From NCBI GenBank assembly GCA_001791645.1, contig MGFA01000005.1:10078-49075 (forward strand): a stretch of 38,998 bases of DNA. Direction: 5' to 3'. Source of the DNA: Candidatus Uhrbacteria bacterium RIFOXYB12_FULL_58_10 (lineage in GTDB: Bacteria; Patescibacteriota; Patescibacteriia; UBA9934; GWF2-40-263). The position numbers and the translations under genes are program-made. The notes under the pieces are model-generated. The model saw only the letters and a program-made list of their open reading frames with translations. It was not told the origin of the DNA and did not search any database. Numbering within the stretch: the first letter of the stretch is position 1; every line of letters begins with the position of its first letter. This document shows positions 1-38,998 of this stretch, piece by piece.

Positions 1-1
1 C

Positions 2-844
2 GGCATCGACCAGGACTGCAACGAGGCCGACGAGGCATGCCCCGAGACCGACGCCGACGGCGACGGGGTGAGCGTCGAGGACGGCGACTGCGACGACAGC
101 AACGCCGAGGTCCACCCTGGTGCAGCCGAAGTGTGCGATTGGATCGAGGACAACAACTGCGACGGTATCCTCGACAGCGCCGAGACCGACAGTGATGGCG
201 ACGGGTACACCGGGTGCTTCATGTACCACACCCAGGTGGATGCGGATGGCGACGGGTACTGCGACGGCGGCGTGGACAACAATCACGACGGTGATTGTAC
301 GGACTCCGGCGACATCATGTACGCCGAGGACGAGACCGCGCCCGACAGCGTGATCGACTGCGACCTCACCGACGCGACGATCTACCCAGGCGCCACGGAG
401 ATCTGGGGCGACGGCATCGACCAGGACTGCGACGGGTCCGACTCGTCGCTCGCCAAGCTCCAGGACGCCGCGACCTGCTCCAGTGGGCAGGAAGCGTGCT
501 TCCGCGACGTCGACGGTGACGGGTCGTACGAGACCCTGCTGATGGTCACCACCCAGCTCTACGGGATGCCCGCCTCGGCGAGCGTCTACGAGAACGGCTA
601 CGGGACCGGCTGCGGCATCGACGGGGAGACCGCCGACGTCAACGCCGGCGGGTACTACGTCGTCTCGTTCGAGGGAATGTCGAGCTGCACCTCCCAGGTG
701 TCGCTGACCAGCGGTGGTTACTGGTGGCAGAACTACAGTTTCTGCACCGACGGGTCCGACACGCAGGGGATCTGCGTGAACACCGGCGGGTACAACTACC
801 TGCTGGAGATCGACTACCGCTCCACGTCCGGCCTCCAGTTCTAG
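2..844 (+). CDS. MopE-like Asp/Cys-rich metal-binding repeat protein, 5' truncated by window edge
   Basis: Frame is open to the left edge (GIDQDCNEADEACPETDADGDGVSVEDGDCDDSNAEVHPGAAEVCDWIEDNNCDG), extending ORF 68..844. Repeats of DCDDxxxxxxPGAxExCxxxDxxCDG type plus a non-repetitive Cys-containing C-terminal domain. Confidence 0.8.
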   Translation, partial: GIDQDCNEADEACPETDADGDGVSVEDGDCDDSNAEVHPGAAEVCDWIEDNNCDGILDSAETDSDGDGYTGCFMYHTQVDADGDGYCDGGVDNNHDGDCTDSGDIMYAEDETAPDSVIDCDLTDATIYPGATEIWGDGIDQDCDGSDSSLAKLQDAATCSSGQEACFRDVDGDGSYETLLMVTTQLYGMPASASVYENGYGTGCGIDGETADVNAGGYYVVSFEGMSSCTSQVSLTSGGYWWQNYSFCTDGSDTQGICVNTGGYNYLLEIDYRSTSGLQF

Positions 845-942
845 GCCGGACGGGAAGGACGTCTCCAGGGTGGAGGCGCGGCGAGGCAGGCAAGTACGAG
901 GACAACCACTCTACGCTCCCGACAGGGAAGAGCCGCTCACTG

Positions 943-974
943 CGCTCCCACCCCATCGGGAGCGTCTTTCTTTT
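943..974 (+). terminator. intrinsic terminator after first MopE-like gene
   Basis: CGCTCCC (943-949) / GGGAGCG (958-964), 8-nt loop, followed by TCTTTCTTTT. Confidence 0.65.
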
Positions 975-983
975 GCGGTCGTC

Positions 984-1014
984 ACGGATTACGGATGTGT
1001 ACGGATGTACGGAT
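984..1014 (+). repeat. four copies of ACGGAT in 31 bp
   Basis: ACGGAT at 984, 991, 1001 and 1009. Confidence 0.6.
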
Positions 1015-1192
1015 CAGGGATGAGGACGACTTCCTTGACATTTCTCGGCTTTTCTAGTAACCTTACCCATCGTTTTGTATAGCTATTTTAGCTAATTTCG
1101 CGTCCTGACAGGGAGGAAGTCAGGCCACGACCTTTCGTTTCAAACCCCGCCGCGGACCTGAACGCGGCATACGACCAAACCAGGAGGATCCA

Positions 1193-3271
1193 ATGCAGAT
1201 CATCACTCTGCTCGCCCTCGCCGGAATCGCCGGCTGTTACCTCTCCGACATCGACGGCGACGGCGTCCCGGACAAGGCCGACTGCGACCCGCACTCGCGG
1301 GCGAACGATTGCGGGTCCGATTCCGGATCCGTCGGCGACATCGGAGACTCGGGCAACTCTGGCGACACCGGAGACGACATCACCTTCGGCGACTCTGGCG
1401 ACACCGGAGACGACACCGGCGACACCGGGACGCCATGCGACCTGATCGTCTGGCACCGCGACGCCGACCTCGACGGCTACGGCAGCGCCACGGTCACCAC
1501 CGAGGCGTGCATCCAGCCGGACGGCTACGTCGACAACGGCGACGACTGCGACGACGCGGACGCCACCAGCTACCCAGGCGCCCCCGAGCGGTGCGACGGC
1601 GCGGACAACGACTGCGACGACGACGGCGAGATCGACGAGAACGCCTCGGAGATCTGGTACAACGACCGGGACAGCGATGGCTACGGCAATGCCGATGAGT
1701 TTGTCGTGACGGTCTGCGACGGCGAGTCCGACTGGCTCGTCGACAACGGCGACGACTGCGACGACGGCGACGCCGACGTTCATCCCTACGCCGCCGAGTA
1801 CTGCAACGACATCGACGACGACTGCGACGACGATATCGACGAGGACGCCGTGGACCAGTCCGAGTGGTACGCCGACGCCGACGGTGACGGGTCGGGCAAC
1901 TGGCTCGACAACGCCTGGTCGTGCATCCAGCCGGACGGCTACGTCGACAACGGCGACGACTGCGACGACCTCGATGGCTCGGTCTACCCGGGCGCCGACG
2001 AGACCTGCAACGGCCTGGACGACGACTGCGACGGCATCGTCCCAACGGACGAGACCGACGCCGATGGCGACGGCACCTCCGAGTGCGACGGCGACTGCGA
2101 CGGCTCCGACGGCTCGGTCTACCCGGGCGCGACCGAGACCTGCAACGACGTCGACGACGACTGCGACGGCGTGACCGACGAGTCGGACGCCGCCGACGTG
2201 GCCACCTGGTACGGCGATGTGGACGGCGATGGCTACGGGGATTCCGCCACGACCTTCGCGTCGTGCTCGGCCCCCGCCGGCTACGTGGCCGACGCCACGG
2301 ACTGCGACGACGGCAACGCCAGCGTCCACCCGGGCGCCGATGAGACCTGCAACGGCCTGGACGACGACTGCGACGGCACCACCGACGGCGACGACGCCAC
2401 GGACGCGGCCCTGTGGTACGCGGACGCGGACGGCGACGGGGCCGGCGACGAGGACGTGTTCGAGGTCGCCTGCGACCAGCCCTCGGGCTCCGTCGCGGAC
2501 GACACCGACTGCGATGACGCCGACGCCGGGAACTACCCCGGCAACGTCGAGACCTGCGACGGGGCGGACAACGACTGCGACGGCACGGCCGACGAGAGCG
2601 ACGCCATCGACGCGAGCATCTGGTACGCGGACGCGGACGCCGACGGCTACGGCGACAGCGCCACGCCCGAGACCGCCTGCGACCAGCCCACGGGCTTCGT
2701 CGCGGACGACTCGGACTGCGACGACGGCAACGACGCCGTTCATCCGGGCGCCATCGAGACCTGCAACGCCCTGGACGACGACTGCGACGGGTCCACCGAT
2801 GGCAACGACGCCGCGGACCAGGCCACCTGGTACGAGGACGGCGACTCCGACGGCTACGGCAACGACGCCGAGACCGCCACGGCCTGCGATCAGCCCTCGG
2901 GCTTCGCGGCCTTGGGCGGCGACTGCGACGACGCGGACTTCACCGTGAGCCCCGGCGCCTACGAGACCTGCGACGACGTGGACGACGACTGCGACGGCGC
3001 GGTCGACGAGGATGACGCGATCGACGCGCCGACCTGGTATTTCGACCGCGACCTCGACGGCTACGGAGCGTCGAGCGCGTACGACACCGTGTCGTGTTCG
3101 GCACCGTCCGTCGACTTCACCGACAACGCGGACGACTGCTACGACTACAACGACGACATCCACCCGGGCGCCGACGACGTGTGCGCCGACGGCGTGGACC
3201 AGGACTGCGACGGCGTCGACGCCGCGTGCGACGACATCGACGACACCGGTGCGACCGACACCGGCGCCTAG
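1193..3271 (+). CDS. secreted lipoprotein with about nine MopE-like Asp/Cys repeats
   Basis: SD AGGAGG at 1182-1187; signal peptide/lipobox MQIITLLALAGIAGC; Gly-Asp-Thr-rich linker; repeats ADADGDGYGD...GYVxDxxDCDDxxxxxHPGAxETCNGxDDDCDG. Confidence 0.85.
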   Translation: MQIITLLALAGIAGCYLSDIDGDGVPDKADCDPHSRANDCGSDSGSVGDIGDSGNSGDTGDDITFGDSGDTGDDTGDTGTPCDLIVWHRDADLDGYGSATVTTEACIQPDGYVDNGDDCDDADATSYPGAPERCDGADNDCDDDGEIDENASEIWYNDRDSDGYGNADEFVVTVCDGESDWLVDNGDDCDDGDADVHPYAAEYCNDIDDDCDDDIDEDAVDQSEWYADADGDGSGNWLDNAWSCIQPDGYVDNGDDCDDLDGSVYPGADETCNGLDDDCDGIVPTDETDADGDGTSECDGDCDGSDGSVYPGATETCNDVDDDCDGVTDESDAADVATWYGDVDGDGYGDSATTFASCSAPAGYVADATDCDDGNASVHPGADETCNGLDDDCDGTTDGDDATDAALWYADADGDGAGDEDVFEVACDQPSGSVADDTDCDDADAGNYPGNVETCDGADNDCDGTADESDAIDASIWYADADADGYGDSATPETACDQPTGFVADDSDCDDGNDAVHPGAIETCNALDDDCDGSTDGNDAADQATWYEDGDSDGYGNDAETATACDQPSGFAALGGDCDDADFTVSPGAYETCDDVDDDCDGAVDEDDAIDAPTWYFDRDLDGYGASSAYDTVSCSAPSVDFTDNADDCYDYNDDIHPGADDVCADGVDQDCDGVDAACDDIDDTGATDTGA
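1506..1969 (+). repeat. identical 50-bp direct repeat within the MopE-like gene (1506-1555 and 1920-1969)
   Basis: CGTGCATCCAGCCGGACGGCTACGTCGACAACGGCGACGACTGCGACGAC occurs twice, 414 bp (138 codons) apart. Confidence 0.85.
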
Positions 3272-3283
3272 CCGACGTCACCT

Positions 3284-3314
3284 GCGGGCGAGCTCCCATG
3301 CTCCCCGCTTTTTT
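3284..3314 (+). terminator. intrinsic terminator after MopE-like lipoprotein gene
   Basis: GCGGG-C-GAGC / GCTC-CCCGC with loop TCCCAT, then TTTTTT. Confidence 0.7.
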
Positions 3315-3331
3315 GATACAATGCGACCATA
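3315..3331 (+). promoter_or_regulatory. extended -10 (TGA-TACAAT) 8 nt before ATG; leaderless start
   Basis: TGATACAAT then GCGACCAT then ATG at 3331. Confidence 0.6.
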
Positions 3332-4824
3332 TGCGAGTCTGGATGCTAGTCGCTCTTTTGACGGTACTCATCGGGCTGTTATTTTTTGTGTCGCCACTCG
3401 CCGTGTTGGCGATCTCTTCGTTCGTCGGAGTCATGGCGCTCACGGTAAGGCGTCCGCTTGTCACGCTCGCATTTCTTGCCGTGTATCTTCCGTTCGAAAC
3501 CATCGTGCTGAAGTTTACGCCCGATGATATTTACGTATACGCCCGCTATTTTTCGGAGATTCTCATCTATCTGCTTGCCGCGGTCGTGATTTGGCGCCTC
3601 GTAAGCGGCGCGTCGCGCGCGCGTTCGACGCCAATCGATCTCCCATTCATCCTGTTCCTTGTCATCCTGCTTGCCTCAGCGCTTATCAATGCCGTGGAAC
3701 CGAGCATCGCGATTCTTGGCACGCGGCAAATCATTCGGTTCATTCTCATTTTTTTCATCGTGGTATATCTCAGGCCGGATCGCGCGTACGTGAAGCGTCT
3801 GACCGCCGTGATGCTTGTGATCGTCGGTGCTGAATCGCTCGTTGGTTTGACCCAGTCGTTCGTGGGCGGGCCGCTTGACGCGCTGCTCTTGCCGTCCGAC
3901 GCGCGTACGTTCGGGGAGATTACACTCACGAGCGGCGTCACCCAGTTTTGGGATCCTGGCTCGCGCATCTTTGCTACGTTCGGACGGTATGATCGCTTGG
4001 GCAACTTTTTGTATTTCTTTCTTCTTATCGCGGTCGGCCTGTTTTACGAGGCGCGTGCGCTCAAGGATCGTCGCGACCTCATTCCGTTATTTCTCCTTGG
4101 CATTCCGGCATTGATTCTCACGTATTCGCGCGCTTCCTGGTTCGCCTTCCTGCTCGGGTTCCTGTTCATCGGCATTCTGATCAAGCGTGACCGCCGCGTG
4201 ACCTCCGCGTTCGTGACGTTCGTGATCGTCGTAACCGCATATTTGGGCGTCACCGGCCTGAACGTTCGTTTTATCACGGAGGCTCCGGGCCAGACGTTGG
4301 TAGAACGTTTTTACGAGGCATTCAGCTATGCGAGATGGCGAGGGGAATATTACGGCCTTGGCCGGGTATTTTGGATGGTGCAGGTGCCAATGACCGTGAT
4401 TCCCGCTGCCCCGTTGTTTGGATTCGGTCCCGGCCAGTTCGGCGGCGGAGCGGTCGCGGCGCTTGGAAACACGCACGCGTACGATCGGCTCGGGCTTCCA
4501 TTCGGCGTATTCGGCACCGAGGGGATCATCGATAACAATTGGTTTTCCCTTTGGGGAGAATCCGGGACGCTCGGGTTTATCTTCTTCATTTGGATGTATC
4601 TGGCGCTGTTGCGAGAATGTTTGCGCCTGTATCGGGCCAGTTCCGACGGGTTCACGAAGGCGCTTGCAATCGGCACCATGGCCGCCATGCTCGGCATTGC
4701 CATGAATGCGTTTTTGTCGACGATATTCGAGATTCGTACGCTGGCATTTTACCTTTGGATGTATGCCGGTTTCGTCGTTGTGCTCGGAGAAAAAGAAAAA
4801 GGCCGTGGGCCTGGTCGCCTGTGA
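3331..4824 (+). CDS. O-antigen ligase/polymerase-like polytopic membrane protein
   Basis: Multiple TM segments; Wzy/WaaL-like C-terminal region (GNTHAYDRLGLPFGVFG...DNNWFSLWGESGTLGFIFFIWMYLALLREC). Start placed at 3331 (MRVWMLVALL) rather than the ORF-track 3094. Confidence 0.8.
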   Translation: MRVWMLVALLTVLIGLLFFVSPLAVLAISSFVGVMALTVRRPLVTLAFLAVYLPFETIVLKFTPDDIYVYARYFSEILIYLLAAVVIWRLVSGASRARSTPIDLPFILFLVILLASALINAVEPSIAILGTRQIIRFILIFFIVVYLRPDRAYVKRLTAVMLVIVGAESLVGLTQSFVGGPLDALLLPSDARTFGEITLTSGVTQFWDPGSRIFATFGRYDRLGNFLYFFLLIAVGLFYEARALKDRRDLIPLFLLGIPALILTYSRASWFAFLLGFLFIGILIKRDRRVTSAFVTFVIVVTAYLGVTGLNVRFITEAPGQTLVERFYEAFSYARWRGEYYGLGRVFWMVQVPMTVIPAAPLFGFGPGQFGGGAVAALGNTHAYDRLGLPFGVFGTEGIIDNNWFSLWGESGTLGFIFFIWMYLALLRECLRLYRASSDGFTKALAIGTMAAMLGIAMNAFLSTIFEIRTLAFYLWMYAGFVVVLGEKEKGRGPGRL

Positions 4825-6062
4825 AAATAATCCAAGCCAACAAATTTTACTTCATGCGCGGCGGGGCGGAACGATACGTTTTTGATCTTTCCGCGTGGCT
4901 GAGGTCGCAGGGCCACGAGATCTTTCCGTTTGCCATGAGGCATCCGGACAATCTGGAAACGCCATACGCGGAGTTTTTTCCGTCGTTCATACAGACGGAG
5001 CGCGTGCGCGTAGGCATGGCAGGTTTGAAAACGTTCGGCCGCATGTTTTATTCGTTCGAGGCACGGCGCAGGATGTCCCTGCTCATCGACGCGGTGCGCC
5101 CGGACATCGCGCACATCCACAGCGTCTATACGCAGCTATCGCCGTCCGTTCTCGACGTTCTGCATGCGCGACGGGTTTCCATGGTCATGACCGTGCACGA
5201 CCACCACCTGATTTCGTCGCACTATAACGTTTGGGCGGAAGGATGCCTGCCTGTTGGTAGGCGCGGCCGGATAGACCATGCGCGCGCCGGGATCGTGCGC
5301 GGGACGCTTTCTCGGTTTCACAAGCATTCTTTCGCGGCCTCGTTTGCGCAGATCGCCGCGTTTGCGTTTCATTATAATCGCGGCTCATATCGCAACCGCG
5401 TCAATCTATTTTTGACGCCGTCCGACTATATGCGGCGGAAGCTGGTTGGCGCTGGTTTTCCCGAAGATCGCGTGCGTACCGTTCCGTATGGGATGGATCC
5501 TGAGACATCGATCGCCCGATTTGATCACGACGGATACGTGCTGTATTACGGTCGGCTTTCCGAGGAGAAGGGCGTCGAAACCGTGATCCAGGTTGCGAAG
5601 CAGCTCCCTGACATTCCATTTAAGATCGTTGGAACAGGTCCGGATGAGGCGCGGCTGCACGCGCTGGCGCACGGGACAAAGAATGTGGAATTTGTTGGGT
5701 TCCGCTCAGGGGAATTGCTTCAGGAGGTGGTTCGGGGCGCGCTTTGCGTGCTCGTTCCGTCGCGCGTGCACGAGAACTTTCCGCTTGTCGCGCTCGAATC
5801 CATGGGCGCGGGCAAGCCTGTGGTCGGCTCCAATGTGGGTGGCATGCCTGAAGTAGTGGAGGACCGTGTGACCGGACTCCTGGTTCCGCCAAACGATCTT
5901 CATGCATGGGTCGAGGCCGTGATGCGTCTCGCATACGACGAGGATTTCCGTCTTGGTCTCGCGCGCGCCGCGCGGTTATCCGCGGAAACCACGTTTCACA
6001 TCAAACGCCACCATGCGGCCATCATGAAGGCATACGCTGATGCGATTGCCATGCGCGGATAA
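4821..6062 (+). CDS. GT4 family glycosyltransferase
   Basis: GTG start in a GTGA overlap with the upstream stop; VKIIQANKFYFMRGGAERYVFDLSAWLRSQGHE...LYYGRLSEEKGVETVIQVAKQL...VPSRVHENFPLVALESMGAGKPVVGSNVGGMPEVV. Confidence 0.9.
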   Translation: MKIIQANKFYFMRGGAERYVFDLSAWLRSQGHEIFPFAMRHPDNLETPYAEFFPSFIQTERVRVGMAGLKTFGRMFYSFEARRRMSLLIDAVRPDIAHIHSVYTQLSPSVLDVLHARRVSMVMTVHDHHLISSHYNVWAEGCLPVGRRGRIDHARAGIVRGTLSRFHKHSFAASFAQIAAFAFHYNRGSYRNRVNLFLTPSDYMRRKLVGAGFPEDRVRTVPYGMDPETSIARFDHDGYVLYYGRLSEEKGVETVIQVAKQLPDIPFKIVGTGPDEARLHALAHGTKNVEFVGFRSGELLQEVVRGALCVLVPSRVHENFPLVALESMGAGKPVVGSNVGGMPEVVEDRVTGLLVPPNDLHAWVEAVMRLAYDEDFRLGLARAARLSAETTFHIKRHHAAIMKAYADAIAMRG

Positions 6063-6067
6063 GGTGC

Positions 6068-6082
6068 TATCATGCGAATATA
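6068..6082 (+). promoter_or_regulatory. TGC-TATCAT -10, 8 nt before ATG (leaderless); TTGCCA -35 at 16-nt spacing
   Basis: TTGCCA-16-TATCAT-GCGAATAT-ATG. Confidence 0.6.
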
Positions 6083-6687
6083 TGTCAGAACGAAAATCAG
6101 GGGACGCGCGAGAATTTTCTGTTGATGAAATGCGGAAATTGCAGGGATTGCCGCCAGAAACGCCAGAAGAGCGTGCCAAACGTGAGGCAAAGGATGAGGA
6201 ACGCGACCGCGTGGCAGCCGACCGTGCGAAGCAGGCCAGGGAACTGGCCGAGACGCAACGGCGCGAGAAACAGGATGCGAAGGCACGTCTCGATAGGTCC
6301 GTGGAATTGGCATTGGACGCGGGCGACGTGACAGCGTTTCAGCGTGAGGCCGTAAACATCGTCAGGGTATTTGATAATCTTTCTGCCACGCGGCGCAACC
6401 TGCTTTGGAAAAAAATGGAAACGATGCAGATGGAGACCCTGGCTGGAACGCCAGAAGAAATTACGGCGATGAATGTGCTCGGTGAGAAGATCCGGCGTTG
6501 GAAAAGCGAGGAAAAGGGTCGTTTCGAAGCGCGTGCGCGGGTTTTTCAGATCTCCATAGACAGAACGCATGTCGAGGAGGGATTCGGTCTGTTGGATAAA
6601 AAACCTGAGAATCCAGATGCTTCAAATCGAAGACCACGGACGTTTGGGGAGAACTTGTTTGCCATATTTGGCTTTTGGAAGAAATGA
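6082..6687 (+). CDS. hypothetical charged, helix-rich protein
   Basis: Starts MSERKSGDAREFSVDEMRKLQGLPPETPEERAKRE; own leaderless promoter; coiled-coil-like composition. Confidence 0.65.
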   Translation: MSERKSGDAREFSVDEMRKLQGLPPETPEERAKREAKDEERDRVAADRAKQARELAETQRREKQDAKARLDRSVELALDAGDVTAFQREAVNIVRVFDNLSATRRNLLWKKMETMQMETLAGTPEEITAMNVLGEKIRRWKSEEKGRFEARARVFQISIDRTHVEEGFGLLDKKPENPDASNRRPRTFGENLFAIFGFWKK

Positions 6688-6728
6688 ACGGTCCGCATGG
6701 CATGTTTGTCAGGATTTGGCAACGGGGC

Positions 6729-6743
6729 TATGGTGAAGGTATA
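6729..6743 (+). promoter_or_regulatory. TTGTCA-17-TATGGT promoter, 8 nt before ATG (leaderless)
   Basis: TTGTCA GGATTTGGCAACGGGGC TATGGT GAAGGTAT ATG. Confidence 0.55.
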
Positions 6744-7009
6744 TGGACCGAGAACAATTTGGCCCAATTGAAGGAGACATTCCGTTGTCCAAGAAAACAG
6801 GTGCATCAGATGCAAAGAAGCCGAGTCTTGCCGAGATTGCGGCGACCCAGGACGGTCAGGCGCGCGCGGAGATCGCGAAAGGGCGTCTAGCGAAGGAAGG
6901 CGAGCATATCGAGGCGGCGCGAGCAAAGGCCGAGGCCGCGGCGGCTCGCGCGGACCGCGAGCCGCCGTCGGTCATGGCGCGATTTTTGCGAAAATCTCAT
7001 CGACAATAA
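6743..7009 (+). CDS. hypothetical small Ala/Glu/Lys-rich helical protein
   Basis: MDREQFGPIEGDIPLSKKTGASDAKKPSLAEIAATQDGQ...; ORF follows a promoter-like element. Confidence 0.55.
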   Translation: MDREQFGPIEGDIPLSKKTGASDAKKPSLAEIAATQDGQARAEIAKGRLAKEGEHIEAARAKAEAAAARADREPPSVMARFLRKSHRQ

Positions 7010-7016
7010 CAGACGA

Positions 7017-7046
7017 TCCGGATTGCCCGGACCGCCTTTTTATTTT
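7017..7046. terminator. possible weak terminator between convergent genes
   Basis: TCCGG-ATTGC-CCGGA hairpin, TTTTTATTTT a few nt downstream. Confidence 0.35.
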
Positions 7047-7050
7047 CACG

Positions 7051-8886
7051 TTATTCCACGGTCGCATTGCCGGCGGCCATGGCGTCATCAGGCAAGTTGG
7101 TGGTGATCGTCGCGCCAGAGGCGGAAACGAATGCGCCCGTGACCGCGTCCGTTCCGATGACGCGGACATTTTTGAGAAGCGTGGGGATTGTGCCGATTTG
7201 ATTTTCTGACGGGGTAATGGCGAGCTCGAATGCGATTCCGACGATTTTGCTCGATGGAGAGAATGTTGGGTTCACGGAGGTTGCGGTCCAGACGATCTCA
7301 TTCGAGGTGAAATCATAGATAACGCCGCCATTGACCGAAACGGTCTGCCGTCCGGTAAACGTGACGTTCGTGCCAAGTTCTCCCTCGATGCGAACGTTCG
7401 TCAGCTCGTTCGTGGTTCCGCGAAGATTCCAGAAGGCCCAGTATTTGGTCGTTTCTCCCGCGAGCGGGGGAAGGGCACCGCGTCCGATTTGGTCGCCGCT
7501 CGGTGACGCGTAGCGTGCGAATGAATCGAGGGCTATGGGCGACGTCATCACGTAGGTCAGCTCGCCGTCGCGCATTGTCGCGTCTTTTGTGTCGCCCATG
7601 TCGAACACGGCGAACGCGCGCGACGAAAATGGGATCTGTTCGTACGTATCCGTCGCGCTCTGGGAAACGGACGAACGAAGAGGAAATTCGACCGTGACGA
7701 TGCCGCTTTCGCCCGGGGCCACGGATGCCAGTTTTGGATCGGTCGAGGATGACACCGCAAAGGTCGCGGAGCGCGCGAACGGACTTTGCGACTCCACGCC
7801 GATCCGTACGTTTGTCACGGACTCGTCGCTTATATTCGTGTACGTGACGGTAATGCGCGCCGCGCCGCCTGGACGCACGGTGTCCGCGTCCACGCTGTGC
7901 GAAACTTGCAGCGGCAACGGAATCACGTTTACGTCGTGGGTCAGGGTTTCCTGCCGGTAGAGGTCCTCGCCGAACGCGAACGAAGGATGAAATCGGAAGG
8001 TTGTCGTCCCGGGCGTGTCTCCGAGGGTTCCGGTAAAGGCAAGCGTACCTTCGGTTCCGGCGGTGATTGCCGGGAGTCGAAATACGCCGTTTGCAAGCGG
8101 GACGTCTGAGGAGATGAACGCAAATCCGTCCGGCCATTCTGGTTCGATCATGATTTCCGGGTAGTCAATGTCTCCGGAATTGCGATAGGTCAGGGATCCT
8201 TCGACGGATTGGGACGCGACAACGCGTTTTGGAAGAAAAAGGGAAAGCCCAAGCGTTGTCTTTGAAGGAATGAAGACATGTTCGTCCGTTTTGGTGCCCG
8301 GTACGTTTTTTTCTCCGTGCGTAAAGGTGAGTGTGCTCACGAACGTTTGTTTGCCGCCAACGTCGCCGAACATCACGCCGCGAATCTTTACGGAACCGAC
8401 GGCGTCTGGCGGAATCGTTCCAACGTCGATGGTTTGACCATGTCTTGGTACGGTGTCATGCTCGAGTTCCTGGAGCAGGAAGTGCGCGGGGAAGTTCAGA
8501 AGAAGTTTGGCGTCGCGCAGTTCCTCGCCCGTGTCGTTTTTGTAGCGGATGACGAGTGTGGAGGGCGCGCCGGAAACGATCTCATGCGGGGCAACGTCGG
8601 CTTGAAACAGAATGTGGTCCGCGAACGAGGTTGGCGTGTACACGGCGAAGGCGAGCGCGATAAGGCCAAGTCCAATGGCAATGCCAACAAGCACGAGGTC
8701 GAACAAGAAGGTCAGCCGGGCGAATCGATATTTTCCGCGATATCGTTTCTCAAACCAGTGGACAAGCGGAAATACGGCGATCCGTCCAGGGTGCGCGGCC
8801 AAACACACGGCCTTTTCACGGACCGTTTTCGCGTCCTTGATGGAATTACACGCGATGCCATGGTTGAACTCTTCTATGAGGGACAT
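7051..8886 (-). CDS. membrane-anchored extracellular protein with Ig/CARDB/DUF11-like repeats
   Basis: Likely start MSLIEEFNHGIACNS at 8886; one N-terminal TM (FLFDLVLVGIAIGLGLIALAFAVY); beta-rich domains (LVIRYKNDTGEELRDAKLLLNFP..., ITVTYTNISDESVTNVRIGV). Confidence 0.7.
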   Translation of the reverse strand: MSLIEEFNHGIACNSIKDAKTVREKAVCLAAHPGRIAVFPLVHWFEKRYRGKYRFARLTFLFDLVLVGIAIGLGLIALAFAVYTPTSFADHILFQADVAPHEIVSGAPSTLVIRYKNDTGEELRDAKLLLNFPAHFLLQELEHDTVPRHGQTIDVGTIPPDAVGSVKIRGVMFGDVGGKQTFVSTLTFTHGEKNVPGTKTDEHVFIPSKTTLGLSLFLPKRVVASQSVEGSLTYRNSGDIDYPEIMIEPEWPDGFAFISSDVPLANGVFRLPAITAGTEGTLAFTGTLGDTPGTTTFRFHPSFAFGEDLYRQETLTHDVNVIPLPLQVSHSVDADTVRPGGAARITVTYTNISDESVTNVRIGVESQSPFARSATFAVSSSTDPKLASVAPGESGIVTVEFPLRSSVSQSATDTYEQIPFSSRAFAVFDMGDTKDATMRDGELTYVMTSPIALDSFARYASPSGDQIGRGALPPLAGETTKYWAFWNLRGTTNELTNVRIEGELGTNVTFTGRQTVSVNGGVIYDFTSNEIVWTATSVNPTFSPSSKIVGIAFELAITPSENQIGTIPTLLKNVRVIGTDAVTGAFVSASGATITTNLPDDAMAAGNATVE

Positions 8887-8896
8887 ACGTTCAGAC

Positions 8897-10840
8897 CTAT
8901 TTAAACGATAACGTAAACATGTCGCTGGACAATCCAATGACTTCCGCGCGATCGTCCCCATCGATATCCGCGGCGGTCACTTCCACTCCGTTGGCTCCTG
9001 ACGCCTCAAAAGCGAAGAATTGCGATCGCATCTGCCCGTTTCGGTCGAATATGCGCACGTGTGGTCCGCCGCCTGCTCCCGGACCCGTGATGATGTCATC
9101 CGTGCCGTCGCCGTCCACGTCGCCGGCCGCGACGTTCACGCCTCCGCGGAAAGCCGGATCATAGGCGAAGAATCCCGGATTGATTACCTTGCCGTCCTTG
9201 TTAAACACGCGCACGTGCGGTCCGCCGCCAACCCCGGCTCCGGCTATGATTTCATTGGTGCCGTCTCCATTCAGGTCTCCGATGGCGACGTTCACGCCTC
9301 CGCGAAACGCCGTGTCGTACGCGAAAAATCCGGGATGGATGAGATTGCCGTCCTTGTTGAAAATTCGGATTTGTGGCCCGCCGCCATTTTCCGTTCCCGT
9401 CACGATCTCAATCGCCCCATCGTTTTCTAGGTCGCCGATGGCAATGTTTATGCCAAGCTGGTAGGCGTTCCCGTACGGGGCAAATCTGGCATGCATTGAT
9501 CCATCGTCGTCATAAATGGTTACATAGGTATCGTCCGCGACGACGGTCTCATATGTTTCGTCGCCGTCCGTGTCGTACGCGTTGACGCGCGTGCCGCCGC
9601 GGCCCTGCGAGGTGTACGCGAAAAAGCCATTGCGCTTGGTCGCGCCGTCGGCGTTGAAAATGCGCGCGAACGCACCGTTCAGGTAGGTGGCCTTGTAAAT
9701 TTGTTCGAGCGGTCGAAGCAGCACGAGCCCGTCCTGGGCATTCAGGGTGACACGCGAGACAATTGATCCGTCATTTGTGGTCGTGTCCTGGGTTCCGTGG
9801 ATTTTTTCGTACTCGCCTTGAAGTCGAACGGTTTGCATTTCCGTCGTAGGATTGACAATGACCTTTCCTTTTTCGAATTCGCGCTCCCAAATGCTGGCAG
9901 AAGACGACGCATCGCCTTTTGGCTCGCCGAGAGTCACGGCAAATTCATCATACGTCCAAAGCTGCGCATGATTTTCCGTCCCATGGTCGAATGAAAAGTA
10001 TCCGTCGCCGAGCAGGGTCGTGGTCAGACCAAGGCGCATTTTTTGATAGTCTGCCTGTGCGCCGGTGTTTTCCGTGTTGACATTTACGACGATGACCGGA
10101 TCGTGCCCGAGTTTTGAAAACAATGACAAGTAATCGTTTGCGGAAGCGCTCCACGAAGAAACCGTATTTCCCGTAGACGGAAATGTTTCAAACATGCGTC
10201 CGTTTACATACGGCGTGAACGCGGTCGACGAGCTGCCATTCGTGATGATGACCGCGTTCGAACCAAGCTTCGACCGGGTCGCGGAGAACAGGTTGGCGTA
10301 GCCTTCTTTCCAGTCATCGCGATCCATGACCTCATCGTAAAAAATGCCGTCCCAATATCCTGAGGACATGATCTGCTCGTCGACGAACGTCGTGAGGTAT
10401 TCGGTCCATCCCGAATTGAGGTCAAGGGCATTCGTATTTGGCCAGATGGACGTTTTGTTTCCGTTCGCGTCCCGCAACCACCAGCTGTCCTTGATCCCGC
10501 GCTTCATTTGCACATGGAGCGGATCGGACCAAAACGCGTTGTTCCACGAGACGGTCGGGACGTAGGCGAGAATTTGAATGTCTGGGTTGAGCGCGCGTAT
10601 CGACGAAAAAAACGCGACGTTGTACGTCTGCGCTTCCGATGGGATAACAATAAGGTCAAATTCAGCAAGCGTGGCAATCGTCGCGGTATTTTCGAGTGAG
10701 GAACCAGAAAGCAGGTAGTAGTTCGCGGTACGCACAAAAGTCCCCGTTGCCGCTCTGGCGGGGAAAATACAAAGAGACAAGAAACAAAAGCATGTAAAAA
10801 CAATGGCAAGTTTTTGTATCTTGTATCTTGGGATTTTCAC
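8897..10840 (-). CDS. secreted putative glycoside hydrolase (GHL15-like TIM barrel) with C-terminal FG-GAP/VCBS repeats
   Basis: GTG start at 10840 in a GTGA overlap with the HTH gene; signal peptide VKIPRYKIQKLAIVFTCFCFLSLCIFPARA; DGIFYDEVMDRDDW; repeats GVNVAIGDLNGDGTNEIIAGAGVGGGPHVRVFNKDGKVINPGFFAYDPAFRG. Confidence 0.75.
   Translation of the reverse strand: MKIPRYKIQKLAIVFTCFCFLSLCIFPARAATGTFVRTANYYLLSGSSLENTATIATLAEFDLIVIPSEAQTYNVAFFSSIRALNPDIQILAYVPTVSWNNAFWSDPLHVQMKRGIKDSWWLRDANGNKTSIWPNTNALDLNSGWTEYLTTFVDEQIMSSGYWDGIFYDEVMDRDDWKEGYANLFSATRSKLGSNAVIITNGSSSTAFTPYVNGRMFETFPSTGNTVSSWSASANDYLSLFSKLGHDPVIVVNVNTENTGAQADYQKMRLGLTTTLLGDGYFSFDHGTENHAQLWTYDEFAVTLGEPKGDASSSASIWEREFEKGKVIVNPTTEMQTVRLQGEYEKIHGTQDTTTNDGSIVSRVTLNAQDGLVLLRPLEQIYKATYLNGAFARIFNADGATKRNGFFAYTSQGRGGTRVNAYDTDGDETYETVVADDTYVTIYDDDGSMHARFAPYGNAYQLGINIAIGDLENDGAIEIVTGTENGGGPQIRIFNKDGNLIHPGFFAYDTAFRGGVNVAIGDLNGDGTNEIIAGAGVGGGPHVRVFNKDGKVINPGFFAYDPAFRGGVNVAAGDVDGDGTDDIITGPGAGGGPHVRIFDRNGQMRSQFFAFEASGANGVEVTAADIDGDDRAEVIGLSSDMFTLSFK
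9020..9480 (-). repeat. tandem FG-GAP repeats, 156-bp (52-aa) period
   Basis: The motif gttcacgcctccgcg recurs at 9134 and 9290; further units on each side. Confidence 0.7.
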
Positions 10841-11124
10841 ACAGGGTTGTCCTCCAACGTTTTCGGATTCGGGGAGTATAGCTTGTTCTTGATCTTCCAT
10901 TGGTTCACGTACTGGCCGATTCCTTGCCGGTCGCGCTTGTTGCGCACGGTTGTGGTATCCTGTGACCACTTGAGGAGTGATTCAAAGTTCAGTTTGTAGC
11001 GTCCTTGGACGACCACATAGGTTATTTGTCCGTCGGAAATGGCACGACGAATCGTGCGTTGCGACACCCCAAACATGCGGGCTGCCTCCGACACGGAAAG
11101 CCGAATGATTGAAACGAGAGCCAT
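10837..11124 (-). CDS. helix-turn-helix DNA-binding protein (excisionase/MerR-like HTH)
   Basis: LSVSEAARMFGVSQRTIRRAISDGQITYVVVQGRYKLNFESLLKW. Confidence 0.75.
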   Translation of the reverse strand: MALVSIIRLSVSEAARMFGVSQRTIRRAISDGQITYVVVQGRYKLNFESLLKWSQDTTTVRNKRDRQGIGQYVNQWKIKNKLYSPNPKTLEDNPV

Positions 11125-11150
11125 AAGTAGAAGTATTGTTTGTCCACACC

Positions 11151-11179
11151 AGAGTAGCCAATTTTTGAAGAAAAGTCAA
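11151..11179 (-). promoter_or_regulatory. sigma70-type promoter TTGACT-17-TACTCT for HTH gene
   Basis: Minus strand: TTGACT TTTCTTCAAAAATTGGC TACTCT, upstream of ATG at 11124. Confidence 0.6.
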
Positions 11180-11196
11180 GTTTTAACCTCGTGATA

Positions 11197-11225
11197 TTGA
11201 TTTTTTGGCCAATTTAAGCTACAAT
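11197..11225 (+). promoter_or_regulatory. sigma70-type promoter TTGATT-17-TACAAT for the sigma factor gene
   Basis: TTGATT TTTTGGCCAATTTAAGC TACAAT. Confidence 0.65.
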
Positions 11226-11267
11226 GACCTGCATTCGTAACAGTTTTGATTTTCTTTCTATTACCTT

Positions 11268-11813
11268 GTGCGAAGTGATCGAGAAAAATTCCTGATATTT
11301 CGTATTAGATCCTTCCAGGATCAGAATGCCTTTTCCGAGTTGTTCCTTGAGCATAAAAATGCGCTGTACGCATTTCTTGCCACGAGGCTCCCGTCAAAGG
11401 AAGACGCGGACGATATTCTGAACTTGGTGTTCTTGCGAGCGTGGAACTTTCTGCTTACTTCCCATGCAAACGAGAAGGACCATTTCTCCGGCCTTATCTT
11501 TCACATCGCGCGATACGCCCTGAAGGATTATTGGAAAGGCAAGCGGAACATGCTCTCGCTTACGGACATGCATGAATCCGGTCAGGATATCGCGGACGTC
11601 CATGCTTCCGGGAAATCGATTGAGGCCGGTACCGAGGCGAACCTGATCAAGGAAACGCTGAGCCGCCTCCCGGAAGAATACCAAGAAGTAATCGTCCTGC
11701 GTATCTTTGAACAGCTCGACTATCCGGAAATTGCCAAGCGTATGGAGAAGAACGTGAGTGCCATTCGCGTGACGCTTCACCGCGCATTAAAGGAGTTACG
11801 AAAATACTTGTGA
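11268..11813 (+). CDS. ECF-type RNA polymerase sigma factor
   Basis: Region 2-like (FSELFLEHKNALYAFLATRLPSKEDADDILNLVFLRAW) and region 4-like (LSRLPEEYQEVIVLRIFEQLDYPEIAKRMEKNVSAIRVTLHRALKELRK); GTG start. Confidence 0.85.
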   Translation: MRSDREKFLIFRIRSFQDQNAFSELFLEHKNALYAFLATRLPSKEDADDILNLVFLRAWNFLLTSHANEKDHFSGLIFHIARYALKDYWKGKRNMLSLTDMHESGQDIADVHASGKSIEAGTEANLIKETLSRLPEEYQEVIVLRIFEQLDYPEIAKRMEKNVSAIRVTLHRALKELRKYL

Positions 11814-12859
11814 CGAATAAGCAAATCATCGCCATGCTGACGAAGCATAAGGACGCCCCCGAGTTCGGGGGCGGCATTGGCGTTGGGCATACGGAGGCCG
11901 CATGGAGGCGCCTTTCGAACGATCTGGGATTTGAAGCGAAGCTTGGACGGGCGACCTATCGGTTGCGCGACTATCTCGAATACTGGCAGTGGAAATTCTC
12001 ACACGTGTGGATGCAGCCGGTTTCCGTGGCCATGACCGCGTTCGCCCTTATCTTCGGGGGATGGATCGCCTCGGTAAATGCCTCCTTCGATTCCGTGCCG
12101 GGCGATGTCCTGTATCCGGTGAAGATTGCGACCGAGCGCATGCAGGTGACGCTTGCGACCTCCGGCCAGCAACGCGCCAAACTTCACGCGGAATTTGCGG
12201 GACGTCGCATCGACGAACTCAATGCCATCACAAGCTCTGACCTGGAAGGAAAGGACGTCCGCGTCCGGGTTGCAATGGACGGGTTCCAGCAGGAGATCGC
12301 TTCGGTGAACAGCGAACTGGTTTCTTTCACCAGCTCTAATCCGAATGAAGCCGCGGCGCTCGCCATCATCGTTGATCAGAAAACCGATGCCTACGTAGTC
12401 GCCATCAGCCAGACCGTGCCCACCGTTTCGGAAGAAAGCAAGTCTACGGTCGCCGAGGCGCTTACGGCCGCGGAAGCGTCCAACGTTCAGGCAATCAACA
12501 CCATCGTTCAAAGCCACGAGACAAACCAGCAACCGAAAACGGAAGAATCGCTCCAGAAGAACCTGCAAGAGAAATTAAAAAATCTGGAAACGCGAACGGC
12601 GCTTTCGCTCGGGCGTCTCCAGGTCATTGAAACGGTGCTGGTCAATCGAGGTTCGCTCACGACCGCATATGCGGGGCGCATCAAGGAAGCTCGCGATGCG
12701 GTTGCCATGCACGACGTCTCCATCCAAACCGCCATGAACACGTTTGCCGCAGGAGGGTATCGCACGGCCTTTGACCTCCTCTCGGAAGTCGAAGCGCAGA
12801 TCGCAGCCTCCGAGACCATTATTACGGAGCTTGAAATCGACATCACGACCGGGCTTTAG
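11810..12859 (+). CDS. single-pass membrane protein with DUF5667-like extracytoplasmic region, possible anti-sigma-like partner
   Basis: GTGA overlap with sigma factor stop; TM PVSVAMTAFALIFGGWIASVNA; SVPGDVLYPVKIATERMQVTLATSGQQRAKLHAEFAGRRIDEL. Confidence 0.65.
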   Translation: MTNKQIIAMLTKHKDAPEFGGGIGVGHTEAAWRRLSNDLGFEAKLGRATYRLRDYLEYWQWKFSHVWMQPVSVAMTAFALIFGGWIASVNASFDSVPGDVLYPVKIATERMQVTLATSGQQRAKLHAEFAGRRIDELNAITSSDLEGKDVRVRVAMDGFQQEIASVNSELVSFTSSNPNEAAALAIIVDQKTDAYVVAISQTVPTVSEESKSTVAEALTAAEASNVQAINTIVQSHETNQQPKTEESLQKNLQEKLKNLETRTALSLGRLQVIETVLVNRGSLTTAYAGRIKEARDAVAMHDVSIQTAMNTFAAGGYRTAFDLLSEVEAQIAASETIITELEIDITTGL

Positions 12860-13003
12860 TCTCCGGCCCGGCGTCCGAACATCGGGCGTCGCTCCGGGGT
12901 CTAAACCCCGCTAACCATGTTAAGGCGCGGACATGCCAAAAGGTCGAGGCCGCCAGGCCGCTTGTCTGCCTTAGAAACTAATAGGCTACACATTATTTTC
13001 CTT

Positions 13004-16000
13004 ATGATCGATTCTCTTAAAATGGGGAAGCGTGCGATCACGGTGGCGGTAGCTGCTGCGACCATTCTTTGGTCCGTTGGCATCTCTTCCTTCGTGGCGC
13101 CGTTGACGGCTCGCGCGGCTTCGTCCGGCGACCTCATCAAGGGAACCACGCTCTCGACCGTGTATTACTACGGTTCGGACGGTTCCCGCTACGCGTTCCC
13201 GAACGAGAAGACCTACTTCAGCTGGTACTCGGACTTCTCGGACGTTGAAACCATCTCTGACTCCGCGCTTGCGGCCATTTCGCTCGCCGGAAACGTCGTG
13301 TACCGCCCGGGTACGCGCTGGGTGAAGATCCAGAGCGACCCGAAGACCTATGTCGTCACTCCGGAAGGACAGATCCGCTGGGTCGAGTCCGAGGATGTCG
13401 CCACGGATCTCGCGGGCAGCGACTGGAACACCATGATCGACGACGTTCCGGATACGTTCTTCGTCGACTACACGGTTGGCACCTCCCTGACCGACGCCGG
13501 TGACGCCTACAACGGCGCGCTCGTCGACATGGATGGCACCACCTATCTCGTTTGGGACGGTGAGATGCGCGAGGTTTCCTCGGCCGGCTTCTCGGCGAAC
13601 CGCTTCCAGACGCGCAACGTGCTCGACGGCGCTGGCATGGATCTTTCCGGCCTCGACGCTGGCTCGAGCATCACGAGCTCCGTTTCGGCCTTGGTCGACA
13701 CGGCCCAGCTCGGAGGAGTAGAAGTCACGGGCGGTCTCTCGATCTCCCTTGCTTCTGACACGCCGGCGTCATCGACGATCCCGGCAGGTGCTTCCTCGGT
13801 TGCGTTCGCCAAGTTGAAGCTGATGGCTTCGTCCGGCTCTGCCGACGTCAGCCAGATGGTCTTCCGCCTTGGCGGCATCGGTGGCGTTGACAACATTGAC
13901 AGTGCCTACCTGTATGAGGGTTCTGTTCGCTTGACGGATGGCCGCTCGGTCAATTCCTCGACGCGCAACACGACCTTCTCCGGTCTTGATATTTCCTTGG
14001 CGTCTGGTGAAACCAGCTACGTCACGGTGAAGGCCGACATCTCCAGCACCCCGACGGGCGGCGACACCGCGAACTTCTCGCTCGTGGAGGCCGACTCCGT
14101 CACGTCTTCGGCCACGGTCTCCGGTTCGTTCCCGATCTCGGGCAACACCATGACCTTCTCCGAGACGGCCGCTGGTACGGTGACCATCGACAAGTCTGGA
14201 TCCATTGCTGATCCGACCATCGGTGAGGAAGAGGCCGAAATCGCTGAGTTTACGATTACGGCTTCCGGCGAAGACGCGTGGCTCGAAATGATCACGGTCA
14301 ACGTTGACAGTGCTGCCGATCACAGCGACTATATGCTGTTGAACGGTGGCGACGTGATTTCCACGGGCGTACAGGTCAACGACCTGGTTACCTTTGAGCT
14401 CACGGACACGCTCTTCATTGAGGAGGGCAACGACGAACGCTTTAACGTGACGGCCACCATTGGCGGCGAAGCCAATGACAATATCAAGGTCGCCATCGAA
14501 GAAAAGACGGACGTCGTGGCGGTTGGTGGCGACTATGGGTTTAACCTTAGCGTCGACATCGACGATGTCACCTCAGCCTCCTCCGCGTACGACGAAACGG
14601 GCTCGACCTGCGCCAGCTCGGCTGACGACTGTTCGTTCTCGACGATCCAGGGCGGCGAACTCACGTTCGCGTTCAACGGTCCGTCGGCGAGCGATATCCA
14701 GATCGACGGCAAGGACCAGGTGATGATGGAATTCACGCTGACCTCCGCGAACTGGACGGAAATCCAGGAAATGGCCGTCATCTTTGCCGATTCCGGCGAG
14801 GACGATGACGACGATGACGACACGGGTCTCAAGCAGACCGATGAGGACACGAACCTCTCCGATCTCGCGATCCGCAAGTCGACTGGTTCCATCTGGATGG
14901 GCCCGGAAGAGCTTTCCGGAGGGGACTCCGCGTCCGATGCCACCCAGACTATTACATTCACCGACGACCAGATCCTGCAGGCGGGCGAATCGCTCGATCT
15001 CATGATCACGGTTGACGTGGACTCTGGCGCGACTGCCGATCAGATCTACACGGCAGCCATCGACATGAGTGCCGTCGTGGCGGAAGACGCCAATGGCGAC
15101 GACCTTGCGACGACGGACATCGTTCCGTCCTCGGATATCACGGGCAAGAACATGACGCTCGTTGATTCCTCCCTGACGTACTCGGCTTCCACGCCGCCGT
15201 CCGATGGCACCTACGTGAAGGGTTCCACCGGCGTGTCCGTGGCCGGCTTCAACTTTGACGCCGGAGACGCCGCCGATGTTACGCTTACGGACTTGACGGT
15301 CAACGTGACCGGTGACTCCGACGCCACTTACGGCGCGGAGAACGACATCGACGTGGGCGACCACGTGTCGTCCTGCTCGCTCTATGACAGTCAGTCGGGT
15401 TCTCTGGTCGATGGACCGGAATCCCCGTCCGACAATTCGGCCACTGCCGACCTTGAGTTCCAGAGCTTTGACTGGACTGTCGCGGCCGGCGAAACGGGCA
15501 AGCTGCTCGTGAAGTGTAACTTCTCGAACACGGCCCTCGACACCACGGACGCCGCGAGCGATACCTATGCCTTCAGCATCGCTGATGACACGGATATCAC
15601 CGCGGAAGACGCGGATGGCGATGACGTGGACGCCACGCTGAACGGCACGGACGGCTCCGCCGACAACGTCGACGGTTCCGTCACGACCATCACGATTGCC
15701 GCCGAAGGTTCCCTTACGGCGACCGTCGACGGTTCCACGGCCAGTTCCACCATCATCCTTGGCGCTTCGACGGGCATTTCCGTTTCGAAGTTCAAGTTTG
15801 CCGCGACGGACGAGCCGTATGTGGTAACGAAGTTCGTGCTGGCCAACTGTGTGACGTCGGCGGTTGACGCCAACGGCACCTGTGGCGACGCGGGCGACGA
15901 AACCGACGGCACCGACGGCATTGCCGCGGCCGTCAAGATCAGCTACACCAATTCTGCTGGCGCGACCGAAACCAAGACGGGGTATCTCTCCGGTGGTGCC

Positions 16001-16867
16001 GTTACGTTCAGCAACCTCGACCTGTACGTTGCGACCACGACTACCAGCACGGTGACGGTGAGCGTAGACACGGCTTCCGTGTCTTCGACCGGTGCCGCCT
16101 CGGGTGCCCAGATCCAGCTCAACCTGGACGCGGAAACCTCGGGCGCTTCGGAATTCGAAGCGGTTGGCCAGTCGTCTGGCGAAACCTACACTGAGGCTGA
16201 CATCGACACCTACGTTCTCGCGAACGACATGGTGATCCGCAAGACGAAGCCGACCATCTCCCTTGCCTCTGGTTCCCCGTCCGGTGCGGGTATCGCTGGC
16301 AACTCGGAGGTGTTCCGCTTCAACGTTGCCGCGGACTCCCGCGGGTACGTGACGCTCGACAAGGTTTCGTTCCAGGTGTCCACCTCGGACGCCGACAACG
16401 ACTTCAACCTTTGCGACGACGCGGCTGGTGACACCAACCTCGAAGACGCGACGAAGTGGGAACTCTATGACCTCGATGACTCGTCGACCAAGCTCGACGA
16501 CGCGGGCGACTGGACATTCCTTGACAGCGGCGTGAGCGATGCCTCGGAAGACTGTGACGCGGGTGCTGTCCTCGCGTGGGCAGTGCTCGACTTCACGGGT
16601 TCCGCGACGACCGGTTCCGAGGAAATCGGTGCCGGCGAAACCAAGACCTACGTGCTGAAGGTCGACACGACGGGCGCGTCCGCTTCGGACGACGACTCGA
16701 TCCGCATCGACATTCCGGACGAGGCCACGGTTGACGCGAGCGACGCGTTCACTGGTTCCGACGCCGACGAAATGTCGATCCAGTGGGATGACGATGCCGA
16801 AGGCACCAACGCCGACGGTACGTACATCAAGAACCTTGCCGTCACTGGCGGTTCGATCCAGTACTAG
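13004..16867 (+). CDS. S-layer-like giant secreted acidic protein
   Basis: Start MIDSLKMGKRAITVAVAAATILWSVGISSFVAPLTARAAS (signal peptide); 1288 codons; Asp/Thr/Ser-rich, Cys-poor beta-type sequence; strongly biased C-ending codons. Confidence 0.75.
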   Translation: MIDSLKMGKRAITVAVAAATILWSVGISSFVAPLTARAASSGDLIKGTTLSTVYYYGSDGSRYAFPNEKTYFSWYSDFSDVETISDSALAAISLAGNVVYRPGTRWVKIQSDPKTYVVTPEGQIRWVESEDVATDLAGSDWNTMIDDVPDTFFVDYTVGTSLTDAGDAYNGALVDMDGTTYLVWDGEMREVSSAGFSANRFQTRNVLDGAGMDLSGLDAGSSITSSVSALVDTAQLGGVEVTGGLSISLASDTPASSTIPAGASSVAFAKLKLMASSGSADVSQMVFRLGGIGGVDNIDSAYLYEGSVRLTDGRSVNSSTRNTTFSGLDISLASGETSYVTVKADISSTPTGGDTANFSLVEADSVTSSATVSGSFPISGNTMTFSETAAGTVTIDKSGSIADPTIGEEEAEIAEFTITASGEDAWLEMITVNVDSAADHSDYMLLNGGDVISTGVQVNDLVTFELTDTLFIEEGNDERFNVTATIGGEANDNIKVAIEEKTDVVAVGGDYGFNLSVDIDDVTSASSAYDETGSTCASSADDCSFSTIQGGELTFAFNGPSASDIQIDGKDQVMMEFTLTSANWTEIQEMAVIFADSGEDDDDDDDTGLKQTDEDTNLSDLAIRKSTGSIWMGPEELSGGDSASDATQTITFTDDQILQAGESLDLMITVDVDSGATADQIYTAAIDMSAVVAEDANGDDLATTDIVPSSDITGKNMTLVDSSLTYSASTPPSDGTYVKGSTGVSVAGFNFDAGDAADVTLTDLTVNVTGDSDATYGAENDIDVGDHVSSCSLYDSQSGSLVDGPESPSDNSATADLEFQSFDWTVAAGETGKLLVKCNFSNTALDTTDAASDTYAFSIADDTDITAEDADGDDVDATLNGTDGSADNVDGSVTTITIAAEGSLTATVDGSTASSTIILGASTGISVSKFKFAATDEPYVVTKFVLANCVTSAVDANGTCGDAGDETDGTDGIAAAVKISYTNSAGATETKTGYLSGGAVTFSNLDLYVATTTTSTVTVSVDTASVSSTGAASGAQIQLNLDAETSGASEFEAVGQSSGETYTEADIDTYVLANDMVIRKTKPTISLASGSPSGAGIAGNSEVFRFNVAADSRGYVTLDKVSFQVSTSDADNDFNLCDDAAGDTNLEDATKWELYDLDDSSTKLDDAGDWTFLDSGVSDASEDCDAGAVLAWAVLDFTGSATTGSEEIGAGETKTYVLKVDTTGASASDDDSIRIDIPDEATVDASDAFTGSDADEMSIQWDDDAEGTNADGTYIKNLAVTGGSIQY
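13127..13497 (+). other. domain shared with the subtilase C-terminus (copy 1)
   Basis: GDLIKGTTLSTVYYYGSDGSRYAFPNEKTYFSWYSDFSDVETISDSALAAISLAGNVVYRPGTRWVKIQSDPKTYVVTPEGQIRWVESEDVATDLAGSDWNTMIDDVPDTFFVDYTVG. Confidence 0.75.
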
Positions 16868-16891
16868 TTTCCGCGCAAGCGAAACCAGTAC
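16861..16891 (+). promoter_or_regulatory. GCAA-tetraloop hairpin over the S-layer-like gene stop codon
   Basis: GTACT-A-GTTT-C-CGC-GCAA-GCG-AAAC-C-AGTAC; 12 bp with one mismatch and one bulge; TAG stop at 16865-16867 lies in the 5' arm. Confidence 0.55.
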
Positions 16892-16990
16892 GGACAATCT
16901 CTTCGCCAATCCCGAACGCCGCCGCGGCACATTCGGCTGACCCCTCGGGGAATGCCTTGGCCGCACTGGCACTACGGATCCTGAGGAGCC

Positions 16991-17020
16991 AAACCCGTCC
17001 CGCATTTGCGGGGCGGGTTT
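16991..17020 (+). terminator. strong intrinsic terminator
   Basis: AAACCCGTCCCGC / GCGGGGCGGGTTT, loop ATTT, 13 bp stem, then TGGTTT. Confidence 0.75.
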
Positions 17021-17044
17021 TGGTTTGCTATGATCGGTTTGCTA
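17006..17044 (+). promoter_or_regulatory. promoter TTGCGG-17-TGC/TATGAT, leaderless start 9 nt downstream; overlaps the terminator stem
   Basis: TTGCGG at 17006-17011 (in the hairpin), TATGAT at 17029-17034, ATG at 17044. Confidence 0.55.
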
Positions 17045-17754
17045 TGAATCCAAAACGCATTAAAATTGCCGCCGCCGCCTTGATCGTTTTTGGTCTCGCG
17101 GGATATCTGCTTTGGATTTCCTTTTTGCCCGTTTCACCCCCTTCGCCTTCTGAATCTCCGCTGATAGCTTTTGTTGACCGTGGCATTAGCGAGGAACAAT
17201 TGCAGACGTTTCACGATCGGATTGTCGAGTTTGAGATCACGGTGAAAGATAATGAAACCAACGGGGCGCGCGATATCAGCGCGATTCTCTCGCTCGGGAA
17301 TCTTTATTATCAAATTGGCGACCTGGAAACCGCGGCCAAGTGGTACCGCGAGATCCTCCGGACGAACCCGAAGGACGGCGCGGCGCTTGAGAACCTTGCC
17401 CAGGCGCAAATAGAAATGGGCGATTGGGAAGGCGCGGACGCTTCGCTTCGGGCGGCCGTCAACGTTTCCGCGTACGAGCCGTCCTACATCAAGCTCGCGG
17501 ATCTGATAGACGAGCATTTTCCCGAACGCCGCGATGAGATCCAAGTGATTCTTGAAACGGCAATCGCAAATCTCGGCCAAACTCCAGGCCTGCTTTCGCG
17601 GCTCGGACGCTGGTATGCCGACCAAGGGATGCTTGACGAGGCTATTTCGCACTATCAGGTCGCACACCAGATTGACCCGGACGACCAGGCGATTGAGAAT
17701 ACGCTCGACGAGCTGAGGAAGGCTCGCAGCGCAGCCAGCAAGGACGCGCGATAA
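17044..17754 (+). CDS. membrane-anchored TPR protein
   Basis: MNPKRIKIAAAALIVFGLAGYLLWISF TM, then TPR-like helices (ILSLGNLYYQIGDLETAAKWYREILRTNPKDGAALENLAQAQIEMGDW; AISHYQVAHQIDPDDQAIENTLDEL). Confidence 0.8.
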   Translation: MNPKRIKIAAAALIVFGLAGYLLWISFLPVSPPSPSESPLIAFVDRGISEEQLQTFHDRIVEFEITVKDNETNGARDISAILSLGNLYYQIGDLETAAKWYREILRTNPKDGAALENLAQAQIEMGDWEGADASLRAAVNVSAYEPSYIKLADLIDEHFPERRDEIQVILETAIANLGQTPGLLSRLGRWYADQGMLDEAISHYQVAHQIDPDDQAIENTLDELRKARSAASKDAR

Positions 17755-17760
17755 TAGTGG

Positions 17761-17766
17761 TATAAT
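17761..17766 (+). promoter_or_regulatory. extended -10 TGG-TATAAT upstream of subtilase gene
   Basis: TGGTATAAT at 17758-17766; 6 nt before an ATG at 17773. Confidence 0.6.
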
Positions 17767-17772
17767 GACGGC

Positions 17773-17808
17773 ATGTTTGGCGTGCCGTTATTTATTTTGT
17801 GCGACTAG
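17773..17808 (+). CDS. possible 11-codon leader ORF (MFGVPLFILCD)
   Basis: ATG 6 nt after TATAAT; TAG stop 2 nt before the ATG of the subtilase. Confidence 0.25.
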   Translation: MFGVPLFILCD

Positions 17809-17810
17809 GT

Positions 17811-19427
17811 ATGCTTTGGAAAATTTGCCTCTTCACTCTGATTTTGGCGTCGTTCGCGCTTCCGGCGATTGCGCGGACGCCCAATGATACGGATTATTCG
17901 GAACAATGGTACCTGGAAAAGATTGGTGCGCCAGCGGCATGGGACGTGGCAACCGGGACGCACGACGTTGTCGTGGCCGTGCTGGATTCGGGCGTGGATC
18001 TCGATCATCCGGATTTAGTGGCGAATTTCTGGTCGAATCCTGGCGAGATCGCCGGTAACGGTGTGGATGACGATGGGAACGGCTACGTGGACGACAATCG
18101 CGGATGGGATTTCGTGGAAGAAGACAACACTCCGGAACCCACTCGCGGCGGAGCATACACCGATGATGGCGTGGCCCATGGCACGGTGATCGCCGGGCTG
18201 ATCGGCGCGGTTGGAAACAATGGTCAGGGCATTTCTGGCGTGTCGTGGAGGGTGAGCATCATGTCTTTGCGGGTTCTTGACGACGTCGGATCCGGCGATT
18301 CCGCCGACGCGCGCCGTGCCATTGAATACGCAATTGAAAACGGCGCGAACGTCATTAACCTTTCATTTACCGGATATGAGGTGGACCAGGCATTTGAGCA
18401 GGCGGTTAACGAGGCGTACGTTGCGGGCATTCCCGTGATCGCGGCCGTTGGCAACGTGAATGGCGGCGGAATCAACGTTGATGAGACCCCAGTCTATCCG
18501 GCGTGCTTTGTGGGCGAAAGGGCGGATTGGGTCATTGGCGTTGCCGCGACGACCAAGGAGGATACGAAGACTGATTTTTCCAATTACGGTTCGACGTGTA
18601 CCGAGCTTTCCGCACCGGGCGAGGATTTGTTCGGCACCATGTACCAAAATGACGATTGGGCAGATTTTCCAGATTATTATCATGGAGGCTGGTCAGGCAC
18701 GTCTGTTGCCGCGCCGCTCGTGACCGGAGCCGTGGCGCTTTTGAAATCCGCATTTCCATCGCTCACCCCATCGCTTATGCGCACGGTGTTGCAGTTATCC
18801 GTGGATCCCTTGAAGGAATCTGGGACCGATGCGACCGGCAAGCTTGGGGCAGGGCGGTTGAATGTCGGTCGTGCCATGGAAATTGCCCCAGCGTTCGCAG
18901 GCATGGCAGCGGGCGGCGCCCTGCCAGGAAGCATGGGCATTTCTCCCATCACTGGCGAGCAGGAGGAAATCACGTCCATAACGCCGGGAGCCTTTATCCG
19001 ATCGCCGGGATTTGACACCGTGTATTATGTGGATGGGGGCTATAATCGTCACCCTCTTTGGGACCAGCAAACGTTCTTTACGTGGAATGATTCTTGGGAT
19101 GATGTCGTTTGGGTGACGGACGCCACGCTTCCGACATTACCGCTCGGCAATGTGCTTCCTCCCAAGCCGGGCGTCGTCCTCGTGAAGATTCAAAGCGATG
19201 CGCGCGCGTACGTCGTCGAGAACGGCGCAACGCTCTGGCGGCCGATCCTGCGCGAACTCACGTCGGAGGACGTCGCCGTTGGCATGTTCGGCGCGAATTG
19301 GGGCGACTTCGTAATCGACGTCGAGCCGACGCTGTTTTCCCACTACCAGGCAGGCGACCCGATCGTGTCCGTGGAGCCGGCGGATTTGTCCGCGTTAAAA
19401 ACTCGCCTATCGTTGTTATCGAATTGA
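17811..19427 (+). CDS. secreted S8 subtilisin-like serine protease
   Basis: Signal peptide MLWKICLFTLILASFALPAIA; VAVLDSGVDLDHPD (Asp), DDGVAHGTVIAGLIGA (His), GTSVAAPLVTGAVALL (Ser). Alternative GTG start at 17799. Confidence 0.92.
   Translation: MLWKICLFTLILASFALPAIARTPNDTDYSEQWYLEKIGAPAAWDVATGTHDVVVAVLDSGVDLDHPDLVANFWSNPGEIAGNGVDDDGNGYVDDNRGWDFVEEDNTPEPTRGGAYTDDGVAHGTVIAGLIGAVGNNGQGISGVSWRVSIMSLRVLDDVGSGDSADARRAIEYAIENGANVINLSFTGYEVDQAFEQAVNEAYVAGIPVIAAVGNVNGGGINVDETPVYPACFVGERADWVIGVAATTKEDTKTDFSNYGSTCTELSAPGEDLFGTMYQNDDWADFPDYYHGGWSGTSVAAPLVTGAVALLKSAFPSLTPSLMRTVLQLSVDPLKESGTDATGKLGAGRLNVGRAMEIAPAFAGMAAGGALPGSMGISPITGEQEEITSITPGAFIRSPGFDTVYYVDGGYNRHPLWDQQTFFTWNDSWDDVVWVTDATLPTLPLGNVLPPKPGVVLVKIQSDARAYVVENGATLWRPILRELTSEDVAVGMFGANWGDFVIDVEPTLFSHYQAGDPIVSVEPADLSALKTRLSLLSN
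18987..19374 (+). other. domain shared with the S-layer-like protein N-terminus (copy 2)
   Basis: GAFIRSPGFDTVYYVDGGYNRHPLWDQQTFFTWNDSWDDVVWVTDATLPTLPLGNVLPPKPGVVLVKIQSDARAYVVENGATLWRPILRELTSEDVAVGMFGANWGDFVIDVEPTLFSHYQAGDPI. Confidence 0.75.
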
Positions 19428-19449
19428 ACGGTGAAAATTGGATGAGCAT

Positions 19450-20811
19450 ATGGAAATGAAGGCAACAGAATTCAAAGAGGAGCGCAAATGGAAGCAAGTG
19501 GATGAATTCGGCCCCGAACATCTTGAGGCACAAGGTCAAAGAATGTTAGCTGCGACTGGGTACGCGGAGGGTTTCGTGCGAAAATTAGGCGCTCTCCAAA
19601 AGGAGGTGGAGCACCATCGGGTTTGCGTGGATACGATTCGAGAGCGTCTTGCGTCCGGTTCGGCTGATACGGCAACGGATGAATCGTTTCGGAGATTTCT
19701 TGTTGGCGAAGAACAGAGTTTGAGGGAATCTACTTCCAATTATGAGGAAACATTGAAGCAACTCAAACAGGAACTTTCCGGCATGCTTTGCGATTCCGAA
19801 CAGGTTTCCGAGTCAAATAAGCTGCGTTCCAGATTGGAAACCATGTGGAAGAGCGACGATGCGTTTTGTGAATCCGTTCAGTCGCGGTATGCGTCCGTCG
19901 ATGATTTCCTGACCGCGTTGAGGGAACAGACGGTGCCATTGGAAATCCTTGTCTCCTTTCTTGGAGCTGAATCTCGAAGATTCAACAAGGTAACAGAGCG
20001 AGCCAAGGAATCCTTCCTCGCGTGGAGACAGGAGTATTTTCTTCGTTCTTTTGATCCGGACATTCAACAGTATCTGCGCGTGTCAACTGAGCTGGTTCGT
20101 CAACGCCTTCAGGAGCTGGCCTTCACATGCATCGATTCGCTTGCGCCTCAGAGAGGATTCGGCGACTATGGTTCGTCTGTCGTTCGCATTGATTCGGATT
20201 TGTACGAAAATGACGTTGGTTTGTCACGGCACGTCGTTTTCCATGAGCTGACACACGCCGTTCTCGGGAACGGATACGAGGTAACAATCAAGGACGTAGA
20301 GCTTGCGGACAAAAGGGAAAAGGATATGTCCGCGTTGTTTGGAAACCGTGCGGCGCCTGGTTTCTTTCGTCAGGTTCCATCGGCGATCACGCGGAAAAGC
20401 GGGGTACATTTTCATTTGGAGGAGGATGGAAGGAGAACGAAAGATCAACAGATTTGGATGAATGAGGGGTTGGTCGAGCTGCTTGCGGCCCGTATGGCGG
20501 GTAAAAGGCCAAGAGCGTATTTGGAGTTTATCGATGAGGTGTGGAGAATGGTTGACGCGGGAATGGAATGGCAGACCCTATATGAGGCGGCTGCTGAGGA
20601 TCTGTTAAAGGAACCTGTGAATAGGAGCCGTATTCCGGCGTATGACAGGATGGTGCGTCGGATGAGGGAATTGGAGGGACCCGGAGCAATGCGGCGGCAT
20701 GTGGAGTCGATTGAACGAAAAAACAAATATCGGATAAGGGCGGGCTGGTACGCCTCAAGACAAGGCCTCTTCCGTGATATACTGATGCCATATGCCAGAG
20801 CTTGTCTTTGA
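19450..20811 (+). CDS. putative HExxH metallopeptidase (gluzincin-like) with N-terminal coiled coil
   Basis: VVFHELTHAVLGNGYE (HExxH) and downstream WMNEGLVELLAARM; no obvious signal peptide; Glu/Lys-rich N-terminal helices. Confidence 0.6.
   Translation: MEMKATEFKEERKWKQVDEFGPEHLEAQGQRMLAATGYAEGFVRKLGALQKEVEHHRVCVDTIRERLASGSADTATDESFRRFLVGEEQSLRESTSNYEETLKQLKQELSGMLCDSEQVSESNKLRSRLETMWKSDDAFCESVQSRYASVDDFLTALREQTVPLEILVSFLGAESRRFNKVTERAKESFLAWRQEYFLRSFDPDIQQYLRVSTELVRQRLQELAFTCIDSLAPQRGFGDYGSSVVRIDSDLYENDVGLSRHVVFHELTHAVLGNGYEVTIKDVELADKREKDMSALFGNRAAPGFFRQVPSAITRKSGVHFHLEEDGRRTKDQQIWMNEGLVELLAARMAGKRPRAYLEFIDEVWRMVDAGMEWQTLYEAAAEDLLKEPVNRSRIPAYDRMVRRMRELEGPGAMRRHVESIERKNKYRIRAGWYASRQGLFRDILMPYARACL
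20778..20792 (+). promoter_or_regulatory. TGA-TATACT extended -10, 8 nt before ATG (leaderless), inside the upstream CDS
   Basis: TGATATACT GATGCCAT ATG. Confidence 0.55.
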
Positions 20812-21808
20812 GAAGAAAAATATTCTTATTACCGGAGGGGCCGGGTTCATTGGGTCGCATTTGTGCGAGCGGCTGGTTCATGAGGGGAATCGCGTCATTT
20901 GCATTGACAATCTGTCCACCGGGACCGTGCGCAACATCGAGTCGCTTCTGCCGAATCCGAACTTTCAGTTTCTCCGCCTTGACGTGAATGATCCGATCGA
21001 TCTTGACGGGCACGCGGAGCTTGCCGCGTTTAAGCTTCCGTTTCAGGGGATCCAGGAGATTTATCACCTTGCGTGCCCGACCTCCATTAAGCAGTTCGAC
21101 CAGTTTAAAATTCAGACGCTTCTCTCCAATTCCGTCGGCAACTATCGCGTATTGGAGCTTGCCAGGAAGTATCGGGCGCGCATGCTGTTTGCTTCGAGCG
21201 GGGTTGTGTATGGCCCGCGTCGGATCGATGACCCGTACGTGGTAGAAGACCAGGAAGGAATCGTTCTAAACCATCTGTCCACGCGCGCCTGTTATGACGA
21301 AGGCAAGCGGTTTTCGGAGACCATGTTCGCGACCTATCGTCAGGTACATGGGCTTGAGGTAAAAATTGCGCGCGTGTTTCGCACGTACGGGCCGCGCATG
21401 CCGCTCAATGACGGCCAGCTGATCCCGGATTTTGCCCTTTCCGCAATCGATGGGCAGGATGTCGTCGTCTATGGGGGCGCTCCGTTTCATACGTCGCTTC
21501 TCTACGTCACCGACTGCGTCGACGGGCTCATTCGGCTCATGAAGGCCCCAACCGATCACTGGCTCGTGAACATCGGCTCCGACGTGGATCTTGACATCGC
21601 GCAGGTGGCGCAGATGGTACTTGACATCGTTGGCGCGAAGGCAGCCATCCGGCATGATGTGCCGATGGAGTTTCTCTCGGAACTCGCGTTGCCGCGCATC
21701 GGGCGCGCCAAGGAACTCGGATGGCTCCCGCTTGTACGCCTTGAGGACGGTTTGAAGCAGACCATTGACTATGTGAGGGCGAACAAGATACTGTTGACTA
21801 CGCTTTGA
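20792..21808 (+). CDS. UDP-glucuronate decarboxylase-like extended SDR
   Basis: ILITGGAGFIGSHLCERLVHEGNRVICIDNLSTG; IYHLACPTSIKQF; CYDEGKRFSETMFATYRQVHGLEVKIARVFRTYGPRM, as in UXS-family enzymes. Confidence 0.8.
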   Translation: MPELVFEKKNILITGGAGFIGSHLCERLVHEGNRVICIDNLSTGTVRNIESLLPNPNFQFLRLDVNDPIDLDGHAELAAFKLPFQGIQEIYHLACPTSIKQFDQFKIQTLLSNSVGNYRVLELARKYRARMLFASSGVVYGPRRIDDPYVVEDQEGIVLNHLSTRACYDEGKRFSETMFATYRQVHGLEVKIARVFRTYGPRMPLNDGQLIPDFALSAIDGQDVVVYGGAPFHTSLLYVTDCVDGLIRLMKAPTDHWLVNIGSDVDLDIAQVAQMVLDIVGAKAAIRHDVPMEFLSELALPRIGRAKELGWLPLVRLEDGLKQTIDYVRANKILLTTL

Positions 21809-21929
21809 ACGTCTGAGATTGGCGATCTGCCGGCTTGCGGCTCTGTTTCTCGTGCGACGTACATTTTGAGTACGTCTTACTCCGGTACTCGCCGCGCACC
21901 GGTATCTCATCCAATTTCAGACGTTCAAA
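21804..21929. repeat. 126-nt nested inverted-repeat element between UXS-like and GT2 genes
   Basis: TTTGAACGTCTGAGATTGG (21804-21822) versus CCAATTTCAGACGTTCAAA (21911-21929): 18 WC plus 1 G.U. Internal GACGTAC/GTACGTC, GAGTAC/GTACTC and CCGGT/ACCGG. Confidence 0.75.
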
Positions 21930-21932
21930 TAT

Positions 21933-22613
21933 ATGAAAACGATCGCGCTTATCCCGGCCTATAACGAAGAATCGCGTATTGCCGCCTCCGTGCGCGATGC
22001 GCGTTCGTTCGTGGACGGCGTGGTGGTGGTCGACGATTGTTCCGTCGACCGGACGGGGGAAGTCGCACGCGCCGCCGGCGCTATCGTGCTTCGGCATGTG
22101 ATCAACAGGGGGCAGGGGGCCGCGCTTCAGACCGCGACCGAGTATGCGCTTGACGCCCTGAACGCGGACGCGCTCGTGCATTTTGACGCGGACGGTCAAA
22201 TGGTCGCGCGTGAGATTCCGATGATGCTCGAGCCGATTTTGTCGGGCGAGGCAGACGTGGTTCTTGGTTCCCGCTTTTTGGGCAGGGCCACGAATATGCC
22301 GTTCACGCGCCGGATGGCAAACCGACTCGCGCGTTTATTCACGCTTGCCATTTCCGGGATCGCGCTTACGGACACGCACAACGGCTTTCGTGCCCTCTCA
22401 CGCAAGGCCGCGCGGGAGTTGACAGTCACGCTCGATCGCATGGCGCACGCGTCGCAGATCCTGGACCTGGTCAAGGTGAGGCGTCTGCGCTATGTGGAAC
22501 GTCCGGTAACGATTACCTATTCGGAGGAAACGCTCGCGAAGAGCCCGTCATCCTTTCGGGCATTTGGGATCGTGAAGGACATTTTGAAGGATAAGTTTTT
22601 TACGCGCATATGA
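21933..22613 (+). CDS. GT2 family glycosyltransferase
   Basis: MKTIALIPAYNEESRIAASVRDARSFVDGVVVVDDCSVDRTGEVARAAGA...LVHFDADGQM...VLGSRFLG...DTHNGFRALSR. Confidence 0.9.
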   Translation: MKTIALIPAYNEESRIAASVRDARSFVDGVVVVDDCSVDRTGEVARAAGAIVLRHVINRGQGAALQTATEYALDALNADALVHFDADGQMVAREIPMMLEPILSGEADVVLGSRFLGRATNMPFTRRMANRLARLFTLAISGIALTDTHNGFRALSRKAARELTVTLDRMAHASQILDLVKVRRLRYVERPVTITYSEETLAKSPSSFRAFGIVKDILKDKFFTRI

Positions 22614-22951
22614 CGTTTCAGGTTATTCTCGTGCTATTCGCGCTATTCGCGATTACGCGCACGTCCAGGCAATATCGCAAGCGTAAGGTGAGTCTTTATT
22701 GGTTTTTGTTGTGGACAGGACTTTGGGCGCTTGTGATCGGCATCGCGCTGTATCCGACGACCGCGGACGCGATCGCAAGATTTGTCGGCGTCGAGCGTGG
22801 CGCGGACCTCGCGTTGTATCTCGCAGTCGTCCTGCTCGCATACCTTGTGTTCCGCCTGTTCGTCCGTCAGGAAGAAACCGAGCGTTCTATTACGCAGGTT
22901 GTGCGCCAGATTGCTGTTCAGCACCCTTCGAAACCAGACGAAACCCACTAG
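22610..22951 (+). CDS. DUF2304-like small membrane protein
   Basis: ATGA overlap with GT2; TM helices FQVILVLFALFAI, LYWFLLWTGLWALVIGIALYP; position next to GT2 typical of DUF2304. Confidence 0.7.
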   Translation: MTFQVILVLFALFAITRTSRQYRKRKVSLYWFLLWTGLWALVIGIALYPTTADAIARFVGVERGADLALYLAVVLLAYLVFRLFVRQEETERSITQVVRQIAVQHPSKPDETH

Positions 22952-22955
22952 TTGC

Positions 22956-24014
22956 ATGGAACCCCGCGTCGCGATCATTTACCTTTCGTTTAACAGCCAG
23001 CCCTACTTGGAGCAGGTCTTTTTGTCATTGGAACGATTGAATTACCCGAAGGATCGCCTGGAGATCGTGGTCGTGGACAACGCATCGACCGACGGGTGCG
23101 TGGATGGCCTGAGGAAACGCGAAGGCATCACATTTTTCCCCATGTCGGAAAACCTTGGGTTCGCGGGTGGGAATAACGTCGGAATCGACCATGCGTTGCT
23201 CCATGGCGCGGATTATGTCTACCTGTTGAACAATGACGCCAAGCTACATCCGGATGCAATCCGGGAGGCCGTTGCCATGGCCGAGCGCGATCCGAGGATT
23301 GGATCGGTACAGTCGCTTATCCGGTTATGGCAGGACGAAGACGTTCTGAACGTCACCGGAGGCATGGTGCATTTTCTTGGGTTCGGATACGCGCGCGACA
23401 ACGGACGTCGCGCTACGGCGGAAGATGTCGCCGCGCTCGACGGCAGCGAGATCGCCTATGCGAGCGGAGCCGCGGCACTTTTTCGCGCGTCGGCGTTGCG
23501 CGAGGCGGGAACGCTCGAGTCCTTTTATTTCATGTATCATGACGATCTTGAACTTGGGTGGCGCATCCGACTGGCTGGGTACCGCAACGTCCTCGCGGCG
23601 CGGTCGGTGGCGTACCATCATTATGAATTTCACCGTTCCGTCAAAAAGTTGTTCTGGATGGAACGCGCGCGGCTTCTGGTCTTTTTTTCTCACCTGAAGC
23701 CCGCCACCCTCCTGCTGTTGTCGCCGTTCCTCTTCGCGTTGGAGATCGCGTTGTTCGTATTCGCGGCAAGGGGCGGATGGCTGAAGGACAAGGTGCTCGT
23801 GTACGTGGACCTGCTTCAGCCGAAAACCTGGGCGCACGTGCGTGACAAGCGCCGCAGGTCAGCCTTGTTGCGCAAGGTTTCGGATAAGGAAATCGTCCGG
23901 TGGTGGACCGGAAAGATCGAGCATCAGGAAACGCAAGGCCGATTCGTGGAGTCGGTCGCGAATCCGTTGGCAGCGGCCGTCTGGTTTTTTCTCAAACGCC
24001 TCATCATATGGTAA
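22956..24014 (+). CDS. GT2 family glycosyltransferase (rhamnosyltransferase-like)
   Basis: VAIIYLSFNSQPYLEQVFLSLERLNYPKDRLEIVVVDNASTDGCVDGL...NLGFAGGNNVGIDHAL...DYVYLLNNDAKLHPDAI; C-terminal TM. Confidence 0.88.
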   Translation: MEPRVAIIYLSFNSQPYLEQVFLSLERLNYPKDRLEIVVVDNASTDGCVDGLRKREGITFFPMSENLGFAGGNNVGIDHALLHGADYVYLLNNDAKLHPDAIREAVAMAERDPRIGSVQSLIRLWQDEDVLNVTGGMVHFLGFGYARDNGRRATAEDVAALDGSEIAYASGAAALFRASALREAGTLESFYFMYHDDLELGWRIRLAGYRNVLAARSVAYHHYEFHRSVKKLFWMERARLLVFFSHLKPATLLLLSPFLFALEIALFVFAARGGWLKDKVLVYVDLLQPKTWAHVRDKRRRSALLRKVSDKEIVRWWTGKIEHQETQGRFVESVANPLAAAVWFFLKRLIIW

Positions 24015-25135
24015 AGGTCGCACAAGTGGTTTGTACGTACCCGCCGTATCGCGGCGGGATGGGGCGCGTGGCTCACGAGTACACGGAGCGGCTGCGGCAA
24101 CGCGATTATGACGTGCACGTGTTCACGCCGCGTTATCAGCGCGTCACGGACGATCCAAAGTACGTGCACCGCATTCCGTCGCCGCTTCACGTTGGCAACG
24201 CCGGCGTGGTTCCGTCCCTTCTGCGCAGATTGTCCGGATTCGACATCGTGCATTTGCATTATCCGTTTTTCGGCGGCGCGGAACCGACGATCGTCGGGAA
24301 GGCGCTGCGTTCGAACCAGAAGCTTGTGATCACCTACCACCACGACCCCGTGGTACAGGGAATTCGCAACGCCATTTACGAGGCCCACCGGCGCCTGTTG
24401 TTCCCATGGCTGGTCAGTCGCGCGGATACGATTTTGGTTTCTTCGCGCGAGTACGCCGAGTCGTCCGACCTGCGCAACGTGGCGCGCGCGCTCGATCGCG
24501 TCGAGGTCATGCCGTTTGGCATTGATCTGGGGCGATTCCATCCTGGGAAGGAACCGGGGCTACGGGCGCGAATGGCATGGCGCGATGACGTCCCCGTGTT
24601 CTTGTTCGTTGGCGGGCTTGATCAGGCGCATCACTTCAAGGGGCTGCCCGTGATGCTCGAGGCGCTCGCCGGGCTCGGTCCGTATCCGTGGCGGTGCGTG
24701 GTGGTGGGGGATGGCGCATTGCGCGCCACGTTCGAGGCGAACGCCAAAGAAAGCGCGTTTGACGAGCGGATTGCCTTCGTTGGCAATGTATCCGATGAGG
24801 AACTTTCACGATATTACCGCATGGCTGACATCCATTGTTTCCCGTCGACGGAACGCGCGGAGGCATTTGGGATCGTGGCGCTTGAGGCGGCCGCGAGCGG
24901 CATTCCGTGCATCGCATCGGATTTGCCGGGTGTGCGCGGCGTGGTACTCAACGGGGAGACGGGATTGCTCGTTCCTCCGGGCGACCCGCAGGAGTTGCGC
25001 AAGGCGATGCTATTGCTTCTCGAACAGGTCGATTTGCGCATGCGCCTCGGCGAGGCGGCGCGTCGGCGAGCGGAAGCGGAGTTCGCCTGGGACCCGCTGA
25101 TGAGCCGGTTGGAACATGTCTATCGATGCTTGTGA
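24008..25135 (+). CDS. GT4 family glycosyltransferase
   Basis: MVKVAQVVCTYPPYRGGMGRVAHEYTERLRQRDYDVHVFTPRY...FPSTERAEAFGIVALEAAASGIPCIASDLPGVRGVV. Confidence 0.9.
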   Translation: MVKVAQVVCTYPPYRGGMGRVAHEYTERLRQRDYDVHVFTPRYQRVTDDPKYVHRIPSPLHVGNAGVVPSLLRRLSGFDIVHLHYPFFGGAEPTIVGKALRSNQKLVITYHHDPVVQGIRNAIYEAHRRLLFPWLVSRADTILVSSREYAESSDLRNVARALDRVEVMPFGIDLGRFHPGKEPGLRARMAWRDDVPVFLFVGGLDQAHHFKGLPVMLEALAGLGPYPWRCVVVGDGALRATFEANAKESAFDERIAFVGNVSDEELSRYYRMADIHCFPSTERAEAFGIVALEAAASGIPCIASDLPGVRGVVLNGETGLLVPPGDPQELRKAMLLLLEQVDLRMRLGEAARRRAEAEFAWDPLMSRLEHVYRCL

Positions 25136-26319
25136 AAATAGGTATCATTTCAAATTTGTATCCTCCGGTCGCGCGCGGCGGAGCGGAGCAGATCGCGCAC
25201 CGTGTGGCGCACGAATTGCATGTGCGCGGGCATGAGGTGTTTGTGATATCCACGCAAAAGGAGTGGTCGCTCATACCGCGCATCACCGAGTCGCACGTGG
25301 AGCGCATTTATCGTTTTCGGCCGTACAACGTATACCATCCGCTTAACGATTACCGACATTCTTTTCTTGTCCGCGGCGCCTGGCATCTCATTGACATGTA
25401 CGGGAAGCATCCGGCGCGCGCGGTCGGCGCGGTCCTCGACCAGGAGCGACCGGACGTAGTCGTCACGCATAACCTGAAAGGGATCGGCATGCAGTCCGTC
25501 GCCGCGATTCGGGCGCGGAGGATCCGTCACGTGCACACGCTTCACGACGTGCAGCTCGCCATCCCGAGCGGCCTTCTGATTTACGGCGAGGAACAGCAAC
25601 CCATGAACGCGTCGCGCATCCAGCAATGGTACGAGACGTCCATGAAGCGCCTGGTCGGGTCGCCGGACGTCGTGGTGTCCCCATCGAAGTTTCTCGCGGA
25701 TTTTTACGCGGCGCGAGGATTTTTTCCACATAGTCGGACGGAGGTCATTCCAAATCCGGCACCAAGCATCCAGGCTCCCGTGCGGGGAACCAGGCGACCC
25801 GGGCCTCTTCGGCTGCTGTTCGCCGGCCAGTTGGAAACGCACAAGGGGATCAAGTTTCTCCTGGAATCCTTGAACGCGCTTCCCATGCCGTTCGAGCTGC
25901 ATATCGCCGGAGAAGGAACCCTGACCACATACGTCGAGGAGTGGGCACGCCGCGACGCGCGCGTGATTTATCACGGATTTTGTTCGCTCGGCAATCTGGT
26001 CAGGTTATTTTCGATCTGCGATGCGGTCATCGTGCCGTCCCTCTGTTATGAGAATTCGCCAACGGTCATTTATGAGGCGTTTCAGGCGGGCGTGCCCGTG
26101 GTGGCGACGAATATCGGCGGAGTGGGGGAGCTCGTGCATGATCGGGTCAACGGGTACCTCTTTGCTCCAGGCGATCGAGCACAGCTCATTGACGCGTTTT
26201 ATCGGCTTGAAAAGGACGTAGATGGATTCTGGCAACGCGCGGAAGAAATCCGCGCCTCTGTCGGCGGCCGCTCGCTTTCCGAATACGTCGCCAAGCTCGA
26301 AACCCTGATGCGGCCGTAA
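25132..26319 (+). CDS. GT4 family glycosyltransferase
   Basis: VKIGIISNLYPPVARGGAEQIAHRVAHELHVRGHEVFVIST...VPSLCYENSPTVIYEAFQAGVPVVATNIGGVGELV. GTG in GTGA overlap; ATG at 25126 is an alternative start. Confidence 0.9.
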   Translation: MKIGIISNLYPPVARGGAEQIAHRVAHELHVRGHEVFVISTQKEWSLIPRITESHVERIYRFRPYNVYHPLNDYRHSFLVRGAWHLIDMYGKHPARAVGAVLDQERPDVVVTHNLKGIGMQSVAAIRARRIRHVHTLHDVQLAIPSGLLIYGEEQQPMNASRIQQWYETSMKRLVGSPDVVVSPSKFLADFYAARGFFPHSRTEVIPNPAPSIQAPVRGTRRPGPLRLLFAGQLETHKGIKFLLESLNALPMPFELHIAGEGTLTTYVEEWARRDARVIYHGFCSLGNLVRLFSICDAVIVPSLCYENSPTVIYEAFQAGVPVVATNIGGVGELVHDRVNGYLFAPGDRAQLIDAFYRLEKDVDGFWQRAEEIRASVGGRSLSEYVAKLETLMRP

Positions 26320-26324
26320 AATCA

Positions 26325-26357
26325 AAACGCCCGTCGTCTTACCGACAACGGGCGTTT
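26325..26357. terminator. bidirectional intrinsic terminator between convergent genes
   Basis: AAACGCCCGT...ACGGGCGTTT perfect 10-bp stem with inner GTCG/CGAC. Confidence 0.75.
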
Positions 26358-26365
26358 GTGCTGTG

Positions 26366-27145
26366 TTACGGCTGCTTGTAGCCGGCGAATCCCTTGAGGA
26401 TTTCGAGCGGAAGGGTAAAGACGATGGTGTTTGACTGATCGGAGGAGATGTCGTTGATGGAGTTGAGCGTGCGCAGGTGCAGCGCGCCGGTCGAGTTCGA
26501 GAGGATGCCCGCGGCCTTCGCGAGATTTTCCGCGGCCGCGACTTCCCCTTCCGAGTTGATGATGACCGCGCGGCGCTCGCGCTCAGCCTCGGCCTGCTTC
26601 GCGATGGTGCGGATCATGTCTGGCGGCAGATTGATGTCCTTCAGTTCCACGGCCGTCACTTCCACGCCCCAGTTGATCGTGGCCTCGTCGACGATCTTTT
26701 CGATCTTGTCCGAAATGACCATCCTTTGCGACAGCAGCTCATCGAGCGTTACCTCGCCGACGATGTTGCGCATGGTCGTTTGCGCGAGCTGAAGGACGGC
26801 ATAGGAAAAGTTCTCGACCTCAAGAACCGCCTTTGAGGAATCGATGACCTTGTAATAGATGACCGCGTTAATTTTCGCGGAAATGTTGTCCTTCGTGATT
26901 GCGTCCTGCGCGGGAACGTCCACGGCCTTCAGGCGAAGGTCTACCTTTTTCATGGATTGAAATATCGGGATCACTAGGCGCCAGCCCGGATTGACCATAT
27001 GGGTAAATCGGCCCATGGTGAACTTGACCCCGCGTTCGTACTGGTTAACCTGTCGGATGGAAATGATGACCAAAATGAACAATGGAAAGCCGAACGTGCC
27101 CGCGAGAGCAAAGAGGAAGCCGAAGATTTCCATACGGTGGATCAT
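26366..27145 (-). CDS. SPFH/band 7 (stomatin-like) membrane protein
   Basis: VNQYERGVKFTMGRFTHMVNPGWRLVIPIFQSMKKVDLRLKAVDVPAQDAITKDNISAKINAVIYYKV; WGVEVTAVELKDINLPPDMIRTIAKQAEAERERRAVIINSEGE. Confidence 0.92.
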   Translation of the reverse strand: MIHRMEIFGFLFALAGTFGFPLFILVIISIRQVNQYERGVKFTMGRFTHMVNPGWRLVIPIFQSMKKVDLRLKAVDVPAQDAITKDNISAKINAVIYYKVIDSSKAVLEVENFSYAVLQLAQTTMRNIVGEVTLDELLSQRMVISDKIEKIVDEATINWGVEVTAVELKDINLPPDMIRTIAKQAEAERERRAVIINSEGEVAAAENLAKAAGILSNSTGALHLRTLNSINDISSDQSNTIVFTLPLEILKGFAGYKQP

Positions 27146-29301
27146 TGAGGATTTAGCTTTTCGTATCTAAACACATGCACGGCTCCGCCGTCGAGGGCCC
27201 ACCAGGAGTCGGCAGTTTGTTTGGCGGTTTCGACGATGCGCGGGGCTTCCCACCAATAGTCGTTGACGACGTAGTAGAGCCTTGTGGCGGGCTGCTGGGT
27301 GCAGGTTGTGTCCGCGGCGCAGCGCGCGTTTACGAGGTCGATGGCGCCGAGCGCAATTTCACGCGACGGACGCCCGTTCATTCTTAAAAAGAGGTCGTAG
27401 AGGTCTCCGCCGGTCGGGATGGGGTAGAAGAATTGGTCACCGAAGTACCGGATGAACCCGAGTTCGCGGACCGCGGCCGCGGAAACGGTTTGGTTCGCGA
27501 GCGTCACGTAGGAGGCGCCGGAGGCATTCGACTCAATTTCATGCACGGCGTTGATATCCGTTTGGCTCACGTTATATCCGTGCCCGGTTTCATAGGCGTC
27601 GTCGCGCGGGTACGTGAGATACAGCGAGGCCGTTCCGAGCGCGGCGAGCAACACGACCGTTGCAACGCGAAGCGACGCGGGTCCCGGCCGTACCCGTCCG
27701 ATCCAGGCGCCGAGCGCGAGGATCACGAAGGGCGATAGGAAATAGAGGGCAAGCGGCACGAGCCGAGCCGCGAAGTTTTGTCGTTCGTAATCGATGAGGA
27801 AGGAGAAGTCGACCGCGGTTGACAGCAGCGCCCAGTTAACGGCGAGCATGGCCGCCATGATCAGGGGGATCCGGAGCGCGCCAGAAATGTGTTTGCGGGA
27901 AACAAGCCAGCCGAAACAAGCGAAAAGAACGAAAAAGACAACGGCATTGAAACCGTAAAGATAGACGAAATCAAGGAGCGGATCGAAGCGGTTTGAGAAA
28001 AATAATGAGAGATTCGATAAAGCGTCCGCGTTCGACAGGTTTGACAGGTTCAGGCCGAGCGTTCCGGTCGACAGCAGGGAGTTCGCGACGAACGAAAGCG
28101 GGAGAATGACGCACCCAACGGCCGCGGCAGTCCAAAAGACCAAACGCGACAACAGACGTTTTTCTGAGCGTGACGGATCGCTCGCAAGCAGGATCACGAA
28201 CAGGATTGCGGGAAGGCCGGCAATGGGGTGCACGGTAAGCGTCGCGAGCGCGGGAAGGGCGAGCGGCCAGACGCGCGGGCGCTCATCGCGAACGAGCGCG
28301 GGCACGGCCCCGAGAACAAGGAGCAGCGTCCAGAGATTCGCGAGTCCTTGCGGGGTCGTCAGGATGAACGCGGAAAGCGGGAGGAGAAATACGCCGGCAA
28401 GCGTCGCGGCCGCGACCGCACGGTCGCGCAGCAGGTGCGTGGCCGCGGCATACCAGGCGAGGGGAATCGACAGCGCGGCGAGAAGCGGAACGAGTATCGC
28501 GTTCACCGTCCCGACGGGCAGCGCGAATCCATGGTGCGCGAACAGAACAAGCACATATTGCCCGACGTAATAAAACGGCTTGGGCGTGATGGATCCAAAG
28601 GTGGCAATGTGTTCTTCGGTCGCCTGATGGATGAAGGGATCGAATCCGAATCCGAGCGGAAACACAATGATGGCCACGGCGAGTAAGGCGAATAAGGAGA
28701 CGATGGAAAGGGGGATGGTGAGCGCGCGCTCCCGGCCGCGGAACAAAAGGGCGGTTAATACGAGCGTCGATAGCCCGAATGCGAAGAACGCGGCGGACGG
28801 AACGGATTCCCAAACCGTACGCGCCGCGTTCGTCGTGGCGGCACGCGCAAGTATCCACATGACGCAAGACAGACTTGCGACAACCGCGGTTCCTGAGATC
28901 CAGACGCGTGCCGGGATGGCGTGTCGCGTCTCAAGGAGAAGGTCATGCGAGCGAGTTTGTCGTTCAGACGCCGCGCGCGTCAAGAGCCACCAGGCGATCG
29001 GTCCTGTTGCTCCCATAAGAACGAGCGCGACCGGTTGCGTGAACGCGAAGGCATAGTACGCGGCCGTTCCTGCCAGCATGATTCCTGAAAGCAGGAACCA
29101 TGCGCCTACCCAGATTCGGATGACCCCCCGTTCGGATGGCGCGGCCCATCGTCCGATCCAGGATCCGAATGTGCCGACAAACGCGGCGAGAAGAACGACA
29201 CCGATGATCGGCTGTTGCCACGCGAAAGCGTTCGAAAACGCCAATGCTAGAAACCCGGCGACAAAAATGCTAAGATAGAAGCGTGCAAAATAGCCGAACA
29301 T
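27142..29301 (-). CDS. polytopic membrane protein, possible GT-C-type glycosyltransferase
   Basis: 719 aa with many TM helices, long loops and a soluble C-terminus; lies in the glycan locus. Confidence 0.65.
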   Translation of the reverse strand: MFGYFARFYLSIFVAGFLALAFSNAFAWQQPIIGVVLLAAFVGTFGSWIGRWAAPSERGVIRIWVGAWFLLSGIMLAGTAAYYAFAFTQPVALVLMGATGPIAWWLLTRAASERQTRSHDLLLETRHAIPARVWISGTAVVASLSCVMWILARAATTNAARTVWESVPSAAFFAFGLSTLVLTALLFRGRERALTIPLSIVSLFALLAVAIIVFPLGFGFDPFIHQATEEHIATFGSITPKPFYYVGQYVLVLFAHHGFALPVGTVNAILVPLLAALSIPLAWYAAATHLLRDRAVAAATLAGVFLLPLSAFILTTPQGLANLWTLLLVLGAVPALVRDERPRVWPLALPALATLTVHPIAGLPAILFVILLASDPSRSEKRLLSRLVFWTAAAVGCVILPLSFVANSLLSTGTLGLNLSNLSNADALSNLSLFFSNRFDPLLDFVYLYGFNAVVFFVLFACFGWLVSRKHISGALRIPLIMAAMLAVNWALLSTAVDFSFLIDYERQNFAARLVPLALYFLSPFVILALGAWIGRVRPGPASLRVATVVLLAALGTASLYLTYPRDDAYETGHGYNVSQTDINAVHEIESNASGASYVTLANQTVSAAAVRELGFIRYFGDQFFYPIPTGGDLYDLFLRMNGRPSREIALGAIDLVNARCAADTTCTQQPATRLYYVVNDYWWEAPRIVETAKQTADSWWALDGGAVHVFRYEKLNPQ

Positions 29302-29309
29302 AGCGAGAA

Positions 29310-29316
29310 TATCGTA
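29310..29316. promoter_or_regulatory. overlapping antisense -10 elements of two divergent leaderless genes
   Basis: +: TATCGT (29310-29315), 7 nt to ATG 29323. -: TGC-TACGAT (29316-29311), 9 nt to ATG 29301. Whole intergenic gap is 21 bp. Confidence 0.5.
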
Positions 29317-29322
29317 GCACGT

Positions 29323-29904
29323 ATGTCATTTGAACGCGATCCTCATAAGCCATTCCCCCACGATCGTCTTTTGGGAGCGTTGGTGATTCGGTTTATTCCC
29401 TCGTTCGTCACCCCGAACGTCATTACCTGGTTTCGGTTTATCCTGACCCCGTTCGTCCTGTATCTCCTTTACATCGAAGATTACGGCGCGGCCGTGCCGT
29501 TGTTCGTTCTGACCGCCTTTACGGACGCGCTTGACGGCTCGATGGCACGGCTTCGGAATCAGGTGACCGAGTGGGGAATGCTGTACGATCCCATCGCGGA
29601 CAAGTTTCTGATCGGTTCGGTGATCCTTCTCGTCGTGATCGAGCACATCAATCCTTTGTTCGGATTGACGATCATTGCGCTTGAGGTGGCGATTGTGTTT
29701 GGCGGCATGATCCGTAAACGCATGGGCCTTCCGGTGATGGCAAACGTGGTCGGAAAAATTAAAATGTTTCTGCAGTTTCTTGGCGTAACCTTTTTGTTGT
29801 TGGCCGTGTGGTCGGGGATTTCTTTGTTTATCCCGTTTTCCATTGCGACGCTTTGCCTCGCGATCGCATTCGCGGTCGCGAGCCTGCTTACGTACGGACT
29901 GTGA
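29323..29904 (+). CDS. CDP-alcohol phosphatidyltransferase
   Basis: DALDGSMARLRNQVTEWGMLYDPIADKF matches the DGxxAR-G-D-D signature; TM-rich. Confidence 0.9.
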   Translation: MSFERDPHKPFPHDRLLGALVIRFIPSFVTPNVITWFRFILTPFVLYLLYIEDYGAAVPLFVLTAFTDALDGSMARLRNQVTEWGMLYDPIADKFLIGSVILLVVIEHINPLFGLTIIALEVAIVFGGMIRKRMGLPVMANVVGKIKMFLQFLGVTFLLLAVWSGISLFIPFSIATLCLAIAFAVASLLTYGL

Positions 29905-31550
29905 AGCAACATGAAACGAAACGCGATCTTCTTATCCTTGCCGGATTCGTTCTCCTGGCGTTTTTCGGATGTCTCGTTTTTTTGCGCGTCGGCGGCATCT
30001 ACGTGTCTCCTGATGAGACCGCCAACGCATTTTTTGCGCGTCAGTTTGCCGATACGGGGTCGTTGTCGACGTTTGATTCGCTGAACGTGGACCTAAAGGA
30101 CGCGCTGCATCCGCGCAGCGTCATTTCCGTGATGGGGCGATTACTTCCTGGAAGTTTCATCGGGCTTCCCGTGCTGTACGGATTCTTTATGACCGCGACA
30201 GGGGATTGGATCCTCCCATTTTTGACCCCGCTTATTGCCGCCGTGGCCGTGTTTGCCTGGTATGGCATTATTCGGCGCATCTTTAGCCGTGAGATCGGCT
30301 TGTTGTCGGCAATTTTTTTCGCGGTCCATCCCGCATGGTGGTATTACTCGGCCCGTTCGCTCATGCACAACGTGCTGTTCCTGTCATTGCTCCTGTTCGG
30401 CGCATATTTTCTCGTCGCGCGTCCGTCGCGCGGCCGGCGGTTCGCAGATGCGGACTTTGCGCTGACGGGGCTGTGCATCGGTCTCGCGCTGTTCGTACGC
30501 ACGTCGGAGGCACTGTGGATCGCGCTCGCCGTCCTCGCGGCCGCGGTCGTGTACGCGCGCGCGAGGATTCCGTGGCGAAAGGTCGCGGTCGTTTTTGCGG
30601 CGTTTGTCGTCGCGTTGGTTCCGCTCGCGGTCGTCAATCAGGCGACGTACGGCCGGCCGTTCGCGACCGGATACACGGTCGAGACGTCCGTTGGAGGATT
30701 GGACGCCGATGAGACTGGCACGGAGCATGAGTTGGAGACCGCGGCCTCTGGTCCCTCCGTACTCCTCTCCTTATTTTTCCCGTTCGGCTTCTCATACAGG
30801 GACCTGGCAAAAAACGTCTTCTTTTATGGTTTCGAACTGTTCTGGTGGATGAGTCTCCTCGTGTTGATTGGAGTCCCGCTGGCATTTCCGAACAGGTCGC
30901 TTGCCAAGGAACTCCGACGGCCTCGTCGCGCATATCTTGCGTTCACGCTGGCCGCGTGTGCATACCTTGCCTTGATGTACGGATCCTGGACATTTTTTGA
31001 CAATCCGGATCCGACGCAGGTGACGATCGGAAACAGCCACGTTCGATATTGGCTGCCGGTGTACGCGTTGCTCACGCCGTTCGCGGCCTTTGCGGTTCGA
31101 TGGCTGTCGCGCAGAACGTTTACGGAGACGGCGAGGCGTTTTGCGGTCGTGGCGATCATGATCGCGTGCGTCGGCCTGTCCATTCGCACCTCCTTCTTTT
31201 CTCCGCAGGACGGGCTGGCATACGCCGCCGAAACCCTGGAGACGTCGCGCGCCATCCGGTCGCGCGTGCTCCGTCTCACGGAGTCCAATGCCGTGATCGT
31301 CGTTGACCGCGGTGACAAGCTTTTCTTTCCCGATAGACGGGTGCGGTATCCGCTCCGTGACGAGGCGACATACGCGCTTATGCCGCGGATCATTTTGCGC
31401 GCGCCATTGTATTATTACGGAATAACGTTGCCGCAGATCGACGTTGATTATTTAAACGACGTGAAGCTTGCCGGGCTTGGTCTTCAAATTGAGCCGATCG
31501 AGACGTTTTACATCGAGACGCTGTATCGAATCACTCGGAGGGAAAATTAA
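29901..31550 (+). CDS. PMT/ArnT-like GT-C membrane glycosyltransferase
   Basis: GTG start in GTGA overlap; GGIYVSPDETANAFFARQFADTGSLS...; many TM helices. Confidence 0.7.
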   Translation: MKQHETKRDLLILAGFVLLAFFGCLVFLRVGGIYVSPDETANAFFARQFADTGSLSTFDSLNVDLKDALHPRSVISVMGRLLPGSFIGLPVLYGFFMTATGDWILPFLTPLIAAVAVFAWYGIIRRIFSREIGLLSAIFFAVHPAWWYYSARSLMHNVLFLSLLLFGAYFLVARPSRGRRFADADFALTGLCIGLALFVRTSEALWIALAVLAAAVVYARARIPWRKVAVVFAAFVVALVPLAVVNQATYGRPFATGYTVETSVGGLDADETGTEHELETAASGPSVLLSLFFPFGFSYRDLAKNVFFYGFELFWWMSLLVLIGVPLAFPNRSLAKELRRPRRAYLAFTLAACAYLALMYGSWTFFDNPDPTQVTIGNSHVRYWLPVYALLTPFAAFAVRWLSRRTFTETARRFAVVAIMIACVGLSIRTSFFSPQDGLAYAAETLETSRAIRSRVLRLTESNAVIVVDRGDKLFFPDRRVRYPLRDEATYALMPRIILRAPLYYYGITLPQIDVDYLNDVKLAGLGLQIEPIETFYIETLYRITRREN

Positions 31551-31566
31551 AAGAGACAAGATAGAA

Positions 31567-33000
31567 ATGTTTATTCGTTTTGCACAATTACTCATTGTCG
31601 TGGTGCCGATCGCGGCATTCGCCTGGTTGCTTAACCAAGAGCTCGTCCCGTCGGGTTCCTTTGTTGTGCGTTATGCGGTGGGGGAGTCTTCGCCGTTTAT
31701 CGATCGCCTGCTTCCGGACGCGCGCGTGAACGCGGATGGCGTCGTCACCGACGACCCAATCTTTTTCTTCGCGCACCCGCATCGTCATTTCGACCGGGTG
31801 GACGCCGAGGTCTGGTTTCAAAACGATTCCGTGCCCATCCTTGAGCTTGGGGCGCTTGGCAACGTGGAAACGCAGGCGTACGCCTTGCGTCCGCTCCAGA
31901 ATCTCATTGTGGACAATCTGGGCTGGATCCGACTTGAAAAGGACGGCCTGGTGCTGTTGCAGCGCGAGCTGACGTATCGCGGGATCGATGAGTTTTTGGA
32001 AAATCCGCCGGCCATTTCCGAGATTGCCACGTACCAAACGTCCTTGGCAAAGCCGTATGTGCTCGAAGGCTATGCGCCCACCTCGTCATCTCGCATGCTC
32101 GACGTAAGCCTGCGCGGATCACACGAGTTCAAGACGTACGCGAAGGACGAGACGTTATCGTTTGACTTCGCGTACATGGATATGAACCGCGATGATGGCG
32201 CCGACGCGATGACGGTCGTGATTACGGACGCGACCGGGATCACGGTCGCGGACGCGCGCGCGCCCGATGATGGAAACGTAAGCAATAACGCGAAGCCGAC
32301 CGCGCTGCGTCACGTGACCGTGTCTGCCGCGGGGTTGCCCGAGGGGGTCTATAAGGTTGCCATGCAGGGAAGCCGTGACATTTTTTGGCGGACGATTACG
32401 ACGACGCAGCAGAAAATGGTCTTCCTGAACAATCTTTTTCTCGCCGACGAGGTCGGATACAAGCCGGACCCTCGACCCGTGACATTTTGGACGGAAGCCA
32501 AGCATCTGTCCTTCTCGACCCGCCACGTGGAAGGGTTGCAAGACATCACGGACACGCTTTCCTCTGGGCCGCGACTGACGATCGACGAGCCGTACAGGCG
32601 ATTTGATTATGATGTCAATGAGTTTGGCGTCGTTTCCATTTCGACCGAAAAGGGCGACTTGGAAGTAACGGCCGACGGGCACGTCGCATTTTCTCAGGAC
32701 GCATACTTCAATCCAGATCCGGCGCGGCTCACGCATAACACTGACCTTGATCGGCTTGGCGTGAATTACGTGTTGGCCGAGTACGTATCGCCCGAGCGCG
32801 TCGGGGACTGGTATGTGGCCCGCGCCACGTTTGACACGGATAGGCTCGTGCTTGATGATTCCTCATGGAAATTCGTGATTTCCGCGCCTGGCATCAAGGA
32901 TCTCGGCGCTTCGCTCACGGTCGGCCGAGTTGATATGATATGGACGCGCGAGCCGTTTCAATGGAATGATCTCTATGCATACCTGGCAAGAACGCATTAG
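31567..33000 (+). CDS. hypothetical secreted/membrane-anchored protein
   Basis: MFIRFAQLLIVVVPIAAFAWLLNQ N-terminal TM; beta-rich extracellular sequence. Confidence 0.65.
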   Translation: MFIRFAQLLIVVVPIAAFAWLLNQELVPSGSFVVRYAVGESSPFIDRLLPDARVNADGVVTDDPIFFFAHPHRHFDRVDAEVWFQNDSVPILELGALGNVETQAYALRPLQNLIVDNLGWIRLEKDGLVLLQRELTYRGIDEFLENPPAISEIATYQTSLAKPYVLEGYAPTSSSRMLDVSLRGSHEFKTYAKDETLSFDFAYMDMNRDDGADAMTVVITDATGITVADARAPDDGNVSNNAKPTALRHVTVSAAGLPEGVYKVAMQGSRDIFWRTITTTQQKMVFLNNLFLADEVGYKPDPRPVTFWTEAKHLSFSTRHVEGLQDITDTLSSGPRLTIDEPYRRFDYDVNEFGVVSISTEKGDLEVTADGHVAFSQDAYFNPDPARLTHNTDLDRLGVNYVLAEYVSPERVGDWYVARATFDTDRLVLDDSSWKFVISAPGIKDLGASLTVGRVDMIWTREPFQWNDLYAYLARTH

Positions 33001-33322
33001 CCGCGTCGGCTTTTTCACGAGCGCGATCTCATACGCGGCATTTTGGCTCGCGGACATCATGCGTCCGGGGTTCGTCGCGCGATATCTTTCCGTTCACCTA
33101 TTTCTCCTTGCGGCAGTCGTCTTTGGCGCGTGGTGGGCGCTTTGCGTGAGGGAATATCGCGACTGGCCGTTTCCCCAGTATGTGATCGCGGCCCTATTCG
33201 GCCTTCTACTCGCGGCGCTGGCATGGAACGTGGGCGCGGGGTTCGAATCCTACCGTCTGCTCGCCGTCGTTGCGGCCGCCATGGGCCCGGCTCTTGTTCT
33301 GTCACTTGTCAGAAGCATATGA
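32975..33322 (+). CDS. hypothetical small polytopic membrane protein
   Basis: MHTWQERISRVGFFTSAISYAAFWLAD... with several TM helices; overlaps both neighbours. Confidence 0.55.
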   Translation: MHTWQERISRVGFFTSAISYAAFWLADIMRPGFVARYLSVHLFLLAAVVFGAWWALCVREYRDWPFPQYVIAALFGLLLAALAWNVGAGFESYRLLAVVAAAMGPALVLSLVRSI

Positions 33323-33849
33323 ATGAATCTTGGGAAACACTCCTTGAAGAAGAAGTCGACCGAAATCCGTGGTGGTCGCATATCGTACGGCGATTTCGCA
33401 CGCCGGATGGGCGCGAAGGTGAGTATCATTTCACACAAAATACGAATGCCGCGACTGTCTTTGCTCAGGATGACAACGGACGTTTCATCATGGTGCGCGA
33501 ATACAGGTATGTGTTCGACCGCATGTCGGTTTCCCAGCCTATGGGCGGCATTGAGCCGGGCGAATCACCGGAAGAAACGGCCGTGCGCGAATTGCGAGAG
33601 GAAACTGGATATGAGGCGGCAACCGTCGTAAGGTTGGGGACGATCGCGTCTGCGCCCGCGTTTTCCCAGGAGGAGCTTTCCGTTTTTTTCGCGACCGACC
33701 TGAAGAAGGTCGGGGAACACGACCATGAGATCACAGAGGTGATATTCATGGACGCCCATGAGATCGATGCGGCCATTAGGAACGGAGTCATCTGGGACAG
33801 CAATGCGATTTCTGCGTGGTATCTCGTTAAGTTGCACCTCGGCCTTTGA
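33319..33849 (+). CDS. Nudix hydrolase (ADP-ribose pyrophosphatase-like)
   Basis: Intact Nudix box GGIEPGESPEETAVRELREETGYEA. Confidence 0.92.
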   Translation: MNESWETLLEEEVDRNPWWSHIVRRFRTPDGREGEYHFTQNTNAATVFAQDDNGRFIMVREYRYVFDRMSVSQPMGGIEPGESPEETAVRELREETGYEAATVVRLGTIASAPAFSQEELSVFFATDLKKVGEHDHEITEVIFMDAHEIDAAIRNGVIWDSNAISAWYLVKLHLGL

Positions 33850-33869
33850 TCGGGTAACCTGCTCGCACT

Positions 33870-34892
33870 ATGAAGATTCTCGTCACCGGCGGATGCGGGT
33901 TCATGGGGTCGAATTTCATTCGGTTTCAGCTCCAAAACGACCCGACCGTCGAAATCATCAACCTCGACAAGCTCACCTACGCGGGGAACCTCGCGAACCT
34001 TGCCGACGTCGCGGACAACCCGCGCTACCGTTTCGTGCGCGGCGACATCAACGACCAGGCGCTCGTCGACTCGCTGATGCCTGGCGTGGACGCGGTGGTG
34101 AACTACGCCGCCGAGACGCACGTGGACCGTTCCATCATGGAGCCGCGCGCGTTCCTGGAAGCGAACGTGATGGGCGTGCAGACGCTCCTCGACGCCGTGC
34201 GCAAGCACAACGTTTCGCGGATGGTGCACATTTCCACGGACGAGGTGTTCGGCCACGTGGAAGAAGGGGAGACGGACGAGGACGCTCCGTTCAGGCCGCG
34301 CAGCCCGTACTCCGCGTCGAAGGCCGCCGGCGACCATCTCTGCCACGCGCACTTCGTCACCTACGGCACGCCGGTCATCGTCACGCACTCGGTGAATTAT
34401 TACGGCCCGTACCATTTCCCGGAAAAGCTCATCCCGCTGTTCACGCTCAACCTCATGGACGGGAAGAAGGTGCCGGTGTACGGCGACGGGATGCAGGTGC
34501 GCGAGTGGATCTTCACGGAGGACCACTGCCGCGCCATCGACGCGATTTTGCGTCGCGGCACGGTCGGCGAGGTGTACAACATCGGCACGGGCGAACGCGT
34601 CCCGAACATCGAGATCACGAAGAAGCTGATCGCGCTCACGGGCCGCGACGAGTCGCACATCGAGTACGTGAAGGACCGCCCGGGACACGATCGCCGTTAC
34701 GCGCTCAACTCGGAGAAGCTTCGTCGCGAGCTCGGGTGGGCGCCGCAGGTGTCGTTCGACGAGGGGCTCGCGCGCACGGTGGAATGGTTCAGGCAGAACC
34801 AGGCATGGTGGGAGCCGATTCGTACCGGCGAATATCTTAAATATTACGACTCGTGGTACCGCGACCAGCTCGACGCGAGCGATAACGTATGA
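33870..34892 (+). CDS. rfbB: dTDP-glucose 4,6-dehydratase
   Basis: MKILVTGGCGFMGSNFIRFQLQNDPTVEIINLDKLTYAGNLANL; NYAAETHVDRSI; HISTDEVFG; YSASKAAGDHL. Confidence 0.93.
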   Translation: MKILVTGGCGFMGSNFIRFQLQNDPTVEIINLDKLTYAGNLANLADVADNPRYRFVRGDINDQALVDSLMPGVDAVVNYAAETHVDRSIMEPRAFLEANVMGVQTLLDAVRKHNVSRMVHISTDEVFGHVEEGETDEDAPFRPRSPYSASKAAGDHLCHAHFVTYGTPVIVTHSVNYYGPYHFPEKLIPLFTLNLMDGKKVPVYGDGMQVREWIFTEDHCRAIDAILRRGTVGEVYNIGTGERVPNIEITKKLIALTGRDESHIEYVKDRPGHDRRYALNSEKLRRELGWAPQVSFDEGLARTVEWFRQNQAWWEPIRTGEYLKYYDSWYRDQLDASDNV

Positions 34893-35737
34893 AAATTCTC
34901 ATTTTCGGCCACGGCTACGTTGGGAACCGCTGCGCGGACGCGTGGGGCGACGACGCGGTGCTGTCCGACGTGCGCGTGACGAGCAAGGAGGACGCGGCGC
35001 GCGAGATCGAGCGCGTGAAGCCTGACGCGGTGCTGAACGCGGCGGGCGTGACCGGCAAGCCGAACGTGGACTGGTGCGACAGCCATCAGATCGAGACCAT
35101 CGTGGGAAACACGCTCACGCCCATCGCGATTGCTGCCGCGTGTCAGGAGGCCGGCACATACCTGTTGCATATCGGCTCCGGTTGCATTTTTTACGGTGAC
35201 GCGCCGCACGAGGATAAGATGTGGCGCGAGGACGACTTCGGCAACCCGTTGCCGACGTACTCGCGCAGCAAGTGGGCCGCGGATCTCACGCTCTCGACCT
35301 TGCCGAACGTCGGCATCGCGCGCATCCGCATGCCGATCGACCGCGTGCCAGGCGCGCGCAACCTCATCGACAAGCTCGCCGCATACACGAAGGTCATTGA
35401 CGTCGAAAACAGCGTGACGATCGTCGACGACATGATCGACGTGCTCCGTCGGCTCATGGAGAAGAAAGCCCCGGGTATTTTCCACGTGGTGAATCCGGGC
35501 GTGATGAGACATCGCGAGCTCATGGCACTTTACGAGGAACTCGTGGATCCGGCACACACCAACGAATGGATTTCGAACGAGGACCTTACGCGGCTCGGCC
35601 TCGCCACGAAGGGTCGCTCGAACAACATGATGGCCTCCACCCGCCTCGCGGAGTACGGCATTGTCATGCGGGAGGTACACGAGGCGCTGCGGGACACGAT
35701 GGAAAAATACGCGGAGGCAAAGAAGCGCGGGGCTTGA
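34889..35737 (+). CDS. NRS/ER-like sugar 3,5-epimerase/4-ketoreductase (RmlD superfamily)
   Basis: ATGA overlap with rfbB; NAAGVTGKPNVDWCDSHQIETIVGN, GSGCIF, YSRSKWAAD, RIRMPIDRVPGARNLIDKLAAYTKVIDVENSVTIVDD, NPGVMRHRELMALYEELVDP, RSNNMMASTRL as in plant NRS/ER and RHM C-terminal domains. Confidence 0.8.
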   Translation: MKILIFGHGYVGNRCADAWGDDAVLSDVRVTSKEDAAREIERVKPDAVLNAAGVTGKPNVDWCDSHQIETIVGNTLTPIAIAAACQEAGTYLLHIGSGCIFYGDAPHEDKMWREDDFGNPLPTYSRSKWAADLTLSTLPNVGIARIRMPIDRVPGARNLIDKLAAYTKVIDVENSVTIVDDMIDVLRRLMEKKAPGIFHVVNPGVMRHRELMALYEELVDPAHTNEWISNEDLTRLGLATKGRSNNMMASTRLAEYGIVMREVHEALRDTMEKYAEAKKRGA

Positions 35738-35750
35738 CCCCGCGCTTTTT
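35724..35750 (+). terminator. intrinsic terminator spanning the stop codon of the NRS/ER-like gene
   Basis: AGCGCGGGG-CTTGA-CCCCGCGCT then TTTT; TGA stop at 35735-35737 lies in the loop/stem. Confidence 0.75.
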
Positions 35751-35794
35751 GCTTGCTAACGTTCGTTTCTCGCACCTGCGAGAAGGAGGCTGCG

Positions 35795-36529
35795 GTGTCA
35801 CAGGAACGAAGACAAGACGGCGGGATGGAACTGCTCGAGGAGCGGCATCTCGGCGCGAAGAACCTTTGGCAGCAGCCCGTCGTGGGATGGCTGCCGACGA
35901 TCCAGGGGATCGGCGGTCTCGTGAACCTGCGCGGGTGGGCGTTCCTCCGCGTGGTGCTCTGGAAGCTCGTCGACGGCGTCCGGGTCGCTCTCTACGACCA
36001 GCCCGTGATCGTCGAGAATCCGGGCGCGATCGTGGTGTGCCAGCTCGGCGACCGCATCGGGCTCGTGCGGAGCTTCCGCATGGTCGCGGACCGGCTCCTC
36101 CCCGACGCGGGGAGCGAGTACGTGAAGCGCCTGCAGGACGGCAGGCTGTGGTCGGCGCTGGTCGAGAACGTCGGCCAGTGGAAGTGGGAGGCCCCGCGTG
36201 GGCTCATTCACATCCCTCCCGACGAGATGAACCTCGAGGAGTTCGTGGTAAAGTCCGCGAAGCTCGAGGCACTCGACGAGGCCGGCTTCCGCATCCGCGA
36301 CGCGCGCCTCGCGGGACGCGTCAACGTGAACCCCACGTTCTTTCTCCACTCGCAGTGGGTGGTACACGCCGAGATCGCGTCGATCGGCGAGGCCAATCCG
36401 GAGAACCTCGAGATCCTCGGCGGCTCGAAGCTGTTCACCCGCGCCGAGCTTCGCGCGCTCGTGGACTCCGGCGAGCTCGACGACGGGCTCACCCTGGCGG
36501 CGCTCGCGCTCTGCGGCATCGCCATCTGA
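35795..36529 (+). CDS. Nudix-fold-like protein with degenerate Nudix box
   Basis: GTG start with SD AAGGAGG at 35783-35789. D-EMNLE-E-FVVKSAK-LEALDEAGF aligns with Gx5Ex7REUxEExGU; C-terminus resembles ADP-ribose pyrophosphatase tails (SKLFTRAELRALVDSGELDDGLTLAALALC). Confidence 0.6.
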   Translation: MSQERRQDGGMELLEERHLGAKNLWQQPVVGWLPTIQGIGGLVNLRGWAFLRVVLWKLVDGVRVALYDQPVIVENPGAIVVCQLGDRIGLVRSFRMVADRLLPDAGSEYVKRLQDGRLWSALVENVGQWKWEAPRGLIHIPPDEMNLEEFVVKSAKLEALDEAGFRIRDARLAGRVNVNPTFFLHSQWVVHAEIASIGEANPENLEILGGSKLFTRAELRALVDSGELDDGLTLAALALCGIAI

Positions 36530-36543
36530 AACCGTACTCCCTC

Positions 36544-36564
36544 GCAGCCCCCGGGCTGCTTTTT
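36544..36564 (+). terminator. intrinsic terminator
   Basis: GCAGCCC-CC-GGGCTGC then TTTTT. Confidence 0.7.
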
Positions 36565-36571
36565 CGTTATA

Positions 36572-36610
36572 TTGACTCCGGGCCTCGCGGGCGGTAGGGT
36601 AAATCCGTTA
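36572..36610 (+). promoter_or_regulatory. TTGACT-17-TAGGGT promoter, 9 nt before ATG (leaderless)
   Basis: TTGACT CCGGGCCTCGCGGGCGG TAGGGT AAATCCGTT ATG. Confidence 0.55.
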
Positions 36611-37695
36611 TGAAGGCCCTCATTGCGGCGGGTGGACATGCGACGCGTCTGCGTCCGATTACCTGGACAACCAACAAGCATCTCATTCCGCTTGCCAACA
36701 AGCCCATGCTTTGGCATGTCATCGACAAGATCGTGGCCGCCGGCATCTCGGACATCATTATCAACGTGAATCCGGGCGAGGTGGAATCGATGCGCGCGGC
36801 GTTCGGCGACGGTTCGTATTGGCACGCGCATCTGACATATCTCGAACAGGTGGGCGGCGCACAGGGCGTGGCACACGTGGTGGCGAACGCGGAGGAACAT
36901 TTGCGTGGACACAAGTTTCTGTTCTTCCTCGGAGATAACATCATTCTTGGGTCCATCAACAAGTTCGTCGAGCGGTTCCAGAACGAAGGTCTCGACTGCA
37001 TGCTCGCGTTTTCGCGCGTGAAGGACCCGCAGCGCTTCGGCGTGCCGGAATTTAATGACGATGGGTCGCTCAGGCGGATTTTGGAAAAGCCGTGCGAGCC
37101 ACCGTCGGATTTCGCGGTGACCGGCATTTATTTGTACAACGAGGATTATTTCGAAGCGTTCCATTCCATTGGTCCGTCATCGCGCGGCGAATACGAGATT
37201 TCCGACATCAACACCTGGTACATCCAGAGCGGAAAAAAAGTCGGATATGAGGAGATCACGGGTTGGTGGAAGGACACTGGAACTCCGGACGCACTGCTTG
37301 AGGGCAACGCGCTCGTGATGGATTGCCTTGATCGCGCGTCGTTTGTGGTCGAGGGAACGGTTGAGGATGGGGCACAGATCCAGGGCGACGTGAAAGTAGG
37401 CGTGGGAACGTGCATCGCGGCCGATTGTTTGGTGCGCGGTCCGGTAACCATCGGTGAAAATTGTACGATTGCAGGCTCCTATATCGGTCCATACACGTCG
37501 ATCGGAAACAACGTGACCGTGAAGGATTCGGAGGTAGAACATTCCGTGGTTTTTTCCGGGGCAACCATCGATACCACCGAGCGTATTTGCAGCAGCTTGA
37601 TTGGGCTCAATGCCACGCTCGTGGATGCGCGTCGCACGCATCCGAAAACCGCTCACAGGCTTATCATTGGCGACAATAGCTTCGTGGAACTGTAA
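36610..37695 (+). CDS. rmlA: glucose-1-phosphate thymidylyltransferase-like nucleotidyltransferase (long form with left-handed beta-helix)
   Basis: MKALIAAGGHATRLRPITWTTNKHLIPLANKPMLWHVIDKI; FFLGDNIILG; GWWKDTGTPDALLEGN; hexapeptide-like C-terminus. Confidence 0.85.
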   Translation: MKALIAAGGHATRLRPITWTTNKHLIPLANKPMLWHVIDKIVAAGISDIIINVNPGEVESMRAAFGDGSYWHAHLTYLEQVGGAQGVAHVVANAEEHLRGHKFLFFLGDNIILGSINKFVERFQNEGLDCMLAFSRVKDPQRFGVPEFNDDGSLRRILEKPCEPPSDFAVTGIYLYNEDYFEAFHSIGPSSRGEYEISDINTWYIQSGKKVGYEEITGWWKDTGTPDALLEGNALVMDCLDRASFVVEGTVEDGAQIQGDVKVGVGTCIAADCLVRGPVTIGENCTIAGSYIGPYTSIGNNVTVKDSEVEHSVVFSGATIDTTERICSSLIGLNATLVDARRTHPKTAHRLIIGDNSFVEL

Positions 37696-37739
37696 GGTCG
37701 CAACTCGCGACGGTGGGTTGTTTTTTTTGATCAATACGG

Positions 37740-37756
37740 TAGAATACACGCGAATA
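37740..37756 (+). promoter_or_regulatory. -10 TAGAAT, 10 nt before ATG
   Basis: TTGTTT-16-TAGAAT-ACACGCGAAT-ATG. Confidence 0.5.
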
Positions 37757-38998
37757 TGAGCAAAAAAGCAAAGTGGGCCTCAGGAATCATCGCCGGCTTG
37801 GTTGTCGGGACTATCGGGTGGTTCGTGTTTTCGTCTCCGTCGAGCGCGGACGTGGTTACGACGGATACGGTCAAACGGATGGATTTGCGACAAACCGTGG
37901 AAGTGACCGGCGATGTCCAGAGCATCGACGACATTGATTTGTCATTCGGCCGCGGCGGAAGGGTGAGCGCCGTGTTCGCGCGCGTGGGGGACGCGGTCCG
38001 CGCCGGTGACGCGCTGGCCGCGCTCGACGCGGGCGAATTGAAGGCGGCGTACGAGCAGGCGCTCGGGCGCGTGCAGGAGGCGAACGCGAATCTCGCGTTG
38101 AAGCAGGCTGGGATTTCCTCGGAGGAACAGACCGTGAGCAAAGCGGACGTGCTGGTGGCCGAGGCGGCGCTTGCGGCCGCGCGTTCGGACGCCGAGTATG
38201 TCGTGGCCGTCGCGGACGCGAGCGTCGCGGACGCGGAAGCGAATGTAACGACGGTTCGAACGGAAACCGCGGACGACGTGGAACAGGCGCAGGAGGACCT
38301 GGTCGGATCCTTGCGCGCGCTTGTCGCGGAGGTTCGATCCTCGCTTTCCGACGCGGACACCGTGCTTGGCGTTGAAAATACATTGTATAACCGAACGTTC
38401 GACGACGTGCTGTCCAACACGGACGCGCAAGCGCTTATTTCGGCTACGAATGCGTTTGAAGCGGCTGCCAGAAGCCGTGACGCGGCCGAGAACTCCCTCA
38501 TGGCCATGGACGCTTCCGACATCGCATCAGTGAACGCGGTCGCGGACAATGCCGAGCAGGCCTATGAAGACGCGTATGAGACCGTGCTTCAAACGAGCCG
38601 TGTGCTTGACGCGACCTCCTCGGACTCATCGGAGTTTTCGCTAGATGATCTGAATACGCTTAAGGCGACGATTTCCTCGGCTATCGCCGCATTGATTTCC
38701 GATGGCAGCGCATTGACGAACGCGCGACAAACATACGCAAACGCGGAACGCGCCACGCTCACGGACGTTCGTGACGCGGAAAATGCGCTTGCAAGCGCGC
38801 AGGCGACCCGCGACCGGGACGTCGCCAAGGCGAACGCCACTGTCACGTCGCGCGAAGCCGATCTCGTGAAAACGCAGGCCTCATTCGCCAAGGCAATCGC
38901 GTCTCCGCGTGCCGTAGATCTCTCTTCTTTCCAGGCGTCCGTTTCCCAGGCGCTCGCCGATGCCGCGGCCGCGCTTGCGCGTTTGCAGGACATGCAGA
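37756..38998 (+). CDS. HlyD/RND-type periplasmic adaptor (membrane fusion) protein, 3' truncated by window edge
   Basis: MSKKAKWASGIIAGLVVGTIGWFVFSSPSSADVVTTDTVKRMDLRQTVEVTGDVQSIDDIDLSFGRGGRVSAVFARVGDAVRAGDALAALDAGELKAAYEQAL, then long coiled coil. No in-frame stop to 38998; absent from the ORF track because it lacks a stop. Confidence 0.82.
   Translation, partial: MSKKAKWASGIIAGLVVGTIGWFVFSSPSSADVVTTDTVKRMDLRQTVEVTGDVQSIDDIDLSFGRGGRVSAVFARVGDAVRAGDALAALDAGELKAAYEQALGRVQEANANLALKQAGISSEEQTVSKADVLVAEAALAAARSDAEYVVAVADASVADAEANVTTVRTETADDVEQAQEDLVGSLRALVAEVRSSLSDADTVLGVENTLYNRTFDDVLSNTDAQALISATNAFEAAARSRDAAENSLMAMDASDIASVNAVADNAEQAYEDAYETVLQTSRVLDATSSDSSEFSLDDLNTLKATISSAIAALISDGSALTNARQTYANAERATLTDVRDAENALASAQATRDRDVAKANATVTSREADLVKTQASFAKAIASPRAVDLSSFQASVSQALADAAAALARLQDMQ

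Follow-up and report, generated by a model that had tools for sequence, protein, structure and literature searches.

A tandem-repeat module related to EccB R domains recurs on exported proteins of Candidatus Uhrbacteria and may attach them to the cell envelope

Two separated genes of Candidatus Uhrbacteria bacterium RIFOXYB12_FULL_58_10, one for a giant S-layer-like protein and one for a secreted subtilase, carry similar stretches at opposite ends of their products, which raises the question of what this shared module is and what it does on such different proteins. Surface retention of proteins in genome-reduced, probably episymbiotic Patescibacteria is poorly known, and in the literature searched, the coverage of which was incomplete, we found no description of the module or of an S-layer anchor in Patescibacteria or Uhrbacteria. 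All coordinates are positions in the window, a stretch of 38,998 nt from contig MGFA01000005.1 (GCA_001791645.1) of the 1.12-Mb genome (Table 1).

The gene cluster and the two copies of the module

The cluster runs from an ECF-type sigma factor through a DUF5667 protein (which may regulate that factor), the giant protein and a TPR protein to the S8 protease, and parts of this order recur in other loci. Not counting the window, relatives of the DUF5667 protein turned up in 56 of the fetched loci and those of the S8 protease in 27; the TPR protein has relatives in 17 fetched loci, and more than 40 loci encode a relative of the giant with the module at its N-terminus. The giant had no match in Pfam or NCBIfam, and it is a putative S-layer protein by its architecture and conserved gene order only. 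The protease belongs to Peptidase_S8 (PF00082; 165.3 bits against a cut-off of 21.8, E=2.5e-48), which was its only match in Pfam; a candidate assignment as a mycosin (TIGR03921) was rejected, as its score of 150.9 falls below the curated cut-off of 278.75. Directly 3' of the protease lies a 457-aa ORF (19438-20811, +) that has no Pfam match and resembles zinc metalloproteases in its HELTH motif (FHELTHAVLGNG). The window also encodes a protein of 692 aa in which nine putative metal-binding motifs of the MopE type were matched (PF11617; 1193-3271, +) and a 636-aa protein containing DUF11 (7051-8961, -).

Table 1 Features of the gene cluster and of the two module copies in the window.
Feature	Position	Strand	Basis
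ECF-type sigma factor, first in cluster	11268..11813	+	Pfam Sigma70_r2, Sigma70_r4_2
DUF5667 protein, likely membrane segment (by eye), upstream of giant gene	11810..12859	+	PF18915, E=2.6e-9
Giant exported protein, 1316 aa, S-layer-like by architecture only	12917..16867	+	ORF
Giant module (residues 72-192)	13130-13492	+	Profile and alignment
Giant module, repeat 1	13130..13294	+	HMM, alignment, AlphaFold strands and helices
Giant module, repeat 2	13295..13492	+	HMM, duplicate of repeat 1, AlphaFold
Giant module, repeat 3 (degenerate)	13493..13681	+	Similar AlphaFold strands and helix, alignment
TPR protein between giant and protease, likely membrane segment (by eye)	16957..17754	+	Pfam TPR families
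Secreted subtilase (S8), C-terminal module, 542 aa	17799..19427	+	PF00082, signal peptide, GTSVAAP motif
Protease module, C-terminal	18990-19367	+	Profile and AlphaFold
Protease module, repeat 1	18990..19151	+	HMM, AlphaFold
Protease module, repeat 2	19152..19367	+	HMM, AlphaFold
Protease tail helix after the module	19377..19421	+	AlphaFold helix, lower confidence

An earlier note on this DNA, made by eye, had claimed that a homologous module of ~125 aa stands at the start of the mature giant protein and at the end of the protease, and both the homology and the placement are borne out at the positions it gave. The two copies are 31% identical over 140 residues (BLASTP, E=9e-21). To avoid circularity, we also scored both with a profile built without the protease copy or the two paralogues nearest to it; this gave 91.4 bits for the protease (iE 2.3e-27) and 167 bits for the giant, as compared to a best score of 4.1 bits among 1000 shuffled tails. 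AlphaFold models were confident for the three repeats of the giant (pLDDT 93.1) and the two of the protease (pLDDT 89.7), with the same order of elements in both, namely three strands, a helix, a strand and a helix. As the similarity is significant and the predicted folds agree, neither the profile comparison nor the structure prediction speaks against homology.

The module is itself an internal duplication as judged from its sequence, with its first and second halves matching each other at 96.8% probability in profile comparison, and it consists of tandem repeats of ~57 residues, two in the protease and three in the giant. The giant's third repeat is clearer in relatives (e.g. L136). No counterpart of the module was found in Pfam, NCBIfam or PDB sequences; profile matches of the module or of single repeats to PDB sequences such as Crov588 and designed propellers were rejected as compositional, being summed weak matches to repetitive proteins. 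Beyond the module, the protease ends in a KTRxxL-type tail, which is common to C-terminal modules of this genome and to some relatives. Two other proteins of the genome (L041:5953-8919 and L042:5932-7335) share with the protease (17799-19427) both this tail and a GxSPxxG...EEI linker preceding the module.

Distribution, carriers and the link between protease and giant

Searches for further carriers returned nine copies in the genome itself, to which a profile search adds weaker partial matches, and 2-17 copies in each of 30 genomes (this one and 29 relatives; threshold E<=1e-10). In a sample drawn across the phylum, the module was matched in 41/192 genomes, including 12/12 from its own class. 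A scan of contigs, which was run with a tight module alignment in place of a more diverse one, found 432 coding stretches with the module, and nearly all of 79 fetched loci are titled Uhrbacteria, Patescibacteria or something unspecific. One contig titled Candidatus Methylomirabilis (L112), possibly a binning error, encodes a large protein that has the module at its N-terminus. Viral contigs scanned for the module and for single repeats yielded no relatives, and phages searched with the giant's module yielded no matches. The module is thus a general feature and is not specific to the pair of protease and S-layer-like protein.

The carriers are exported proteins of many kinds. Module partners include S8 and two trypsin-like proteases, cupredoxins, SH3, Big/Ig and a beta-helix with PG_binding_1, and we read one further carrier as LytM-like. 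Where the 5' end of the ORF was intact, the module was preceded by a hydrophobic stretch close to the start in 159/164 cases, as called by a crude hydrophobicity rule rather than a signal-peptide predictor. Placement is terminal in most carriers: N-terminal modules begin soon after the signal peptide, at a median distance of 25 aa, and C-terminal modules leave a median of 25 aa beyond them, an arrangement that resembles that of anchoring modules. Two proteins of the genome (L037:6873-7661 and L038:132-917) combine an N-terminal module with a C-terminal cupredoxin-like domain; in relatives (e.g. L131, L135, L149), proteins that are alike in size class and in having an N-terminal module form tandem arrays. 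The protease's short tail has no LPXTG and no hydrophobic helix by eye. The genome encodes one sortase and PG_binding_1 occurs on two module proteins, so further attachment routes exist.

The earlier note had gone further and suggested that the protease and the giant share a common surface receptor or sorting platform, or that the protease docks on the layer. When 164 modules were placed in a tree, the protease copy fell together with two modules that stand at the C-terminus of Ig-like proteins of the same genome (support 100/100) and the giant's copy among other giants; a recent duplication between the two was rejected, since the tree separates them. In 21/30 genomes (our count from two hit lists), an S8 gene and a giant gene share a strand and are no more than about 10 kb apart, and most of these orthologous proteases end in FG-GAP-like repeats and have no module. 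By profile, the module occurs on six S8 proteins in six genomes (this one, G195, G198, G200, G207 and G217); an S8 protein of L111 also carries it, as probably does that of G215 from its full-length alignment. As G198 and G200 have S8 proteases of both kinds, and most others have FG-GAP-like repeats, the C-terminal appendage is exchangeable, and the connection between protease and giant is therefore one of gene order, not of the module. What stands of the proposed platform is that a module shared by exported proteins fits retention at the surface; that the pair itself is special is not supported, given nine copies on diverse proteins, separate tree groups and orthologous proteases with FG-GAP-like repeats. 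Similar FG-GAP-like repeats occur in the window on a GHL15 putative glycosyl hydrolase (8897-10969, -).

Relationship to EccB R domains and single-repeat proteins

In Foldseek, both models had as their best PDB hits the periplasmic R domains of EccB, a protein of the type VII secretion (ESX) core, with E-values of 0.003 and 0.009 at probabilities of 0.94 and 0.91. No hit passed E 0.001 and TM-scores were low, we think because the repeats are oriented differently, and the link to EccB therefore holds at the level of the repeat. EccB R domains (3x3n, 4kk7, 5cyu, 7nps) are, like the module, built from repeats of ~51-57 residues with four strands and two helices. For profile comparison, we used an alignment of single-repeat relatives from other Patescibacteria, which matched the two module halves at 98.6% and 97.1% probability and aligned with Streptomyces EccB at three repeat positions with a best score of 48.9 (maximum of 18.8 in 200 column shuffles). 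The module halves matched EccB directly but more weakly, with scores of 31.2 and 26.1 (shuffled maxima 17.9 and 19.2). By predicted fold and profile comparison taken together, the module repeats are members of the EccB R-domain superfamily. The architectures differ: EccB is distinguished by its transmembrane helix and central domain, and the Uhrbacteria repeats come in pairs or triplets on exported proteins. Pfam searches of the giant and the protease gave no match to the EccB family itself (PF05108), and an EccB search of the whole genome gave no hit, but neither did the control genomes, so this negative carries no weight.

What EccB R domains bind bears on the module in two ways. Those of EccB1, in which four strands combine with two helices, were reported to be similar to PlyCB, a phage protein that binds the cell wall, and peptidoglycan binding was proposed for them without experiment (PMC4769845). 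In ESX-5, R domains contact EccB and MycP, with R4 contacting the S8 protease MycP5 (PMC8131196). As EccB R domains also make protein contacts, the superfamily is not solely glycan-binding.

Single repeats also occur outside Patescibacteria, on a CDP-glycerol transferase-family protein (a glycosyltransferase) from a polysaccharide gene cluster of Priestia and on CgeD, a spore maturation glycosyltransferase of B. subtilis. In both the CgeD type and the Priestia transferase, the repeats share the module's consensus and follow the catalytic domain, but these proteins have no obvious signal peptide and are glycan-synthesis enzymes rather than exported cargo. Other intermediate sequences came from an archaeal surface-type protein and from Streptomyces phage gp47. 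The former is a PGF-pre-PGF protein (L161:1927-6157) with one repeat upstream of LGFP-like segments (by eye); the latter (L160:3779-4180) carries the repeat, lies near a minor tail gene and is a member of PHROG 9616 (E=1.5e-36), an actinophage family of small proteins of unknown function that is related to the single repeats. This family was matched by single-repeat relatives (E=1.5e-12 and 2.1e-14) and by the third repeat of L136 (3.6e-7); it gave no match to the giant and protease copies. A viral fold search returned weak lysin hits (CHAP, amidase, lysozyme; E about 1-6), which are suggestive of cell-wall binding and were not counted as evidence.

Envelope attachment and its alternatives

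We hold with moderate confidence that the module, built from tandem repeats of the EccB R superfamily, serves Candidatus Uhrbacteria and related Patescibacteria to attach proteins non-covalently to the envelope, with a cell-wall glycan as its most likely ligand. Its two tandem repeats (three in the giant), each of ~57 residues and predicted to fold as beta-beta-beta-alpha-beta-alpha, would, once exported, bind some part of the envelope of the very cell that made them, and this binding would hold the giant at its N-terminal end and the subtilase and other soluble enzymes at their C-terminal end. On this reading, the ligand would be a glycan and not the protein lattice. In favour of attachment are the spread of the module over exported proteins with unrelated partner domains, its terminal placement, the fold shared by both copies and its kinship with EccB R domains, the peptidoglycan proposal for EccB1, the single repeats on the Priestia transferase and CgeD, and the lack of SLH hits in all 30 genomes. 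Against it count the protein contacts of EccB in ESX-5, the weaker direct profile scores, the other attachment routes of the genome, and the lack of an obvious signal peptide on the Priestia transferase and CgeD.

The main rival is docking onto the S-layer, in which accessory copies would bind the giant or each other and enzymes would ride on the surface lattice. We consider this unlikely, and it stays alive because R4 of ESX-5 EccB contacts the MycP5 protease, in a complex where EccB domains also pack against each other (PMC8131196). The presence of the module on nearly all giants of the group and the proximity of the S8 gene to the giant gene would suit docking as well, but the module is missing from most of the S8 proteases encoded next to the giant, so proximity does not require it. 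In addition, the giant's module is N-terminal, which is the usual position of an anchor rather than of an exposed docking site, and related single repeats are found far from S-layer contexts.

That the module is instead a sorting or secretion signal for a dedicated export or assembly machine, in the manner of type IX C-terminal domains, appears improbable to us. Most carriers do place it terminally, and the shared linker and tail of the C-terminal copies in this genome would be in keeping with such a signal, but the module is found at either end of its carriers, nearly always with an ordinary signal-peptide-like start, and EccB and glycosyltransferases contain related repeats. We likewise give little credence to the idea that domain shuffling has spread a structural spacer or an interaction-neutral domain with no common binding function. 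Many conserved module positions hold aromatic residues or glycine, which might serve the structure alone, and the partner domains are very diverse; however, about 7 copies are retained per reduced genome of ~1 Mb, in terminal positions and in every relative searched, which argues for a selected function.

If the module does attach its carriers to the envelope, it marks exported proteins that are probably displayed and offers a handle on the surface proteome from sequence, and as small soluble domains such modules would make the wall-binding proposal for EccB R domains testable. The module is a variant of a known repeat superfamily with a plausible anchoring role. More tentatively, and with less than even confidence, we suggest that EccB-R-like repeats represent an ancient fold for binding the envelope, and that Uhrbacteria with their relatives expanded it into a general non-covalent anchor for S-layer-like proteins and exoenzymes, in the place that SLH has elsewhere; the fold would in that case also anchor EccB of type VII secretion and phage proteins of unknown function.

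A known system of comparable architecture is SLH (S-layer homology). The SLH family (PF00395) had no hits in the genome or its 29 relatives, as compared to hits in 4 control genomes, and neither the giant nor the protease matches the SLH profile. The SLH fold is mainly helical, unlike the secondary structure of the module. Nevertheless, SLH trimers, like the module, consist of two or three tandem repeats of ~55 residues, are placed terminally on an S-layer-like protein and are reused on secreted enzymes, and terminal tandem repeats on an S-layer-like protein and on secreted enzymes are what we found here. The best reading by analogy is that the module would work like SLH while being unrelated to it in sequence.
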